A stretch of 64,000 nucleotides of DNA, taken from NCBI RefSeq assembly GCF_900182905.1, contig NZ_FXUF01000001.1, positions 124,001 to 188,000 of the forward strand, in the 5' to 3' direction. Numbering within the stretch: the stretch's first letter is position 1; every line of letters begins with the position of its first letter. Positions 1 through 64,000 of the stretch are shown here, piece by piece. The notes below the pieces were generated by a model. It was not told the origin of the DNA, made no database searches, and was given only the letters and a program-made list of their open reading frames with translations. Origin of the DNA: Anoxynatronum buryatiense (GTDB lineage Bacteria; Bacillota; Clostridia; Peptostreptococcales; Tindalliaceae). Position numbers and translations under genes: made by a program.

Positions 1-957
1 ATACCCAACTTCATGGCCTACTTCGTGGGCCAGTAACTTGAGAACATCTGATACATCTTCAAAAAGATTAAATACCAAAATCTGTCCGTTGGCATGCACT
101 GCTCCGTATTCATCATTGGCACCATTAATGAAGAAAACTTCTTTTCCATCATAAACCATCTCAGGTGCAGGAAGTGCATCAAGAAAATCATGGATCACAG
201 CTTCATCATATGCTGTAAAATGATCCATTACTTCCACGGCTGCTTTTTCAATTCCACCCTGAAGGTTTAAGTGCTCCAACTGAAAAAATGCATATGTGTA
301 CTCGATTGGATAGTAACTTTCCCAAGCCGACTCTAAGTCACCTGACAAGCTGTCTTTTAACAAACGTCGCCGGGCATTGGTTGCAATGAACAAACTGTTT
401 ATTGCATCAGTCTCTGCCGGAGAATAAAGGCGATAATGTGGATGTCTTTTTTTTACCGCACTGATGACATTCTGTTGATACCGTTGCAACTGGAGGGTTT
501 CGAGATACAACTTCACTCTTCTCCCATGAGTATCTGGCAAACTGTGCAACTGTTGAAAGTAAGTCTGATCCGACTGAAACCAGGCACGATCAAATGCTTC
601 CGGTTCCCTCATGTTCAAGCAAACAAACCCCATCTCAAAAAGGTTTGTTTGTTGATGGCGCTGTTTCTCAAGTTTTCTTACCAGTAAATCCTCTGTCTGT
701 AAACCAAATGACGACATCCATCGCGCCTGTACTGGTGATGTTTGCTGCGTCCACCAGTCCCAAACCGCAGGAATACCGGCCAGCGTCTGATCATCAACCA
801 TCTCTGTTTTTCCTGAGGGAGAAACGCAGCCAGCGACAATGAGTAAAATCAACAATAGTCCGATTCCAAATTGAAACTGTTTCGTGATTATCGGTTGCCT
901 ATGCCGGGTTAAGGCCCTGCATAATTGCTGCTGGTGATGGAGCGGTTTTTTTTTCAC
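1..957 (-). CDS. Partial lipoprotein with HExxH zinc-metalloprotease motif
   Basis: This frame is open from the left window edge back to a GTG at 957, preceded at eight bases by AAAGGGG; an ATG at 978 is possible but lies before that site. The 319 visible residues begin with a basic segment, a hydrophobic stretch and the lipobox LIVAGC, so the protein should be a membrane-anchored lipoprotein. The body is helical and rich in Gln. At the very end HEVGHEVG appears, the zinc-binding HExxH signature of zincin peptidases, and the rest of the catalytic domain lies outside the window. The family is not recognised beyond zincin-like. It is transcribed alone, leftward, with about 180 bases to the metA stop. 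A secreted or membrane-tethered peptidase is inferred, moderately sure. Confidence 0.72.
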   Translation of the reverse strand, partial: MKKKPLHHQQQLCRALTRHRQPIITKQFQFGIGLLLILLIVAGCVSPSGKTEMVDDQTLAGIPAVWDWWTQQTSPVQARWMSSFGLQTEDLLVRKLEKQRHQQTNLFEMGFVCLNMREPEAFDRAWFQSDQTYFQQLHSLPDTHGRRVKLYLETLQLQRYQQNVISAVKKRHPHYRLYSPAETDAINSLFIATNARRRLLKDSLSGDLESAWESYYPIEYTYAFFQLEHLNLQGGIEKAAVEVMDHFTAYDEAVIHDFLDALPAPEMVYDGKEVFFINGANDEYGAVHANGQILVFNLFEDVSDVLKLLAHEVGHEVGY

Positions 958-1038
958 GCCTATGACCCCTTTATACATTTTGACTATACCATTGTATTGT
1001 CTGCACCTTTTCGGATACTTTTCTATCCTATAGCATAG

Positions 1039-1065
1039 CACAGGAATCACAGGAATCACAGGAAA
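1039..1065. repeat. Short tandem repeat (CACAGGAAT, three units)
   Basis: Three near-identical 9-base units of CACAGGAAT lie in the 180-base gap between the lipoprotein start and the metA stop. The rest of the gap is AT-rich and should hold the leftward promoter of the lipoprotein gene. No other feature is seen. Confidence 0.5.
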
Positions 1066-1137
1066 CAAAAAATCTTGTGTGATGATGCGCAATAACAGAT
1101 CATCGCATCTGATGACAATATAAAAACAGTGATGCTT

Positions 1138-2055
1138 TTATCCGATCTGATTTAAATCAAATGGCGTTTCTTGATACACATAATAGTTCAGCCAGTTGGC
1201 AAAGAGTAGATTGGCATGTCCACGCCAGGTGACAAGCGGTGTTTTTGAAGGATCATCTTCCGGAAAATAATTCACCGGAACGTCAATGGAAAAGCCCGCT
1301 TTCACATCACGATCATATTCCGCCTTCAAGGTTAATGGATCATATTCTGAATGGCCTGTGACAAAAATGTTTTTCCCATCCCGCGTTGCCGCCATATATA
1401 CGCCTGCTTCCGGTGAAGTGGCCAGAATATCAAGCCCTGGCACTGCTTCCAGATCTTCTGCCCGCACTTCTGTGTGACGGGAATGCGGGGCCTGAAACAA
1501 GTCGTCAAATCCTCTCAGCAGTTTCACGTGGGGTTGATGTACCTGATGACTGAAGACCCCGAACAGTTTTGCTGAAAGTGGATATTTGGGCACTCCGTAA
1601 TAGTGATACAATGCTGCCTGTGCAGCCCAGCAGATAAACAGGGTGGAGAAGACATGCGTCTTCTTCCACTCCATAATCTGCTGAAGTTCTTCCCAATAGT
1701 TCACTTCTTCAAAGGGCATCTGTTCCACGGGAGCTCCGGTAATAATTAATCCGTCAAATTTCTCGTGACGCACTTCCTCAAATGTTTTATAGAAGGTGGT
1801 TAAATGATGTTGCGGTGTATTTTTTGAATCATGGGTTGCCGGGTGAAGCAGAACCACATCCACTTGAAGCGCTGTGTTTCCCAATAATCGAAGCAGCTGG
1901 GTTTCAGTGGCCGTTTTTGTGGGCATCAGGTTAAGAATGGCTATTTTAAGCGGGCGAATATCCTGATGATATGCCCTGCTCTCCTTCATGACGAAGATGT
2001 TTTCACCAGCCAAGATTTCTGCGGCAGGCAATGTATCTGGAATTTTAACCGGCAT
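1138..2055 (-). CDS. metA: Homoserine O-acetyltransferase, MetA (MetAS) family
   Basis: This 305-residue protein acylates L-homoserine in the cytosol, the entry step to methionine. The catalytic Cys sits in FICWAAQA (Cys142), and the His/Glu pair in VTGHSEYDP completes the triad. In this family residue 111 tells the acyl donor: Gly for succinyl-CoA, Glu for acetyl-CoA. Here the motif is ITGAPVEQ with Glu at 111, so acetyl-CoA is predicted. An upstream GTG is in frame, but the ATG at 2055 has GGAGG nine bases before it and gives the conserved N-terminus MPVKIPD. The gene follows metY by six bases, and metY uses O-acetylhomoserine, which agrees with the donor call. Both lie under the SAM riboswitch at 3440-3538. 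Confidence 0.95.
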
Positions 2056-2061
2056 CACTCA

Positions 2062-3351
2062 CTACCTCCCCGCCTGTTGTAACGCCTGTTCCAAGTCGGC
2101 AATCAGGTCGTCCGCGTCTTCCAATCCCACTGATACCCTCACCATGTCAGGGCGAATCCCCGCTTCAAGTTGCTGCTGCTCAGATAATTGTGCATGGGTG
2201 GTACTGGCTGGATGAATTACCAGCGATTTGGCATCGGCCACATTTGCCAGCAATGAGAAAATGTTCAAAGAGTCGATGAATGTTTTGCCCGCCTGTAAAC
2301 CACCTTTGATTCCAAAAGTAAAGATAGAGCCTACACCTTTGGTAAAATCTCTTTTTGCAAGCGCTTGATAAGGGCTGTCTGCCAGTTCAGGATAGTTTAC
2401 CCAGCTCACCTGAGGATGATGATTAAGAAACTCAATCACTTTTCGTGTATTGCTCACATGTCGTTCTACTCGAAGCGAAAGGGTTTCAATTCCCTGGAGA
2501 AAAAGAAACGCATTAAAAGGACTGAGGGCTGCGCCAGTGTCTCTGAGTAACTGCACCCGCACTTTCACGATGAAGGCCGCCGGGCCAAATGTTTCAGTAT
2601 ATCGAATGCCGTGATAGGTGGGGTCTGGTTGGGTCAGCCCCGGGAATTTGCCGCTGGCTTCCCAGTCAAAAGTACCTCCGTCAACAATGAGCCCGCCTAT
2701 GCTGGTACCGTGGCCACCAATGAACTTGGTGGCAGAATGCACCACAATATCAGCCCCATGCTTGAAAGGCTGGTAGAGATAGGGGGTGGCAAAGGTGTTG
2801 TCAACGATCACAGGAATGCCATTTTCATGGGCAATGGCAGACACAGCTTTCACATCAATCAGGTTAATATTGGGGTTGCCGATGGTCTCAATTAAAACAG
2901 CTTTTGTTTTATCATTGATGGCCTTTCTGAAATTTTCCGGATCATCAGGATTGACAAACCGGGTGGTTATGCCATATTTGGGGAGCTGGGCATCCAGTAG
3001 TGTATAGGTGCCGCCATACAGGGTATTGGATGCAACAATTTCGTCGCCCGTACCGGCAATATTCAAAATAGCGTAAGTCACAGCTGCAGACCCGGATGCA
3101 ACGGCCAATGCCGCCACACCACCCTCAAGTGCAGCAATGCGCTTTTCCAGCACGTCACAGGTGGGATTCATGATGCGGGTGTAAATGTTGCCGGCTTCTT
3201 CAAGGGAAAACAGGCGGGCAGCATGGTCAGTATCCTGAAAAACATAGGAAGTGGTTTGGTAAATGGGTACGGCCCTGCTTCCTGTGGCTGGGTCAGGCTC
3301 CTGCCCAGCGTGAATTTGCAACGTGTCAAACTTCAGGTTGGTTGTCGTCAT
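2062..3351 (-). CDS. metY: O-acetylhomoserine sulfhydrylase
   Basis: This PLP enzyme of the Cys/Met metabolism family converts O-acetylhomoserine plus sulfide to homocysteine. At 429 residues it has the usual length of MetY, longer than cystathionine synthases. The PLP lysine is in [11 protein letters not shown], and YGGTYTLL and the N-terminal [11 protein letters not shown] are typical. The longest frame begins 11 codons earlier, but AAAGGAG stands eight bases before the ATG at 3351. It is first in a two-gene unit with metA, behind a SAM-I riboswitch and terminator, so it should be expressed when SAM is low. An older name such as cystathionine gamma-synthase is less likely given the length and the partner. 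Confidence 0.95.
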
Positions 3352-3390
3352 GTTCATCTCTCCTTTGTGTTGTTGAGATGGCAATAGAAA

Positions 3391-3418
3391 AACCTCTTGA
3401 CTGGTGCATCAAGAGGTT
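3391..3418 (-). terminator. Riboswitch expression-platform terminator
   Basis: Ten-base arms AACCTCTTGA (3391-3400) and TCAAGAGGTT (3409-3418) are perfectly complementary and are followed on the minus strand by a U run before metY. This is the OFF-state terminator of the SAM riboswitch. Confidence 0.9.
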
Positions 3419-3439
3419 CGATGGTTGCTCATCTCTCAT

Positions 3440-3538
3440 CTCTTAGGTTTACACCTACAGGAATTAGCACCGTACAGCTCTGCTGCCGGTTGCCGGGCTT
3501 CATCGGGCCAGTCCCTCCGCCTGCTCTTTATAAGAGTT
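3440..3538 (-). promoter_or_regulatory. SAM-I (S-box) riboswitch
   Basis: Read on the minus strand, the segment holds the S-box core in order: CTCTTAT (P1), GGAGGGACTGGCCCGATGA, CCCGGCAACC, GGTGCTAATTCC, and the closing TAAGAG. A strong terminator follows at 3391-3418, then metY-metA. SAM binding should favour the terminator and shut the methionine genes off. Confidence 0.96.
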
Positions 3539-3635
3539 AACTTATTAAATTGGATCAATACTAACATAGAATTTTTTCAATGTCAAGAACAATATCGCAT
3601 TTTTTTGACATTTTTGAGTGGCCCGGCCACTGACT

Positions 3636-3887
3636 TTATAAAAAAAGTGAATCCCATTTCCCCTGACGCTTGATTGCCATTAAATCATCGCATCCTCCAA
3701 TAAACTGATCTTCAACAAATATTTGTGGCACTGTACCACTACCCGTTCTAGCTTTCAGCTTGTTCATCGATTCATTGTCTCCATCAATAACAATTTTTTC
3801 ATATGCAACTCCCTCTTGATCCAGCAGCTGCATGGCACGAATGCAATATGGACAATAGGTCCAACAATAGACTTCGACTTTTTTCAT
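3636..3887 (-). CDS. grxC: Glutaredoxin 3-type
   Basis: An 83-residue thioredoxin-fold protein with the dithiol active site CPYC near the N-terminus (YCWTYCPYCIRA), the cis-Pro motif GTVPQIFV, and GGCDDL near the C-terminus, all as in GrxC. It reduces disulfides or glutathione mixed disulfides in the cytosol. The ATG at 3887 has GGAGG eight bases upstream; the five extra codons of the longest frame are not needed. It stands alone between the riboswitch leader of metY and the inositol operon, transcribed leftward. No partner gene is adjacent. Confidence 0.9.
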   Translation of the reverse strand: MKKVEVYCWTYCPYCIRAMQLLDQEGVAYEKIVIDGDNESMNKLKARTGSGTVPQIFVEDQFIGGCDDLMAIKRQGKWDSLFL

Positions 3888-4124
3888 AATTTTGTCCTCC
3901 ATTAGTTAATTTTTCATACCGGCAGTTGAACATCTGTCAATCCATCCTGTTTCAGATCCATATTGGATGACAGGCTCTTCCCACATTCGATTTTTGTTTA
4001 GAATTTTGATCCTGCGGGAGTTAATCCAATTTACCACTAATTCTATAAGAAATGTGGAAATCAAGTCGATTTTTCAAAGTTCTTCCATTTTTGTTCTATT
4101 ACCCAAATAATACCAAAAAGCACA

Positions 4125-4154
4125 AACTGCCTTCTCTTTTTACCGAAGGCAGTT
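4125..4154 (-). terminator. Terminator downstream of the iol operon
   Basis: AACTGCCTTC (4125-4134) and GAAGGCAGTT (4145-4154) form a ten-base stem. On the minus strand it is followed by a T-rich tail, 110 bases past the iolE stop. The remaining gap from 3888 to 4265 shows no gene and should include the grxC promoter. Confidence 0.75.
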
Positions 4155-4265
4155 GAAAAATTTACCGCTTTAGTTATGGACAATCCACTCAGACAGCCTC
4201 TTTATCGGCCGATCGAACACTTTCTTAATCGTGTTTTTCCTGCTACTTCGAAGACTATGAATGAT

Positions 4266-5153
4266 CTATTGGCCCAGTTTTTCCCGTAAGAAGCGGCGGG
4301 CCATCATCGCATATTCCAGGGGATCCGCTTTCGCTGGGTCCTGTTCCGCCTCCACCACTATCCAACCTTCATAGCTGCTGTTTTTAATCAGATCGAAAAT
4401 ACCATCCCAGTTCACCATATCGCCATCTCCAGGGACGGTGAACATGCCATTTTTAACCCCCTGAAGAAAGCTCATGTCCTGTTCCTTAACCGTCTCATAT
4501 ACATGTCGCCGAACATCTTTAACATGAATGTGAGCCACTCGGTCCAGATGCTTTTCCAGCACTGCCAACGGGTCTTCACCTGCCAAGGTCAGGTGTCCGG
4601 TATCAAAGAGAAGAAACACCGTCTCTGGGTTGGTCATCGCCATCAATCTGTCAATTTCTTCCTTTGTTTCGATCCCCGTTCCCGCATGGGGGTGAAAACA
4701 CAGCTTCATGCCCTTTGCCTGGGCCATTCTGCCCAGTTCATTCAAACCTTCAGCCAGATTGTTAAACTGGCGTTCGTCAAGAATGACCCGATTCTTGAAC
4801 AGGGGAATGGACTCATCACCGTGAATGGTCACACCACATTCGCCTGCACCCACCACCCGGGCTCCCAGCCCATAAGTGTAGTCCAAGTGTTTTTGAAAGC
4901 GCCTAAAAGTGTCTTCATTGTTGAAAACGGTAAACTCTGTACTGAACCACATGTTGCAAATGGTAATGCCTCGCAGGTCAATGGCTTTCTTAATGACATC
5001 AAAATCTTTGGGGTATTTGATGCCGCCTTCGCTGCCGGTGTAGCCGGCCAGTGCCATTTCGCTGAGGCACTGCTGGTAGGTCAGTTCTCCCCCCAAACTG
5101 GGCAAATCATCATTTGACCAGTTAATCGGTGCGCAGCCATATTGAATTTTCAT
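4266..5153 (-). CDS. iolE: Inosose dehydratase, IolE
   Basis: A 295-residue TIM-barrel protein of the sugar-phosphate isomerase / AP endonuclease 2 fold. IolE dehydrates scyllo- or myo-inosose to a trihydroxycyclohexane-dione in inositol breakdown. The N-terminus GCAPINWSNDDLP and the metal-ligand segments CFHPHAGTGIET, LLFDTGHLTLAGEDP and AHIHVKDVR match IolE. The ATG at 5153 follows GGAAAGG; the frame extends seven codons upstream without a better site. It is the last gene of the leftward iol unit, about 110 bases after the IolI-like gene, with a terminator downstream. Confidence 0.9.
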   Translation of the reverse strand: MKIQYGCAPINWSNDDLPSLGGELTYQQCLSEMALAGYTGSEGGIKYPKDFDVIKKAIDLRGITICNMWFSTEFTVFNNEDTFRRFQKHLDYTYGLGARVVGAGECGVTIHGDESIPLFKNRVILDERQFNNLAEGLNELGRMAQAKGMKLCFHPHAGTGIETKEEIDRLMAMTNPETVFLLFDTGHLTLAGEDPLAVLEKHLDRVAHIHVKDVRRHVYETVKEQDMSFLQGVKNGMFTVPGDGDMVNWDGIFDLIKNSSYEGWIVVEAEQDPAKADPLEYAMMARRFLREKLGQ

Positions 5154-5264
5154 GAGATACCTTTCCACCTCCATCTATTGAAAAAGCTGATTCATTATTA
5201 ATGGCTTCGTCTTATTATCAGACGAAATCCATTAAAGTTTTTTATGTCATGAAATATCCATGCT

Positions 5265-6098
5265 TTATCCTTTAAATACGTATTCATCCAACAGCCGGCT
5301 GGTGGCTTCTGCCACTTCACGGGTATCCATCTGCCAATGATACGCGCTGACCAGTTCATAGGTCCACCATCCATCATAGCCGGAAGCTTTCACCGCTTGC
5401 ACCCATTGAGGCACATCAATGTCGCCGTCTCCTGCATAATATCCTCTTAGGTCTGTTTCATCACAAAGGGTTCCCGGCGGGTTTTTCTTACCATCACCAA
5501 AGTGGATGTGGTAAATCTGTGCCGGATTCATTCGGGCAACATCTTCCGGAGTGGTTTTTCCACCATACCACAAATGCCAAAAGTCGATGACCATACCAAA
5601 GTTATCCCGCTCAACTGCTTCAATGAGTTCCAGGCTCTGCGAAAGGGAGTGAATGGGTGACCAGGCCACTGGCTCCAGCTGGAATCGGACACCATAGCAG
5701 GCGCCCACATCGGCAATACGTCGAATGTTCCGGGCTGTCAGTGTTCGGATTTCTTCCCAGGAGCGACCTTCCAAGGCGCAGAGCGGAACCAGCTGAATGC
5801 AGTCGCATCCCACTTCCTGTGCGAATCGAGACAGGGATTCAGTCTCCATCAGCATTCGATGAACAGCATCGTCATCTGTCCGCTCCACATGGGCCACGTC
5901 ATTAATACTAATCATTTGAATGTCCAGATTATTAAGGGTTTCCTTAACCTGATTTGTCGACAGTCCGGCTGCCAGGTAATCATGCACCTTATCGCCGGCC
6001 ATCTCAACTGCTCCAAAACCTGCTTCTTTGGCAATACGAAGATCTGACAGCAAGTTGCTTTTCCAGATGGATTTGGTATGAAGTGCTTTTCGATTCAT
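5265..6098 (-). CDS. Sugar isomerase/epimerase, IolI-like
   Basis: A 277-residue TIM-barrel protein of the xylose-isomerase-like superfamily. The metal-ligand regions are visible as VRFQLEPVAWSP, GMVIDFWHLWYGG and IYHIHFGDGKK. Its length equals B. subtilis IolI (2-keto-myo-inositol isomerase), and it sits between iolD and iolE, so an inosose isomerase/epimerase step is likely. The sequence is not close enough by eye to separate IolI from IolH or a generic epimerase, so no symbol is given. GGGAG seven bases before the ATG supports the start. It is co-directional with its neighbours, with short gaps. Confidence 0.75.
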   Translation of the reverse strand: MNRKALHTKSIWKSNLLSDLRIAKEAGFGAVEMAGDKVHDYLAAGLSTNQVKETLNNLDIQMISINDVAHVERTDDDAVHRMLMETESLSRFAQEVGCDCIQLVPLCALEGRSWEEIRTLTARNIRRIADVGACYGVRFQLEPVAWSPIHSLSQSLELIEAVERDNFGMVIDFWHLWYGGKTTPEDVARMNPAQIYHIHFGDGKKNPPGTLCDETDLRGYYAGDGDIDVPQWVQAVKASGYDGWWTYELVSAYHWQMDTREVAEATSRLLDEYVFKG

Positions 6099-6139
6099 TC
6101 CATCACTCCCTCTATGTTTTCATCGACTTGTCACTGTGA

Positions 6140-8005
6140 TTAAAACTTTCTCAGCTCTCTGACAGCTGTGGCCATTCGTTGATGCGCCTCTTTCACTGCA
6201 GGGTTCTCTGAAACCGACGGAGTTCCCACACGCCAGAAGTTGGCGTATCCGTCTGTCATAGTGCCAGGTAGAACGTCGATGGCGATCAGTGTGGATACCG
6301 GTGATTTCCGGCTCATCTCCAGGGCGTTTTTCAACTCTGGCAAGGATCTGACGTGATAGGCCTGAGCACCGTACCCCTCGGCCACCTTGGCAAAGTCAAT
6401 GGGGATTGGACTGCCTGAAAGATTACCGGTGTCAGCTTCACGGTACCGAAATTCGGTGCCATAGGTGTCGATACCCTGATTATTCTGCAACTGGCGAATA
6501 CACTGATGTCCATGATTGTTGAAGAGAAGGATGTTGATTTTCTGCCGTTCCTGCAGGCTGGTGATTAAATTGGAATGTGCCAGTAAAAAAGCACCATCGC
6601 CCACAAAACTGTATACTTCTGCTTGTGGTTCTGCCAGCTTGACACCAAATGCGCCGGCAATTTCATATCCCATGCAAGAAAACCCATACTCCAGATGATA
6701 TGTTCCTGCCTGACGCACAGACCAAATTCGTTCCAGATCTGATGGCAGGCTGCCGGAGGCGGCCACCACAATATCTGAAGCCCGAAGCCACTGGTTAAGC
6801 TCCATCAATACACGGGTCTGGGACAGTCCTTCTACCGGGTCGAGAGCTGACAACCGCTGCAGTTCTTCATGCCACTGAATCTGGGCATCTTCCACTTCAT
6901 TTTGATAGCCCGTGGTATACTGCTTTTCAGTCAATGCTTCTGTCAGCGCAGTCACTCCTTCCCGAGCGTCTGCAACAAGGGAGAGGGCTCCCATTTTCAG
7001 GGCATCCATCCGACTGAGATTAATGGACACCAGTGGAATACCGTTATGTTGAAATCCGCCTTTGGAATGGGTGACAAAATCATTCAGCTTGGTACCTATG
7101 GCAATGATGATATCTGCTTCTTTCATCAGCTGGTTTGCCGCCAGTGTACCGCAGATTCCGGCGCAGCCTACATAAAAGGGGTGATCTCCCTGAATTTCAC
7201 CTTTTCCCGCCTGGGTTTCAGTCACGGGGATACCAAAGCGGAGAGACAGCGCCTTCACCGCTTCACCGGCAGCACTGTAGCGAACGCCGCCGCCGGATAT
7301 GATCAGAGGTTTCTTTTTGCCGGCTATCAGCTCAGCAGCTCTTTGAACTGCTTCTTTTGCAGGCGGTGTTCGATCCAGGTACCAGATGCGTCTGGCCAGG
7401 AAATCCACCGGATAGTCATACATCTCACCCTGAACATCCTGGGGGAGGCAAAGGGTCACCGCACCGGTTTTTTCCGGATCTGTCAGTACCCGAAGCGCAT
7501 TAAGGCATGCACTCATCAACTGTTCAGGCCGGGTAATCCGGTCCCAGTAACGGCTGACAGGTTTAAAAGCATCGTTGGCACTAATGGTGTAGTCTGATTC
7601 CACTTCCACCTGTTGCAGTACCGGATCTGGCTGTCGGTCGGCAAAGGTATCCCCCGGCAGTAACAACAGTGGAATCCGGTTGACTGTGGCAGTGCCGGCA
7701 GCTGTTACCAGGTTCAGCGAACCCGGGCCGATGGAGGCAGTGCAGGCATAGATTGCCCGCCGTCTTTTTTGCTTGGCGTAGGCCATACAGGCATGGGCTA
7801 TATCCTGTTCGTTTTTCCCCTGAATAAAAGGCATCTGATCTTTCATCTGTTCCAGTGCCTGTCCCAGCCCCACCACATTGCCGTGACCAAAAATACCCAT
7901 AAATCCATGTACAAATGGTGTGACTTCGCCGTCAACATGAATCATCTGATTTTGCAAAAAAGTCACCAATGCCTGCGCAGTGGTTAATCGAATTGTTGTT
8001 TTCAT
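6140..8005 (-). CDS. iolD: 3D-(3,5/4)-trihydroxycyclohexane-1,2-dione hydrolase
   Basis: A 621-residue thiamin-diphosphate enzyme that opens the ring of the diketone made by IolE, giving 5-deoxy-glucuronate. The three ThDP-family domains are in order: an N-terminal PYR domain from TTAQALVTFLQNQ, a central domain with the SGGGVRYS segment, and a C-terminal PP domain with SFVGDGAFLLAHSN (GDG...N motif, about residues 470-500). Length and the opening TIRLTTAQALV are typical of IolD. The ATG at 8005 has GAGG six bases before it, and ten extra upstream codons are rejected. It lies between iolB and the IolI-like gene in the operon. Confidence 0.95.
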   Translation of the reverse strand: MKTTIRLTTAQALVTFLQNQMIHVDGEVTPFVHGFMGIFGHGNVVGLGQALEQMKDQMPFIQGKNEQDIAHACMAYAKQKRRRAIYACTASIGPGSLNLVTAAGTATVNRIPLLLLPGDTFADRQPDPVLQQVEVESDYTISANDAFKPVSRYWDRITRPEQLMSACLNALRVLTDPEKTGAVTLCLPQDVQGEMYDYPVDFLARRIWYLDRTPPAKEAVQRAAELIAGKKKPLIISGGGVRYSAAGEAVKALSLRFGIPVTETQAGKGEIQGDHPFYVGCAGICGTLAANQLMKEADIIIAIGTKLNDFVTHSKGGFQHNGIPLVSINLSRMDALKMGALSLVADAREGVTALTEALTEKQYTTGYQNEVEDAQIQWHEELQRLSALDPVEGLSQTRVLMELNQWLRASDIVVAASGSLPSDLERIWSVRQAGTYHLEYGFSCMGYEIAGAFGVKLAEPQAEVYSFVGDGAFLLAHSNLITSLQERQKINILLFNNHGHQCIRQLQNNQGIDTYGTEFRYREADTGNLSGSPIPIDFAKVAEGYGAQAYHVRSLPELKNALEMSRKSPVSTLIAIDVLPGTMTDGYANFWRVGTPSVSENPAVKEAHQRMATAVRELRKF

Positions 8006-8050
8006 GTCATGCCTCTTTTCCGTTTCCAAATTCAAATCGTCTGTGGTGTG

Positions 8051-8842
8051 TCATTTTTCCGGCCAGATTTTTGCATCCGGCTTTTCCACCCATAGATGTT
8101 CTTCTTCAAAGGTGGGGGCAATATAGGGGTTATCTTTCAGGTGTCTGATGACCCATAAAAAGTACATGGCATATCCCGGTGCCGATACCTGTGGATGGAC
8201 TAAATTAGGTGCAATCAATACAGTGTCATTGTTTTCCAGTAATACTGCTTCTTCACCCAGTTTCATGAGTCCGAATCCATTTTCGGGCTGAAGCTTGTAG
8301 AAGTAAATTTCTGGCTGTTGATGATGATGAGAGGGAAAGCCGGCCCATTTACCCGGATAGTGTACATCTTCGCCAAACATGATGTTGGAATCCGGTGATA
8401 AATCCACATTATGTGCCGTTCGTACAATTCTTGTTCCTGTTTCGTTCATGGTCCCTTCTCCACGTACTTCTTTGATAATCTCACTGCCTGAACGCACCAC
8501 CGCCTGAAACTTTTTTTCATTTTCTGTTCGAATAACAGCCATTTCGCTGTCTGGTGCCACACCAACAATTTTAACCGCTGTCCCTGCCGGTACATTCAGG
8601 CACCACAGTTGATCATCCAAAAATGTGCTTCGGCTGACATGTTCCTGTCGGTTTTCCCATGCTATCGTTATTTCTCCATAGAGCAGGACAAATATGCGTT
8701 CATAAGGGAGATGGTCAGAATAGTATTCCTCAGCCGGGAGCTTCAGGATCCCAAAATCCATCAGCATTTCAGGGTGCACTCCTGTCATTTCTGTAATGGC
8801 ATTGTATCCGGTCTTAAAGGGTTGTTGTTGCTTAATTCTCAT
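8051..8842 (-). CDS. iolB: 5-deoxy-glucuronate isomerase
   Basis: A 263-residue bicupin that isomerises 5-deoxy-glucuronate to 2-deoxy-5-keto-gluconate, the fourth step of inositol breakdown. The second cupin holds the metal site in PSHHHQQPEIYFY, and NDTVLIAPNLVHPQVSAPGY is typical of IolB. GAGGTG six bases before the ATG at 8842 fixes the start, dropping nine codons from the longest frame. It lies between iolJ and iolD, transcribed leftward. Confidence 0.94.
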   Translation of the reverse strand: MRIKQQQPFKTGYNAITEMTGVHPEMLMDFGILKLPAEEYYSDHLPYERIFVLLYGEITIAWENRQEHVSRSTFLDDQLWCLNVPAGTAVKIVGVAPDSEMAVIRTENEKKFQAVVRSGSEIIKEVRGEGTMNETGTRIVRTAHNVDLSPDSNIMFGEDVHYPGKWAGFPSHHHQQPEIYFYKLQPENGFGLMKLGEEAVLLENNDTVLIAPNLVHPQVSAPGYAMYFLWVIRHLKDNPYIAPTFEEEHLWVEKPDAKIWPEK

Positions 8843-8932
8843 CTTCAGCACCTCTTTTCTTTGGTACAATGGTGGCAGATAACTGACAAAAAATCGTTAG
8901 AACTTTGAAAAGCAGCTTGCTGATCCATCGTT

Positions 8933-9754
8933 TTATTTAAGTTGGCAAATAATTTCATAGGCCACTTTTTCAAGTTGCTGAGCCGGTTTTTCAAAGAGTG
9001 TCAGGCGATCATATACCGCTGGATTCTCTTGAAAAGACTGACGAAGAGCTTCCCCAAAGGCGCGTCTCAGAACTGTTCCTATGTTGACTTTTGCCACATG
9101 ATGCTCTTTTAACTTATTGATGTCATCAGAACCGATCCCGGAAGCCCCATGTATCACCAGTGGTGTCTGGCAAAGGGACTCAATGCTTTCAAGTCTTGAG
9201 AAATCAAGTTTGGCTTTGCCTTCGTGTAATCTGTGGATGTTGCCCACCGATACGGCCAACCAGTCAACCTGACTCTCCTGACAGAATTGCCATGCTTCTT
9301 CTGGCAATGTCATTTCACTGCGGGTTTCACCCAGATCATCGTATGGCACCGAACCAACTTCGCCTTCAACAGCAACGCCTTTTTCTCTTGCAAGGCAAAC
9401 CACCTGGTGGGTGTTCATTATGTTTTCATTCAATGGAAGCTTTGACCCATCATACATGACTGATGTGAATCCATTTTCAATGGCTAGTTGAATACTTTTT
9501 AACTCAGTGCAATGATCCAGATGAACACCGACAGGTACACTGGCCTGACTTGCGATGGAGTTCAGCAGTGCCCCCCAGTGTTTGATGTTCATGACACGCC
9601 GGGCATCCCGGTTCACCATCAATAGTACTGGCGCATTGGCTTGTTCTGCTGCTTTTACCACTGCCAACGAATCTTCATACCCGAAAACATTGAAGCCGGG
9701 GATCATTTTTTTTTGAAACGTTGCATGTCGAATATATTCATTGATGTGCTTCAT
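8933..9754 (-). CDS. iolJ: Class II aldolase for 6-phospho-5-dehydro-2-deoxy-D-gluconate
   Basis: A 273-residue class II (zinc) fructose-bisphosphate-aldolase-family protein. Zinc ligands are seen in GVHLDHCTEL, and the phosphate-binding loops in GNIHRLHEG and VIHGASGIGSDD; AKVNIGT is also conserved. In this operon the expected reaction is cleavage of DKG-6-phosphate to dihydroxyacetone phosphate and malonate semialdehyde. Its start overlaps the iolC stop by four bases (ATGA), indicating translational coupling to the kinase that makes its substrate. A general ketose-bisphosphate aldolase cannot be excluded from sequence alone. Confidence 0.9.
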   Translation of the reverse strand: MKHINEYIRHATFQKKMIPGFNVFGYEDSLAVVKAAEQANAPVLLMVNRDARRVMNIKHWGALLNSIASQASVPVGVHLDHCTELKSIQLAIENGFTSVMYDGSKLPLNENIMNTHQVVCLAREKGVAVEGEVGSVPYDDLGETRSEMTLPEEAWQFCQESQVDWLAVSVGNIHRLHEGKAKLDFSRLESIESLCQTPLVIHGASGIGSDDINKLKEHHVAKVNIGTVLRRAFGEALRQSFQENPAVYDRLTLFEKPAQQLEKVAYEIICQLK

Positions 9755-10767
9755 GTAAGATCCTCCATGAGCTGTTCATCAGATATGAACTGATGGTCTG
9801 CCAAATGGGATTTTGCCTCTTCCAGTGTGGGCATGGCATCAGCACAGCTGTCCCCGGCCAAAACGATGGAGGCACAGGCAGATCCCAATGCCATGGCCTC
9901 CGCTAAAGGCCACTTTGAAAAAAGTCCGTACAGAAGCCCTGCTGCATAAGCGTCCCCTGAGCCGAAGGTTTTTTTGATGCGGGTAGGAATGATACCCTGC
10001 TTCACGATTTTTCCGTCAGCCGTATACGCACAAGACCCTCGGGCACCATCTTTAATCACCACCAGTTGGACACCTTTCGACAGCAGATCCTGCGCTGTAC
10101 GTTGGTTGTCACGGTTTCCAGGCATTGACAGGAACTCAAGCACATCAAACTCTTCTCTGTTTCCAATCACCACATCACACAATTCAGCTGTCATGGAGTA
10201 ATAAAGCGCTGCTTCTTCTGCACTTTTCCAACCAAAAGGCCGGTAGTCCAAATCCATTAACAAGTGGGTTTTCTGACGCCGGGCATAGGTGATCAGTGTC
10301 AGCATCGCTTCTCGTGATGGACTCTCCGATAACGCTGTTCCTGAAATCAAAACGGCTGAAGCCCGCTTAACATAAGCTTCACTGATTTCATCCGGCTGAA
10401 TCATAAGATCTGCTGTCTTTTCCCGATACAGATAGGAGCCACTTTGATGCGGATTCAAGATTTCTGTCACAGCCAAGCAGTTTCTTGCTCCTGTTTGGTC
10501 ATCCATCAGTCCGGTGATGTCAATACCAGCTTTCTCAAAGACTTTTCGAATATAGGTGCCCATGCCATCACCGGCAACCTTTCCAACAAACCCGGTTTTC
10601 AAACCCAGGCGGGCTGTGCCCTGAGCAATATTGGCAGGTGAACCACCCACAGTTTTAAAAAAAGTGGCAGTTTCTGCAAACGAACTGTTCATTTGCCCAG
10701 CGTTGAAATCAATACCTGCCCGGCCTGCCAAAATCAAATCAAGTGGTCGTTGCTGGTTTAGTATCAT
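9751..10767 (-). CDS. iolC: 5-dehydro-2-deoxygluconokinase
   Basis: A 338-residue PfkB/ribokinase-family sugar kinase. The N-terminal GGSPANIAQGTARLG and C-terminal TFGSGDAYAAGLLYG (catalytic Asp in GSGDA) signatures are clear. In this context it phosphorylates 2-deoxy-5-keto-gluconate. GGGAGGTG stands seven bases before the ATG. It is the first gene of the leftward iol unit, next to repeated AAACGAAA boxes and a promoter facing iolR, and overlaps iolJ by four bases. Confidence 0.93.
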   Translation of the reverse strand: MILNQQRPLDLILAGRAGIDFNAGQMNSSFAETATFFKTVGGSPANIAQGTARLGLKTGFVGKVAGDGMGTYIRKVFEKAGIDITGLMDDQTGARNCLAVTEILNPHQSGSYLYREKTADLMIQPDEISEAYVKRASAVLISGTALSESPSREAMLTLITYARRQKTHLLMDLDYRPFGWKSAEEAALYYSMTAELCDVVIGNREEFDVLEFLSMPGNRDNQRTAQDLLSKGVQLVVIKDGARGSCAYTADGKIVKQGIIPTRIKKTFGSGDAYAAGLLYGLFSKWPLAEAMALGSACASIVLAGDSCADAMPTLEEAKSHLADHQFISDEQLMEDLT

Positions 10768-10786
10768 TAAACTTCACCTCCCGATG

Positions 10787-10856
10787 TTTCGTTTGTTTCG
10801 TTTCTATTTCGTTTATGTTTTGATTTAAGATTAATGCTTTCGTTCTGAATTGTCAA
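10787..10856 (-). promoter_or_regulatory. iol operon promoter with repeated AAACGAAA operator boxes
   Basis: On the minus strand TTGACA (10851-10856) and TAATCT (10828-10833) are 17 bases apart, a plausible sigma-A promoter for iolC. Downstream and within it the box AAACGAAA occurs at 10807-10814, 10796-10803 and 10787-10794, with an imperfect GAACGAAA at 10838-10845 inside the spacer. Clustered direct boxes next to a divergent DeoR-type repressor gene suggest the IolR operator (inference). Confidence 0.65.
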
Positions 10857-10884
10857 TCATTATTTTTGAATTATGCGCCATCAT

Positions 10885-10914
10885 TTGACAGGATTTCAGG
10901 CTTATGATTATAAT
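10885..10914 (+). promoter_or_regulatory. Promoter of iolR
   Basis: TTGACA at 10885-10890 and TATAAT at 10909-10914, both perfect consensus, are separated by 18 bases. Transcription would start about 25 bases before the iolR ATG, just enough for its AAAGGAG site. Confidence 0.8.
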
Positions 10915-10945
10915 GATTTATCGGACTGCCGGAAAGGAGACAATG

Positions 10946-11734
10946 ATGCCAAAGAAAAGAATTGAGCTGATAAGAGAACAACTATTGCAACACCAGCAAG
11001 TATTGGTCAGTGATTTAAGTGAGTCTTTCGGCGTCAGTACCGTCTCCATCAGAAAAGATTTGTCGATTCTGGAGAACGAAGGATTTGCCCAGCGATTTTA
11101 CGGCGGGGCTTCTCTCAGCCTAAATCAGGCACCATTGACATCAAAAGGCCAAACAGTTTTGGATTTCTACCAGGATCCTTTACGACAACAATTGGCAGAA
11201 GCAGCCTGTCGTGAAATCGAAGATGGTGATTGCCTTTTTTTGGGATCTGGAAGAACCTGTTGTGTACTGGCCCGGAAGTTGGAACGTTTTCAGAAGCTGA
11301 CAGTGGTGACCAACAACATTACTGCTCTCCAGGATTTGCTTGCCAGGGTTTCCAAAGTTTATCTCATTGGCGGTGAAGTTACTTCTACTGATGCCAATAC
11401 CCTTTTTTCCAGTTGGGAACAACCTCAACCTTTCACAGAGTCCATTTATGTGAATAAAGCTTTCACCAGCATTTCAGGAATTGATTTAAAGGCTGGGCTG
11501 ACTGTTAACTCCATTATCAGCACCTATGTGTTTAAGCACATCCCCAGTATGGCTCACCGATGGATTCTCATGGCTGACCATTCAAAATATGACCGCATTG
11601 CCATGTACCCTGTCGCTGACCTTTCAAAGATACACACCATTATTTCAGATGATTTCCCAGATCTGTACCGGGAATATTTCCAGAAACACAGGATTGACAT
11701 CATATCTGCCACACAAGATTCTGATCGCACATGA
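10946..11734 (+). CDS. iolR: DeoR-family repressor of inositol genes
   Basis: A 262-residue DeoR-family regulator. The N-terminal winged HTH is seen in PKKRIELIREQLLQ and SESFGVSTVSIRKDLSILE, followed by the DeoR sugar-phosphate sensor domain (GDCLFLGSGRT, VVTNNI, LIGGEV). It is divergent from iolC, the position of iolR in other Firmicutes, where the effector is DKG-phosphate. The ATG at 10946 is six bases from GGAG; the ATG one codon earlier would be only three away. Strong promoter at 10885-10914. The boxes at 10787-10845 are its likely targets. Confidence 0.85.
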   Translation: MPKKRIELIREQLLQHQQVLVSDLSESFGVSTVSIRKDLSILENEGFAQRFYGGASLSLNQAPLTSKGQTVLDFYQDPLRQQLAEAACREIEDGDCLFLGSGRTCCVLARKLERFQKLTVVTNNITALQDLLARVSKVYLIGGEVTSTDANTLFSSWEQPQPFTESIYVNKAFTSISGIDLKAGLTVNSIISTYVFKHIPSMAHRWILMADHSKYDRIAMYPVADLSKIHTIISDDFPDLYREYFQKHRIDIISATQDSDRT

Positions 11735-11778
11735 CCGCCATCTCACATCTAAAGTAATCACCTGAAAATCAACATTAA

Positions 11779-11803
11779 AAAACCGGCTTGCGCCGGTTTT
11801 TGA
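11779..11803. terminator. Bidirectional terminator between iolR and ppiB
   Basis: AACCGGC and GCCGGTT arms with a TTGC loop are flanked by A and T runs on both sides, so it can serve the convergent iolR and ppiB genes. Confidence 0.85.
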
Positions 11804-11822
11804 GGTTTTATGAGGGTAAACT

Positions 11823-12266
11823 TCAATCTTCTGTTGATTCTTCCATTATGGTAACTTTATCCATCACATCGCCTTGTCGAATATCATCAACCACTTCAAG
11901 ACCCTCAACAACTTTTCCAAAAACAGTGTGGTTGCCATCCAAATGAGGCTGTGGGCTGTGGCAGACGAAAAACTGGCTTCCGCCTGTATCACGACCTGCA
12001 TGGGCCATTGACAGACTGCCGCGTTCATGGCGTTTCGGGTTGTTGTCCAGTTCACATTTGATGGTATAGCCTGGTCCTCCGGTTCCGGTTCCATGAGGAC
12101 AACCGCCCTGAATGACAAAATCAGGTATCACCCGGTGGAATGTCAGCCCATCGTAGAATCCATCCTTAATCAGTTTTTCGAAGTTTGCCACCGTGCCTGG
12201 GGCATCCTGTTCAAACAATTCGATAACCATTGTTCCCTTACGTGTTTCAATGACTGCTTTTTTCAT
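11823..12266 (-). CDS. ppiB: Cyclophilin-type peptidyl-prolyl isomerase
   Basis: A 147-residue single-domain cyclophilin with no signal peptide, so cytosolic. The catalytic Arg is in [13 protein letters not shown], the Gln and Phe in GGSQFFV, and the Trp/His region reads [12 protein letters not shown]. It speeds cis-trans isomerisation of Xaa-Pro bonds. AGGAGG precedes the ATG at 12266; 13 upstream codons are rejected. It is transcribed leftward about 50 bases after the DUF4153 gene. Confidence 0.93.
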
Positions 12267-12319
12267 GAATTTCCTCCTGTCTGATGACGTGTTATTTAAG
12301 GCCATCTAGTGATTCTGCC

Positions 12320-14083
12320 TCATGGCTTGAGCGCAAAGAAAACTTCCATCTCTGCACCTTCCACTTCCACTTTTTGAGAGTGGCGATTCACAACGCCGTT
12401 GATGTGTCGAAAGGCTATCATTACTTTAACAGTTTCCGTCTCATCCGTAAAGATCATTTCTCCAAAAGGCAGTGGGCCCATTTTTCCTGTTCCTGCTGCT
12501 TGGATAATCGGCTCTGCCATCTCATCCAAACGCTGCTGATAAACAATCAAACTCTGATTGAGAATGCGTATTGTACGGCTTTCCGGATGGTACGTTACCT
12601 GGAGCTCAGCTTCATTGATTTCAGTTTTTTGGCTGCCATAGGTATTCAGCGTGGTCATGTGTGTATACCCTTCAATGGGAATCAGTTCCGATCCCTCTTC
12701 GCGTCCCAGGTAAACATACTCCTGTCCTTCCCATGGAATACCTGTATCATAATGCGCCGCAAATCCATAGATTGAATCCATATCACCCATTTCAAAGCCT
12801 TGCGGAACACCCGCAAGCTGGTTAACGTCATGGTATCGCAGGTAGTATTGCAGGATAGAGCTGATGGATCTCTGGTCTTCTTCCGGAATGTTCTGCCGAG
12901 GTATGATTGTTCCATCTGTTTCCAGCAGCTGGTGGTTCGCCAGCAATTGCCGGTAACGATTTGACTGACTCCAGCGAGAAATGGAATAAGCATTCCATGG
13001 GCCAGTGACCGATAGAACTGCCATCACTAATAACGCCGCGACAATAGGCAGATACCTGGGTTCCCGAAACCGCCATATGAAAAAGAGCATCGCTCCTGTA
13101 AGCCATATTCCCGTTACCAGCAGGAAAAAACGGGGCTCTGTAACGCCGTACGCGTGAATACGAATGCCAATTCCTGTGAACATGATTCCAAAAGGCAGTA
13201 AGATTACTGCTGGCATCCAGCGGGCAAACAAGGCGGCCCAGGGATGTTGCTGCCGCAGAGGTGTGCTGAGAAATAACGTGATGGCGGTTGCTATTCCATA
13301 CCAGACCACCAGATGTGCCACCAGATTATGGGGCCATTGGCGCGTTATCAAAAGCCGGATGAAGAACGCATATAAAATCAGTGTGTATACCACCAACAGT
13401 GGCATTACGATGAACAGGAACACGCCCCGCAGCACTTTAGAATAATCATACGACCTCTTTTCTTCAGAATTGCGGGGAACCTCTGAAAGAAAGACTGCCG
13501 GTGCCACCACTCCTGCCACCACCAGGAATATATCAAAATACAAACGGGAAGGTATGGTGATTTCAAAAAGGATGTGAATCGCTCCCAGCATCAAAGCCAG
13601 GCCGGTATACAGAATTCCCGAATAAAGATAAGTGACAAAGAAAGCGGCAAACAGCCTGACAACATGCATCTCGAATCCTTCAAAATCATGAACATAAGGT
13701 ACCATAAGAAATCCCAGATAAAGAGCCAGGCTATACCCTGTATATCGGGTAACCTGTATCATTCCCAGTTCAGGAACCAACAGAAAGAATCCGGCAACCT
13801 GCAATACTATCACCAGACCATAGGCCATCCATTCAGGTACTCGTGTTGGGCCAGATCTGTCTTCCCTGTAAAGCCGGATGATTAACGTCATGGGAAATCC
13901 GATAGCGGTCATCATGGACACCCGTTCCAATATTTCACGGTACTGCGTCTGTTGATAATCCACATGATTTAATACTATCAAAAGTGTCACGGTGGCTGCT
14001 GCCATGAACATTGAAACCGGAAAACGCCTGAAACTGATGGCAAAACGTTGTAGCAACTGACGCCCCAAATCCTTCACTTTCAT
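12320..14083 (-). CDS. DUF4153-domain multi-pass membrane protein
   Basis: A 587-residue protein with about ten to eleven hydrophobic segments between residues 20 and 400 and a C-terminal soluble part of roughly 180 residues that ends the chain. The overall plan, a charged N-terminus, SFRRFPVSMFMAAATV as the first membrane span and pairs of short helices, is that of DUF4153 proteins. The function of that family is not established; some members are proposed sensors. GAAGG seven bases before the ATG at 14083 decides the start over a frame 30 codons longer. It is divergent from the pyrophosphatase gene at 14244. Confidence 0.75.
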   Translation of the reverse strand: MKVKDLGRQLLQRFAISFRRFPVSMFMAAATVTLLIVLNHVDYQQTQYREILERVSMMTAIGFPMTLIIRLYREDRSGPTRVPEWMAYGLVIVLQVAGFFLLVPELGMIQVTRYTGYSLALYLGFLMVPYVHDFEGFEMHVVRLFAAFFVTYLYSGILYTGLALMLGAIHILFEITIPSRLYFDIFLVVAGVVAPAVFLSEVPRNSEEKRSYDYSKVLRGVFLFIVMPLLVVYTLILYAFFIRLLITRQWPHNLVAHLVVWYGIATAITLFLSTPLRQQHPWAALFARWMPAVILLPFGIMFTGIGIRIHAYGVTEPRFFLLVTGIWLTGAMLFFIWRFREPRYLPIVAALLVMAVLSVTGPWNAYSISRWSQSNRYRQLLANHQLLETDGTIIPRQNIPEEDQRSISSILQYYLRYHDVNQLAGVPQGFEMGDMDSIYGFAAHYDTGIPWEGQEYVYLGREEGSELIPIEGYTHMTTLNTYGSQKTEINEAELQVTYHPESRTIRILNQSLIVYQQRLDEMAEPIIQAAGTGKMGPLPFGEMIFTDETETVKVMIAFRHINGVVNRHSQKVEVEGAEMEVFFALKP

Positions 14084-14243
14084 TTTCACGCCTTCTTTCA
14101 CAGACTGGTCATTCTGATGATGAATTCTCAACCACATGACTATTGGATTAATACCCATTTTCAACTCTAACACCTATATACCTACCTCAAAATGATGAAT
14201 TGTATGGTATGATGAAAAGGAAAAACAATAAGGAGTGATGTCC

Positions 14244-15866
14244 ATGGCAGTTCTCATCTTTGGTCATAAAAATCCAGATACTGATTCTGTCTGTTCTGCC
14301 ATTGCCTATGCTGCACTCAAAAGCCGTTTGGGAATTGACGCCGTTCCTGCTGCCGCCGGTAAAATCAACCGGGAAACCGCTTTTGTCCTAAACCGGTTCG
14401 AAGTCGCCCCTCCCTTGATCATACAGGATGTCAAAACGCAGGTGAAGGATCTAAAGCTGGAAAACATCCCCGGGCTCCCCCCAACAACGTCAATTCTTGA
14501 AGCCTATCACCTAATGGAAGAAAAGCATCTGCCTACGCTGCCCGTGCTTAATGATGCCGGCGAACTTCAGGGAATCGTCAGCATGAAAGATATAGCCATG
14601 GGGTTGATTCGCGGAGATTTTCACCGGTTGTGTACATCTGTCAGTAATCTGATTGACGGCCTCAATGGCACCCTGCTTTCAGGTACCGCCGGCGAAATTG
14701 AGGGACGCATTTCCGTCATCGCCTTTTATGTGGAAACCATCAAAGGAACCTTCAATGATGAAAGCATTATCATCGTGGGAGACCGTTATGACATTATTGA
14801 ACATGCCATCGAATCACGGGTTCAACTGATTATCATCACCGGTGGCAAACCCATTCCCGATAAATATATCCAACTGGCTCAGTCTGCCGGTGTCTGCATG
14901 CTCTCCGTTCCCAGTGACACCTATTATACTTCCAAAATGATCCATCAGTGCGGTTACTTGGCCAGCATCATGCGTATTGGTGATGTCATTCGATTTTATC
15001 CCAATGACTATCTGGAAGATGTGCGGGATGAAATGAGCCGCTCTCACTTTCGCAGTTATCCGGTGGTGGATGAAGGTAGTCGATTGGCAGGTTTCATTAA
15101 TCGCAAGCATGTGCTTAGTCCCAGCCGAAAACGGGTGGTTTTAGTGGATCACAATGAATATGCTCAAAGCGTGGACGGTCTTGAAGAAGCTGAAATCATG
15201 GAAATTATTGATCATCATAAGCTGGGCGATATTTCCACTAATCTCCCCATCTCTTTTCGAAACGTACCGGTGGGCAGCACTTGTACCATTATTTATCAAA
15301 TGTATCTGGAACACGGGCTGGAACCCAACCGCCGTATGGCTGGGTTGCTTCTTTCCGGCATTCTCTCTGATACGCTTTATTTCAAATCACCCACCACGAC
15401 ACTGGCCGACCGAAAAGCCGCCGAAGAGCTTAACCGTTCGGTCAAATCAGACTTGGAAGCGTATGCCATGGAGATGTTCCAGGCAGGCACTTCACTAAAG
15501 GGACAGTCGATGATGGAAATTTTCAACAAAGATTACAAAACATTTCAGGTGGGTCATTTTGAAGCCGGAATCAGCCAGGTGTTCACCCTTGATGTGGACG
15601 AGGTATTTCTTCGCCGGAATGAAGTGCTTGAGACTCTGCACACCTTGCATGAAAACAGGAATCTGGAGCTCACCATGCTCCTGGTGACAGATATTCTGAA
15701 AGAAGGTTCTTATCTTTTTTACCAATGCAAAAACCGGCAACTGATTCCACTGGCTTTTCAGACATCCGCTGACCAGGGGGTTTTTGTTACCGGTCTTGTC
15801 TCCCGCAAAAAACAGGTGGTGCCGCGCATTCTGGAAGCCATCCAACAGCTGGATGCTTCCAGATAG
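14244..15866 (+). CDS. Mn-dependent inorganic pyrophosphatase with CBS-DRTGG insert
   Basis: A 540-residue family II pyrophosphatase. The DHH domain has the motifs GHKNPDTDS, VLVDHNE and IIDHHK; the DHHA2 domain is C-terminal. A regulatory insert of about 250 residues between the first and second motifs holds two CBS halves (residues near 75-130 and 250-305) around a DRTGG-like segment. In this subfamily adenine nucleotides bound to the CBS pair control pyrophosphate hydrolysis. The opening ATG at 14244 follows AGGAG by eight bases. The gene converges on buk with an 11-base gap. A membrane pyrophosphatase is also present at the right end, so the cell handles PPi by both routes. Confidence 0.92.
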   Translation: MAVLIFGHKNPDTDSVCSAIAYAALKSRLGIDAVPAAAGKINRETAFVLNRFEVAPPLIIQDVKTQVKDLKLENIPGLPPTTSILEAYHLMEEKHLPTLPVLNDAGELQGIVSMKDIAMGLIRGDFHRLCTSVSNLIDGLNGTLLSGTAGEIEGRISVIAFYVETIKGTFNDESIIIVGDRYDIIEHAIESRVQLIIITGGKPIPDKYIQLAQSAGVCMLSVPSDTYYTSKMIHQCGYLASIMRIGDVIRFYPNDYLEDVRDEMSRSHFRSYPVVDEGSRLAGFINRKHVLSPSRKRVVLVDHNEYAQSVDGLEEAEIMEIIDHHKLGDISTNLPISFRNVPVGSTCTIIYQMYLEHGLEPNRRMAGLLLSGILSDTLYFKSPTTTLADRKAAEELNRSVKSDLEAYAMEMFQAGTSLKGQSMMEIFNKDYKTFQVGHFEAGISQVFTLDVDEVFLRRNEVLETLHTLHENRNLELTMLLVTDILKEGSYLFYQCKNRQLIPLAFQTSADQGVFVTGLVSRKKQVVPRILEAIQQLDASR

Positions 15867-15877
15867 TAATTCATTTG

Positions 15878-16936
15878 TTAATCCAAATCATACTCCAATG
15901 CAGTTTCTTCTCCTTTAAGAACGCGCAATGCTCCCAGCGCCAGTGATCGCAGCTCATTTTCACCAGGTATGAGCTCCACCGGCGCAATAAACTCAACCCG
16001 CTTTTGGATCCATCCCGTCATCATCTCCGAATATGCAATTCCGCCGGTGATGACCACCCGGTCAACCTTCCCTTCAACAACTGTTGCCAACTCACCGATG
16101 GCCTTGGCAATTTGATAAGCCATGGCTTCATACACCAGTTTCGCCTCATCATTACCCTGGGCGATCATTTTTTCCACTTCCAGTGCACTGTTGGTATTCA
16201 AATAAGAGATGAGCCCGCCCTTGCCCCTGATTTTTTTCATTGCTGTCCCCTGCTCTTCTTTATAGCAAAGCTTCACCAGTTCCATGCAAGGAACACGCCC
16301 AGCCCGTTCCGGCGAAAAAGGCCCTTCGTCATCGGACACAATGTCGACCATGCGTCCCTGATGATGAACGCTGACCGTGATGCCGCCTCCCAAATGTGCC
16401 ACAATTAAGTTCAGATCACGATAGGGTTTTCCGACTCTTTTGGCCGTTTCAATGGCAGCTGCCCGCATATTCAGCGCATGGGACAGGCTTTTTCGCTTGA
16501 TATCCGCCAAGCCGGAGATGCGGGCAATGGGTTCGAACTCATCCACTGCCACCGAATCGTAGATGAATGATGGGATTCCCAATGACTCTGCCATTTCATA
16601 GGCAATCAGCCCTCCAAGATTTGATGCGTGCTCCGCCAGTGGGCGATTTCGCAATCGGTCAACCATGGCCTCATTAACCCGGTAAGCACCAGATTTCACC
16701 GGCGGCAAGATACCACCCCGCCCCACCACAGCTTTCAGTTCTTCCAATCGTATGCCCCGCTCTTCCAACACGCTGGTAATGGCTGTCTTGCGCATCTGGT
16801 ATTGATCTGCAATTTCCTTAAAAGGTGCCAGATCATCATTGGTATGCTCCAAATTCTGCTGAAAGACTTCTCTCTCGTTGTCGTAAAGCGCTATTTTAGT
16901 GGAAGTTGAACCTGGATTAATGGCCAGAATTTTCAT
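15878..16936 (-). CDS. buk: Butyrate kinase
   Basis: A 352-residue ASKHA-fold acyl kinase. The N-terminal phosphate loop is AINPGSTSTKIALY, followed by VGRGGILPPVKSGAYRVN and HLGGGITVSVH, all characteristic of butyrate (branched-chain carboxylate) kinase rather than acetate kinase. It turns butyryl-phosphate plus ADP into butyrate and ATP. AGGAGG lies nine bases before the ATG at 16936. The usual partner phosphotransbutyrylase is not next to it here, so it must lie elsewhere or the kinase serves another acyl-phosphate. Confidence 0.92.
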   Translation of the reverse strand: MKILAINPGSTSTKIALYDNEREVFQQNLEHTNDDLAPFKEIADQYQMRKTAITSVLEERGIRLEELKAVVGRGGILPPVKSGAYRVNEAMVDRLRNRPLAEHASNLGGLIAYEMAESLGIPSFIYDSVAVDEFEPIARISGLADIKRKSLSHALNMRAAAIETAKRVGKPYRDLNLIVAHLGGGITVSVHHQGRMVDIVSDDEGPFSPERAGRVPCMELVKLCYKEEQGTAMKKIRGKGGLISYLNTNSALEVEKMIAQGNDEAKLVYEAMAYQIAKAIGELATVVEGKVDRVVITGGIAYSEMMTGWIQKRVEFIAPVELIPGENELRSLALGALRVLKGEETALEYDLD

Positions 16937-17010
16937 CAATCGCATCCTCCTGTTCTTAAGGGCTGCCACAATCATTCCATCGATTGGGCTGCCATTTTAT
17001 TTTATCATAT

Positions 17011-17040
17011 CAAAAAAATGTGTAAATGCACACTCTTTTT
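17011..17040 (-). terminator. Possible bidirectional terminator between buk and the GDPD gene
   Basis: A short stem TGTG/CACA is flanked by seven A on one side and six T on the other. The stem is weak but the flanking runs suit an intrinsic terminator for the leftward phosphodiesterase gene. Confidence 0.4.
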
Positions 17041-17046
17041 TCACAG

Positions 17047-18858
17047 TCACCTTTCTGTTTCATCTGTGACTGTCACTTCTTCCGATGCCCCTCTGGGCTC
17101 AACCCCTATGATCTCCCTCACCATGGTTACCTCATTGGTGATAATTCCATCAATATCATATTGCAGCACTTCACGAATATCTGCTTCTTCGTTCACTGTC
17201 CATACCCAGACACCACGGCCTGCCCGTCTGGCTTCCCGTACCAGTCTTCGACTCAGCATGCCTTTTTGAATCGTGTAAAAATCAACATCAAGCTGATCCA
17301 GGTCTCCCAGTGCATAGTACATGATCTGTCCCAGCCGCAATTCGGGTTTCAGGCGGCGCACTTCCTGTAAAAAATCACTATCAAAAGACTGCACATAGCT
17401 GTGTTCCACCATACCAGTTCTTTCGATCACGTTCACCAGTTCTCTGGCCAGTACTTCACCACTTCCATAGGTTTTAACATCAATCAGCGCTTCCGCCTGA
17501 TGATCGATAAGTGTCAGGGCTTCTTCCAGCGTGGGGATTCTCTCACCTTCAAAAGATGGGGAAAAAGCACTGCCAATCTCCAGTTTCTGTATTTCTTCGT
17601 GGGTAAGCTCTGCGACTCTGTCATTCACTCCAGCCATTCGTGATAGTGTTGCATCATGATGCAGCACTATCACACCATCCCGCGTCATTTGAATGTCAAA
17701 TTCGATCACATCAGCACCCATCTCAATGGCCGACACTATGGCGCTGAGTGAATTTTCGGGCGTATTTTGCGAATCTGCCCGATGAGCGGCAACTGCCACA
17801 TTCCTCCCCACATATAAAAGATCTTTGTTGAGGGTATACCCGGCATAAAATGAAACGATAAGGTTAACTGCCAGAATGGCCGCCAGCAAATGGCGGCGCC
17901 GGCGAAACAGACGTTGCAGCAGCTTTTCAATTTTCTCAAGTGATGAAAACTGCCTTGTCTTCAACAAATCTTTTGCTGGTACTCCCGCTCGCTCACTGGT
18001 TTTGTAATAAAGCCTTGTGAGAAAAATCATATTCACCGGCATCATCATCAGCGATAACATCAGTGCCAAAAATCCCGATAATGTCGCCCAATACTGGCTG
18101 AACAAATAACTGGTGGCTATTCGCAGTTTTTCAGGAACCAGAGAGGCCGCTGTCAATGCACCCAATACCAGACCAAACAGGATCATATTTAACGCCATCA
18201 TCATCAGTAATGTTGACAACTTTGTTCGGTGAGTCAGCTGGATACTGGTGCGAATGGCCTGGCGGGTAGTTTTTCCCTCCAGAATAATTAAATGCAGCGC
18301 AAAAATCCAACGAATCAAAGTATAGACCAAGCCCACCACCATCACCCAATACAACAGCCGGGTAACAAAGGTTGCGAGGATTTTTTCCATTAGCAGCGGC
18401 GGTATATTGACACGACTTGATATGAGCGGTTCAACAGGAAGTTCGATTAGAGGAATGATGACCAGCAATAGCAATATCAGGTAAACCATTCCAAACCCGA
18501 TGATGCGTGGCAAAGAATAAATGGCTGTGGCCATGGCCTCTGAAATCATCACCCGCTGCTGAAAAAATCGCTTCTGTGCGATGACAATGAGCGTTCCCAG
18601 TTCAAGAAATATCAGCATGACAGCCAGGGCTGCCAGCCCCAAAAACCCCAAAAGTCCTCTTGTGTTCAGCAGGATGCGAAACACTTCACTGTTGAGAACG
18701 ACGCCTGAACCGGTTAAAATCAAAATCCTGTTCAGCAGAAAAGCCAGTACCGGCACCAGCACATAACTGGTCAGCAACATGTACAAAAGTGCAAAGGCCA
18801 TATAGTGGCGCCATGAACGCCGAAAATCCAAAAGGCTGTTCAGAATAAGTCTGATCAC
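17047..18858 (-). CDS. Glycerophosphodiester phosphodiesterase with N-terminal membrane domain
   Basis: A 603-residue two-part protein. Residues 1-330 hold about seven to eight hydrophobic helices (GDPD membrane domain); residues 350-590 form a GDPD barrel with the catalytic pair and metal ligands in AHRADSQNTPENS, VIEFDIQMTRDG and VLHHDATL. It should hydrolyse glycerophosphodiesters to sn-glycerol 3-phosphate and an alcohol at the membrane. The longest frame uses TTG at 18864, but AAAGGAG lies six bases before GTG at 18858, so GTG is preferred. It is transcribed leftward and is divergent from selO. Confidence 0.88.
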   Translation of the reverse strand: MIRLILNSLLDFRRSWRHYMAFALLYMLLTSYVLVPVLAFLLNRILILTGSGVVLNSEVFRILLNTRGLLGFLGLAALAVMLIFLELGTLIVIAQKRFFQQRVMISEAMATAIYSLPRIIGFGMVYLILLLLVIIPLIELPVEPLISSRVNIPPLLMEKILATFVTRLLYWVMVVGLVYTLIRWIFALHLIILEGKTTRQAIRTSIQLTHRTKLSTLLMMMALNMILFGLVLGALTAASLVPEKLRIATSYLFSQYWATLSGFLALMLSLMMMPVNMIFLTRLYYKTSERAGVPAKDLLKTRQFSSLEKIEKLLQRLFRRRRHLLAAILAVNLIVSFYAGYTLNKDLLYVGRNVAVAAHRADSQNTPENSLSAIVSAIEMGADVIEFDIQMTRDGVIVLHHDATLSRMAGVNDRVAELTHEEIQKLEIGSAFSPSFEGERIPTLEEALTLIDHQAEALIDVKTYGSGEVLARELVNVIERTGMVEHSYVQSFDSDFLQEVRRLKPELRLGQIMYYALGDLDQLDVDFYTIQKGMLSRRLVREARRAGRGVWVWTVNEEADIREVLQYDIDGIITNEVTMVREIIGVEPRGASEEVTVTDETER

Positions 18859-19027
18859 AGACAACTCCTTTCCTTCCTATGGAACGGAATTGATGAATGT
18901 CAATTGATATCCGACAGTCTTAAGTTCAGAATGCATCTTGTATAATACCGTATCTTCCACATGAAACCGAGTTTCGCACTGTTTATCTGTGGTACATATA
19001 AGATAAAGCAACGAAAGGATTTTGACA

Positions 19028-20539
19028 ATGACCTCCGACAACCATTACCTTAACCATACAACCACAGCAGGAAATAACGACGGTCAGCAAATGGGCTGGC
19101 ACTTTGACAACAGTTACCTGAATCTGCCGAATGGTCTTTATACCCTCGTGAAACCCACACCTGTCACTGCTCCTGATTTGGTGCTGTTTAATGAAACACT
19201 GGCCGCCACACTGGGCTTAAATGCCGCTGCTCTCAACACACCCGAAGGTGCTGCTATCTTTTCAGGCAATCAGCTTCCCTCTGGCACCGCATCACTGGCC
19301 CAGGCGTATGCCGGTCATCAGTTCGGTCATTTTGTATTGTTGGGTGATGGCCGGGCCGTCTTACTGGGGGAACACATGACTCCCATCGGAAAGCGGTTTG
19401 ACATTCAGCTGAAAGGTTCTGGTACCACTCCCTATTCCCGGCGGGGTGACGGCCGGGCAGCTCTCGGTCCCATGCTTCGTGAGTACCTGATCAGTGAAGC
19501 AATGAATGCCCTTGGCATCCCCACCAGCAGAAGTCTGGCAGTGGTCACCACGGGTGAACCTGTGTTGCGTGAAACACAGCTTGAAGGTGCTGTCCTGACC
19601 CGTGTGGCTGCCAGCCATATACGCGTGGGCACTTTTCAATATGCAGCCGCCCGCCTTTCGCAGGAAGATTTACGCAGTTTGGCCGATTACACCATTCAAC
19701 GACATTATCCCGAAATTTCTTCATCTGATGAACCCTACCTGTGTTTACTACAATCTGTCATTCATCAACAGGCTTCATTGGTGGCTCAGTGGATGCTGGC
19801 GGGTTTCATTCATGGTGTGATGAATACTGACAATATGGCCATCAGCGGTGAAACCATCGACTATGGCCCCTGCGCTTTTATGGATACCTATCATCCCGGC
19901 ACCGTGTTCAGTTCCATTGACCATGGCGGCCGCTATGCTTATGGCAACCAGCCTTCCATTGCCGGATGGAATCTTGCCCGGTTTGCCGAAACGCTGCTGC
20001 CACTGCTCCATTTAAAAAAAGAGACAGCCATTACAACTGCGCAGGGGGCACTTGAAAAATATGCTTCCGTTTATCAACAGCACTGGCTGCGGGGAATGCG
20101 GTCAAAGCTGGGGCTGTTCAATGAGGAGGATCAGGACGAATCACTCATTACCCGGCTCCTTTCACTCGTGGAGACCCACAAGGAAGATTATACCAATACC
20201 TTTGTCGCCTTAACCCACGACAAAACAACTGAAACCAGCCTGAGCACCCAACCTGGTTTTTCTGACTGGCTGGCAGCGTGGCAGGCTCGTCGCAAACGTC
20301 AACCTTATTTAATCAATGATTCGCAAGCCTTGATGCATCAGTCTAACCCTGCCGTGATTCCCCGTAATCATCATGTTGAACAAGTACTGGAGGCTGCTGT
20401 TCATCACCACGATTTTCAGGGGTTTCATCGCTTTCTTGAAGCGTTGTCACAACCGTATGCCCACACTTCCAGTCAGCAAACCTATGCAGATCCGCCACCG
20501 CCATCTTTCAAGCGGTACCGCACTTTCTGCGGCACTTAA
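19028..20539 (+). CDS. selO: Protein adenylyltransferase SelO (YdiU family)
   Basis: A 503-residue pseudokinase-fold protein of the SelO family, which transfers AMP to Ser/Thr/Tyr of target proteins. Family signatures are present in order: [36 protein letters not shown], and the metal/active site [20 protein letters not shown] conserved Cys stands third from the C-terminus (YRTFCGT), the position of selenocysteine in animal SelO. AAGGA is eight bases before the ATG at 19028, two codons inside the longest frame (TTG). It is monocistronic and divergent from the GDPD gene. In other bacteria SelO acts in redox stress; no partner is seen here. Confidence 0.93.
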
Positions 20540-20630
20540 TACGCTCATCTGATAGAACTCAGTCTTAGCACTTGATGTTCATTGAGCCTGCTTCATATGC
20601 TTACATTTGTTCTTTCACACAGCCGCACTG

Positions 20631-20939
20631 TTATAGCTTTATGTTTCGAATCACATGATATAACCCGTATGGAATCAGCAAAGCCCCAGCCAACCCAATA
20701 AAAAAGCTCACTTTGAAAAAACCGGCCAGCAGACCTGTCACCGCAGGATGCGTTGCTATCAGTTCGATGCCTGTCACTGCCAGAACGCAGCCAAAACCGA
20801 TCCCCATTAATTTGAGGCTGGTTTTCATTGATGGCCCTTTCAGCAGCATGACGCGTTTTTGCATTGCTGTGTATTGGGCATCTTCTGAATTTTTTCCTTC
20901 AAACTCCCTCAAATCATTTGCCTTTTTCCACATGTTCAT
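20631..20939 (-). CDS. Small two-helix membrane protein, unknown
   Basis: A 102-residue protein with a charged N-terminal half (KKANDLREFEGKNSEDAQYTA) and two hydrophobic helices near residues 43-60 and 70-92. GGAGG is seven bases before the ATG, which supports a real gene. I recognise no family. It sits between selO and the zincin gene, transcribed leftward. Confidence 0.65.
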   Translation of the reverse strand: MNMWKKANDLREFEGKNSEDAQYTAMQKRVMLLKGPSMKTSLKLMGIGFGCVLAVTGIELIATHPAVTGLLAGFFKVSFFIGLAGALLIPYGLYHVIRNIKL

Positions 20940-21071
20940 TGTTGGACCTCCCGGTTTTTGAAGGCTTCCTGTTGATATCAGTTTATCATACTGTTATTGG
21001 GGTTGCCAGCCGTCTTTCTGCAGGGTTTTATTGATGATTTATGGTAAAATGGAATCAAAGGAGTGAATGCC

Positions 21072-21458
21072 ATGCGCACTTTTCCATCCATTGATGAAGT
21101 ACAAGAAATGCTTGAAAGGATATCCGACGAAATCCCCCAGGATTTCTACAGGGAATTAAACGGTGGGGTGGTACTGGTTGAGTACGCGAAAAAACACACC
21201 GATACCCAACCTGATTTTCCACTTTATATCATGGGAGAATATCAACGCAGCGCCATGGGGCGGCAAATAATTCTGTATTATGGTTCTTTCCAAAACGCCT
21301 ACACTCATCTGTCGGAAAAAAGGCTGTATGAAAAACTCAAAGAAACACTTCTCCATGAATTCACCCACCATCTTGAAAATCTGGCTGGTGAACGGGGACT
21401 TGAGATTAAAGACGAAGATCAGTTGAATACTTACCGCCGGATCAGATCAAACCGTTGA
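21072..21458 (+). CDS. Zincin-like metallopeptidase family protein
   Basis: A 128-residue cytosolic protein of the small metallopeptidase family (zincin type 1, formerly DUF1025). The motif LLHEFTHHLE carries HExxH. The remaining layout, PSIDEVQEMLERISDEIP at the start and ILYYGSF in the middle, is typical. Peptidase activity has not been established for most members. The ATG at 21072 follows AAAGGAG by eight bases; the GTG three codons upstream overlaps that site. It converges on the DnaJ-like gene with a shared terminator. Confidence 0.82.
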   Translation: MRTFPSIDEVQEMLERISDEIPQDFYRELNGGVVLVEYAKKHTDTQPDFPLYIMGEYQRSAMGRQIILYYGSFQNAYTHLSEKRLYEKLKETLLHEFTHHLENLAGERGLEIKDEDQLNTYRRIRSNR

Positions 21459-21460
21459 TC

Positions 21461-21510
21461 AAAAACACTAAAATACAGGCAGCCGCAGCTGCCTGTATTT
21501 TAGTGTTTTT
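21461..21510. terminator. Strong bidirectional terminator
   Basis: A perfect stem of about 23 bases runs from AAAAACACTAAAATACAGGC onward (21461-21483) to its complement (21488-21510), ending in T runs on both strands. The last codons of the leftward DnaJ-like gene lie inside the stem. Confidence 0.95.
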
Positions 21511-22336
21511 TGATCTGTTGATAACGTTGAATATTATCTTCGTTGAGAAACTCATAGGCGTCGTTAATTTGCTGAAACTTTTTGGTGGCATCAGGACTCT
21601 GGTTAACATCAGGGTGGTGCATCTTGGCCATTTTGCGATATGCCAGCTTAACCCTGTATTGATCTGCGTCTTCCGGCACCCCTAATACGTCACAGCTCTT
21701 TTGATATTTTTCGCGAAATGCCACATATGGATTTGATGTTCCCTGACTATAACCATTTTGTTGATGCCCAGACTGCCCGAAACCATATTGATTGTATGAC
21801 CAGCCTCCTGCACCGGTACCACCGGTACTCCAGGAGCTGCTGTAAGTATTTTGCTGATTCCACTGCTGAAAGCGCTCTTCCCATTCCCGTTGCTGTTCAT
21901 ATCTTCGCTGGCGTTCCCGCTTAATTCGGTCTTCTTCCGCCTGGCGGTAAGCTTTTTTGAAGTGATCAAAGGCTTTGTAGCTGTAGCCGGATTTTCCCAT
22001 CCAGCAATTTGCTGTATGAAAGAGATATTCTGTCAGAATATACTTCACATATTTGAGATAGGTGATGAAAAGTGCCCCCGCCACCGGAATGAACAAGATC
22101 ATCATCAACAAAAGCAGTATGCCTGGATTTCCCAGCAACCAGGCTCCCAGAGGGCCGATCATCAGAAAGAAAAACAGACACCCGCCCATGCTGATGAGCA
22201 CTGCACAACCTCGAAGAAAACTTTTAGCAATTAGTACCATGGTTTCAGTGGCGTAAATCAGGCCGTCAAGTACTGCACCAATCCCCTTCGCCAGTCCATA
22301 GACCCCTTTTCCAAGGATCTTTTTTATCAATATCAT
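21500..22336 (-). CDS. Membrane-anchored J-domain protein
   Basis: A 278-residue protein with two to three N-terminal hydrophobic helices (residues 35-110), a charged coiled segment rich in Arg/Glu/Gln, a Gly/Ser/Tyr/Gln-rich linker (about 165-205) and a C-terminal J domain. The J domain shows the HPD motif in KMHHPDVNQSPDATKKF, followed by FQQINDAYEFL. Such proteins recruit DnaK to the membrane. The start is uncertain: ATG at 22336 lies close behind GGAAGG, while the ATG at 22351 lacks a site. The stop codon lies within the terminator. Confidence 0.82.
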   Translation of the reverse strand: MILIKKILGKGVYGLAKGIGAVLDGLIYATETMVLIAKSFLRGCAVLISMGGCLFFFLMIGPLGAWLLGNPGILLLLMMILFIPVAGALFITYLKYVKYILTEYLFHTANCWMGKSGYSYKAFDHFKKAYRQAEEDRIKRERQRRYEQQREWEERFQQWNQQNTYSSSWSTGGTGAGGWSYNQYGFGQSGHQQNGYSQGTSNPYVAFREKYQKSCDVLGVPEDADQYRVKLAYRKMAKMHHPDVNQSPDATKKFQQINDAYEFLNEDNIQRYQQIKKH

Positions 22337-22394
22337 CCCACCTTCCACCATCTATCAATATCAATGGCTTTATCACCGCCCATTGACTGCGAAA

Positions 22395-22787
22395 TTATAT
22401 TTTTCGCACCACCTGATTTTTACACGCCGGACAGGTCACCCTGACTTTTCCCTTGCCCTTGGGAACCCGCAGTGTTTTTTTACAATTAACACACTGAAAA
22501 TAATGATGGGTTTTTGCATCTTGCCGGCGCCTGTTCAAAAATCCCACTTTATCGATGATGGGACCTACTGCTTTTAAGAATTTCTGGTTTTCCAAACGAC
22601 GCTGATAGACATTTTTGGAAAATGTACGATAAATACCAACCAACAAAGCTGTATATCCCACCATTACCAGTAATGATAAGCCAGCCCATCGGCCAATGAG
22701 GTTTATCACCGCTGCTGACACCAGAAGAAACAGGGAGAAATGGTCACCGCCAGCCCGTCCCACCATCCATCGCTGAAGCCAATTCAT
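22395..22787 (-). CDS. Small membrane protein with C-terminal zinc ribbon
   Basis: A 130-residue protein with two hydrophobic helices (about 17-33 and 37-55), a basic linker and a zinc ribbon made by CVNCKK and CPACKN near the C-terminus. Its layout matches a family of uncharacterised clostridial membrane zinc-ribbon proteins. GGGAG stands upstream of the ATG. It precedes the J-domain gene by about 58 bases in the same direction, so the two may be co-transcribed. Confidence 0.72.
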   Translation of the reverse strand: MNWLQRWMVGRAGGDHFSLFLLVSAAVINLIGRWAGLSLLVMVGYTALLVGIYRTFSKNVYQRRLENQKFLKAVGPIIDKVGFLNRRRQDAKTHHYFQCVNCKKTLRVPKGKGKVRVTCPACKNQVVRKI

Positions 22788-22952
22788 ATCAACACTCCCT
22801 TCCCGATGATCAACACTGATCTTGCCAGCATCAATTCCGTTGATTATATCATACGCATTTTAAAACAGAAACATCATAAATGATCAGAATGAACTCTCCA
22901 TGAACATGCTGAAAATAATGGTTGTGACTTCATTCTGAGAGCCACCGCAAAC

Positions 22953-23822
22953 TCATCTCGCCAACCCTGCAGGAATTCCATCTTGACAGGGCACCTTTGT
23001 CTGACATAACCCACACCCAGATATGTAATGGCTTTGGGTCAGCAGGGATGGCCCCAGCTCCTTCTTTAAACGGTTCAAATAGTCGCTGCACCGGTTCTTA
23101 TCATGCCCTGCCGGTGTAATGGCATTGACCGGGCATCGATACATACAGGCCCCACAGGTGCCATTGGCATGGAAGGCGCACCATTCCTGGTGATTTCTAT
23201 ATTTTCTTTCATCGGCAGGCAGTGTTGCCTTTACCACCAGACTGGTGAAACGCATGGCTTTTCCCTGCCGGGTGATTAATCCTTCTGAGAGGCCAAAGGT
23301 TCCCAAGCCTGCCACAAAAGCTGTGTGTCGGTGGGACCAGTTGGATGCGAATCCATATCGAATGGAATTCTCACGCTGCAACGAGGGCAACAAATCAACA
23401 GCCACTGCCTCTATCCCTTCATCTGATAATGCAACAACCAGTCTCCGGCAAAAATCTTTGATGAAAGCTTCCCATTCTCCCCGGGTGACCAGCCATTTAT
23501 CACAGGGAATCTCCCTCACCCCTGCCTGGTCTTTTTTAGTGGCTGCTGTCTGTGAGAAACCAATGCTTACCACGGTGAGGGTCTCATCGTGTGATTGAAG
23601 CTCTTGTGAAGGATTGCTTTTATCATAGACCTCTGACGGCAGCCAGTAAAAATCACCAATGTCATCCCGCAAAAATCCAAACAAGGGGTCATTTCCCGCT
23701 GCATATCCAGTGATGGGTGGCTGCCACATGGGCTCCAACGGCAGTTGCAATGATTTAAAGAAGTTCAGCTGCGACGTTTCATAAACCCGCTGAATGATTT
23801 GGTTGATTAGCGTTTTCGTCAT
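22953..23822 (-). CDS. Fe-S protein related to epoxyqueuosine reductase
   Basis: A 289-residue protein with a C-terminal double [4Fe-4S] cluster domain: CGACMYRCPVNAIT, preceded by an extra Cys at CAFHANG, and SGCGLCQTKVPC. The middle HTAFVAGLGTFGLSEGLIT resembles the cobalamin-binding part of QueG. QueG proper is longer and contains HEAT-like repeats, so this shorter relative probably reduces another substrate; the exact reaction is unknown. It ends with PAGLAR. It follows a glyoxalase gene remnant and the MFS gene in the same direction. Confidence 0.75.
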   Translation of the reverse strand: MTKTLINQIIQRVYETSQLNFFKSLQLPLEPMWQPPITGYAAGNDPLFGFLRDDIGDFYWLPSEVYDKSNPSQELQSHDETLTVVSIGFSQTAATKKDQAGVREIPCDKWLVTRGEWEAFIKDFCRRLVVALSDEGIEAVAVDLLPSLQRENSIRYGFASNWSHRHTAFVAGLGTFGLSEGLITRQGKAMRFTSLVVKATLPADERKYRNHQEWCAFHANGTCGACMYRCPVNAITPAGHDKNRCSDYLNRLKKELGPSLLTQSHYISGCGLCQTKVPCQDGIPAGLAR

Positions 23823-23875
23823 CCGGTATGCCTCCCTGCCTATGCGGCAAATGGTTCATTGATTTGAATGCCCTT

Positions 23876-23947
23876 TTACTGAATCAATTCCACAAACTGA
23901 ACCTGGTAACCATCGGGATCCTGCACAAAAATAAATCGCATGTTCGG
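23876..23947 (-). pseudogene. Remnant of a VOC/glyoxalase-family gene (C-terminal stub)
   Basis: The minus-strand frame ending at TAA (23876-23878) reads NMRFIFVQDPDGYQVQFVEL and then IQ, the typical last strand of glyoxalase I / VOC proteins, including the Glu metal ligand in QFVEL. No start codon or upstream domain is present; the frame runs into the end of the MFS gene at 23964. This is the tail of a deleted gene. Confidence 0.72.
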
Positions 23948-23963
23948 AATAAGTATTTCATTA

Positions 23964-25286
23964 TTACTCCTCCTGACCAGAAATATGATTTAAAACGGGT
24001 GGCGGTGATATCAGTGCTGCCAGAAAACCGGCGAGGGGAAATATCAGCATGACCAGAATGATGAATTGGTAGTTACCGAAGGTATCAAAGGCGATTCCAA
24101 AGGGGAGTGGCCCCAATGCAGAGCCGATAACCATGGCGGTCATACCCATTCCCCGAATGCTGCCCAGATATCGCCGTCCAAAATAGTTTGGCCACCAGAC
24201 GCCGGTGCTGACCGAATCAATCGCCGAGTAAATACCATGAACCAGTGCGTAGACGATCAGTAACAAACGTGACGGACTGTACAGAACCATGAGCATGGAA
24301 ACTGCCAATAGTCCAAAATTAAAGGCTTTAAGGCGATGTACCCGATAATGGTCACAAAGCCAGCCTGCCAAAAAAGTCACCGGCAATTGCACCATGGCAT
24401 ATATACTAAGTATTAAGGCTGCAAAAGAAGAGTCAAAACCCTTCTCTCCAATGATTGAGACCATATGGAACGTAATGCCTGTGTTAATCATGGATGGTAT
24501 TAACATGCAGAAAAGCATCATCCAAAACGCCCGGGTTTTCATTGCTTCTCCAGGTGTCCAATCATGCGCTTCATGCACGCGACCAGGCAGGTTCTCTTGC
24601 TGATGTGGCATCTGTGAAAGTTGCTGTTCGTTTTCATAGGCCATCATGCCATCTGGTCCCATTCCTATCTCTTCAGGGCGGTTACGAATTAACAGCCACC
24701 CTGCCGGAACCATGATCCCCAATAATAGCAGCGCCCAGAAGCGCCATGCAAATGCGGGGCCATAATTGGTAATCAATCGGTTACTGATCACCGGAATCAT
24801 AGCTGATCCAGCTACCCCTCCCAGGGCCGTCAGACTGAGGGCAATGCCTCTTTTTCTAACAAACCATTGGGGCGTCAGGGTGGAAGATAGCAGCGACATA
24901 GATCCCTGGCCCAGAAAGCGGATCATGAAGAAACCCACCATGAGCATCCAGGGGCTTTTCATGAAGCTCATCCATATGCAGGCTGCTGCCAGCAGTGTGG
25001 CAATGACAGGTGTCATCAATCGATGGCCTTTGCCGTCGATCCATCTGCCTGAAAGGGGCATTAACAGCCCGGCAATAAGTGTCGCCATGGAATAGAACCC
25101 AGATACAGCAGAACGGCTCCAACCTTCTGATTCAATATAAGAATTGATAAACACGGACACGTTGTAGGTTTGCCCCGGCCCGGAAAAGAATAGGATCAGC
25201 GCGCTGATCCCCACAATCACCCAACTATAGCCTGAAAAAGCCAGCGGATTTTTGGTGCGTTCATTATCGGTATATGTGCGTTTCAT
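23964..25286 (-). CDS. MFS transporter, oxalate/formate-antiporter-like
   Basis: A 440-residue carrier with twelve predicted membrane helices. The first half contains SGRWIDGKGHRLMTPV, the MFS signature loop between helices 2 and 3; the second half repeats it as AGWLCDHYRVHRLKAF. LTPQWFVRKRGIALSLTALGG resembles monocarboxylate/OFA-type carriers, so an organic anion is a fair guess but the substrate is not known. AAGGAG precedes the ATG. It lies just downstream of an M20 hydrolase gene (gap 43 bases), so the hydrolase substrate or product may be the cargo. Confidence 0.83.
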   Translation of the reverse strand: MKRTYTDNERTKNPLAFSGYSWVIVGISALILFFSGPGQTYNVSVFINSYIESEGWSRSAVSGFYSMATLIAGLLMPLSGRWIDGKGHRLMTPVIATLLAAACIWMSFMKSPWMLMVGFFMIRFLGQGSMSLLSSTLTPQWFVRKRGIALSLTALGGVAGSAMIPVISNRLITNYGPAFAWRFWALLLLGIMVPAGWLLIRNRPEEIGMGPDGMMAYENEQQLSQMPHQQENLPGRVHEAHDWTPGEAMKTRAFWMMLFCMLIPSMINTGITFHMVSIIGEKGFDSSFAALILSIYAMVQLPVTFLAGWLCDHYRVHRLKAFNFGLLAVSMLMVLYSPSRLLLIVYALVHGIYSAIDSVSTGVWWPNYFGRRYLGSIRGMGMTAMVIGSALGPLPFGIAFDTFGNYQFIILVMLIFPLAGFLAALISPPPVLNHISGQEE

Positions 25287-25329
25287 AGACTCTCCTTAAC
25301 TGACTTTTCAATTGTTGTCATGCTAGTTG

Positions 25330-26451
25330 TTATGATGCCAAGGCCACCAAGCCTTTGAACAGGGTTACGGCTGTTTCAATAATTTCATCCGGAAAATCAT
25401 ATTCATAGGTGTGTAACGGTGGATACGTTTCACCGTTACCGATGTAGAAAATGGCTCCTTTGGTCTGTTTTAAATAATGACCAAAGTCTTCTGACCCTCT
25501 AAATCCTTTATCCATTTCAATGAGCCGGAAGTCTTTTTGCTGGCAAACCTGGCGCACTTTATCGGCGCTTTCAGTATGGTTTGAGGTCACAGGGAACACA
25601 TCATTGTATGCAAAACTGACTTCAAGACCATCTTCTCGGGCGTATTGCTGTGCCATGTTTTCAAGATGCACCTGCAACTGATTCAGTTCTTCCTCATATT
25701 CAGCTCGGATGGTCAACAGCAAATCACCTTTGCTGGCGGCAATTCCAAAAGCTCTTTCTCCCACGGCCACCTGAATAACTGTTGCCAGCACCAGTCCGCG
25801 ACTATGTGCCGATGATGTCAACTCAGGCAGCGCGCTGATGAGTCGCGCAATAGCATATGCCGGGTTACGCCCATACTCTGGTTGACTGGCATGAGTCGGC
25901 ACCCCTTCAAGGTGGATGGTCATCCCCCGGGAGGCAAAGTGCGCTGTTCCGTTAATTACCAGCACTGCGTGCTTTGGCGCTTCGCTCCAATTGTGAAAAG
26001 CAAAGATTTCGTCAATACCTTCTTCTTCAATAAAAGCCACGCATTCAGCTGCGCCATCGCCTGTTTCTTCAGCATGCTGGAATAGAAAGAAGACATTTTG
26101 GTCTGCTCCCAGCTGCTCAATTTCAAGGGCCAGACCCACCAGGCTGGCAGCATGCCCGTCATGACCACATTTGTGGGCAACCCCTGGGTGTTGAGATGCA
26201 TGGGGAATATCCAGGTTTTCGTTCATGAGAATAGCGTCGAAATCTGCCCGAAAAGCGATATTTTTTTGAGGGTTCTTTCCCCGGTATACCGCATAAAACC
26301 AACGGCCACGGTCTTTAATTTCCAGCTGTGTATGGGTTTTGAGAAATTGAATCAAATGGTTTTTGGTCCAGGTTTCTTCATTGGAAGGCTCCGGATGTTG
26401 ATGCAATTCATGACGGAGTGTTTTTACCAGTGTCAGGTTTTCGGGTTTCAT
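25330..26451 (-). CDS. M20-family amidohydrolase
   Basis: A 373-residue metallohydrolase of the hippurate hydrolase / N-acyl-amino-acid deacylase branch. Metal-ligand segments are visible in KCGHDGHAASLVGLALE, QHAEETGDGA, IFAFHNWSEAP and FRGSEDFGHYLKQ; the dimerisation domain lies near residues 165-280. It cleaves an acyl or aryl amide, with the substrate unknown. GGAAGGAG stands eight bases before the ATG. It heads a leftward pair with the MFS carrier. N-acetyl-diaminopimelate deacetylase is an alternative, but no dap genes are near. Confidence 0.85.
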   Translation of the reverse strand: MKPENLTLVKTLRHELHQHPEPSNEETWTKNHLIQFLKTHTQLEIKDRGRWFYAVYRGKNPQKNIAFRADFDAILMNENLDIPHASQHPGVAHKCGHDGHAASLVGLALEIEQLGADQNVFFLFQHAEETGDGAAECVAFIEEEGIDEIFAFHNWSEAPKHAVLVINGTAHFASRGMTIHLEGVPTHASQPEYGRNPAYAIARLISALPELTSSAHSRGLVLATVIQVAVGERAFGIAASKGDLLLTIRAEYEEELNQLQVHLENMAQQYAREDGLEVSFAYNDVFPVTSNHTESADKVRQVCQQKDFRLIEMDKGFRGSEDFGHYLKQTKGAIFYIGNGETYPPLHTYEYDFPDEIIETAVTLFKGLVALAS

Positions 26452-26520
26452 TTTAGCAGCTCCTTCCCATATTTGATTTCATTGTATCAGGGTTTTATTC
26501 TCTGGTCCAGAAAAGGAAAA

Positions 26521-26543
26521 CTGCCGATAGTGGTTATCGGCAG
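26521..26543 (-). terminator. Terminator of htpG
   Basis: CTGCCGATA (26521-26529) and TATCGGCAG (26535-26543) pair perfectly, followed on the minus strand by a TTTTCCTTTT tail. It is 62 bases past the htpG stop. Confidence 0.85.
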
Positions 26544-26604
26544 TCGAAAGCTGTTTTTGCAAGACTTCGGGCTTTTGAAGGTTATCCTTTGATCAATCAG
26601 TGAA

Positions 26605-28482
26605 CTACTTCATGATCTGACAGATTTTATTGGAAAGCGCCACCGGATCATCCACCGGCAAGCCTTCAATTAATCTGGCCTGCTGATAAAGCAGCTCTGT
26701 ATACAGCTTAAACTTCTCCTTGTCATCCTGATAGGCCTGTTGTAGCGACTTGAATACTTCGTGGTTCACATTGACTTCAAGTACCTTGTCCGCTTTCACT
26801 TCCTGCTCGTTGGGCAGTGCGTTCAGCACTTTCTCCATTTCAATGGAAATATCCCCCTCATTCACCAGGCAAACCGGATGCTGCTTCAGTCTTTTGGAAG
26901 CGCGCACCGTTTTAATTTGCTCAGTGAGCATTTCCTTCATTTCAGTAAACAGATCTTTGTTTTCTTTTTCAGCGTCATCAGATGCTTTGTTTTCTTCGGT
27001 ATCAATGTCAAGGTCGCCACTGGAAACTGACTTGAACTCTTTTTCTTTGTATTCACGCAGCATTTTAATGGCAAACTCATCCACATCATCTGTGAAATAC
27101 AGAATTTCATAACCTTTGTCTTTCACCATTTCGGTCTGCGGCAGTTTTTCGATGCGATCCACCGAATCGCCCACGGCATAGTAAATGTACTTTTGATCTT
27201 CAGGCATGCGAGACACATATTCTGACAGGCTTACCAGCTTGGTTTCCTTGGATGAATGGAATAACAACAGTTCCTGAAGATCATCCCGGTGACTGCCAAA
27301 ATCGCTGTAGACCCCATACTTTAACTGCCGGCCAAATGACTGGTAGAACTTTTCATAGCTTTCCCGATGATTTTCCAGCAGATCCACCAGTTCTTTCTGA
27401 ATCTTGCTCTTGATGTTTTTGGCAATGACTTTTAACTGCCCGTCATGCTGCAGCATCTCTCTCGAAATGTTGAGAGACAAGTCTTCTGAATCAACAACAC
27501 CCTTTACAAAGCTGAAATAATCCGGCAGCAGTTCACCACATTTTTCCATGATCAACACACCATTGGCATAAAGCTCCAGTCCTTTTTCGTACTCACGGGT
27601 GTAAAAATCATAGGGTGCTTTTTCAGGAATAAACAGCACCGCCCGATAAGAAACCATTCCTTCTGTATTAATGTGAAGGTGTCTGATGGGTTTGTCGAAG
27701 CCAAAGTGCTTTTCAAAATAGAACTTCTCATAGTCATCATCTGTCAGTTCATTACGGTTTTTCTTCCAAATGGGCACCATGCTGTTGATAACCTGTTCTT
27801 CAGTGTACTCTTCATATTCTTCCTGGTTATCTTCTTTAGGCTTGGTTCTTGTCACATTCATTTTGATGGGGTAGCGGATAAAGTCGGAATACTTTTTGAT
27901 AATGGAACGCAGGGTGTACTCTTCCAAGTACTTATCATACTGATCCTCTTCGGTATTTTCCTTGAGCTTTAAAACAATTTCTGTGCCATAGGTTTCTTTC
28001 TGACAGGGCTCGACGGTGTACCCTTCAACGCCTTTTGATTCCCATTTGTGCGCTTCTTCAGTTCCAAAAGCTTTGCTGATAATGGTCACTTCATCTGCCA
28101 CCATAAAAGCTGAATAGAAGCCAACTCCAAACTGCCCTATGATTTCGTGGCCATCTTTTGGCTCATTGTCTTTTTTAAAGGACAGTGAGCCGCTTTTTGC
28201 GATAACGCCAATGTTATCCTCCAGTTCTTCTGCCGTCATACCGATTCCGGTGTCGATGATTTTTAGCAGTCTGTTTGCTTTGTCAGCCTCCACCCGAATA
28301 TAATAGTCGTCTTTATTGAACTGAATGGTTTCATCTGTCAGCGCTTTGTAGTAGACCTTGTCAATGGCATCGCTGGCATTTGAAATCAGTTCCCTGAGAA
28401 AAATATCCTTATTGGTGTAGATGGAATGAATCACGATGTCCAGCAGTCGTTTGGTTTCTGCCTGAAACTGTTTGGTTTGCAT
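26605..28482 (-). CDS. htpG: Molecular chaperone HtpG (Hsp90)
   Basis: A 625-residue bacterial Hsp90, full length. The N-terminal ATPase has [22 protein letters not shown] and [15 protein letters not shown]; the middle domain has the NISREMLQ region; the C-terminal dimerisation domain ends with NKICQIMK. It is an ATP-dependent chaperone in the cytosol. GGAGGAG precedes the ATG. It is monocistronic with its own terminator; a tandem 14-base repeat lies 50 bases upstream. Confidence 0.97.
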
Positions 28483-28531
28483 CTGTACTCCTCCTTCAGT
28501 CGATCTTCATTTGTTTTTTTGATTTTCATAT

Positions 28532-28559
28532 ACGATGTCACCTTTACGATGTCACCTTT
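28532..28559. repeat. Tandem 14-base repeat upstream of htpG
   Basis: ACGATGTCACCTTT occurs twice back to back in the region upstream of htpG. It is not a CIRCE element. It may be a simple duplication or an operator. Confidence 0.6.
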
Positions 28560-28694
28560 TCCCAAAAAAGGTATACCAAAATCAGCACTGATTGTCAATT
28601 ATCTTCGGCCAAATTCCATTTTAGCATAAATCAGATTTGATCCGCCAGGGCTTTGGGGTATAATGATGATATCTACAGAAAGGACTGATGCCGA

Positions 28695-29378
28695 ATGGTC
28701 AGTACCGTCTGCGCCTTCTTATTATATCAGAAACTGGTGATGACCGTCGTTACCGAAGAGCTGGATACAAAACTCCTTGCATCTGTTAAAGAAGCCGGTG
28801 CCAAGGGAGGCACTTTTATTAAGGCAAAGGGCACTGCCCCCTGGCGTGAGTGGGCTTCTTCACGCACCTCTGAGCACCTGGGCAAAGAGCTGCTACTCAC
28901 CATTGTTCATGAAGATCTGGTGGAAAATCTTTTATCCACCATCGACCGGCAGTTACAACTCTCTCAGTCACCGGCGGGAATTTCATTTGTCATTGATCTG
29001 AAACAGGTTCGGGGCGTCATCGGCAGCCTGGAGGAGCTACAGGAGGGGATTATGTTGAAGGAAAGAATTAAAAGCGGCTATGAACTGATCATCACCATTG
29101 TGGATCAGGGACGTTCTGGTGTTGTACTGGAAGCCGCTCGAAGTCAGGGAGCCACAGGGGGCACTGTGATGGCCGGCAAAGGTATTGGAGCGCTTGATCA
29201 GACCATCCGACTGGAGGTTCCCATTACCCCTGAAAAAGAAATTGTTTTAATCCTGGCGAAAGCAGATAAGGCTGATCTCATCATGGATGCCATTATGGAA
29301 AAGGCAGAAATTAATCAACCCGGCAAGGGCATCGCTTTTTTGCTTGATGTGGAGAGAACCGTCGGGCTTCAGCCGTAA
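28695..29378 (+). CDS. Tandem PII-like signalling protein
   Basis: A 227-residue protein made of two GlnB/PII-like ferredoxin-fold domains. Half one (about 14-110) has KEAGAKGGTFIKAKG and PAGISFVIDLKQVRGV; half two (about 125-225) has ARSQGATGGTVMAGKG and GKGIAFLLDVERTVGL. Canonical PII proteins are about 110 residues and trimeric, so this is a fused duplicate. The Tyr-bearing T-loop is not seen in the usual form. The ligand and target are unknown; nitrogen or energy signalling is inferred. It is followed 35 bases later by an M20 hydrolase gene in the same direction. Confidence 0.82.
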   Translation: MVSTVCAFLLYQKLVMTVVTEELDTKLLASVKEAGAKGGTFIKAKGTAPWREWASSRTSEHLGKELLLTIVHEDLVENLLSTIDRQLQLSQSPAGISFVIDLKQVRGVIGSLEELQEGIMLKERIKSGYELIITIVDQGRSGVVLEAARSQGATGGTVMAGKGIGALDQTIRLEVPITPEKEIVLILAKADKADLIMDAIMEKAEINQPGKGIAFLLDVERTVGLQP

Positions 29379-29413
29379 TCAACGCCATCATACCTTTGAG
29401 GAGAGGTTATTCC

Positions 29414-30640
29414 GTGTTTAATGTTAAAGACTATTTTCATCGCGATGAAGTCGTTGAACTCACTCAACAACTCATCAGCATTCCCAGTCATAAAGATGTT
29501 CCCCATCAGGAAAAAGAAGTGGCCGAGTTCATCTATGACTATTGTGGTTCACATGGATTGGAGGTGCAGCTGCAGGAAGTGGTTGATCAGCGCAAAAACG
29601 TGCTGGCATTTCTCAGAGGCAGCGGTGTGGGTAATTCGCTGATGCTGAATGGTCATACCGATACCATTACCCCCTACCGCATGACCATTGATCCTTTTCA
29701 TGAGCGTGTACGGGATGGCTATGTATGGGGACGGGGTGCTGCTGATATGAAGGGCGGCCTGGCTTGCATGATCACTACCATGGTGGCGATGAAGCGGGCA
29801 GGTATTGTTCCCGATGGTGATATTGTTTTTGCAGGTGTCATCGGAGAAGAAGGAAAAAGTGAAGGAACAGAACACTTGATTCATTCTGGAATTCGCACCA
29901 GCGCCGCCATTGTTGGCGAGCCTTCAAACTACGAATATGCCGTGGGACACCGCGGCCTGGAATGGTTTGATGTGGTTTTTACCGGTAGAGCTTCTCACAG
30001 TGGCAGCCCTGAAAACAGTGTGAATGCCATTGAAAAAGCAGCTGAGTTCATCTACCGGGCCAAACGCGAGCTTTATCCCAAGATACGACAACGAGAAGAT
30101 GAATTCATGGGTGTTTCTCTGATGAATGTGGGAATTATTGAAGGTGGTCTGGGACAAAGCACCGTGGCCGACCAGTGCACAGTGAAAATCGACCGCCGTT
30201 ATATCCCTGGCGAAACTGTGGAATCGGTTCTTCAGGAATATCAGGATCTCCTAAACAGTATGAAGGAAGAAGATCCTGCCATGGAGGCTACCATCATCAA
30301 AAGCGCAGAAAACGTCACTGCCTTAAACCACCCGCCGCTCATCACACCCATGTCTGAACCCATTGTTCATGCCGTTAAGACCGCTCTCAGGGAGGTGATT
30401 CAACGCGACCCCAAAATCACCCGGGGCCGGGGCTGGACCGATGCCGCCCTCCTCAGTGTCTATGGAAAAATCCCCACAGTCGTCGTTGGACCGGGGGATA
30501 TTCGCCTATCCCATACGGAGGCGGAGCGCATCGCCATCAGGGATCTTGTCAATACGGTGGATGTTTATGCACGCATCATCGATAATTTTTGCATCAAAGA
30601 CAAGATCATGGACGAAAACAGCACTCTCATCATGGATTGA
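29414..30640 (+). CDS. ArgE/DapE-type M20 deacylase (YgeY-like)
   Basis: A 408-residue M20 metallopeptidase-family protein. Metal-site motifs are LNGHTDTITP, GRGAADMKGG, GVIGEEGKSEGTEH and VGEPSNYEYAVGHRG, and the dimerisation domain follows from ASHSGSPENS. It resembles YgeY/ArgE-like deacylases, which split N-acyl or carbamoyl amino acids; the substrate is not known. The GTG at 29414 lies seven bases after GAGGAGAGG, while the TTG at 29396 overlaps that site. It is downstream of the PII-like gene and overlaps the convergent Fur-family gene by 11 bases. Confidence 0.85.
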   Translation: MFNVKDYFHRDEVVELTQQLISIPSHKDVPHQEKEVAEFIYDYCGSHGLEVQLQEVVDQRKNVLAFLRGSGVGNSLMLNGHTDTITPYRMTIDPFHERVRDGYVWGRGAADMKGGLACMITTMVAMKRAGIVPDGDIVFAGVIGEEGKSEGTEHLIHSGIRTSAAIVGEPSNYEYAVGHRGLEWFDVVFTGRASHSGSPENSVNAIEKAAEFIYRAKRELYPKIRQREDEFMGVSLMNVGIIEGGLGQSTVADQCTVKIDRRYIPGETVESVLQEYQDLLNSMKEEDPAMEATIIKSAENVTALNHPPLITPMSEPIVHAVKTALREVIQRDPKITRGRGWTDAALLSVYGKIPTVVVGPGDIRLSHTEAERIAIRDLVNTVDVYARIIDNFCIKDKIMDENSTLIMD

Positions 30641-31103
30641 CTGGGGTAACCAATGATTCGTTCATCTCTTTTCTGCACCGTTGGCAGATACCTGTCATCA
30701 TAATTGTTATATCTTCAATAACGTCTTGATATTTTTTCTCAATATAGTCCCGCTGTTCCACCATATCCCGGAACACCTGATGATCCGAATATTCTCTGAT
30801 GGTACCGCACCGGTTGCACTTAAAGTGGATGTGCATTTTCTTCTGGCTGAAAAGGTACAATTCGTAATAACGGTCGTGATGAATCGCCAGCTCTTTGATG
30901 ATCCCCATTTTGAGCAGTATGTCGATGGTGCGGTAGACTGTCGGAAGACTGATGCCCTTACCCTTTATTTGTTCATACACTTCTTCCGGTATTAAGTGCC
31001 TGTCTGTCTCAAGAAAAAGGCGTATGATGATTTCCCGCGTTTTAGTGATACGGTACCCTTCAGATTTGATCATCTGTATGATCTCAGCGACTTTTTTGTC
31101 CAT
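30630..31103 (-). CDS. Fur-family metal or peroxide regulator
   Basis: A 157-residue Fur/PerR-family repressor. The winged HTH is in GYRITKTREIIIRLFL and SLPTVYRTIDILLKMG. The metal-binding part has HIHFKCNRCGTI, with a CxxC, and a second C-terminal CQRC, the structural zinc site. The regulatory-site residues are consistent with Fur or PerR and cannot be told apart by eye. AAAGGTGG precedes the ATG at 31103. It converges with and overlaps the M20 gene by 11 bases and lies downstream of the glutamate-synthase-like gene. Confidence 0.87.
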   Translation of the reverse strand: MDKKVAEIIQMIKSEGYRITKTREIIIRLFLETDRHLIPEEVYEQIKGKGISLPTVYRTIDILLKMGIIKELAIHHDRYYELYLFSQKKMHIHFKCNRCGTIREYSDHQVFRDMVEQRDYIEKKYQDVIEDITIMMTGICQRCRKEMNESLVTPVNP

Positions 31104-31177
31104 GACCAACACCACCTTTGCTCTCCCAGTTCATGTGATGGGCTTATTGATTCGTTCATCTTTCAGAGGTTTCAATT

Positions 31178-32710
31178 TTATATTGTTCCCCGAATCATTG
31201 TATCAACTTCATCCCACTCCTGATTCGATTCGAATGAAAGGCCAGTGATCTCTGCTGCAACTTGAGTCAGTGGCATGAGATCGTTTTTGCATATGTTGGC
31301 CAGAGTGTATTTTCGACATAGTGCCATCAACTGCTGAAGTCCTGTATTGGTTTTTTGAACATACCGGTAGACACCCAATGCTCCTGCAGGCATGTTAAAG
31401 GCTGCTGTTCCATATCGCTGTAACAGTGCTGCCAACTCTTCCAACTCTTGTTGACTGTCAGTGTTTTTTATTTGACTGCCTGCATTCTCACCCACCATGG
31501 CCGCCGCCATGGCTGCTCTTCCAATTCCGATGATCTTAACATGCGAACTCCCAAGAGCGAGCCCTTTGAATATCTGATCCTCAAATGCAAAACCTCCGGC
31601 AATGGCTGCGTCAGGAACATAGAAACCCTGTCGGCTCATTTTCTCGCAAATTTCGTTCAAAATACCCAACATGTACACCGTGGGATATCCCCATTCATTC
31701 ATCATACGGATGGGACTGTTACCGGTTCCGCCGCCGGCGGTATCCACCGTAACCAGATCAACACCGGCCTTTGAAGCCATCAACATTAGACGAGCCATAT
31801 CAGAAATTCTAAAAGGACCGGTTTTTACAGCTACAAACTTAACTCCCATGGCTCTCAGTGATTTGACACGATCGATCAAATAGTCCTCCGTCCACGCGGG
31901 CAGTTTCCCAATTTTATAAAATGGCCCTGCCATTCCTTTGCCATAAGCCTCCTGCACCGTCACACTTTCCGGATCAGGATCAATTGTATATCCCAGCTTT
32001 TTCAACTCTATTGCCTTTTCAATAGTGGGCACTTTTCCCATTCCCTGTATACCCTTGGCCGCCTGAGCCACTTTCAACTCCACCGCCTCAAAACCCACCA
32101 CATTCACAGCATATTCCAACAGTCCCAGACGCTCATCATCAGGATTTGCCTGCACCATCAGTGCGCCATGTCCATCGTAATATTGATAAAACGCCTCATG
32201 CATTTTGTGCAATAAAGGTAGTTTTGTTATTTTTCCATTGTTAAATGCTGCATTGGGATCTGTTGTAGGCATGTCTTCACCAATAACAGCCATCACACCA
32301 CTTAAGGCCGCACCACCAAAGTACCCCTTCCAGTTAAGCTTCGCCATGGCAGGAAAGATATACGGTGCCCGCAGTTTGATACGTGTGTCCTTTGCACCTA
32401 CTTCACAGCAAATGTCCGCATGGCAATACGCCAGTTGGTCAGCCGATGATCCGTAGGCCCCGAAACACCTGCCATTAATATTCAGGTGCGAAAGATCGAC
32501 GGGATAATCCTTTTCAGAGGCTGCCTGTGAAGTCGCCCGCGCCGTTGGGTAAAGTACTTCAGGTCCCCTAAGCGCAGACTGTCCAACTTCACATGGTCCG
32601 TTGCAGTTATCTGTACAAACAGTACACATTCCGGTGGTCGGTGAATAGTCTTCTGGAGTTCGAATGCTGGTTTTATTGGTTGTGGTGGCATTATAGCGAC
32701 TAAAGCTCAT
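31178..32710 (-). CDS. FMN-binding glutamate synthase family protein
   Basis: A 510-residue protein matching the FMN/Fe-S domain of glutamate synthase without an amidotransferase domain. The N-terminus is Cys-rich (MCTVCTDNCNGPCEVGQ), the core has VKTGPFRISDMARLMLM, TVDTAGGGTGNSP and VKIIGIGRAAMAAAMVG. In this stand-alone archaeal/clostridial type the ammonia donor and true reaction are not always glutamate synthesis, so only the family is given. GGAGG precedes the ATG at 32710. It is transcribed leftward, upstream of the Fur-family gene. Confidence 0.85.
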   Translation of the reverse strand: MSFSRYNATTTNKTSIRTPEDYSPTTGMCTVCTDNCNGPCEVGQSALRGPEVLYPTARATSQAASEKDYPVDLSHLNINGRCFGAYGSSADQLAYCHADICCEVGAKDTRIKLRAPYIFPAMAKLNWKGYFGGAALSGVMAVIGEDMPTTDPNAAFNNGKITKLPLLHKMHEAFYQYYDGHGALMVQANPDDERLGLLEYAVNVVGFEAVELKVAQAAKGIQGMGKVPTIEKAIELKKLGYTIDPDPESVTVQEAYGKGMAGPFYKIGKLPAWTEDYLIDRVKSLRAMGVKFVAVKTGPFRISDMARLMLMASKAGVDLVTVDTAGGGTGNSPIRMMNEWGYPTVYMLGILNEICEKMSRQGFYVPDAAIAGGFAFEDQIFKGLALGSSHVKIIGIGRAAMAAAMVGENAGSQIKNTDSQQELEELAALLQRYGTAAFNMPAGALGVYRYVQKTNTGLQQLMALCRKYTLANICKNDLMPLTQVAAEITGLSFESNQEWDEVDTMIRGTI

Positions 32711-32923
32711 GGTCACCCTCCTTCTCTCACACACGTCATAATGGAAAACACCTCATAACATGATTTGTGTCGATCTTTCTGACACAAGCGATTCTACTTA
32801 TATTGTAGCTCTTTTTGAACATATGTCAAATATAATTTCTGCCTATGACTCTCAGTCATATCACAGCTCATTCATGTTTGAGATGAAACCAAATTATCCG
32901 TTAACATCGGTTCGCATATAAAA

Positions 32924-32976
32924 CCCCCACGACAGCAGCCTGATATCTGATTAATATCAAACCTATGCCTTGGGGG
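32924..32976 (-). terminator. Terminator of the acetyltransferase gene (branched hairpin)
   Basis: Outer arms CCCCCA and TGGGGG enclose a smaller stem TGATAT/ATATCA; on the minus strand TTTTAT follows. It lies 40 bases past the GNAT stop. The remainder of the 32711-33015 gap holds the leftward promoter of the glutamate-synthase-like gene; nothing else is seen. Confidence 0.6.
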
Positions 32977-33015
32977 ACAGTATGGGTAAGCAGCATGACT
33001 CTATGGTTTCTTTGA

Positions 33016-33591
33016 TTATTCAGGTGAACTGTTTGGAGTTCTTTTTGATGTGTTGTAGCCCAGTTCATAATAATGGTTCTGATTAAACGTGAAGGTTTTT
33101 ATTATGTCCAATCCGAGTTTTTCTGTGTGTGCTTTCAACGATCTGGGATTTGTCTGGTTTATAAAAGTGATTAGAATAGGAAACCGCTTGTGCATTTGTG
33201 TTCTGGAGAACTCAAAAAGATTGGGAAGTACCTCTGTGCCCCGATAGTCTTTATGAATGCAGATAGGCCCATATTGATATGAATTTTCAACTGATAGCAT
33301 ACGGCCCATGTATTCTGTTTCTGGCAGATCTTGAATCATGTGCTGAAAAAGGGGCCAGGCTGACCAATAATCCCAGGATGCTGCCATGGCATAACCCACC
33401 ACTTGATCACCATCACAGGCAATTGCCAACCCATTTTCGGTCTCAATAAGTCCCCTGAACTGTTCTTCGGTAAACAGAGTTGTAACAAATCCGTCTGGTT
33501 TATCAGCATCGCTGATGGTGGACACGTGGTAAAGCTGCTGTAAGGCTGAAATCTCGGGAATATCTTCAATCGTTGCGTTTCTGTAATTCAT
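33016..33591 (-). CDS. GNAT-family N-acetyltransferase
   Basis: A 191-residue GNAT protein. The N-terminus NYRNATIEDIPEISALQQ is a classical GNAT start, VVGYAMAASWDYW is the central strand, and QYGPICIHKDYRGTEVLPNLF is the acetyl-CoA loop (R-G variant). The acceptor is unknown. AGGAG stands before the ATG. It lies just downstream of a broken MerR gene in the same direction. Confidence 0.83.
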   Translation of the reverse strand: MNYRNATIEDIPEISALQQLYHVSTISDADKPDGFVTTLFTEEQFRGLIETENGLAIACDGDQVVGYAMAASWDYWSAWPLFQHMIQDLPETEYMGRMLSVENSYQYGPICIHKDYRGTEVLPNLFEFSRTQMHKRFPILITFINQTNPRSLKAHTEKLGLDIIKTFTFNQNHYYELGYNTSKRTPNSSPE

Positions 33592-33621
33592 TCAGTTTCC
33601 ACTCCTTCTACTCCTATATTT

Positions 33622-33870
33622 TCACCTTGTTGTTTTTTCCATTTCTATCATACCACTTCCATCAACGGCTGAGAAATCATCTTTCCTTTCAGCACAAATG
33701 CTTATACCGCAACCGCGCGCCCGACTCACTTGTTGCCTATATAGTCGGTATCCATTGTTACTGTCTCGCATTGGCGTCAATAGCTGAATTTCTTCATAGT
33801 AGCGCAGCATACGGGAACTGACACCTGCCCGTTTCGCCAGTTCTCTGATGCTGTATGTCATTATTATCAC
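33622..33870 (-). pseudogene. Broken MerR-family regulator
   Basis: The first 46 residues are a good MerR HTH: YSIRELAKRAGVSSRMLRYYE, continuing to DSNNGYRLYRQQ. The chain then turns into non-homologous sequence, while a second frame supplies ARLRYKHLC, which resembles the next MerR helix, before stopping. A frameshift near 33725 and loss of the rest is the simplest reading. It lies 30 bases before the acetyltransferase gene, which it may once have regulated. Confidence 0.7.
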
Positions 33871-34091
33871 TTCAAAACCCTGTCTTCATTGAACATCCTG
33901 TCATTCATCGGCCGCTGAATGATCTTAATACCATGATAAACCATGACACAACATTAAGGTCAATCAGTTTTTGTCTATTCTTTCGAACTCATTTTTTCGT
34001 CAGATTGAGTGATTCCCATAAATTGGGTAAATAACTAATATGAATGCTCTAGCCGTTCCGGGTACTTCCACTTATGGAAAGGGTTGAAACT

Positions 34092-34694
34092 GTGGATACT
34101 ATTTCATTTAACGCAGAGATTTGCAAAATCAATACCTGGCATATTCTGCGCATTCCCGCTAACGTCAGTCAACAGCTTCCATCCCGGGGAATGGTAATGA
34201 TTCAGGGAACCCTTAACGGATTTCCTTTTAAGATCCCGCTTGAACCCGACGGAGCCGGCAGCCACTGGTTTCGAACGGATCATCTTCTGCCTAATGCTGC
34301 ACAGCTAAATGTCGATGATGCTGTTTCCTTGGTTATTGAGCCAATGAAGGATTGGCTTGAGCCAGAAGTGCCACCGGACTTACAGCAAGCCATCCGTTCA
34401 GGAGAAGTTGAAAATCAGTGGAACATCATAACAACCAAGGCTCGCTGGGAGTGGATTCGCTGGATTCGATTCAGCAACAATCCGGCAACCCGCAAAAAAA
34501 GAATTAAAACAGCTTGCGCTATGTTAAAAACAGGAAAGAAGAGACCTTGCTGCTTTGATCAAAGCCGTTGCACAGAAACAGCTGTTTCAAAAAATGGGAT
34601 TTTGCTGAGTGTGTCATCCAATTATGCCCCTCTCCAGAAGTCAATCGATTGTAAAAAAGTATTCGGTATCTGCACCTTTCGCGTACATGAATGA
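34092..34694 (+). CDS. DUF1905 / YdeI-type protein
   Basis: A 200-residue protein joining an N-terminal DUF1905 beta-barrel-like domain (FNAEICKINTWHILRIP to DDAVSLVIEP) to a C-terminal YdeI/OmpD-associated segment with TKARWEWIRWIRFSNNPATR and the Cys-rich KTGKKRPCCFDQSRCTE. Its function is not established. AAAGGG lies eight bases before GTG at 34092; the ATG at 34074 has no site. The last 30 or so residues are less typical of the family. It converges on the sensor kinase gene. Confidence 0.72.
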   Translation: MDTISFNAEICKINTWHILRIPANVSQQLPSRGMVMIQGTLNGFPFKIPLEPDGAGSHWFRTDHLLPNAAQLNVDDAVSLVIEPMKDWLEPEVPPDLQQAIRSGEVENQWNIITTKARWEWIRWIRFSNNPATRKKRIKTACAMLKTGKKRPCCFDQSRCTETAVSKNGILLSVSSNYAPLQKSIDCKKVFGICTFRVHE

Positions 34695-34762
34695 TCTTCT
34701 CATTAGTAAAGACTACCAGTGATGACTGACAGCCGTTTGTAACTGCAATTTTGAAACTGACA

Positions 34763-36067
34763 TTACTTCCCATTGAGTACCACCTGCGTGATGAATTTCC
34801 CATTGTTCACAGAGAACCCCGCCATCCCATCATAACGCTCAGCAGTATACAGAATGCTTTTAGTACCTGTTCCACCAATGAGCTTTTGTGTGACAGGCAG
34901 TTCCTCATCAAAAGTGATATCTGTACGACAGGTGTTCTCCACCTTCACCCGCAAACGGTGGTCAATGTATTTGATGGTAACGCTGATTTCCTTTTCCCTG
35001 TCCTCTGGCAGGCGAAGACATCCTTCAAGGGCATTTTCCAACGCATTTCCAAGTACACAGGTAAGATCGATGTTATCGATGCCAATGCTCGCAGACAGAT
35101 TGACATGAAAGGTTGTTTTGATGTTCTTTTCTTCTGCTTTGCTGGCATAGAGATTCAGAATGCTGTTGGCAATTGGATTCAGGCAAAATGCCTGGGTGCG
35201 GTGGGCATCCAGTGTTTCGTCAAAACTTTTCACATAATTTTTCAAGGTGTCCATATCTCCACTTTGCAGCAGCCCCATAATAACAGCATTGTGGTGGTGC
35301 ATGTCATGCTTTTGCTGAAAAGCCAGTGTTGCCGTAGCTTTCTGACGAACCAGCTCCAGTTCCCACAATTTTTCCTGTTGTGCCATAAGCAGTTGCCGCT
35401 TTTCCAGTACGTACTTTTCCACAATGGCACTTGCTTGTATATACAGGAGATGGTACACGGCTAAAAACAGCATGTACACCGTTGCAATGACATATCTTGA
35501 CCAATTTCCGCTATTCCAATACCAATAGGGTGCCGGATAATACAGTACCATGATCTGCATCATTAAAAACATCAACGGAACCAGTGTGGCCATGCGCCAC
35601 TCCTTATCCAGGGTTTCCACCAGCATTCGAAAACGTGGACGAACATATTTAAACAGCAGCGGCAATATCACAAGGTAGATCCCCATGCGTATGATGATGC
35701 GTGCGCCAATAAAAGCATTCCCGTCAAAACCTATGGAAAAATTATCACTGACATAGCTGATGGATACATATATGTTGACAAAGGTGAGAAAAATGAAGAG
35801 AGATACGAAAAGCCGGTCACCAGAGCAAATTAAAAACCATGAAAGCTGTATCAATAGAATGACAAGTATGGCAAAACGGTCAACCGAATCATTGCCTCGG
35901 GTGAAAAGTGTGTAAGATAGGAGACTGATCCCAAAAATCATGACAACGAGTCCTGACATGATTCGCTTTTTCACAGGCTCCTTAAAGCGCATCATAGAGG
36001 AAGCTATTAACGTAAAACCAATGACTGACTGCAAAAATGATAAAAAGACCAGACTTCTATACAACAC
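34763..36067 (-). CDS. GHKL-type sensor histidine kinase (AgrC-like)
   Basis: A 434-residue kinase with an N-terminal half of six to seven membrane helices (to about residue 215), then a coiled segment, the phosphorylated His in QQKHDMHHHNAVIMGLL, and a GHKL ATPase with the N box DLTCVLGNALENALEG and G box GGTGTKSILYTAERYDG. Such kinases pair with LytTR regulators and often sense peptides. GTG at 36067 follows GGGGGAAG. It lies downstream of the regulator gene with a 132-base gap that carries a 21-base-period direct repeat. Confidence 0.87.
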   Translation of the reverse strand: MLYRSLVFLSFLQSVIGFTLIASSMMRFKEPVKKRIMSGLVVMIFGISLLSYTLFTRGNDSVDRFAILVILLIQLSWFLICSGDRLFVSLFIFLTFVNIYVSISYVSDNFSIGFDGNAFIGARIIIRMGIYLVILPLLFKYVRPRFRMLVETLDKEWRMATLVPLMFLMMQIMVLYYPAPYWYWNSGNWSRYVIATVYMLFLAVYHLLYIQASAIVEKYVLEKRQLLMAQQEKLWELELVRQKATATLAFQQKHDMHHHNAVIMGLLQSGDMDTLKNYVKSFDETLDAHRTQAFCLNPIANSILNLYASKAEEKNIKTTFHVNLSASIGIDNIDLTCVLGNALENALEGCLRLPEDREKEISVTIKYIDHRLRVKVENTCRTDITFDEELPVTQKLIGGTGTKSILYTAERYDGMAGFSVNNGKFITQVVLNGK

Positions 36068-36162
36068 GTCAGCTTCCCCCTTGTTTTGTGATGACTTTCT
36101 TCTTTATGATGGCCTGCCATTTAAAGATAGCATAGCATAAATTGACTAAAAACCATTTTTTT

Positions 36163-36195
36163 GGGGTGATTGCCATTTGATTCGGGGTATTTGCC
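36163..36195 (-). promoter_or_regulatory. Direct repeat with 21-base period between regulator and kinase
   Basis: On the minus strand GGCAAATACCCC (36184-36195) and GGCAATCACCCC (36163-36174) are repeated exactly 21 bases apart, starting five bases after the response regulator stop. LytTR regulators bind pairs of direct repeats with about this period, so an autoregulatory site is possible (inference). Confidence 0.45.
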
Positions 36196-36199
36196 TTGT

Positions 36200-36931
36200 T
36201 TATTCATCTGAGGTCATTTGAAAACTGAGAAATGCTACTTTCAGCTTCTGATAAGCACGGTAGGGGAATGCCAATTGTTCACCCGAATCAAAGATGATGG
36301 CATCTTTCGTTATTTGTCGAATGTATTTCAGATTTACATTAATGGAAACGCCGCTTCTCACAAAAAACTTGGCTGGTAATAAAAGCTCAAACAATTCTGT
36401 GGCAGTCATGCGCACTTCAATTTTTTCTCCTTGTATCGTGTGTATGATTTGATAATTGTTTTTGCCTGTTTCGGTAAAGACTACATCCCTTGTAAAAAGA
36501 CGCACCATCCCTTCTGACGTCTTGAGCGTAATCAGGTGACGTCTATCTACTTTCAGTCGATGGAACACCTTGTCTAACGCCTTAAAAAATTCACTTTCTG
36601 TATAGGGCTTCACCAGATACTGAGCCGCATCCACTTGAAAGGCCTCAATGGCATGGTCGTGAGAAGTGGTCAAAAAAATAATTTCTCCTTTGGCATCCAA
36701 TTGACGTAGTTCCCGTGCAGCATCTGTTCCAAGCATGCCAGCCATATAGACATCCAGTAGGAATATGTCGAAGCCTCCATGTTCTTCCACATGAGACACT
36801 AACTCCAGAGGGGCAGAGAAGGAATCAATTGTGTATTCATAATGAGAGTGTGCCTGTATATACTTAAAAAGAAAGTCGTGTGCGCGCTGAATTTCCTGAT
36901 CTTCGTCATCGCAGATCGCTATACGAATCAT
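36200..36931 (-). CDS. LytTR-family response regulator
   Basis: A 243-residue regulator with a receiver domain (residues 1-125: MIRIAICDDEDQEIQ, phospho-acceptor Asp in FDIFLLDVYMAGM, Thr/Ser in FLTTSHDHAIEAF, YLVKPYTESEF) and a C-terminal LytTR DNA-binding domain (KNNYQIIHTIQGEKIEVR, FVRSGVSINVNLKYI). It should act with the adjacent kinase. AAGGAGGGG precedes the ATG at 36931; 18 upstream codons are rejected. No obvious peptide-pheromone gene is seen beside it. The 36932-37140 stretch has only AT-rich promoter-like sequence. Confidence 0.9.
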   Translation of the reverse strand: MIRIAICDDEDQEIQRAHDFLFKYIQAHSHYEYTIDSFSAPLELVSHVEEHGGFDIFLLDVYMAGMLGTDAARELRQLDAKGEIIFLTTSHDHAIEAFQVDAAQYLVKPYTESEFFKALDKVFHRLKVDRRHLITLKTSEGMVRLFTRDVVFTETGKNNYQIIHTIQGEKIEVRMTATELFELLLPAKFFVRSGVSINVNLKYIRQITKDAIIFDSGEQLAFPYRAYQKLKVAFLSFQMTSDE

Positions 36932-37141
36932 ACGGCCCCTCCTTTTTCGTTGTGTGAAACTAATGTGCAATTGTTTTTTTGGCATTTAACATCCATGCCT
37001 GTGTCTTATAGTTTAACGATTCTTTCCGGGTTTTACCAGTTTTCTTTATTCATTTCGTATTATACTTCTTATTCGAAATCTGCCGAGCATTGTTTTCAAC
37101 TCAGTTAGCAGAACATCAAATCCACATATTTCAATTTTTTA

Positions 37142-37193
37142 GGGCAAAACAAAACCACCTGCCGACAAAGCTCTTATCAATAGGTGGTCCTTC
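37142..37193 (-). terminator. Terminator, copy 1 of a duplicated palindrome
   Basis: Arms ACCACCT and AGGTGGT around TATTGATAAG form a hairpin, and TTTTGTTTTG follows on the minus strand. The stem and the flanking GGGCAAAA segment recur at 45255-45318. Confidence 0.7.
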
Positions 37194-37346
37194 ATTTGGG
37201 TTGCGTGCAGTCAATTGATTCGTGGCGCTGTCACCCAAAGGGCTGCCCACAATAACTGACCGTCCTTTGCAGTATCGTTTATCGTTGGCTAAACCGCTAA
37301 GAGTTATGCTTATAGTTGAATTGAATGAAAAATGGAATCTGCAGTA

Positions 37347-37620
37347 TTAATATGCATATCGAACCCAGTTTTCTCCAATGGCGCTGTATTGTATGCAGCC
37401 ATTAAGACTACAGAAATTGAATCCACTCTTCCCTTGTCTTTTTGCTTCATACATGGTGGAATCTGCATTTCTCAGCAGTGTTTGCCTGTCTTGACCATCT
37501 TGAAGATAATGGGCCACACCTACGGAAGTATTAACGCAAAACCTATGATCGTCCCTGTATGATCACCGTGACCTTCTCACTGTCTAGATAACCCTGTCCC
37601 GCATCGGTTTAGGAGACCTC
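37347..37620 (-). pseudogene. Remnant of a GGDEF (diguanylate cyclase) protein
   Basis: A minus-strand frame ending at TAA (37347-37349) reads DDHRFCVNTSVGVAHYLQ, DGQDRQTLLRNADSTMYEAK and RQGKSGFNF, the last third of a GGDEF domain. Just upstream, in another frame, TDAGQGYLDSEKVTV looks like the preceding helix, so at least one frameshift is present. The catalytic GGDEF loop itself is gone. The upstream end overlaps the tail of the next remnant at a recombination junction near 37600. It is not functional. Confidence 0.75.
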
Positions 37621-37886
37621 CAGGTCGTAACGAATATAACTGAAGCGATTTTAAGCGCTGCGCCATCGGGACGAATGAGGCTAATGCCCATGGAAAGTAC
37701 ACGGATATCATCCGCAACAAAGTTAGTCGTTGTAACCATCTTGTTATTGGTGGTTTTAGGCCAAGTCTCCGATAGAGAGTCGGCAAATTTCTGGCTAATT
37801 TCCGCCTGGGTTTCACTCACTAGATTACCGTTATCATCGGTGGTCTGGGAGGTAAACTCGCTGTCGGCAGCCATGTATACACCCAT
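37584..37886 (-). pseudogene. Gene fragment, possibly NTF2/SnoaL-like
   Basis: An open frame of 100 residues, from YMGVYMAADSEF to FVADDIRVLSMGIS and ALKIASVIFVTTW, after which it reads into the GGDEF remnant and stops. The middle and end resemble an NTF2-like fold, but I cannot name a family with confidence. It has no good ribosome site, and the open frame extends a few codons upstream into the end of the next gene. It is probably a remnant whose ends were replaced by recombination. Confidence 0.45.
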
Positions 37887-37903
37887 ATAATCATTCTTGT
37901 CTG

Positions 37904-38665
37904 TTAATTTGTAACTGGCAGGCTTGAGTGATGAACATTGATTCTTACATCACCATCAGCATTTCTGTAATAGCCAAATGTTTTATCGACGGTGGTTACT
38001 TCACCTTTGTCGTTGGTAATGTGTACATTACCCATCCAAAGAGCTATTTCTCCATTTATAATCGATTTTCCGTTGGTGTCGAACTCTACAACAGTCCATG
38101 GTTTGAGGGCAAAACCGTCTTGAGCGCGTTCAGTGCCGATAAAATAGGTTGTTGCACCTTCTTCAGTAAACCTGAAAGTATATGGGTTTTGCGAAAGGGT
38201 GGGCTTAAACAAAACAGTTCCGTCGTCATATCCATACAGACTGTCCATGACAACTTGCGCAACAGCCACATAATCATCGCCGGTGGCATAGGCAGTGCTA
38301 ATATCAACAAGGCCTTTGCCCCATGCTGCTTGAGCTGCAGCAATTTCTGCTTCGGTAATTGGCTTAACAGCGTTTTCGGCGGATAAGCCTTCAGTTGTTA
38401 CAAGCACTGTATTTGTTTCATAGCGATAATCCACTGCTAAGCCAAGTGTTTCTGCAAGAGCACGAAGGGGTAAAAAGGTTCTACCCTCAATAATAAATGG
38501 CTCACTGTCAGCTGAGAAATTGACCGCGTTTCCATCAACCTCAACCCTAACGCCAGAGATCATTTCCTTAACCACGGGGCTTGCCATCACCACCACACTG
38601 GAAAGTAACGCCATCATCAACATACCAGCAATGAAAAACCTTACTGCTTTCATCGTTTCTTTCAT
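37904..38665 (-). CDS. Secreted protein: copper-amine-oxidase stalk domain plus NTF2-like domain
   Basis: A 253-residue protein. A Sec signal peptide (MKETMKAVRFFIAGMLMMAL to VVVMAS) is followed by a copper-amine-oxidase N-terminal-like stalk repeat (VEVDGNAVNF to GRTFLPLRALAETLGL) and a C-terminal SnoaL/NTF2-like domain from about residue 100, ending GYYRNADGDVRINVHHSS. The stalk domain is a cell-surface module in Firmicutes and does not imply an oxidase. The ATG at 38665 is the first before the signal peptide; the longest frame adds 50 unlikely residues. The last residues after HHSSLP may have been altered at a junction. Confidence 0.7.
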   Translation of the reverse strand: MKETMKAVRFFIAGMLMMALLSSVVVMASPVVKEMISGVRVEVDGNAVNFSADSEPFIIEGRTFLPLRALAETLGLAVDYRYETNTVLVTTEGLSAENAVKPITEAEIAAAQAAWGKGLVDISTAYATGDDYVAVAQVVMDSLYGYDDGTVLFKPTLSQNPYTFRFTEEGATTYFIGTERAQDGFALKPWTVVEFDTNGKSIINGEIALWMGNVHITNDKGEVTTVDKTFGYYRNADGDVRINVHHSSLPVTN

Positions 38666-38819
38666 TTGACTAATCACACTCCTGTTCGTTTTTAGTGGCG
38701 TACTTGATCCAACTGTTAAACCTCTTTTAATTGATCTCCTTAGGCTACCTGCTGGGAAAATGATTTCATTGGACATGGGATTATAAAATACATTTACATT
38801 ATCGACTGGTCCCAACTAT

Positions 38820-39108
38820 TAATATTTATCCACAGGCTTATAAAGTTCCAATTTTTTATTTCTTTTTTTCGCTAAGTACAGCAACTGCATTTTCAGAGAT
38901 ATATTTTCTTAATCTCTATATATCAACACAAAAAAGTAACCGTAACCGCTTTTGGTGCAATTGCCATCATTTTAGGGGCAATTGCATTCTTTGACGAAAT
39001 TATGCATCTACCATCGTAAATCCGCTCTGCGATTTTGGTCTGTTTATCATGGATGACTAACTGACATTTTCATCGAGATCACAGCCAGGAAGCTTTTTGA
39101 ACTCATAT
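38820..39108. other. Gene-free AT-rich stretch with an inverted repeat
   Basis: No gene is seen. TGCAATTGCC (38956-38965) and GGCAATTGCA (38977-38986) form a ten-base inverted repeat with an 11-base loop, without a U tail. Confidence 0.5.
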
Positions 39109-39363
39109 TTAACTGTCCACTTGCACAGCATCAACGTGATTATCGTCGATCCATGTGCCGGAGTTCAAGTGTATTTTTCGCCATTTGCTCACATATGGTC
39201 CACACTGACGTATGGAGGAATAAATCAAGGCGAGCATTGATGCTGCCTTGATACAAGGCGTTCCAGCTTTCCCGAACCTGCTTGTGATCTTTGACCACGC
39301 CCGGAAAAACCGCCTGCTATGCCTTGGGTCATTCCATGAATCTGCGCCCGGTAATGGCAACAT
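39063..39363 (-). pseudogene. Unassigned decayed coding fragment
   Basis: An open frame of 84 residues ends WRKIHLNSGTWIDDNHVDAV; a neighbouring frame then continues WTVKYEFKKLPGCDLDENVS to a stop near 39063. The two halves look like one former C-terminus broken by a frameshift near 39110. The upstream half has low complexity and no family is recognised. From 39364 to 39800 I see no gene. Confidence 0.35.
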
Positions 39364-39800
39364 GCTTGTTTAACTCAAAACTATATCATCAATCAAGTAA
39401 TTTGGCACTATTGTCATCCCGCCCATTACATTGATTGGTTCTTGAGAATAACTAACCATTTTGAGCGATACACGTTACTCACCCTTTTAGAAAAGTCGAC
39501 CAAAATTCAGCTCCGAAATAATATGACTCAGTTCCCCGTCGGCTAAAGTATCAAGAACGTACACATAAATTGTAAACATAAATTTCTTCCATTTTCATTA
39601 GGTTTCTAATTCGCCGCAGCTATAATGTTCATGTGATTCAAAGATGTGATTGGTTAATAAGCCACCTTAATCCGTGACACAACGGCACCTGAATAACAGT
39701 CAAACATTTGGAATAACAACACATTTTTATTATACACCACTTCACCCGCCAGGTGAACTCCTGTATAATAAAGGTATGCCAATACCCGAGGGATGATGGC

Positions 39801-40064
39801 ATGAAAAAGTACAAGATTCAAACGATCAAAAGAAGTCTTTATTCCCTACGGTGTCCTGGCCAGGAAAGCCCATTGATAATGCACCAATCTCCTGTATGAA
39901 AACAGAGTGGCTGAAGAACATTTCGAATGAGTGCTGTTGAGGTTATTCAAGAAGTGATGGATTATGTTGAATTTTATAATCACTCCCGGTATCAACTAAA
40001 GCACCAAATGACCCCGGCAGAAAAAAGGGCAGAGTTGGAAAATAAATATTCACTTGCTATTTGA
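39801..40064 (+). pseudogene. IS3-family transposase remnant (OrfB C-terminus)
   Basis: In the plus strand one frame gives GKPIDNAPISCMKTEWLKNI, the IS3 DDE region after the last Asp, and the next frame gives VIQEVMDYVEFYNHSRYQLK and QMTPAEKRAELENKY, the classic IS3 OrfB end (YN..R...L...TP). At least one frameshift near 39925 and complete loss of the 5' half make it inactive. Confidence 0.75.
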
Positions 40065-40721
40065 ACCACCGTTGTTTCCGTTCCAAGGGATTCAGATCAC
40101 TGCCAAATTGATCTCTTGATGGATCAATATCCCGACTACAGTGTCAAATTTTAAGGTTTTGGGGCCTTTGGAGCTTCGACAGTTGTTTTTGTGTTGAATG
40201 TCACGGATTCAGGAAATCTTCATCCTTTAACCATTGAAAGGCTAGATTTTTGCCATGTCATTTCGACGCAGACAAGAACAGGGAACAGAATAAAACCTGT
40301 CCCCCGCGGGCCATTAAATCATATGCGGATAAAAATGGCATGACCATTGCTGGAACCATAATGATGAAGAACACTCCGCTACTTCAGACGATTGCCCCGG
40401 CTTTCAACGAATGATGAAGGATGCAAAAACGGACAGTTTGATGCTGTATTGATCCACAAACTGGACAGATTTGCCAGGAATCGGTACAATTCGGCTTTTC
40501 CTTTGGTCACCTTCCGCAGTTGCCTGTAGTAGCTTTCCTGTTTAAGCCGATCCCAAATGACCAATTGCTGACGTACTTGCCTGTCCGAAAATTGCCAGAT
40601 ATAATGACCATAACAAATCTTGAGAAAGGAAAGACGCCCCTGTTAGATAGACTGCTTCCGACAGCAGTCTCAGGGACGTCCAACACAACTCTTATGGTCA
40701 TTTTATCAGAGTATAGGCTGG
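40065..40721. other. Decayed intergenic stretch with inverted repeats
   Basis: No complete gene is seen. A leftward frame around 40379-40564 has a plausible helical tract (WDRLKQESYYRQLRKVTKGK) but no start site or recognised family. AATGACCATAA (40603-40613) and TTATGGTCATT (40692-40702) form an 11-base inverted repeat 78 bases apart, just before the DUF6431 gene; inside it lies GACTGCTTCCGACAGCAGTC. These may be ends or operators of the element that follows. Confidence 0.45.
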
Positions 40722-41243
40722 ATGAAAACCCCGAAACCGGTGTTTTTTGTTAGGAGTTTGGAGCCATTTTTCTGCCCCTGCTGCCATTCTTCAGAAAAAA
40801 AGGTCATTGGAAGTCGGAACCGGAAGGTCCTTGAGGCTCACGAGGCCAACGGAGACCTTGTAGAGAAGGTCCTTCGTATCCGCAGACTCCAGTGCAAATC
40901 CTGTCTGAAGATCCATCACCAACTGCCGGACCTTCTAATCCCCTACAAGCATCATGCAGCGGCACTCATGGAATCTACCCTGGAGGAACAAGAAGTACCC
41001 GTGGAAGAATCCACCCTCAGGCGCTGGAAAGTCTGGTTTGACGGCATCACCTGCCACCTGTTGGGTGCCCTGCACACCATGGAGCGGAAGGAAACAATGG
41101 AAAAGACTCCCCTCATGGGAACTGCACTTCAACGGTTCCGAAAGTATGTAGGCAGTGCCCCCGGCTGGCTGGGCCGCATTGTCCAAAGCCTGGTGAAAAA
41201 GAACCTCTGGGTACAGACCCGTTCGGCCTTTTGTGCCAGGTAA
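40722..41243 (+). CDS. DUF6431-type zinc-finger protein of a transposable element
   Basis: A 173-residue protein with an N-terminal zinc finger formed by FFCPCCHSSEKKVIGSRNRK and RIRRLQCKSCLKIHHQLP, then LLIPYKHHAAALMES. This layout is that of DUF6431 proteins, which are encoded beside Mu/IS481-like integrases in clostridia and are likely DNA-binding helpers in transposition. The C-terminal tail is basic. It overlaps or closely precedes the truncated transposase gene in the same direction. No strong ribosome site is seen. Confidence 0.65.
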   Translation: MKTPKPVFFVRSLEPFFCPCCHSSEKKVIGSRNRKVLEAHEANGDLVEKVLRIRRLQCKSCLKIHHQLPDLLIPYKHHAAALMESTLEEQEVPVEESTLRRWKVWFDGITCHLLGALHTMERKETMEKTPLMGTALQRFRKYVGSAPGWLGRIVQSLVKKNLWVQTRSAFCAR

Positions 41244-41290
41244 GATCAGTGTATGGTGATGACAATCCCACCGATGAAAGGATGATTGTC

Positions 41291-41560
41291 ATGACCAAGG
41301 ACAAGCACCAACGGCAGCTGGCGGAAAATCGGATGAAACTCATCGCCCCCCTCTTGACCCCCAGCCTGGACAAAGCCAGTTATCAGAAACTCAAAGACCA
41401 GATCAGCCAGGAAACCGGCCTGTCAGAACGCACCCTGCGCCGGTACCTTTCCCGATACCAGGAAAGAGGCTACGACGGCCTGATCTATGGGGCACAGAGT
41501 CAAAAGCCCATCATTGATGATCATATGGTCAGCCTGGTCATTGGCGGGGAGATGGCATAA
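41291..41560 (+). pseudogene. Truncated transposase: HTH part only
   Basis: The 89-residue chain starts at ATG 41291 behind AAAGGA and reads as the N-terminal helix-turn-helix of a DDE integrase-type transposase (KLKDQISQETGLSERTLRRY, ERGYDGLIYG). After GAQSQKP the homology stops and the frame ends ten or so codons later at an apparent junction near 41510. The catalytic domain is missing, so the element cannot move on its own. Confidence 0.65.
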
Positions 41561-41916
41561 CGCAGATGCCTCCAAAGCGATAAACCTTCTTATGACTTTG
41601 ACCGGTTTTTTCCTTTCCGGGAGGATAGGGCTCTGCTGAGGAGCAACCCGAGCGCCTGGTCTGGGGCAAGACGCGTATGACTCCCTCCGGTTCCCGGAGG
41701 GCAGAAAGCCGGTCAACGAAACCTGATGTGGAAAACCCAAAAGTGACAAAAGTGCTTTTGGGTTTTCCGGTCACAAAGTCCGGCAGTTTTCGGTCAGTTT
41801 AGGCCGTCTGGTTCCGGTCAGCTAGCGATAGCACTCACAGTGAAACACACTAGTCCAGTCACAGGACTAGTCTAGCTGTTATCGTTTTTCACACTTCAAT
41901 ATAAATCCATTAAAAA
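41561..41916. other. Structured non-coding stretch, likely mobile-element end
   Basis: No gene is convincing on either strand. The segment is GC-richer than its flanks and contains several inverted repeats, among them CCGGGAGG-type pairs near 41637, CCCTCCGG/CCGGAGGG near 41690, a duplicated CCAAAAG/CTTTTGG, and ACTAGTCC (41849-41856) with GGACTAGT (41864-41871). It may be the right end of the DUF6431 element or a structured RNA. Confidence 0.4.
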
Positions 41917-41919
41917 AAT

Positions 41920-41960
41920 GCACACCCCGTGGCTTCCAGATTGGAGGCTAAAGGGTGTGC
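41920..41960 (-). terminator. Terminator of the serine recombinase fragment
   Basis: GCACACCC (41920-41927) and GGGTGTGC (41953-41960) pair; a second inner stem CTTCC/GGAGG helps, and ATTTTTTTAA follows on the minus strand. The arm sequence recurs at 43253-43284 and 45339-45432. Confidence 0.8.
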
Positions 41961-41980
41961 TTGTCATTAGATCTATTCTA

Positions 41981-42672
41981 TCAACCTGTCTGCATAGTGA
42001 CTTGTTCTTTCTGCTGTATTGAATGGAAAGGCGTTTCTTCCAGATGATGGACTTGAACCTCAGTCCCATCCTTAAAATGAAACATCAATCTGCCATCTAT
42101 TAGGACTGTGACACGTTCTATGATCAACACCCAGAGACCTTCTTCAAAATCCGTCAGTGTTTCGTCTGCTTTTTCTATGTGCTTTATAAATCGTTCCATT
42201 TCCCGATTCTTGTCCTTCCGCCCCTTTTTCTGTCTTTCCAGTTGGTCAATTCCTTCCACTGCCTGTTGATACCTATCCAGATACCCCTTGTAACTCTCCT
42301 GCCATGTTTCCGGATCAACTACCCGATGAGCGTTTTCTTCAATGGCTTGCCTGACCAGCTTTGCAGCCATTTCCTTTTCCTGCTGCAGCTCTTCCAGTTC
42401 CTCCTCAATGTCCTTCACATGGCACAGGGTCTTTTGTGCTAATCGGCAGTTTTCAACTAGCTTCTCCCGGTATTCTAATAGTGAAGTAAACGCCCTCAGG
42501 AACTTCTCTTTCACTTCTTCCGTCACATGGGGGGTGGCGCACCGGACCTCACCCTTGAATTTGTCGTTGCATTGCCAGATGGTCCGCCTGTACTTTGTGT
42601 TAGACCCCCAGACCTTGGAGCCGTAGAACCCGCCGCACTGTCCGCAGACCAGGCGTGCCGACAGAAAGCTGT
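41981..42672 (-). pseudogene. C-terminal half of a large serine recombinase
   Basis: The frame carries the recombinase zinc ribbon (RLVCGQCGGFYGSKVW, then WQCNDKF and VRCATPHVTEEVKEKF), a long coiled coil (EELEELQQEKEMAAKLV) and the C-terminal strand LLIERVTVLIDG-like segment, all typical of large serine integrases. The N-terminal catalytic and DNA-binding domains are missing. Upstream of about 42670 the open frame is out-of-frame istA sequence. The gene was joined to istA within a shared stretch, AAGTACAGCTTT. It is inactive as a recombinase. Confidence 0.85.
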
Positions 42673-43115
42673 ACTTTTGTTTTGTTGCCTTTGATGTAAA
42701 CTGTTGCTTCTCCCCAGTCCACTTGGGCAGCTTCACCTGGATCAAACTCCAGCGGCATAAAAGCTTCTTTGTGTTTAGGTCTCATTTCATTGACAATATT
42801 TCGAATGGTGGATTCGCCACCGGTAAAGGCTTTTTCACGTTTTAGGCGGTGATAGATTTGCCTGGCTGTATGACTTTGATTTTTCAAACCTTCCGCTTGA
42901 TCCTGATCCAGACATTCTTGGATAAAAGCACGGATTTCTTCCGCCACAACGGATGATATTCGTTCATAGGGTTTTCGGTCCCAGGGAACATGGTTGCCTT
43001 CGCAGTGCTTCTTGACTGTATTTCTGGAGATGCTTAATGTTCGGGAAATTGCTCGTTGTGTCATACCTTCTTGGGTAAACATACGTCTGATTTGACCATA
43101 CAGTTCCACGTCCAC
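42662..43115 (-). pseudogene. istA: IS21-family istA, N-terminal fragment
   Basis: Starting at GTG 43115 behind AAAGGTG, the chain reads as IstA: HTH (GMTQRAISRTLSISRNTVKK), the segment YHRLKREKAFTGGESTIRN, and the first part of the DDE domain, FDPGEAAQVDWGEATVYI with its catalytic Asp. After KGNKTKVQL homology ends, and the sequence switches to recombinase DNA in another frame. Most of the DDE domain and istB are lost. Confidence 0.85.
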
Positions 43116-43181
43116 GATCACACCTTTCACACTCCAATCAATTAATTTGATGCTTTCAATTGTATAGGAGTTTGGATTAGG

Positions 43182-43251
43182 TGGCTCACTTATTCATCAG
43201 CACGAAGTATGATTTTGGCTCACTATCAGATTAGCATAGGCAATTTGACAA
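43182..43251. repeat. IS21-type terminal region with repeated TGGCTCACT
   Basis: TGGCTCACT occurs at 43182-43190 and 43216-43224, followed by AGATTAGCATAGGCAATTTG. Multiple short repeats at the istA-proximal end are usual for IS21 elements. A related end, AGATTAGCATAAGCAAAATC, occurs at 45143-45162. Confidence 0.65.
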
Positions 43252-43252
43252 G

Positions 43253-43284
43253 GGGTGTGCATTTTAGTTTAGGAGTGTGCATTG
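43253..43284. repeat. GTGTGCAT repeat block 1
   Basis: GGGGTGTGCATTTTAG and GGAGTGTGCATTG lie in tandem between the IS21 end and the AbiE-like toxin gene. They match arms of the palindromes at 41920 and 45339. Confidence 0.6.
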
Positions 43285-43323
43285 TTCTGAAGATTTCGCC
43301 CTAAACTCTTTCAATCAAGCTTC

Positions 43324-44082
43324 TTATTTCTCTAAGAAAACATCCTTTAGCAAACCTAACAATTCTTCGAAATCAGTTCCTTTTATTCTCAAATTCCTTA
43401 AATCTGGCTTGTCTGTAAGAATCAGCTCAGAAAATTCTGTGATGTCTTTTTGGATTCCTTTTGCCGTTTCAATTTTTTTAGAAGGTGTCACATTGGATAA
43501 TAACCTAAAGACATCGTTTTTATGCTTTCGCATGTTTTTTGAATCCACTTGCTCTCCAGCTTCTTTTCTTTTTTTCATATCCAGCCAGGCTTTCATTTTG
43601 AAAAGAATGATGGTTTCAATTTCAATGATTGAGTAACCATCAACACTTCGCTTCCCTTTCACCAGCGAATCATAATAGACGTCATTTAGAAGTATGGCTG
43701 ATAAACTGACAATGCTTTCGTCTATATGGATCGGTGTTAGTCCAGTATCAAATTTCAGTTCCATGTTAGCAGGTTTCTTGCTGAATAGTTCAATCATTTT
43801 AGGAAAAGATGGATCCTTCGGTTCAGTGAACCGATAGAACTGATATTCCCCTTCATTCTTCTCACGAGTATCATAACCACCATCTTCAATAAACTTCCAA
43901 AAGGTTTCTCCAAAAGACAAATCAAGCGCTTCAATAATGAGTACTATATCCAAGTCTTTGGTCGCTCGAAATGAAGCTCCTAACTCATCCATAATCAGGT
44001 CACATGCTGTGCCGCCGATAAAAACATATTGATTTGTATGCTCTCTAAAATACTCTTTAAATTTCTCTAGTCCGTGTACCAT
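43324..44082 (-). CDS. AbiEii-like nucleotidyltransferase toxin
   Basis: A 252-residue nucleotidyltransferase-fold protein of the AbiEii/AbiGii group. The catalytic motif is FIGGTACDLIMDELG with TKDLDIVL (Gly-Gly and DxD), followed by a helical C-terminus with KAWLDMKKRKEAGEQVDSKN, the conserved KxxD-type segment. In AbiE systems such a toxin stalls growth, aborting phage infection. AGGTGA lies close before the ATG, and the start overlaps the upstream gene by 16 bases, the tight coupling expected of a toxin-antitoxin pair. It is flanked by mobile-element repeats. Confidence 0.78.
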   Translation of the reverse strand: MVHGLEKFKEYFREHTNQYVFIGGTACDLIMDELGASFRATKDLDIVLIIEALDLSFGETFWKFIEDGGYDTREKNEGEYQFYRFTEPKDPSFPKMIELFSKKPANMELKFDTGLTPIHIDESIVSLSAILLNDVYYDSLVKGKRSVDGYSIIEIETIILFKMKAWLDMKKRKEAGEQVDSKNMRKHKNDVFRLLSNVTPSKKIETAKGIQKDITEFSELILTDKPDLRNLRIKGTDFEELLGLLKDVFLEK

Positions 44083-45041
44083 GACTCACCTCGCAAGATC
44101 GTTTCTAGCGCTTGTTCAACCCTTTCATCCGTTTCTTCCTTTAGGGATGCATATAAAGACATGACATCCACATGCTGTTTTTTAGCGAATAGCTTGGGAT
44201 CATAATGCCAAAGTTGAAGCTCAACCAGTTGCGTGTCTTTTATCATGTCTTGGTTCTTAACAATTTCAAGGTGTTCTTCATCAAGCTGTTTTCCATGCAT
44301 TGCCATGACTGGATGATCGGGCGGATTGATCATGGATAACCCTGCCAGTGCTTCAAAGCCAGCAGTCAAAGCACCTACAGGTCTTGTTCTTGTATAGATG
44401 GTTCTTCTTACTGGGGTACTTAGATACTTCCTGCCAATCACAAAATAATCCGGATCTGGAATTCTTTTATATTCTTTGCTTCTCCCCGTCTTTCCACCAA
44501 CCTCGTAAGTGACTAGATTCGCATGGTACAGGTCATTCAGCGCTCTGGAAGCTGTCATGTGATTAAACCCCATCTTTTCTGCAAACTTGGTCATATTCAC
44601 AACGTCATCTTTATGGTACAAGAAATACAAGTATGCAACCTGAGCAGGCGCTGTGAAGCGCTTCAATTCTTGTTCCGCTTGCTCTTGTGCCTTTTTCAAA
44701 TCAAGCCCCAAGAATGGCAAGTACATCTGTCCGTCTTCAATCACAAAAGGGATTCTTCTTTCAATTAACGTTTTTCTTCTATACCTTGAAAGGGTTTTAT
44801 ACAGGAGCACTACGTGACAGTCTGTAAGGTTTTTAATTTGCTTAATATGTTTTTGAAGTTGATCGATATTCGGCATCTCATGAATGACTTCCATCAAAAT
44901 ACATTGAGTTTCAAGGATTTTCATGTCATAAAAATGATAACTGTTTCTCAAAAACAGTGGGAAACGATTTTTTTTATGCCATGGCTCTACGGTTAAATCT
45001 TCGTCGATATTCTCTTTCAAATAAGACTCAGCAACCATCAT
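44067..45041 (-). CDS. HTH protein, probable AbiEi-like antitoxin
   Basis: A 324-residue protein with a winged HTH near the centre (VVNMTKFAEKMGFNHMTASR, ALNDLYHANLVTYEVGGKTG) flanked by an N-terminal alpha/beta part and a C-terminal helical part that carries RPVGALTAGFEALAGLSMI. Gene order and overlap with the AbiEii-like toxin argue that it is the cognate antitoxin/repressor. It is longer than many AbiEi proteins and has its HTH in the middle rather than at the N-terminus. ATG at 45041 follows GGAGGTGG; the longest frame is 22 codons longer. Confidence 0.65.
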   Translation of the reverse strand: MMVAESYLKENIDEDLTVEPWHKKNRFPLFLRNSYHFYDMKILETQCILMEVIHEMPNIDQLQKHIKQIKNLTDCHVVLLYKTLSRYRRKTLIERRIPFVIEDGQMYLPFLGLDLKKAQEQAEQELKRFTAPAQVAYLYFLYHKDDVVNMTKFAEKMGFNHMTASRALNDLYHANLVTYEVGGKTGRSKEYKRIPDPDYFVIGRKYLSTPVRRTIYTRTRPVGALTAGFEALAGLSMINPPDHPVMAMHGKQLDEEHLEIVKNQDMIKDTQLVELQLWHYDPKLFAKKQHVDVMSLYASLKEETDERVEQALETILRGESWYTD

Positions 45042-45142
45042 CAATGAAACCACCTCCAAACATAACGTTTCACGTATTAATATACCACTCAATTTGTTTG
45101 ATTGCAATTTATTTTGTTATATTATTTATTGGCCTTACTTTT

Positions 45143-45167
45143 AGATTAGCATAAGCAAAATCGACAT
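45143..45167. repeat. Second IS21-like end motif
   Basis: AGATTAGCATAAGCAAAATC resembles 43229-43248 (AGATTAGCATAGGCAATTTG) in the same orientation. The two bracket the AbiE-like pair. Confidence 0.55.
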
Positions 45168-45254
45168 TCACCCTCAAATACTCATCTAAAAATCACCCAG
45201 TCAGTTACCACGCCCGAATCACAAAACCTCCAAACCCACTCATTTCAGCTGTTT

Positions 45255-45318
45255 AAGGGCAAAATAAAAACCACCTATCGATAAATGCCCTTTATCAATA
45301 GGTGGTACTTCTTTTGAA
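45255..45318 (-). terminator. Terminator, copy 2 of a duplicated palindrome
   Basis: Arms ACCACCTATTGATAAA and TTATCGATAGGTGGT pair, and TTTTTATTTTG follows on the minus strand. The sequence is a near copy of 37142-37193, including the GGGCAAAA tail. Confidence 0.8.
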
Positions 45319-45338
45319 GAAGGAACCATAGATTGATA

Positions 45339-45432
45339 AAATGCACACCCCCTGTCGAAAGTTCAACGATTTGACGATAGGGGTGTGCATTTCTATTGAG
45401 GGGTGTGCATTTCTATTGAGGGGTGTGCATCT
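45339..45432. repeat. Palindrome and tandem GGGGTGTGCATTTCTATTGA repeats
   Basis: AAATGCACACCCC (45339-45351) and GGGGTGTGCATTT (45380-45392) form a perfect 13-base inverted repeat. The right arm is then repeated with a 20-base period at 45400 and 45420. From 45433 to 45588 there is only a short unassigned frame ending GGWKLPPFCGHGF. Confidence 0.8.
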
Positions 45433-45588
45433 TTGTGAAGGTTCCCGCACCTGGTTCTGGTGGGGTATGGCTGCACTTCAAGCCAATCAGGTAAGCAACC
45501 GGGTGGTACGTTGTAACACGGGCGGTGGTCACTATACTCCACCCCGGGAAGGCGGCTGGAAACTACCCCCGTTCTGTGGCCATGGTTT

Positions 45589-46392
45589 TTAACGTTGACG
45601 ATAACTCGTTTCTATTCGGCCGTCACTGTAAATATAACTGAGGTTACTCATGTTAGAAATACACCAGGGTTCCATATCCCTATCTAGACCTATACTGATA
45701 CTGTAGTCTTCCTGAGTGCTCCAGTTAACTGAAAAACTAACTACTTCGCCGCCAACACTATTGATATACCTATCATTACGCTCAATAACCTCCCCTTTAA
45801 GAAGCGCGGATGTTCGCACATCCCATCCACAACCCACAGGCATTTGGGGCAGATACATCTCAATGGTATTGCCGGTTAGTTTGATGGTTGATGACGCAGC
45901 GTTTAGGTAGGCATCGACCACTTCATCTTTTATCGTAGTGAATCCCCACACTTGATGAATTATATCATCTTTGTTTTTGGGAAGTCCCGCATCCAGGGCT
46001 GAGTAATCATTGCCAGGCTGGGGCTGGGGTTCTGGCTCCAGCTCCGGCGTGGGCTCCGGTCCTGTGACAGGCAGGCTGTCAGGGTCCGTGTACAGGAACA
46101 CGTCAATGCCCCCCAGGTTGTTATGCGCCCAATCTACTCCTACACCAAAGTTTTCACTGACAAAGCGCAGGGGGACGTAGGTTCTGCCCCCCACAATGAG
46201 GGCCCGGGTGTCCATGGTGACGGAGGCTCCCCGGACCATGGCGGTGGCACTGCCGATGGTGAGGAACATTTCGTTGTTGATGCCCACTCGCTGGGCGCCT
46301 TCGTCCCAGGTGATGGCCATGCCCAGGTTTTCGCTGACCACCCGGACGGGGACCAAGGTCCGGTTGCTGTTGTCCACAAAGGGGTGACGCCC
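45589..46392 (-). pseudogene. 5'-truncated copper-amine-oxidase stalk-domain protein
   Basis: The frame from the junction near 46390 down to the stop reads PFVDNSNRTLVPVRVVSENL, ITWDEGAQRVGI, then GGRTYVPLRFVSENFGV, two stalk units, a Pro/Glu linker (GPEPTPELEPEPQPQPG) and a C-terminal domain of about 130 residues without a recognised family. The signal peptide and first strand are missing: upstream of PFVD the open frame is antisense to the CcdA gene. It would have been a secreted surface protein. Confidence 0.72.
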
Positions 46393-47265
46393 CTGATCCC
46401 CCTGGTGGTGGTCAATGAACAGGTGGCCCTTTCCGGTCTGGAAGCCATCAAGGCTTTTTGGGAGCCGGAAGCCCTGGCAGGGTACCTGGCAGGAGAGGCA
46501 CACGCTGCTGCTCCGGCAGGTGACAGGCCCCTTGCCTTTACCCTGCCGGTGATCCTCGCGGCCGGGTTCCTGGACGGCCTTAACCCCTGCGCCCTGGCCA
46601 TGCTCATGTTCCTGTTGTCCTATGTGATGATGGCCGGGGTCCAGGGGGAGGATTACCGGCGGATCCTGACGGTGGGGTGGATCTATGCCGGCGCCACCTT
46701 TCTCACGTACTTTGTCATCGGGGCCGGGTTGATGACATTTTTGCTGCAACTGGCGTTTCTGCCCCTGGCCCTGCGGCTGGTCTATGGCCTGACAGTGCTT
46801 TTTTGCCTGGCCTTTGCCGGGCTGAACCTCCTGGATTACCATCATTTAAAGTCGGGGAATGAAAAAGCGGTGAAAACCCAGCTGCCCAAAAAGCTGAAGC
46901 ACGTCATCCACCGCCTGGTGCGCAACCGTGTGTCCCCCACCAGCCTTTACCTGACCACTTTTTTTGTCAGTGTCCTGATCTCCCTCATTGACTTTCTCTG
47001 TACCGGCCAGATTTACCTGCCCACCCTGACCTTTCTGCTGTCCACCCGGCCGGATAGGTGGCAGCTTTACGGCTTGCTGGCTTTGTACAACCTGATGTTC
47101 ATTGTCCCCATTGTCCTGGTGTTTTACGCTGTCTATGGCGCCAAGACCCTCCTCACTGTGTCAGACACCCTGACCCGCCACCTGAAACACATCAAGCTGG
47201 CCGGGGCCCTTTTTTACACCGGGATGGCGGGTTACGTGGGGATGATGTTGTGGCGGCTGTTGTAA
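46393..47265 (+). pseudogene. 5'-truncated CcdA/DsbD-type membrane thiol protein
   Basis: From the junction onward the frame gives a piece of a thioredoxin/glutaredoxin-like domain (PLVVVNEQVALSGLEAI) and then about seven to eight membrane helices with the CcdA motif GFLDGLNPCALAMLMFLLSY and the second-half Cys in LIDFLCTGQIYLP. These two Cys carry electrons across the membrane to extracellular thiol proteins. The signal and front domain are replaced by antisense sequence of the stalk-domain gene. It is directly followed by a thioredoxin-like lipoprotein gene. The region is clearly GC-richer than its surroundings. A remaining internal start could still give the membrane part. Confidence 0.72.
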
Positions 47266-47283
47266 CTGTATCGGAGGTGCTAT

Positions 47284-47851
47284 GTGTCCATGAACCACCC
47301 TACCCTGCGCAACCCCCTTGTTTGGCTGCTGTTGCTGTTGTCCCTTTCCCTGAGCGCCTGCAGTGGGGCCTCTGACGCCTCCCAGGAGGAGGCCTTTGAC
47401 AGTGTTGAAAGCTACCTGGACTTTGCTGCCGGTACTGACGCCCCTCTTTTCCCGGAAGGTGGTGAAGGGCCCGGCCTGGCACCTTACGCAGAGATCCTGC
47501 CCACCCAGTGGCGCCAGCTCTTTGACCTGGAAGCCCAGCCCTACCTGGTGCTCATTGGTTCTGTTTACTGCGAACCCTGTCACATACTGGAAACAACGGT
47601 GCTGTCGGCCTACCGTTTACCAGCCCCGGCAGGTGCCCTACTTCCTTTTTGAAATTGGCGACTACCCCCTTCGGGTGAACTGGTTAATGGAACAGGACTT
47701 TTGGCAGGCAGTGGCTGACACAACGGACACCACCAGCCCGGTGACCCCCACCCTTCTGAAGATGCAGGGCAGTGAACTCCTGGATTTCCATGTTGGCTTG
47801 ATGGACCTGGAGGCGTTGCTGGACTTTGCCATAGGCCCAGGCACTGACTGA
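47284..47851 (+). pseudogene. Frameshifted thioredoxin-like lipoprotein
   Basis: GTG at 47284 lies six bases after GGAGG. The first frame has a lipoprotein signal (WLLLLLSLSLSACSG) and a thioredoxin-like core with the redox pair in GSVYCEPCHILETTVL, then stops at 47652. The next frame continues without pause, YQPRQVPYFLFEIGDYPLRV, through PVTPTLLKMQGSELLDFHVG (cis-Pro VTPT) to 47851. A single-base indel near 47610 explains the break. It is the natural electron acceptor of the upstream CcdA-like protein. Sequencing error is the alternative. Confidence 0.75.
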
Positions 47852-47894
47852 GTGCTGGTTGTGCCGGAGGAGGCAGCTTGACTTAGCAGCCTCT

Positions 47895-48027
47895 CTGACC
47901 AGGGATTAGATTATGTCATCGTTTATGAAAAACGTGTTCATATTGCATTTCTTAACGGGCCTATTTTCATCAAAAAGCAAAACAGCACCATCGGGTTTGA
48001 TTCCGATGATGCCGGTTGCACTATGGG
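47895..48027 (+). other. Short unassigned frame before tmRNA
   Basis: A plus-strand frame reads DQGLDYVIVYEKRVHIAFLN, then GPIFIKKQ. It looks protein-like but has no start and no family I can name; it runs into the tmRNA gene. It may be the tail of a lost gene. Confidence 0.25.
47985..48012 (-). terminator. Terminator of the tmRNA gene
   Basis: GCACCATCGG (47985-47994) pairs with CCGATGATGC (48003-48012) apart from one G-T pair, and TGTTTTGCTTTTT follows on the minus strand, 16 bases after the tmRNA CCA end. Confidence 0.85.
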
Positions 48028-48384
48028 TGGTGGAGACGAGGGGAGTCGAACCCCTGTCCGAAGGCCCTTTGCCACCAGTTTCTCCGAGCGCAGCTGCTGA
48101 TTTAGATCTCGTCTTGCCTAACTGCCAGCAACAGCATTTAGGTTTGACCAGCCCCAGTTGTACAACGCAGGGTCAAGGCACCCCCCTGCGGCGTTCCCCG
48201 CTAAGTTGACGTCACGTTTCGGCCCGCGGGTTTACCGAAGGTGACGAGCAGCTATATTAAGCTGCTAAAGCGTAATTTTCGTTAGCGTTTATCTTTAGGT
48301 GTCCCGTTCTTTAACGTGTACCCGAAACAAAAACACGGCTCGCTTCTGAAGACTCCAAACCCCCGTCGAGACCAGTACGTCCCC
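48028..48384 (-). ncRNA. ssrA: Transfer-messenger RNA (one-piece)
   Basis: The minus strand starts GGGGACGTACTGGTCTCGAC and ends GGGTTCGACTCCCCTCGTCTC plus CACCA; GGGGACG pairs with CGTCTCC to make the acceptor stem, with a tRNA-like T arm. The internal tag frame GCT AAC GAA AAT TAC GCT TTA GCA GCT TAA encodes ANENYALAA, so the degradation tag ends in the usual ALAA. The CCA is encoded. The RNA rescues stalled ribosomes with SmpB. Its first base is adjacent to the smpB stop codon, so no separate promoter fits between them; processing from a smpB transcript by RNase P, or a promoter inside smpB, is implied. Confidence 0.97.
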
Positions 48385-48849
48385 TTACTGTTTTTGCCGT
48401 TCCCGCAGCTCTTTCTGAATGCGGCGGTCGGCGTCGCGCTTGGCGATGGTTTCCCGCTTGTCATACTGGGCCTTGCCCCGGGCTACCGCCAGCTCGATTT
48501 TCACCTTCCCATTTTTCAGATATGCCTTCAGCGGAATCAGGGAGTACCCCTTTTGCTGCACATAGCCGATGAGTTTGCGAATTTCCCGCTTGTGGAGCAG
48601 GAGTTTGCGAACCCTCATAGGATCGGTATTAAAAATATTTCCCTGTTCATAAGGGCTTACATGTACATTATACAGGAAAACTTCACTATTTTCAACCTTG
48701 GCATACCCATCTTTCAAGTTGATGCGGCCGCCTCTGATTGATTTCACCTCGGTACCCTTTAAAACAATTCCTGTTTCGTAGGTTTCTTCAATAAAATAAT
48801 CGTGCCGGGCTTTTCGATTTTGGGCAATGATTTTAACGTTTTCTGCCAT
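48385..48849 (-). CDS. smpB: SsrA-binding protein SmpB
   Basis: A 154-residue full-length Smp[21 protein letters not shown] at the start, [20 protein letters not shown] in the OB fold, and the basic tail [20 protein letters not shown]. It binds tmRNA and brings it to stalled ribosomes. AAAGGA is nine bases before the ATG at 48849; seven upstream codons are rejected. Its TAA (48385-48387) touches the 5' end of tmRNA. Confidence 0.97.
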
Positions 48850-48951
48850 GCATTTCAGTCCTTTCACCACCAGATAAATTTGCTTTACCCGGTGACTTCA
48901 CTTCCTCTATTTCCATTGTACCGCCAAAAGGTCTTTTGTGCCAGCCTTGTT

Positions 48952-49854
48952 TCATGCCTGATATGACTTCATAAAGTCATCCACCTGCCCACGCAGGGGG
49001 AGGGAATGTTGGGCACCCATTTGGGTTGCTGTGAGTGCTCCCACGGCATTGGCAAATGCCAGGGCCTCTTGCAGTGGTCTTTCTTCTGCCAGCGCCACCA
49101 CCAACCCGGCATTGAACGCATCTCCTGCGGCGGTGGTATCCACTGCTTTGATGGCATAAGGCTCAGCTGTAAAGGTACCATCGCCGTTTTTCGCCATGGA
49201 TCCTTTTGATCCCAAGGTAACCACAATCGTCTTAACGCCCCGTTTCAGCAGTTCTTGCATACCGGCTTCACTGCCGGTGATTCCCGTCAGTAAGGCTAGT
49301 TCGGTTTCATTGGGTGTCAATAGATCCAGAAAAGTGTATAATTCGGGCGGCAGTTCTGCCGCCGGCGCTGGGTTCAGTATCACTTTTTTCCCATGTTTCT
49401 TGGCCAGTTTTGCCGCAGCAACAACGCAGTTCATGGGAATTTCCAGCTGAAGCATCACCCAGTCAGCCTCTTGAATCAGCTTTTCCTGCTGATGTATCCA
49501 CTGGGGCGTGATGTCTCCATTGGCACCGGGATAGACAAGAATGGTGTTGTCTCCCTGATCGTCAACGGTGATCAGGGCATTTCCGGAAGCCCCTGTTGTT
49601 CTTTGTATCCCTTCCACATTCAGTCCTTCATCTTGAAAACCTTTCAACAGAGTATCGCCAAAGGCATCATTTCCCAATGCGCCGATCATGGCTACTGATG
49701 CCCCCAGACGGGCTGCCGCCACCGCCTGATTGGCTCCCTTCCCCCCTGGAACAGTGCGGTAGTCGGATGCCATGAGGGTTTCTCCCTTTTCAGGCAACCG
49801 GTGCACTTTCATTACAATATCCATATTGATGCTGCCAATGACTGCAATTTTCAT
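48952..49854 (-). CDS. rbsK: Ribokinase
   Basis: A 300-residue PfkB-family kinase matching ribokinase: GSINMDIVMKVHRLPEKGET at the start with TVPGGKGANQAVAAARLG, and the catalytic DTTAAGDAFNAGLVVALAE near the C-terminus. It makes ribose 5-phosphate. Here it ends a block of nucleoside-import and hydrolysis genes, so the ribose probably comes from nucleosides instead of free ribose uptake. GGGAG precedes the ATG; the gap to the ADP-ribosylglycohydrolase gene is 41 bases. Confidence 0.93.
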   Translation of the reverse strand: MKIAVIGSINMDIVMKVHRLPEKGETLMASDYRTVPGGKGANQAVAAARLGASVAMIGALGNDAFGDTLLKGFQDEGLNVEGIQRTTGASGNALITVDDQGDNTILVYPGANGDITPQWIHQQEKLIQEADWVMLQLEIPMNCVVAAAKLAKKHGKKVILNPAPAAELPPELYTFLDLLTPNETELALLTGITGSEAGMQELLKRGVKTIVVTLGSKGSMAKNGDGTFTAEPYAIKAVDTTAAGDAFNAGLVVALAEERPLQEALAFANAVGALTATQMGAQHSLPLRGQVDDFMKSYQA

Positions 49855-49895
49855 GGTTCGTCTCCCTCTCTTTTTACTGTCAATCTCTTTCTCTT

Positions 49896-51320
49896 TTAGC
49901 TGGTTGCTTTGCCTGGTGATTCATGGATTGCTCCAATCGCTGCTTTTTGGGCCACTGCTGCCGTCCAGCGGGCCAGTCCACTGATGGTCATTTGTTTCAT
50001 TCCCCGAAGGTAGGTATCCAGTTGGTCGCCAATGGGATCACGCCATTTGGCATCAATGGATTCCACTCCGCGGGCGATTCCCAGCATGGTGGCAATTTGA
50101 GCCGCATTACAGTCCACATCCTGACCAGCCAAGGCAATGATGTTCATGGTTTCATTAAAGTCGTTGTGCCCAAACCAGAGGGCCACCACCTGTGCGGCTG
50201 CATTGGGGTAGGCGTGAATCCAGTTATAGGCTTCATACTTTTCTTCACAGGCGCGCCATGCTGTCTCCCACTGATTGGTCTTTCGGCACTGCTCTAATGC
50301 AAAGTTCACCACGCTGGTATACTCGGCATCTTTGGGCATCATGGCCACCACTTCTTCCACCAGCGAAGGCATGTGTGTTGTCACAAAGGCTCTGGCTGTC
50401 AGCACTGCATTGAAGACTTCTCCCAGAATCCCATTGTTGGCATGGGAAATACTGCCATCAAGCCAAGCCAGACGAGCGGCTTCTTCTGCATTTCCCGGTG
50501 CCACCATGCCGCAGACGGCCCCCCGCATTTGTGCACCAATCCAGTCTGAAAAAGGATTGTGGAGTGTGCCGCTTTCGGGAGGGTAGATGCCCAGTTTCAG
50601 GTTTCGAAGGGCAATGTCTTCTGCCGACCACCCAAAAGGAACCAATGCCAGCCACTGGTCGGCAATGTCGGCGGCTGAAATTTGGAACCCCTTGGATTCA
50701 AAGGCTTTCAGGAACGCCAGTTCATAGGTAATATCGTCATTAAAGGTATTTGGTTTGCGAACGTAACCATCCACTTTTCCGAAGGCTTTTTTCAATTGGT
50801 GGGTCGTGTATCCCTCCATGGCTGTTCCAATGGCTCCTCCAATGATTTGAGCCAGCCAGCCGGCATACAGCTGATCCTGAAAGGAAGCCTGTGTCACATC
50901 GAAAGAAACGGATGCCGGGAAATTGGCCGCTTGTTTCAGCTGATCCCAACTGGTATAGGCAGCATATTTCCAATAGGGAGAAGCTTCATTCACGGGTGCC
51001 TGGTTAAGCAGGTGAAAAATTTGACCAGAAATACGGTGCAGCGACGCCATGTCATCTTCCTGAAAGGCTTTTAATCCCGGTTGAATCAATGCTTCTGCTT
51101 CTTCAACCTGAAACCCTTTGTTTTCCATGGACTGGATGGCGGCAATGATCAGACGTTCAGGTGCTCCTGAACCAGGCACTTCACTGTACCACCAGAGTTT
51201 GATACGGGCATCTTCTGCTTTTTCCAGGGGTTCAATGGCACTCCACCCCTGTTCTTCTTCTGTGAGCAGCTTTGGAATGGCCTTTTCCATCAACTCTTTT
51301 TCCATTTGCCATGCTTTCAT
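49896..51320 (-). CDS. ADP-ribosylglycohydrolase-family protein
   Basis: A 474-residue protein. Residues 1-150 are an extra N-terminal region of unknown fold; from about residue 165 the ARH fold begins with YAGWLAQIIGGAIGTAMEG. Metal-site motifs are FNDDITYELAFL, in place of the usual TDDT, and AGQDVDCNAAQIATMLG, in place of GGDTDT. These changes leave Asp ligands in place but suggest a substrate other than ADP-ribosyl-protein. In this operon an N- or O-ribosyl glycoside is a fair guess. GGAGG lies before the ATG. It stands between the amidohydrolase and ribokinase genes, leftward. Confidence 0.82.
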   Translation of the reverse strand: MKAWQMEKELMEKAIPKLLTEEEQGWSAIEPLEKAEDARIKLWWYSEVPGSGAPERLIIAAIQSMENKGFQVEEAEALIQPGLKAFQEDDMASLHRISGQIFHLLNQAPVNEASPYWKYAAYTSWDQLKQAANFPASVSFDVTQASFQDQLYAGWLAQIIGGAIGTAMEGYTTHQLKKAFGKVDGYVRKPNTFNDDITYELAFLKAFESKGFQISAADIADQWLALVPFGWSAEDIALRNLKLGIYPPESGTLHNPFSDWIGAQMRGAVCGMVAPGNAEEAARLAWLDGSISHANNGILGEVFNAVLTARAFVTTHMPSLVEEVVAMMPKDAEYTSVVNFALEQCRKTNQWETAWRACEEKYEAYNWIHAYPNAAAQVVALWFGHNDFNETMNIIALAGQDVDCNAAQIATMLGIARGVESIDAKWRDPIGDQLDTYLRGMKQMTISGLARWTAAVAQKAAIGAIHESPGKATS

Positions 51321-51345
51321 GATCGATTACCTCCATTCAGACGAT

Positions 51346-51359
51346 AACTAAGCTTAGTT
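51346..51359. promoter_or_regulatory. Palindrome AACTAAGCTTAGTT
   Basis: A perfect 14-base palindrome in the 90-base gap between the amidohydrolase and the ADP-ribosylglycohydrolase-family genes. It may be an operator; no U tail follows. Confidence 0.35.
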
Positions 51360-51410
51360 GTTTACGATTTCGGTACCCGGCAGCATACCTGGTTATACAC
51401 TGTCACTTCT

Positions 51411-52745
51411 CTAAAAAGTGAATGGGATGCTGCCTTTCCCCAGTGTCATCAGATGGTTGCTGGCTTCTGTAAGCATGTTTTTGACCTGTTGGTGGTTCAT
51501 GTTGACACGGCCATCTTTTTTGGCCCATTTTCCTTCCACCATCACATGGGCCACCTGCTGTGGGCCACTGCTGTAGAGAATAGCCGCCAGCGGGTGGTGC
51601 ACCGGTGCCACCCCAGGTTGTTTCAGCTGCCAGAAGGTTAAATCTGCAGCTGCACCAACGGCGATTTTGCCTGATTGAAAAGGCAGTGCCTCATGCCCCC
51701 TCATCAGAATTTTCCAAAGGGTTTGACAGCCGAAATGGGTGGCATCCTGATGAAAGTGTTTTCCAAGTAGTCCAAACAGACGCACTTGCTCCAGGGGATC
51801 AAGGGTGTTGGAGCTGGCTGCACCATCAGTTCCAGACGCCAGGGGCAGGCTCATGGCGTCATCCCACAGGCGCCCCTGGCCCATGGCCAGTTTCAGGTAT
51901 GTTTTGGGACTGACGGCGATGGTGGTGGCCTTGCTCAGCAGCAGTCGGTCTTCCGGTGTGATCCAGAGTCCATGGGCAATGATCACAGGAACATCAAAAC
52001 CGCCGGCTTCTGCCACCATTTGAAAGGGTGTTTTTCCGTAGACTTTCAGGCTTTCTTTAACTTGTGCTTCAGTTTCTGATACATGAAGATGTATTCCCGT
52101 GTTCAACTCCTTCGCCATATCAACCATGGTTTTCAGGACTGGCGGCGGGCAGGTGTAGGGGGCATGAGGCCCCACCCGCAGGGCCAGGCGGGAGTTGGTA
52201 TGCTGGTGCTCTTTAATCAGGCTGCGACAAGCCTCCATTTCTGTTTCAATGGTGTCTGACAAACCAAAGAGGGTGGGCGCCAAATCACAGCGTATGGGGC
52301 TTTCCAGTACTGCCTGCATAATGGCTTCAGGAAACATGTAGTGGTCGGCGAAAGCCGTCACACCACAATTGATCATTTCATATATGGCTGCCAGGGCTCC
52401 TGCATACACATGGGATGCCTGCAGGTTTTTTTCATAAGGCCAGATTTCACGGTTGAACCAGTCGTCAATGGAGACATCTTCGGCCAGTCCCCGAAACAGC
52501 GTCATGGGTGAATGAGTGTGCAGGTTCACCAGGCCCGGTGTCACCACCAGTTGACTGCAGTCTACCACTTCAGCGCCGGATTCATTCACATCTTTCATTT
52601 CACCGGCATCTTCAATGGCAATGATGTCACCTTTGTGGATCACCAGGGTTTTTGCTGTGTAAAAAGTGCCGGTTTCATCAAGAATACCGGCATTTTTCAG
52701 TATCACATCTGCTTTCACGTGAATCATTTTTTCATCTGCCATCAT
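51411..52745 (-). CDS. Amidohydrolase / nucleoside or base deaminase
   Basis: A 444-residue metal-dependent amidohydrolase of the MtaD/TrzF (SAH/MTA deaminase) branch. Metal ligands are seen in VNLHTHSPMTLFRGLAED (HxH), GIHLHVSETE, IIAHGLW and the catalytic Asp in LASGTDGAASSNTLDP. It probably deaminates an adenine nucleoside or related base. Its ATG overlaps the TGA of the nucleoside hydrolase upstream (ATGA), so the two are coupled. The order deaminase plus hydrolases plus ribokinase suggests adenosine to inosine to hypoxanthine and ribose. Guanine or cytosine deamination remains possible. Confidence 0.82.
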   Translation of the reverse strand: MMADEKMIHVKADVILKNAGILDETGTFYTAKTLVIHKGDIIAIEDAGEMKDVNESGAEVVDCSQLVVTPGLVNLHTHSPMTLFRGLAEDVSIDDWFNREIWPYEKNLQASHVYAGALAAIYEMINCGVTAFADHYMFPEAIMQAVLESPIRCDLAPTLFGLSDTIETEMEACRSLIKEHQHTNSRLALRVGPHAPYTCPPPVLKTMVDMAKELNTGIHLHVSETEAQVKESLKVYGKTPFQMVAEAGGFDVPVIIAHGLWITPEDRLLLSKATTIAVSPKTYLKLAMGQGRLWDDAMSLPLASGTDGAASSNTLDPLEQVRLFGLLGKHFHQDATHFGCQTLWKILMRGHEALPFQSGKIAVGAAADLTFWQLKQPGVAPVHHPLAAILYSSGPQQVAHVMVEGKWAKKDGRVNMNHQQVKNMLTEASNHLMTLGKGSIPFTF

Positions 52746-53662
52746 GCTTTCATCAACCCTTGCACCAGCTGAACAAACCGCTCTCGGTCAATACCCACTG
52801 CCACTGCCACATTGGCCGGCTTTTTCGTCACGCCCATCACATCAACAACGGTTTTGCCGGTGGTATGTTTGCCTTTGGTTTCCACTGCCACATAGTAATC
52901 CTTTGTTTCAATGAGGGTGGGATCAATCACCGCCGCCACAGCCGAGGGATCATGCATCACCGCACCCGGAAATCCGTAGTTGGTAGCGAAGGCGTGAATA
53001 TGGTTCATCATAGCTTTGGCAAGCCAGGCACCGCTGCCTTTAGGTGCTTCTATCGTATCAATTTCTTCACGTGTGAGCCAGGCTTGATGAGTGCAGTCCA
53101 ATCCCACCATGGTGATGGGAATGCCTGCTTCAAAAACCATGCGGGCTGCTTCCGGGTCAGCGTAAATGTTGTACTCCGCTGCAGGGGTGTCATTTCCATA
53201 CCCCATGGAACCGCCCATCATGGTGATGTGGGTAATGTAATCCCTCAGTTGGGGATACTTCATCAGGGCAATGGCCACATTGCTAAGGGGACCCAGGGTA
53301 ATGAGATGGATCTTTTCATTTTTCGCTGCCGACAACTGATAAAACAGATCCCAGGCAGGTGTATCAAGCCCTTCAATGGAAGGCTCGGGCAAAGTTACCG
53401 GACCCAATCCTGTTTCACCATGAACATGTTCAGCTGTTACCAGGGGACGCATGATGGGTTTATCTGCTCCTTTGGCCACTGGTATCTCTTTTTTTAAGTA
53501 AGAAACAATCTTCAAGCCGTTAAGGGCCGTTTTATCTGCAGTCTGGTTTCCGGCCACGGTGGTCACAGCTTTCACGTCCAACGCTTCAGATGCCAGCGCC
53601 ATGACAAGGGCAATGGTATCATCCGTTCCCGGATCGCAGTCAATAATCACAGCATGTTTCAA
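52742..53662 (-). CDS. Nucleoside hydrolase (IUNH family), first copy
   Basis: A 306-residue nucleoside hydrolase. The calcium site is formed by AVIIDCDPGTDDTIAL, and MMGGSMGYGNDTPAAEYNIY and MVGLDCTHQAWLT complete the active site; HDPSAVAAVIDPTL is the last conserved block. It splits N-glycosidic bonds of purine or pyrimidine nucleosides. The start is TTG at 53662, six bases after GGAGGG. It is 13 bases after the second hydrolase gene and overlaps the amidohydrolase gene by four. Confidence 0.92.
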   Translation of the reverse strand: MKHAVIIDCDPGTDDTIALVMALASEALDVKAVTTVAGNQTADKTALNGLKIVSYLKKEIPVAKGADKPIMRPLVTAEHVHGETGLGPVTLPEPSIEGLDTPAWDLFYQLSAAKNEKIHLITLGPLSNVAIALMKYPQLRDYITHITMMGGSMGYGNDTPAAEYNIYADPEAARMVFEAGIPITMVGLDCTHQAWLTREEIDTIEAPKGSGAWLAKAMMNHIHAFATNYGFPGAVMHDPSAVAAVIDPTLIETKDYYVAVETKGKHTTGKTVVDVMGVTKKPANVAVAVGIDRERFVQLVQGLMKA

Positions 53663-53675
53663 AGCAGTACCCTCC

Positions 53676-54605
53676 TTACCGGTATTTTTTTAGGCTGTCA
53701 TACAACAGTTGAATAAATCGTTCCCGGTCAATGTCGTAAACCACATCCACATTCTTTTCCCGACCATTGATTCCTCTCAGGTCTACCACGGTGGCACCGT
53801 CGGTGAGCTCGCCGCAGGTCTCAATGTCTACCCGCACATGCTGGGAGGTAAACAGGGTGGGGTCGATTAACCAGGCAACTGCGCAAGGGTCATGGAGAGG
53901 ACTTCCCTCAAAACCCATTTCCTGGTGAAATTTTGCAAAGAAATCCAGCAACTCTGCCACCATCACTGCCACTTTGCCGCCCTGTTGACGAATATGTTCA
54001 ATTTCATGGTCAAAAATCTGTGCTTTATGGGTCACATCCAAACCGCACATGGTAATGGGTATGCCAGACTGGAAAACAACGTCGGCGGCCTCAGGATCCA
54101 CCATGATGTTGAACTCTGCTGCCGGCGTCCAGTTGCCTCCCACAGCAGAACCACCCATGAGAGAAATCCGCTGGATACGCTCTTTCACCTGGGGAGCTGC
54201 AATTAATAAACTGGCGATGTTGGTGAGTGGCCCCGTGGGTACCAGTGTCACCTTTTCTTGACAGTTCATGATGACATCTTCCATCAGTTCAATGGCTGTT
54301 TTATCACTGGGAGCAAAGCTTGGTTCCGGCAGCACAGGGCCATCAAGACCGGACTCGCCGTGCACCTCCGGTGCGATTTCCAGCTCTCTTACCAAAGGCT
54401 GGCTGGCACCTGCTGCCACAGGTACATGAGTGATGCCTGCGAAACTCAGTACTTTTAAAGCGTTTTGCAACGTTTTTTCACTGGTTTGATTACCACCCAC
54501 GGTGGTCACTGCGAGTACGTCCAGTTGATCACTGGCGAAGGCCATGAGCAGGGCAATGGCATCATCATGCCCTGGGTCGCAGTCCATTAAGATTGGTTTT
54601 TTCAT
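53676..54605 (-). CDS. Nucleoside hydrolase (IUNH family), second copy
   Basis: A 309-residue paralogue of the adjacent hydrolase: MDCDPGHDDAIALLMAFA, LMGGSAVGGNWTPAAEFNI, GLDVTHKAQIF and HDPCAVAWLIDPTL. The substitution of His for Thr in DPGHDD and the different third block suggest a different base preference from its neighbour (inference). AGGAGG precedes the ATG; the start overlaps the permease stop by four bases. Confidence 0.92.
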   Translation of the reverse strand: MKKPILMDCDPGHDDAIALLMAFASDQLDVLAVTTVGGNQTSEKTLQNALKVLSFAGITHVPVAAGASQPLVRELEIAPEVHGESGLDGPVLPEPSFAPSDKTAIELMEDVIMNCQEKVTLVPTGPLTNIASLLIAAPQVKERIQRISLMGGSAVGGNWTPAAEFNIMVDPEAADVVFQSGIPITMCGLDVTHKAQIFDHEIEHIRQQGGKVAVMVAELLDFFAKFHQEMGFEGSPLHDPCAVAWLIDPTLFTSQHVRVDIETCGELTDGATVVDLRGINGREKNVDVVYDIDRERFIQLLYDSLKKYR

Positions 54606-55537
54606 GCACGATCCTCCTGACGTACTTTTTGTGCGGCAGAATGCTTGCGCTGGGCATACACTACCAGACCAATAATGGTAACCACATAAGGCACCATCTG
54701 AACGAACTCTGAAGGAATTCTGAAAGCCTGCAGGGCATTGGCCAAAGCATCAGCACTGCCGAATAACAGGGAAGTTAAGAGCACACCAAAGGGTCTTCCC
54801 ATTCCCAACGCTTCTGCCGCCAAGGCAATAAAGCCACGTCCGGCAATCATATTGGTTGAAAACCAGGAGACATAACCCATAGACATGAAAGCACCGCCAA
54901 AACCGGCAAAAGCACCGCTCATGATCAGGGCAATATACTGGGTTTTTTTCACGCTGATTCCCACCGAATCTGCAGCATGGGCATTTTCTCCCACTGCACG
55001 AATTCGAAGTCCTAAAGGTGTTTTGTAGAGCAGTATATAAACCAACGCCACTGAAATAAAAGCTACATACGTGAGCACATTATGATTGGAGAACACAGGG
55101 CCCAACACCGGAATCTGGTGAAGAATTGGAATTTGGATGCGGGGCAGCACCTTGCTTGCGAGAGATGACGAAATGCCCCGGTCACCTGAGATCACAAACA
55201 AACCGAACACAGTGCCGCCGGAGGCCATGAGGTTAATAGCAATAGCGGCCAAAATAATGTCCGTTTTCAAGTTGAGGGCAAAATACGCCAACAACAGGCC
55301 CAGAAGCATGCCAACGACCACCGCTCCCACCAGTCCACCAAAGGCACTGCCTGTGTAAGCACTGATGGCCACACCGGCCAATGCAGCTGTCAGCATGGTT
55401 CCCTCCATACTAATGTTGACAACACCGGCTTTAATGGAAATGAGCGCACCAAGAGAAGCAAATAGGATGGGGGTTGTCACACGCAACACTGCGTAACCAA
55501 AGTTGGCTGAAAAAATAATGTCAAATAAGCTACCCAT
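54602..55537 (-). CDS. Nucleoside ABC permease (NupQ-like)
   Basis: A 311-residue BPD_transp_2 permease with eight to nine helices. The segment GALISIKAGVVNISMEGTML is the family's N-terminal motif, and RIRAVGENAHAADSVGISV is the EAA-like loop that contacts the ATPase. It pairs with the upstream permease in a nucleoside importer of the BmpA/NupNOPQ type. GGGGGAGG is before ATG 55537; it overlaps the upstream permease by eight bases. Confidence 0.9.
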   Translation of the reverse strand: MGSLFDIIFSANFGYAVLRVTTPILFASLGALISIKAGVVNISMEGTMLTAALAGVAISAYTGSAFGGLVGAVVVGMLLGLLLAYFALNLKTDIILAAIAINLMASGGTVFGLFVISGDRGISSSLASKVLPRIQIPILHQIPVLGPVFSNHNVLTYVAFISVALVYILLYKTPLGLRIRAVGENAHAADSVGISVKKTQYIALIMSGAFAGFGGAFMSMGYVSWFSTNMIAGRGFIALAAEALGMGRPFGVLLTSLLFGSADALANALQAFRIPSEFVQMVPYVVTIIGLVVYAQRKHSAAQKVRQEDRA

Positions 55538-56618
55538 GCTGCACACCTCCCCCTTCCACTTCTGCCGCTTCGGCTGCTTTCATTTTTTCCTTGACCACCA
55601 TGCGATGCCGCCAGCCAGCCAGTAGTCGTTCTGCTGTCACCAGCATAATCATGACCCCCTGGATGATCGCCACCACTTCGCTGGGAACATCGGTCACACG
55701 GGCCATGATATCGGCCCCAATACGCAGATAGGCCAGGAAGAATGCAAAAACAGGCACCAATAGTGGATTATTGCGAGCCATAATAGCTACAATGACGCCA
55801 TCCCAACCATAACCAGGGAGCTGAAACCAGGTAAACCGTGGATACATACCCAACAGTTCCACGGTACCTCCCATCCCGGCAATCATTCCTCCAATAATCT
55901 GAGAGTACAGGATCACTGACTTGGTATTGATTCCCGAGTATTCGGCAAATCGAATATTCAACCCCACCATTCGCAGGGCGTACCCCCAGCGGGAGCGATA
56001 GAGAAACAGGTATACGACAACCACCATGGCAAGGGCGATGAAGATGCCGAAGTGCAGCCGGGTTCCCGGAAGAATACGCGTTAGTTTCGCCGCATCGGGA
56101 AAGCGGTGCGAAGCCATTGCACCTGCCATGGCATCCCGAAAATAATTATTAATAATGAAGAGACCCAGCCAGAAAAGAATAAAGTTCATCATTAGTGAAG
56201 ACACCAGCTCACTGGCACCCATTCTGGCCTTCAAAACTGCTGGAAGGGCACTGCCCAGGCCTCCTGCCAGAGCGCCAACAATAATGGCAGCCACAGGCAG
56301 TATCACTGGCGGCAAGTTGAAGGTCAGTACCAAGGCTGTTGCCCCGACGGCTCCAAAGAAAAAACCGCCTTCTGCTCCAAGGTTGAACTGTTTCGCCATA
56401 AACATCACCGAAATGGCTAAACCTGTAAAGATTAAGGGAATGGCCATTTCCAGGACATTACCAAAATTCCGCAGGTTAGTCACAGGGCCCAGCAGAAAAC
56501 GTTCAAGGGCATACCCCGGCTCATCACTGACGGAGAAAATAATGATAAGGGCCAGCAAGAGCGCCACGCCGATGGCCACCAATGTGCGGATGGTTTCAAA
56601 CAGAACTCGTTTATTCAC
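55530..56618 (-). CDS. Nucleoside ABC permease (NupP-like)
   Basis: A 362-residue BPD_transp_2 permease with a first helix near residues 12-35, FMAKQFNLGAEGGFFFGAVG, and the coupling loop YALRMVGLNIRFAEYSGINT. GTG at 56618 is six bases after GGGAGGTG; the longest frame uses ATG 56639. The start overlaps the ATPase stop by eight bases, like the next junction in this operon. Confidence 0.9.
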   Translation of the reverse strand: MNKRVLFETIRTLVAIGVALLLALIIIFSVSDEPGYALERFLLGPVTNLRNFGNVLEMAIPLIFTGLAISVMFMAKQFNLGAEGGFFFGAVGATALVLTFNLPPVILPVAAIIVGALAGGLGSALPAVLKARMGASELVSSLMMNFILFWLGLFIINNYFRDAMAGAMASHRFPDAAKLTRILPGTRLHFGIFIALAMVVVVYLFLYRSRWGYALRMVGLNIRFAEYSGINTKSVILYSQIIGGMIAGMGGTVELLGMYPRFTWFQLPGYGWDGVIVAIMARNNPLLVPVFAFFLAYLRIGADIMARVTDVPSEVVAIIQGVMIMLVTAERLLAGWRHRMVVKEKMKAAEAAEVEGGGVQHG

Positions 56619-58164
56619 CGGTGGCACCTCCCATTTCATGCTGCTCCATTGTTTTTAGTCCCAGCATATACATGCCCAGCTCCATTTCATCCACCTGTGA
56701 GGCATCTTCAAAGTAAGCCGCAATCTCACCGCCGTACATCACCATCAGGCTGTCACTTAGTTCCAGCACTTCATTCAAATCGGCTGATACCAGCAGCACC
56801 GCGGTACCTTCATCACGCAGTTCCACCAGCTTCCGACGAATAAACTCTGTTGAACCCACGTCAATTCCCCGGGTCGGTTGATCAGCGACAATTAACTTTG
56901 GATCTGATGAAAACTCCCGGGCAACCACTACCTTTTGTATATTGCCACCCGAAAGCATGTTCACCTGCTGTGTATGGCCATCACATTTTACTTTATAATC
57001 TTTAATCAGCTCTTCAGAACGTGAAATTAAGGATTTCACTTTTTGCAGCAATTTACCATTATATTTAGGATGGTCAAATCGGTCGGAAATCAGATTTTCA
57101 CCGATGGTTCCTTCTGCTGCAACGCCATATACCATGCGATCTTCAGGAATATGAGATGTTTTCAAGTTGCGGATCTCTTTCACTGTCAGATCCTTCACCG
57201 GCACGCCTCCAATAAAGATATCGCCAACAGACGGCTTTTTCAGGCCGGTGATCAATTCCACCAGTTCACCCTGACCATTTCCTTCAACGCCTGCAATTCC
57301 CATGATTTCGCCCTTGCGAACCCTGAAAGACATTTGGTTGACCACTGGTTTTCCAGTGGCATCGTGGTAGCTGAGACCTTTGGTTTCAATGACCACGTCG
57401 CCTGGAGTTGCCGGTTGCTTGTCTACTTTCAAAACAACATCACGACCCACCATGAGACGGGAAATTTCCTGTTCACTGATGGCTTTTGTCTCATGAATGC
57501 CCATGCTGCGGCCATTTCTTAAAATCGTCAGCCGATCGGTTATTTGTTTGATTTCCTTCAATTTGTGGGAAATAAAGATGATCGTGAATCCCTGATTCTT
57601 AAGATTAATTAATTCTTCAAATAATTCCTTGGTTTCCTGTGGAGTCAGAACGGCCGTGGGTTCATCCAAAATCAACACTTCGGCGCCTCGCAACAATGCC
57701 TTCAAAATTTCCAGTTTTTGTTTTTTTCCCACTGCCAGGTCTTCCACTATCGCTTTTGGATCAATGGCCAGATTGTATTTTTGGGATACTTCTTCTGTCA
57801 TTTGAACCGCTTTTTCAAAATCGAAAAGAACACTGCTTTTTTTGGGTTCCACTCCCAGCACCATGTTTTCAGCAACAGTCAGTGAAGGGACCAACATAAA
57901 GTGTTGATGCACCATTCCAATGCCATAGTTGATGGCTGTATTGGGTGAATGCAATATCACTTTTTCTCCCTTGTAATATATTTCTCCTTCTTCCGGTTGT
58001 TCCATGCCGAACAGGATTTTCATCAGTGTTGATTTTCCGGCGCCATTCTCACCCATAATGGCATGGATCTCGCCTTTTCTGACGGAGAAATCCACGTCTT
58101 TATTGGCGACAATCCCATTGGGGTATACTTTGGTAATACCTTTCATTGCCAATATTTCTTCCAC
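56611..58164 (-). CDS. Nucleoside ABC transporter ATPase (NupO-like, two ATP domains)
   Basis: A 517-residue protein with tandem nucleotide-binding domains. Domain one has the Walker A GENGAGKSTLMKILFG and Walker B EVLILDEPTAVLTP; domain two has GVEGNGQGELVELITG and the degenerate ABC signature LSGGNIQKVVVAREFSSDPK with DQPTRGIDVG. This layout is that of sugar/nucleoside importers. It powers the two permeases. It follows the substrate-binding lipoprotein gene after a 178-base gap with two hairpins. Confidence 0.92.
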   Translation of the reverse strand: MEEILAMKGITKVYPNGIVANKDVDFSVRKGEIHAIMGENGAGKSTLMKILFGMEQPEEGEIYYKGEKVILHSPNTAINYGIGMVHQHFMLVPSLTVAENMVLGVEPKKSSVLFDFEKAVQMTEEVSQKYNLAIDPKAIVEDLAVGKKQKLEILKALLRGAEVLILDEPTAVLTPQETKELFEELINLKNQGFTIIFISHKLKEIKQITDRLTILRNGRSMGIHETKAISEQEISRLMVGRDVVLKVDKQPATPGDVVIETKGLSYHDATGKPVVNQMSFRVRKGEIMGIAGVEGNGQGELVELITGLKKPSVGDIFIGGVPVKDLTVKEIRNLKTSHIPEDRMVYGVAAEGTIGENLISDRFDHPKYNGKLLQKVKSLISRSEELIKDYKVKCDGHTQQVNMLSGGNIQKVVVAREFSSDPKLIVADQPTRGIDVGSTEFIRRKLVELRDEGTAVLLVSADLNEVLELSDSLMVMYGGEIAAYFEDASQVDEMELGMYMLGLKTMEQHEMGGATGE

Positions 58165-58187
58165 TGTTGTTCGAACCCCCTATCCAT

Positions 58188-58305
58188 AAAACTCCCGTCA
58201 TAGGGCGGGAGTTTATAATCACAGGATACTCAACTGGATGGACTGCCTTTTCTCTGTCAAATCTTCTGTTCAGGGAAAGACGGGGCAGAAGAATATTCTG
58301 CCCCG
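58188..58305 (-). terminator. Two hairpins between lipoprotein and ATPase genes
   Basis: AAACTCCCG / CGGGAGTTT near 58188-58214 and CGGGGCAGAA / TTCTGCCCCG at 58281-58305 form strong stems. On the minus strand both lie after the lipoprotein stop. They probably lower ATPase and permease expression relative to the lipoprotein, by attenuation or mRNA 3' protection. Confidence 0.65.
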
Positions 58306-58342
58306 AATTGTACAGTTGATATCCATTTTGTTCGTCATCGCC

Positions 58343-59494
58343 TTAAGGCTTGACGGCATCTCTGATTTGGTTCAGTTCATCGGTGCTCATGCCAATGGCG
58401 CTGCTGACAGTGATTTCACCATTAATGATCATTTCAGCCAGCTCTTCCAGCTCAGCCCGAATTTCAGCCGGTACATTTCTTTCGAAGAAATCGTTATTGG
58501 CCAGTCCGACTGCTTCTTCCACCAGCCCCAGTGCTTCTGCTTCACCATAGGGAAGGGTGCCAGCCATATGCATTTCAGCGGCTCGTACCAGAGAGTTATC
58601 CACCCGCTTCATCATGGAAGTAAGCACCAGTTCAGCCTTGTCAGGATCTGATTCTGCAAAAACCATCGCCTGGTCGGAGTCAACGCCGATGGCATATCGG
58701 TTAACTTCCTGAGCAGCATCCAATTGACCCAGGCCAGCCTGACCAGCCACATTGAAGCCAATGTCCACACCTGCATTGTATTGTGCCAGTGCATTCTCTT
58801 TACCGGAGGCGGAATCATCAAAGCTGCCAATGTACGAGACGTACACCGAAACGTCTTCGTCCACATACAGAGCTCCTTCAATGTAGCCCACCAGGAAGTC
58901 ATTAATTACGGGAATGTCCATGCCTCCCAGGAAGCCGATCAATTTACGGTCATTGGACAGCTCCATGTCTGAGGTGGTCACTTTGGCAGCCAAGGCACCC
59001 GCCAGGAAAGACCCTTCGTTTTGCTTGTATAAAATTGAGTAAACATTGCTCAGATCGCCAACACTGTAATCTACAGATGTGTCAAAAATGATGTAGCGGT
59101 TGTCAGGAAATTCCTGAGCAATCTCTTCTAGGTATTCTGTCATTTGCCATGTTCCCAGAATAATGATATCCCAGTCTTGTTCAGATACTTCCCACAGAGT
59201 TGGTTCCCAACGGGTTTGGTCGTAGGACATTTCGATGGTGCGCACCTCTGCTCCAAACTGCTGCTCGATCATTTGAACGCCGGCATGTGCGGAATCAAAG
59301 AATGATCTGTCCCCCAACGTACCGTTGAGAAGCAGAACAACCTTCAGAGCATCCTCCGACGGTTCTGCAGGTGCTCCCGGCTCTGCAGGTGCTGCTGGTG
59401 CTGCAGGTGCTGCTGGTTCCGGTGATCCACAACCGGAAAGTGCCAAAGCAAGTACAAGTAGTAACATTAAACCTAAGCTGCCAAACTTCTTCAC
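58343..59494 (-). CDS. BMP-family nucleoside-binding lipoprotein
   Basis: A 383-residue lipoprotein: signal MKKFGSLGLMLLLVLALALS, lipobox ALSGC, a Pro/Ala/Glu linker (about residues 25-48), then the BMP fold with LLNGTLGDRSFFDSAHAGVQ, GFLGGMDIPVINDFLVGYIE and YAIGVDSDQAMVFAESDPDK. It captures nucleosides outside the membrane for the downstream transporter. It is the first gene of the operon, and has its own promoter and inverted repeat. Confidence 0.92.
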   Translation of the reverse strand: MKKFGSLGLMLLLVLALALSGCGSPEPAAPAAPAAPAEPGAPAEPSEDALKVVLLLNGTLGDRSFFDSAHAGVQMIEQQFGAEVRTIEMSYDQTRWEPTLWEVSEQDWDIIILGTWQMTEYLEEIAQEFPDNRYIIFDTSVDYSVGDLSNVYSILYKQNEGSFLAGALAAKVTTSDMELSNDRKLIGFLGGMDIPVINDFLVGYIEGALYVDEDVSVYVSYIGSFDDSASGKENALAQYNAGVDIGFNVAGQAGLGQLDAAQEVNRYAIGVDSDQAMVFAESDPDKAELVLTSMMKRVDNSLVRAAEMHMAGTLPYGEAEALGLVEEAVGLANNDFFERNVPAEIRAELEELAEMIINGEITVSSAIGMSTDELNQIRDAVKP

Positions 59495-59515
59495 TTGAAA
59501 CTCCCCCTTTTGGTT

Positions 59516-59594
59516 GTTACCGTCATGTGCGGTAACTGATGTGTTTATTCGACAATCCTGTCACAATTTTACTCGATTTAGGCTGATTAGTCAA
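59516..59594 (-). promoter_or_regulatory. Promoter of the nucleoside operon with inverted repeat
   Basis: On the minus strand TTGACT (59589-59594) and TAAAAT (59566-59571) are 17 bases apart. Downstream in the leader, GTTACCG (59516-59522) and CGGTAAC (59530-59536) form an inverted repeat with a seven-base spacer, a possible operator. Confidence 0.65.
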
Positions 59595-59625
59595 TGTGTT
59601 GCGTCGATTTCAAACATTGGTTCAG

Positions 59626-61869
59626 TTATGTCACTTTATTTTTCACATCAAGCACTTCAATGAGCTCAAAGTCAATTTGCCGCTGCATCACTTCCACACC
59701 AGCCACACGAACACGCACCGGTTCACCGATTTGAAATCGTTTTTTTGTCCGTTCACCGGTGAGTGTCAGATGCTGTTGATCAAAAATATAGTAATCATCT
59801 TCCAGGTCACTGAGGCGAATCAAGCCTTCAACCGTATTCCCAAGCTCAATAAACATCCCAAAGGAGGTGATGCCCGATATCAGACCTTCGTACTCATTGC
59901 CAATACGGGATTGCATGTATAACGCTTTTTTAAGATCCACCGTCTCCCGTTCAGCTTCTTCTGCAGTGCGTTCCTGTTCAGAAGCATGTGCAGCTGTCTT
60001 TTCAAGCCGTGCCACTAAGTTTTCTTTTTCATCGTCATTCGTCACCACACCTTTTGCCAGTACATTCTTAATGATGCGATGTATCGCCAGATCAGGATAG
60101 CGGCGAATAGGTGAGGTGAAATGAGAATAGTAGCGGGCAGCCAACCCAAAATGGGTGCCATGAACAGCTGTATAGCGTGCCTTTTTCAAAGATCGAAGCA
60201 TCATGGTGTTAATGACCGGTGCTTCTTTTTTTCCTTCCACCGCCGCCAGCAATTCCTGAAGTACCTTCGGATGTAAATCGTCACCACTGCCTTTAAGCTG
60301 ATGCCCAAAGTGATGAACGAATAACCGCAGTTCCTGCATTTTCTCTTCAGCAGGGTCTTCATGAACCCGATAAATAAAGGGTTGCTTTAACCAGTAATAA
60401 TGCTCTGCAACAGTTTCATTACACACCAGCATGAACTCTTCAATCATTCGGTTAGCTGTTCGCCGCTCTTCCAGCACAATATCCAGCGGATTTCCTTTGT
60501 CATCAAGAATCACTTTTGCTTCAGCGAAATGAAAGTCAATAGAGCCACGATCATCCCGTTTATGCCGCAATCGACGATAGAGGGTTTCCATTAACTTCAG
60601 GTCATTCTTTAGATGATGATACCGCTTCATCATCTCACCATTCTGATGTTCCAGAAGATCACTTATATCATCGTAAATCATTCTCTCCTTGGAATTGATC
60701 ACTGTCTCGCAGATATCATGTTTGATCACATTGCCCTTTTTGTCAATATTCATGAAAACAGACAGGGTTAAACGATCTTCACCCGGATTAAGGCTGCAAA
60801 TACCGTTGGATAGTTCTGGAGGAAGCATGGGCAGCACCCGATCAACCAGATAGACACTGGTGCCTCTCTCATGAGCCTCTGTATCAAGGCGCGTCCCCGC
60901 CTTCACATAATGAGCCACATCGGCAATATGAACTCCCAACCGAATTACTTCATTTTCCAGGACTTCCACCGAAATGGCATCATCCAGATCTTTCGCATCG
61001 GGACCATCAATGGTGATGATCTGCATCTTTCTAAGATCGAGACGTTTACTGATTTCCTTCTGTGAAATCTGCTGGTCGATCCCTCTGGCTTCTTTCAAAA
61101 CCGCTTTGGGAAAGCTTTCCTTCAACCCATGCTTGGCAATGATGGCCAACATGTCAGTTTCAGGATCTGCCGGATTTCCCAGTACTTCAGTAATTTTTCC
61201 TTCGGGATTACGCCGGTTCTCAGGCCATTGGGTGATGCGACAAACCACTTTGTGTCCATTGGGAACGCCTTTGGCACGATCTGATGGTATGAAAATATCA
61301 GTACTGATGCGCTGGTCGTCCGGTACCACAAATCCGTATTTTTTTCCTTTTTCATAGGTGCCGGGAATGTCTGTAAGGCCCCGTTTCAAAACGGTGGCTA
61401 TTTCACCTTCTGCCTTTTGACCATCAACAGAAGCCTGTCTGATGCGAACCAGCACTCTGTCCATATGCAATGCACCCTTCATGGAATTGGCAGGAATATA
61501 GGCAGATGGAAGCGTCCGATCATCGGCATCCACAAACCCAAACCCCTTCATATGTCCTTTCAGAGTTCCCATCATGTATCCCATCTTTTCAGGAATGCCG
61601 TAACGGCGTTTTCTGGTTTGCATCACCAACCCTTCCTGCACCAGCTGTTCCAGAACCTCCTGAAACATTTTTCGCTGGCTTTTATGGATTTCCAAGGCTT
61701 CCATTAGTTCATGGATCAACATCGGCCGGTAAGCACTTGTTTTCATACAAGTAATAACCTGTTCTTTCAATTGTTCAATACGTGTCGTTTCGATTCCGTT
61801 CCCTCCTTCTGCTGGTTCATGTGTGAAAATGAAGGCTATCCTATTCTTACCACCCAAATCCCGCTTCAA
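59626..61869 (-). CDS. rnr: Ribonuclease R
   Basis: A large RNB-family exoribonuclease. From the N-terminus it has a winged-helix segment (ITCMKTSAYRPMLIHELM), two cold-shock domains (GFVDADDRTLPSAYIP, YGFVVPDDQRIS), the RNB domain with ITIDGPDAKDLDDAISVE and its catalytic Asp cluster, and a C-terminal S1 domain (GLISGITSFGMFIELGNTVE). It degrades structured RNA 3'-5' and cooperates with tmRNA-SmpB on stalled messages. The start is unclear: the longest frame begins with TTG at 61869 inside the DUF1294 gene without a site, while GGAGG lies just before the ATC of an IETTRIEQLKEQV stretch at about 61791. Confidence 0.93.
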   Translation of the reverse strand: MKRDLGGKNRIAFIFTHEPAEGGNGIETTRIEQLKEQVITCMKTSAYRPMLIHELMEALEIHKSQRKMFQEVLEQLVQEGLVMQTRKRRYGIPEKMGYMMGTLKGHMKGFGFVDADDRTLPSAYIPANSMKGALHMDRVLVRIRQASVDGQKAEGEIATVLKRGLTDIPGTYEKGKKYGFVVPDDQRISTDIFIPSDRAKGVPNGHKVVCRITQWPENRRNPEGKITEVLGNPADPETDMLAIIAKHGLKESFPKAVLKEARGIDQQISQKEISKRLDLRKMQIITIDGPDAKDLDDAISVEVLENEVIRLGVHIADVAHYVKAGTRLDTEAHERGTSVYLVDRVLPMLPPELSNGICSLNPGEDRLTLSVFMNIDKKGNVIKHDICETVINSKERMIYDDISDLLEHQNGEMMKRYHHLKNDLKLMETLYRRLRHKRDDRGSIDFHFAEAKVILDDKGNPLDIVLEERRTANRMIEEFMLVCNETVAEHYYWLKQPFIYRVHEDPAEEKMQELRLFVHHFGHQLKGSGDDLHPKVLQELLAAVEGKKEAPVINTMMLRSLKKARYTAVHGTHFGLAARYYSHFTSPIRRYPDLAIHRIIKNVLAKGVVTNDDEKENLVARLEKTAAHASEQERTAEEAERETVDLKKALYMQSRIGNEYEGLISGITSFGMFIELGNTVEGLIRLSDLEDDYYIFDQQHLTLTGERTKKRFQIGEPVRVRVAGVEVMQRQIDFELIEVLDVKNKVT

Positions 61870-62143
61870 TCAATATTCGTAGCAGCAGCGGCGTCAGCAG
61901 CGCCCTGTGAAATAAGTAGATCGCCGGTATCCCCAGATAAAAGAGTGGCTTTCTGATTTTATGGCGAAACACCAGCATTCCTGCCAGCACTCCCGGGGCA
62001 CCTCCCAAAATGGATAATCCCATAAAGGTTATTTCACTGATCCGCCACTGTTTTCTAACAGACTTGTATTTATCGATGCCCATTAGCAAAAATGACAGCA
62101 GGCCAATCATCAGATAGAAGGCATTGGCGGGGGATAATGGCAT
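61847..62143 (-). CDS. DUF1294 membrane protein
   Basis: A 98-residue protein with three hydrophobic helices and the family motifs MGIDKYKSVRKQWRISE, GGAPGVLAGMLVFRHKIRKP. The function of this small family is unknown. AAAGGAG is seven bases before the ATG at 62143. It lies just upstream of rnr in the same direction and may be co-transcribed with it. Confidence 0.85.
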   Translation of the reverse strand: MPLSPANAFYLMIGLLSFLLMGIDKYKSVRKQWRISEITFMGLSILGGAPGVLAGMLVFRHKIRKPLFYLGIPAIYLFHRALLTPLLLRILIEAGFGW

Positions 62144-62231
62144 GTTCATTCTCCTTTTTGAATAACTTTAAATACCTTTTCTTTGAAAAAAGCCCTTTGC
62201 CTGAAAGGGCAAAGGGCTTTTTAACCGGGAT

Positions 62232-63998
62232 TTAGAATAAGCCTGAGAGCCATCCGCCGAAAGTCATGAACAACGGCGCAAAGACAACAGAAACAATGGT
62301 CATCAACTTAATCAGAATGTTGATGGAAGGTCCGGAAGTATCTTTAAAGGGATCTCCGACGGTATCGCCGACAACTGCAGCTTTATGAGCCTCACTGCCC
62401 TTGCCGCCATGATGTCCTTCTTCGATGTACTTTTTGGCATTGTCCCAGGCACCGCCGGCATTAGCCATCATAATGGCCATTAATACACCGGCAACCAGTG
62501 CTCCTGCCAGCAGACCGCCTACAGCTTCAGTTCCCAGCAACAGACCTGTGGCAATGGGTACCAGCACCGCCAGCAGACCCGGCAAAACCATCTCTTTCAG
62601 CGCAGCAGCAGTACTGATGTCAACACAGTTGGCATAATCCGGTTTACCGGTGCCTTCCATAATGCCTTCAATGGTACGGAACTGGCGGCGTACTTCTTCA
62701 ATCATTTCATTAGCCGCTTTTCCCACAGCTTCCATGGTCAGGGCCGAGAACAGGAAAGGCAGCATGCCGCCAATGAGCATTCCGGCAATAACAGTGGGTT
62801 TTGTCAGGTCAATGGAACTCAACCCGACAGCAGCGGTATAAGTGGCAAACAGTGCAAGGGCTGTCAGCGCTGCAGAACCAATGGCAAATCCTTTTCCGAT
62901 GGCTGCAGTGGTATTGCCCACAGCATCCAGCTTATCGGTGATTTTACGAACTTCTTTGGGAAGATCGCACATTTCAGCGATTCCCCCGGCATTGTCGGCA
63001 ATGGGCCCGTAAGCATCCACAGCAATGGTCATACCGGCTGTCGCCAGCATGCCGACTGCTGCCAGCGCGATCCCGTAGAGACCAGCCGCACTAAAGGCAA
63101 CTAAAATACCAACAGCGATAAAGATGATGGGGTACATGGTAGACATCATACCCACCGCCAAACCACTGATAATGGTAGTAGCCGGACCGGTTTCAGCCTG
63201 TTTGGCAATTCTTTTCACAGAGTCATAGTCACCTGAGGTGTATATTTCTGTAATTTTACCAATTAACATACCTACAACAAGCCCAGTGACCACTGCCATA
63301 AAACCACTCAGGTTACCCAGCAGGCTGCGACTCAGAAGAAATGCAACCACAATGGTGATGGCTCCGCTCACATAGGTGCCTCTGTGAAGTGCTTTTGCCG
63401 GATTGGAATTTTCATCACCTTTAACAAAGTATGTGGCAACAATGGAAGCAATAATACCGGCAGCTGCCAGAATCAGCGGAAAGAGAGCTCCGTTTAAACC
63501 GTAGGCTAAAAGACCCAATGAAATTGCGGAAATAATAGAACCCACATAGGACTCAAAAAGGTCAGCTCCCATGCCGGCAACATCACCCACATTGTCACCC
63601 ACGTTGTCAGCAATAACCGCTGGGTTACGGGGATCATCTTCCGGAATACCTGCCTCAACCTTACCCACCAGGTCAGCTCCAACATCGGCTGCCTTTGTGT
63701 AAATACCACCACCCACACGACCGAAAAGAGCGATGGAGGAAGCTCCAAGGGCAAATCCGGTGATAATGGTGGCAGCTTCTTCGGGAGTTCTCATACCCGA
63801 AATCAAAATAAAAAGACCGCCAACGCCCAGAAGACCCAGGCCGACAACTGACATACCCATCACTGCTCCGCCGGAAAAAGCCACACTTAATGCTTTGTTC
63901 ATGCCGCTTTCTTTTGCAGCATTAGCGGTGCGAACGTTCGCCTGAGTGGCTACCTGCATTCCAAAAAAACCGGCGAGGGCTGAAAAAAGCGCCCCGAT
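62232..63998 (-). CDS. hppA: Membrane-bound proton/sodium pyrophosphatase, partial
   Basis: The frame is open to the right edge, so the N-terminal part is missing; 588 residues are seen. Signatures include [40 protein letters not shown] and the C-terminal [20 protein letters not shown], with about 12 helices. [16 protein letters not shown] has Ala where K+-independent enzymes have Lys, and Gly further on, so a K+-dependent enzyme is predicted. It pumps H+ or Na+ with PPi energy; ion choice cannot be read here. It is transcribed leftward with about 88 bases to the DUF1294 start. Confidence 0.95.
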
Positions 63999-64000
63999 GA

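What the first reader, a model, noticed from the sequence alone, without database searches (positions are those of the whole stretch)
43182..45167. AbiE-like toxin/antitoxin cassette between repeated IS ends
The overlapping toxin and antitoxin genes are framed by same-direction AGATTAGCATA(A/G)GCAA motifs (43229, 45143) and GTGTGCAT blocks. The antitoxin has an unusual length and a central HTH, so it may be a distinct subtype. IS activity could have brought the cassette in.
Basis: partly seen in the sequence, partly recalled or inferred. Interest (0 to 1): 0.55.

Follow-up and report, generated by a model that had tools for sequence, protein, structure and literature searches.

The report
Divergent AbiE-type toxin-antitoxin gene pair
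A two-gene bacterial poison-and-antidote cassette, apparently a divergent branch of the known AbiE/MenAT family that standard annotation mostly does not recognise, sits beside the worn-out end of a transposon that probably has little to do with how it works.

Summary
The two overlapping genes are real. The toxin-like gene (43324-44082, -) encodes a 252-aa polβ-fold nucleotidyltransferase whose model matches the toxin MenT3 (Z 10.2). The partner starts at TTG 45044, so it has 325 aa, not 346, with a central MarR-like winged helix. The pair is adjacent in 41 of 44 genome-derived and 24 of 25 viral loci, and on two inspected conjugative plasmids. A four-site operator straddles the promoter: 51 sites in 16 upstream regions against 4.0 expected. 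Ten loci have a disrupted toxin beside a full-length partner; none was seen the other way round.

Profile comparisons link both proteins, below curated thresholds, to the AbiEi_2 (COG4861-COG4849-type) branch of AbiE. All 57 distinct full-length toxins read KHxxD where 11 of 11 comparators read KDxxD. This is a variant of a known kind.

The IS framing is half right. 43228 carries the exact end of a truncated IS21-family element. The 45143 copy is a 16-nt match of uncertain origin. IS21 fragments also lie within 250 bp of the cassette in 2 of the 44 genome-derived loci, with different placement, so IS capture is unlikely but not excluded. Toxicity, neutralisation and phage defence are inferred, not shown.

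The parts
43324..44082 (-). Toxin-like nucleotidyltransferase, 252 aa (AbiEii/MenT-like; GGxA, RxTxDhD, K162..A165, KHxxD)
   Evidence: AbiEii PF08843 E 0.0012, 19.2 bits, below the 22.5 cut-off; 12 of 27 aligned members match, window included, best 8.5e-8; AlphaFold model pLDDT 81.9 matches MenT3 6y5u Z 10.2, 4.2 A over 199 residues; motifs in 57 of 57 distinct full-length members
44067..45044 (-). Antitoxin-like repressor, 325 aa, TTG start: N-terminal alpha/beta domain, central MarR-type wHTH (133-188), C-terminal domain
   Evidence: Corrected start from close relatives; MarR_2 sub-threshold; model pLDDT 87.5, pTM 0.60; colinear hhalign match to AbiEi_2-type antitoxins, 274 columns, probability 90.1%, pairwise E 1.6e-6, controls 0.1-0.4%
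45053..45057 (-). Shine-Dalgarno GGAGG of the antitoxin gene
   Evidence: Sequence; similar G-rich sites at the same place in the 15 relatives printed
45079..45107 (-). Promoter: -35 TTGCAA (45107-45102), 17-bp spacer, -10 TATATT (45084-45079)
   Evidence: Sequence; position shared with close relatives
45058..45124 (-). Operator array of four TAATATAAC-type sites (> > < <): 45116-45124 exact, 45096-45104 weak, 45078-45086 one mismatch, 45058-45066 two mismatches
   Evidence: 51 sites (at most 1 mismatch) in 16 upstream regions against 4.0 in dinucleotide shuffles, at recurring positions near -82, -61, -43, -22; only 2 of the 51 are in the window
42661..43242 (-). Truncated IS21-family remnant (istA 5' part) ending at ...AGATTAGCATAGGCA, 81 bp beyond the toxin stop; not part of the cassette
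   Evidence: NCBIfam IS21 E 1.7e-29, 103.3 bits, below the 160 cut-off; other pieces at ends of contigs C21 (istA piece, and istB at 241 bits over the 200 cut-off), C6, C10
45129..45158 (+). Second AGATTAGCATAAGCAA copy, possible IS-end remnant; origin uncertain
   Evidence: 24/30 match to 43214-43243; one of only 4 hits (up to 1 mismatch) to the 15-mer in this genome, against 1 for the pattern read backwards
45332..45433 (.). GTGTGCAT block: one inverted and three direct repeats; no link to the cassette shown
   Evidence: 30-mer unit not found elsewhere in own genome or 59 relatives

Best explanation
A two-gene toxin-antitoxin cassette on a divergent branch of the AbiE/MenAT superfamily, nearest to the COG4861-COG4849 (AbiEi_2-type) pairs. 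Proposed working: the first gene's product binds a four-site operator across its own promoter through the central winged helix and represses the operon; the N- and C-terminal domains neutralise the toxin, by contact or by provoking its self-phosphorylation as proposed for MenAT. When repressor is lost or titrated, the nucleotidyltransferase adds nucleotides to an essential RNA, most likely tRNA 3' ends as MenT does, and stops growth. This stabilises the mobile element carrying the pair and may abort phage infection. Shown here: gene pair, predicted fold, motifs, operator repeats, plasmid/viral and patchy distribution, asymmetric decay, distant homology. Inferred: repression, toxicity, neutralisation, RNA target, phage effect. 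The flanking IS21 remnant is probably incidental.
For: Fold and motifs. Pairing: 41 of 44 genome-derived loci (L020-L063; L020 and L026 are the same contig) and 24 of 25 viral loci (some near-identical) have both genes adjacent. Of the four exceptions L057 and L083 are cut by contig ends; L024 and L063 hold only partial toxins. Operator: 51 against 4.0 expected. Decay: 10 loci with a disrupted toxin and full-length partner (L032, L033, L034, L047, L055, L058, L060, L062, L091, L099), 0 seen the other way, 2 with both damaged (L052, L059). Distribution: 12 of 398 phylum genomes, own included; 0 of 6 other genomes of its family; toxin in 49 plasmid records, 32 predicted conjugative; 25 viral loci. 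Distant homology to AbiEi_2-type pairs with negative controls.
Against: No curated AbiEi model matches the partner, and AbiEii matches the toxin only below its cut-off. The best Foldseek E-value was only 1.6e-3. Several disrupted toxins come from draft or metagenome assemblies, so some may be sequence errors; one antitoxin fragment (L104) has no toxin match in the DNA held. The tree clusters toxins by phylum with the fewest possible changes, so it does not show transfer between phyla. Two of the window's own four operator sites are weak. The literature listings and passages seen describe no experiment on a member. The tRNA target rests on analogy.
Confidence: 0.75

Rival explanations
1. The pair is an ordinary regulatory operon: a MarR-type regulator controlling a nucleotidyltransferase that modifies a small molecule or RNA, without toxicity.
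For: MarR-like wHTH and operator; the same fold includes ANT(2'')-Ia and LnuA resistance enzymes (Z about 8.3); plasmid carriage also fits resistance genes.
Against: MenT3 and MenT1 score higher and cover more of the model than ANT/LnuA; AbiEii/MenT-type motifs invariant; decay seen only on the toxin side; partner homologous over 274 columns to AbiEi_2-type antitoxins.
Confidence: 0.15
2. An IS-borne cassette: the two same-direction AGATTAGCATA ends mark an IS21-type unit that captured and moved the toxin-antitoxin pair as a passenger.
For: 43228 is a true IS end; the 15-mer has only 4 hits (up to 1 mismatch) in the genome, one just outside the operator; IS21 pieces also lie close to the cassette in relatives: an istA piece 158 bp before the antitoxin in L062 and an istB piece about 240 bp before it in L028, plus an istB about 2 kb after the toxin in viral L077.
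Against: The outer copy is only 16 nt of firm match and its extension overlaps the cassette's upstream region; no matching opposite end in the window; istA is truncated; in L062 and L028 the IS21 piece is on the antitoxin side, here on the toxin side; 66 of 69 loci have no match to this IS21's proteins; the exact 14-mer core was in none of the relatives' loci held when searched.
Confidence: 0.1
3. A standard COG5340-COG2253 AbiE system that models merely miss.
For: AbiEii is the only Pfam match of the toxin; gene order is the same.
Against: AbiEi of that branch has an N-terminal wHTH (PMC3985639 and PMC7319586, passages); here about 130 residues precede it. No AbiEi family appears in the Pfam matches of 32 members and no PADLOC AbiE model matches the pair.
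Confidence: 0.05

Closest known systems
COG4861-COG4849 pairs (AbiEi_2 PF09952 with an NTase; the M. tuberculosis pair Rv0837c-Rv0836c is listed as DUF1814-COG4861 in PMC3968373, passages read)
   Same: Regulator gene first, short overlap with the toxin gene (13 nt in 5 of the 11 plasmid comparators), antitoxin of 350-390 aa with residues before an HTH (HTH_IclR at 153-189 in L105, sub-threshold), colinear profile match over 274 columns; toxin profile match over 149 columns
   Different: No PF09952 match; toxin about 40 aa shorter; KHxxD instead of KDxxD; a CEVKS-like stretch in the comparators' consensus is not seen in A2
MenT3 / MenT1 toxins (MenAT)
   Same: Polβ NTase fold (Z 10.2 and 9.5)
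   Different: 14-15% identity; MenA1 and MenA3 antitoxins are smaller (7.4 and 22.5 kDa, PMC11375011, passage) and built differently
AbiE of Streptococcus agalactiae (COG5340-COG2253)
   Same: Gene order, NTase with motifs I-III, repressor over promoter repeats (PMC3985639, PMC7319586, passages)
   Different: Two-domain antitoxin with N-terminal wHTH; +DxxD motif IV; no Pfam AbiEi match here
HEPN/MNT modules
   Same: NTase-domain protein in a two-gene TA
   Different: There the NTase is the antitoxin and the HEPN protein the RNase toxin (PMC7641770, start of abstract in a listing)

Membership tests
AbiEii/DUF1814 (MenT-like) nucleotidyltransferase toxins | Polβ NTase fold like MenT3/MenT1 | tested here: met
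   Predicted model: 6y5u Z 10.2, 4.2 A, 199 residues; 8an4 Z 9.5, 4.3 A, 171 residues; top row is a fungal NTase-like protein, 5uvd, Z 11.8
AbiEii/DUF1814 (MenT-like) nucleotidyltransferase toxins | Motifs I-II hG[G/S]..DhD with Arg four residues before the first Asp | tested here: met
   GGxA and RxTxDhD in 57 of 57 distinct full-length toxins; here 18 residues lie between the second Gly and Asp, 15 in the published spacing
AbiEii/DUF1814 (MenT-like) nucleotidyltransferase toxins | Motif III K..A and motif IV +DxxD | tested here: inconclusive
   K162, A165, K186, H187, D190 invariant in 27; KHxxD in 57 of 57, 3 of which also hold a KDxxD elsewhere after residue 140; second Asp kept, first replaced by His
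AbiEii/DUF1814 (MenT-like) nucleotidyltransferase toxins | Pfam PF08843 above gathering score | tested here: not met
   Window protein 19.2 against 22.5 bits; 12 of 27 members match at E up to 0.01
COG4861-COG4849 (AbiEi_2) pair | Antitoxin homologous to AbiEi_2-type proteins along its length | tested here: met
   hhalign probability 90.1%, E 1.6e-6, 274 columns from residue 40 on; reversed, shuffled and unrelated profiles 0.1-0.4%; against the single protein of L105 60.9%, 142 columns
COG4861-COG4849 (AbiEi_2) pair | PF09952 match above cut-off | tested here: not met
   PF09952 not among matches of 32 members at E up to 0.01; no match in the window's genome at E up to 0.001
COG4861-COG4849 (AbiEi_2) pair | Toxin homologous to the NTases paired with AbiEi_2 | tested here: met
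   hhalign probability 88.7%, E 2.5e-6, 149 columns, stopping before motif IV; controls 0.1-0.2% for shuffled and reversed. The NTP_transf_8-type NTase of L105 gave 0.4%
COG5340-COG2253 AbiE | Antitoxin with N-terminal wHTH and C-terminal antitoxin domain | tested here: not met
   wHTH is central, 133-188 of 325
Toxin-antitoxin system in general | Toxin arrests growth, partner relieves it | not testable with these tools
   No experiment possible; only asymmetric decay points to it
AbiE-type autoregulation | Repeats across the promoter bound by the antitoxin | tested here: inconclusive
   Repeats present; binding untested
Anti-phage abortive infection | Lowers phage yield | not testable with these tools
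   No phage assay possible; no PADLOC AbiE model matches

The most novel reading that the evidence does not exclude
A separate, unmodelled class of AbiE-like systems, found in several phyla, on conjugative plasmids and in viral contigs, whose toxins carry an invariant histidine in motif IV (KHxxD) and may modify a different RNA or use a different nucleotide from MenT, and whose three-domain antitoxin uses its N-terminal alpha/beta domain, related to that of AbiEi_2 proteins, as the sensor that releases the toxin.
Probability: 0.3. Interest if true: 0.6.

Novelty: new variant of a known kind. Interest (0 to 1): 0.42.

Why it matters
AbiE is called the fourth most abundant phage defence system in prokaryotes (PMC11375011, passage), yet in the papers searched its COG4861-type branch seems little studied; in that paper MenT2 was omitted for lack of detectable activity. 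This pair is a compact, intact, widely carried relative with a clear operator and a clean signature (KHxxD). PADLOC, PHROGs and NCBIfam give it no family beyond weak HTH matches, and most plasmid rows listed name the genes 'hypothetical protein' (exceptions: MarR or HTH regulator, and one AbiEii label). If active, it would extend the known reach of nucleotidyltransferase toxins and offer a tractable model for that branch.

Tried and rejected
IS passenger hypothesis: searched for the opposite IS end in the window and in the C21 copy, for the IS21 terminal repeat and the GTGTGCAT 30-mer, for the end motif in relatives and held loci, and for this IS21's proteins in 69 loci (pieces in L028, L062 and L077; L062's piece is over the IS21 cut-off). 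This speaks somewhat for IS21 visiting such loci; I raised that rival from 0.08 in my draft to 0.10.

PDB sequence search: toxin profile 0 matches, antitoxin profile 45, named as generic wHTH regulators apart from a few such as HipB. PHROGs: 0 families for four proteins. PADLOC gave only weak matches of the antitoxin's HTH part, such as Csa3 E 5.2e-4. AbiEi structures were not among the 50 rows listed for the antitoxin model, which is inconclusive; 6y8q and 1zel (AbiEi antitoxins) did appear at Z 7.5 and 4.0 against the toxin model, not followed up.

PF09952: 0 of 118 genomes of the order and 1 of 398 of the phylum; that locus, L105, seeded the AbiEi_2 comparison set through plasmids. Its own NTase is NTP_transf_8, did not match and was left out of A4. 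L120 was fetched but has a shorter frame and no NTase listed; it was left out of A3 and A4.

Tree: 27 toxins; phylum labels need 3 changes, the least possible, so it does not show transfer between phyla.

Neighbour census: 133 of 137 selected neighbours (the four of L051, a near-copy of L049, were dropped). In Pfam every family with two or more members is shown and none is a transposase, but singletons are mostly hidden, so single transposases are not excluded; one neighbour matches Cas12f models. In NCBIfam only 25 of 751 families are shown, so it decides nothing. PADLOC AbiEi models matched 2 neighbours; not followed up. L053 and L056 (toxin partial or split, contig ends near) were left out of the decay count.
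Full report
What is there. On the minus strand lie two overlapping genes. The second, 43324-44082, encodes 252 aa. The region above that start is promoter: TTGCAA, 17 bp, TATATT. Toxin start and antitoxin stop overlap by 16 nt. The same 16 nt is found in 18 of 41 paired loci, including records titled Chloroflexi, Riflebacteria and Atribacteria (not counting L049, L051 and L061, whose antitoxin frame stops earlier).

The toxin-like protein. Pfam AbiEii matches at E 0.0012, below its gathering score; PADLOC and NCBIfam give nothing. Of 27 aligned members, window included, 12 match AbiEii at E up to 0.01, best 8.5e-8. The AlphaFold model (27 sequences, pLDDT 81.9) had no Foldseek PDB match at E 0.001 or better; the best was a Mimivirus polyadenylate synthase at 1.6e-3, with MenT3 further down at 2.9e-2. 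The second alignment ranked a fungal NTase-like protein first (5uvd, Z 11.8), then MenT3 entries (Z about 10, rmsd about 4 A, 190-200 residues) and MenT1 (Z 9.5). All 57 distinct full-length toxins found with the profile, window included, carry GGxA, RxTxDhD and KHxxD. The published AbiEii motif IV is +DxxD (PMC3985639, section 28 read), and 11 of 11 comparators paired with AbiEi_2 proteins read KDxxD.

The partner. Of 32 aligned members, 24 match MarR at E up to 0.01; no AbiEi family is among the 21 families listed. The model (pLDDT 87.5, pTM 0.60) has about 130 residues before a MarR-type winged helix, then a C-terminal alpha/beta part. The PDB rows concentrate on the winged helix; the other two parts are barely tested (one Foldseek row, XisH 2okf, E 0.018, may touch them).

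Relation to AbiE branches. PMC3985639 (passages read) distinguishes COG5340-COG2253, which includes AbiE proper, from COG4861-COG4849. I collected AbiEi_2 (PF09952) proteins: one from the phylum and relatives of it on plasmids. Of the 13 loci so obtained (L105, L109-L120), 12 gave the antitoxin set A3 and 11 the toxin set A4. Profile comparison: A2 against A3, probability 90.1%, pairwise E 1.6e-6, 274 columns, colinear from residue 40 to the end; A1 against A4, 88.7%, E 2.5e-6, 149 columns. Reversed, column-shuffled and mismatched profiles gave 0.1 to 0.4%. A direct profile scan of the comparators gave only two weak hits (A1 to L111, E 1.4e-4; A2 to L119, E 2e-4). So the pair is a distant relative of that branch, not a member by the curated models. 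That PF09952 corresponds to COG4861 is recalled (PMC7251935 holds both terms by its listing, not opened); no COG search was run.

Pairing and decay. Scanning six frames with both profiles, 41 of 44 genome-derived loci (L020-L063; L020 and L026 are one contig) have both genes side by side. L057 is cut by its contig end, and L024 and L063 carry only partial toxins. In viral loci 24 of 25 are paired (L083 is cut; some loci are near-identical). Of the 12 antitoxin-led loci (L093-L104, of which L093 is the window), 11 have the toxin next to it; L104 is an antitoxin fragment with no toxin match in the DNA held. Ten loci have a disrupted toxin beside a full-length partner (L032, which L094 seems to repeat, L033, L034, L047, L055, L058, L060, L062, L091, L099). 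None of those seen has an intact toxin beside a disrupted partner, and two have damage in both (L052, L059). Five viral antitoxins whose profile match starts late (L082, L085-L088) have open frame above it. L053 and L056 were not counted. All genome and viral loci but the last 12 were found through the toxin, which if anything favours intact toxins. Assembly errors are a caveat.

Operator. In 16 upstream regions (window plus 15 close relatives) TAATATAAC or its complement occurs 51 times with at most one mismatch against 4.0 in dinucleotide shuffles. The recurring places are near -82, -61, -43 and -22, oriented > > < <, about 21 bp within each pair, over the -35 and -10. The window keeps one exact and one near-exact site; the other two are weaker. 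More distant relatives were not tested. Rv2827c of the COG5340 branch also has four promoter repeats (PMC7319586, passages).

Distribution. Toxin: 6 of 60 near genomes including the window's own, and none in the other two of its genus or four of its family; antitoxin 5 of 60, own included, and 12 of 398 in the phylum, own included. Plasmids: toxin in 49 records, 32 predicted conjugative, antitoxin in 32 records. Two conjugative Pseudomonas plasmids inspected (L107, L108) carry both genes, annotated as hypothetical proteins, and both match the profiles; a non-mobilizable Sulfurospirillum plasmid (L106) carries the pair with the toxin labelled AbiEii. Phage records: 3; viral contigs: 25 loci. 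Wider relatives are in records titled Chloroflexi, Riflebacteria, Bacteroidales, Burkholderiales, Atribacteria and others, many of them metagenome bins; the toxin tree clusters by phylum with the fewest possible changes.

Insertion-sequence framing. AGATTAGCATAGGCA at 43228 is the true end of an IS21-family element: contigs C6 and C10 start with the same end and then diverge; C21 ends inside istA with istB beside it. In the window only the istA 5' part from about 42661 survives, fused to a serine-recombinase zinc-ribbon fragment. The 45143 copy is one of four hits (up to 1 mismatch) to the 15-mer in the genome, with one hit for the backward pattern, so its nearness is unlikely to be pure chance, but only 16 nt are firm. 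The GTGTGCAT blocks are another, local repeat set. Against my reading: pieces of IS21-type proteins lie within 250 bp of the cassette in 2 of 44 genome-derived loci (L062 istA, L028 istB) and about 2 kb away in 1 of 25 viral loci (L077). They are on the antitoxin side in L062 and L028, on the toxin side here, and the other 66 of 69 loci have none. Among 133 neighbouring proteins no transposase Pfam family matched two or more. The IS remnant is best read as a visitor in a stretch worn by mobile elements, though IS21 may favour such places.

Literature. Six searches: AbiEi/AbiEii with nucleotidyltransferase (25 of 25 listed), MarR with AbiEii (5 of 5), COG4861/COG4849 (8 of 8), AbiEi with domain terms (10 of 26), PF09952 and its names (6 of 6), MenT/MenA terms (5 of 5). 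No title or abstract start listed describes this branch; apart from passages of PMC3985639 (and its section 28), PMC7319586, PMC11375011 and PMC3968373, papers were seen only as listing entries. PMC3968373 (passages) lists DUF1814-COG4861 as Rv0836c-Rv0837c, and PMC11375011 (passages) omitted MenT2 for lack of detectable activity. That Rv0836c is MenT2 is recalled.

Verdict. A real and probably functional toxin-antitoxin cassette, a new variant of a known kind; the IS story is probably incidental. Toxicity, neutralisation, RNA target and phage effect remain to be tested.

Noticed in passing
window 40722-43130: Chimeric stretch: the 5' part of an IS21 istA is joined near 42661 to the C-terminal zinc-ribbon part of a serine recombinase (41981-42745 frame), with DUF6431 and transposase-like HTH frames next to it (40722-41560); a stretch worn by mobile elements.
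   Followed up: partly
window 45231-45316 and 37117-37198: A hairpin-forming stretch (arms 45260-45285 and 45291-45316) recurs at 80% identity 8 kb away; possibly a small dispersed repeat.
   Followed up: no
window 45379-45433: Three direct repeats of about 20 bp (AGGGGTGTGCATTTCTATTG type) with an inverted copy at 45341, resembling IS21-type terminal repeats (recalled) with no element between them; the 30-mer unit is unique in the genome.
   Followed up: partly
L062:1069-1716, L028:558-707, L077:10586-11287: Pieces of IS21-type istA or istB lie near the cassette in three relatives; whether IS21 elements favour such loci was not tested.
   Followed up: partly
alignment A3 (L105, L109-L119 antitoxins): The N-terminal part of these AbiEi_2-type antitoxins has a D...CEVKS pattern in its consensus, resembling a PD-(D/E)XK nuclease motif (recalled); it is not seen in the window's branch.
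   Followed up: no
L024:8246-8911: A relative of the toxin lacking the first 28 profile positions and with no antitoxin match in the locus.
   Followed up: no
neighbours of L021-L063 (alignment A5): PADLOC AbiEi models match 2 of 133 neighbouring proteins and an AbiEii model matches 1, hinting at clustering of AbiE-type systems.
   Followed up: no
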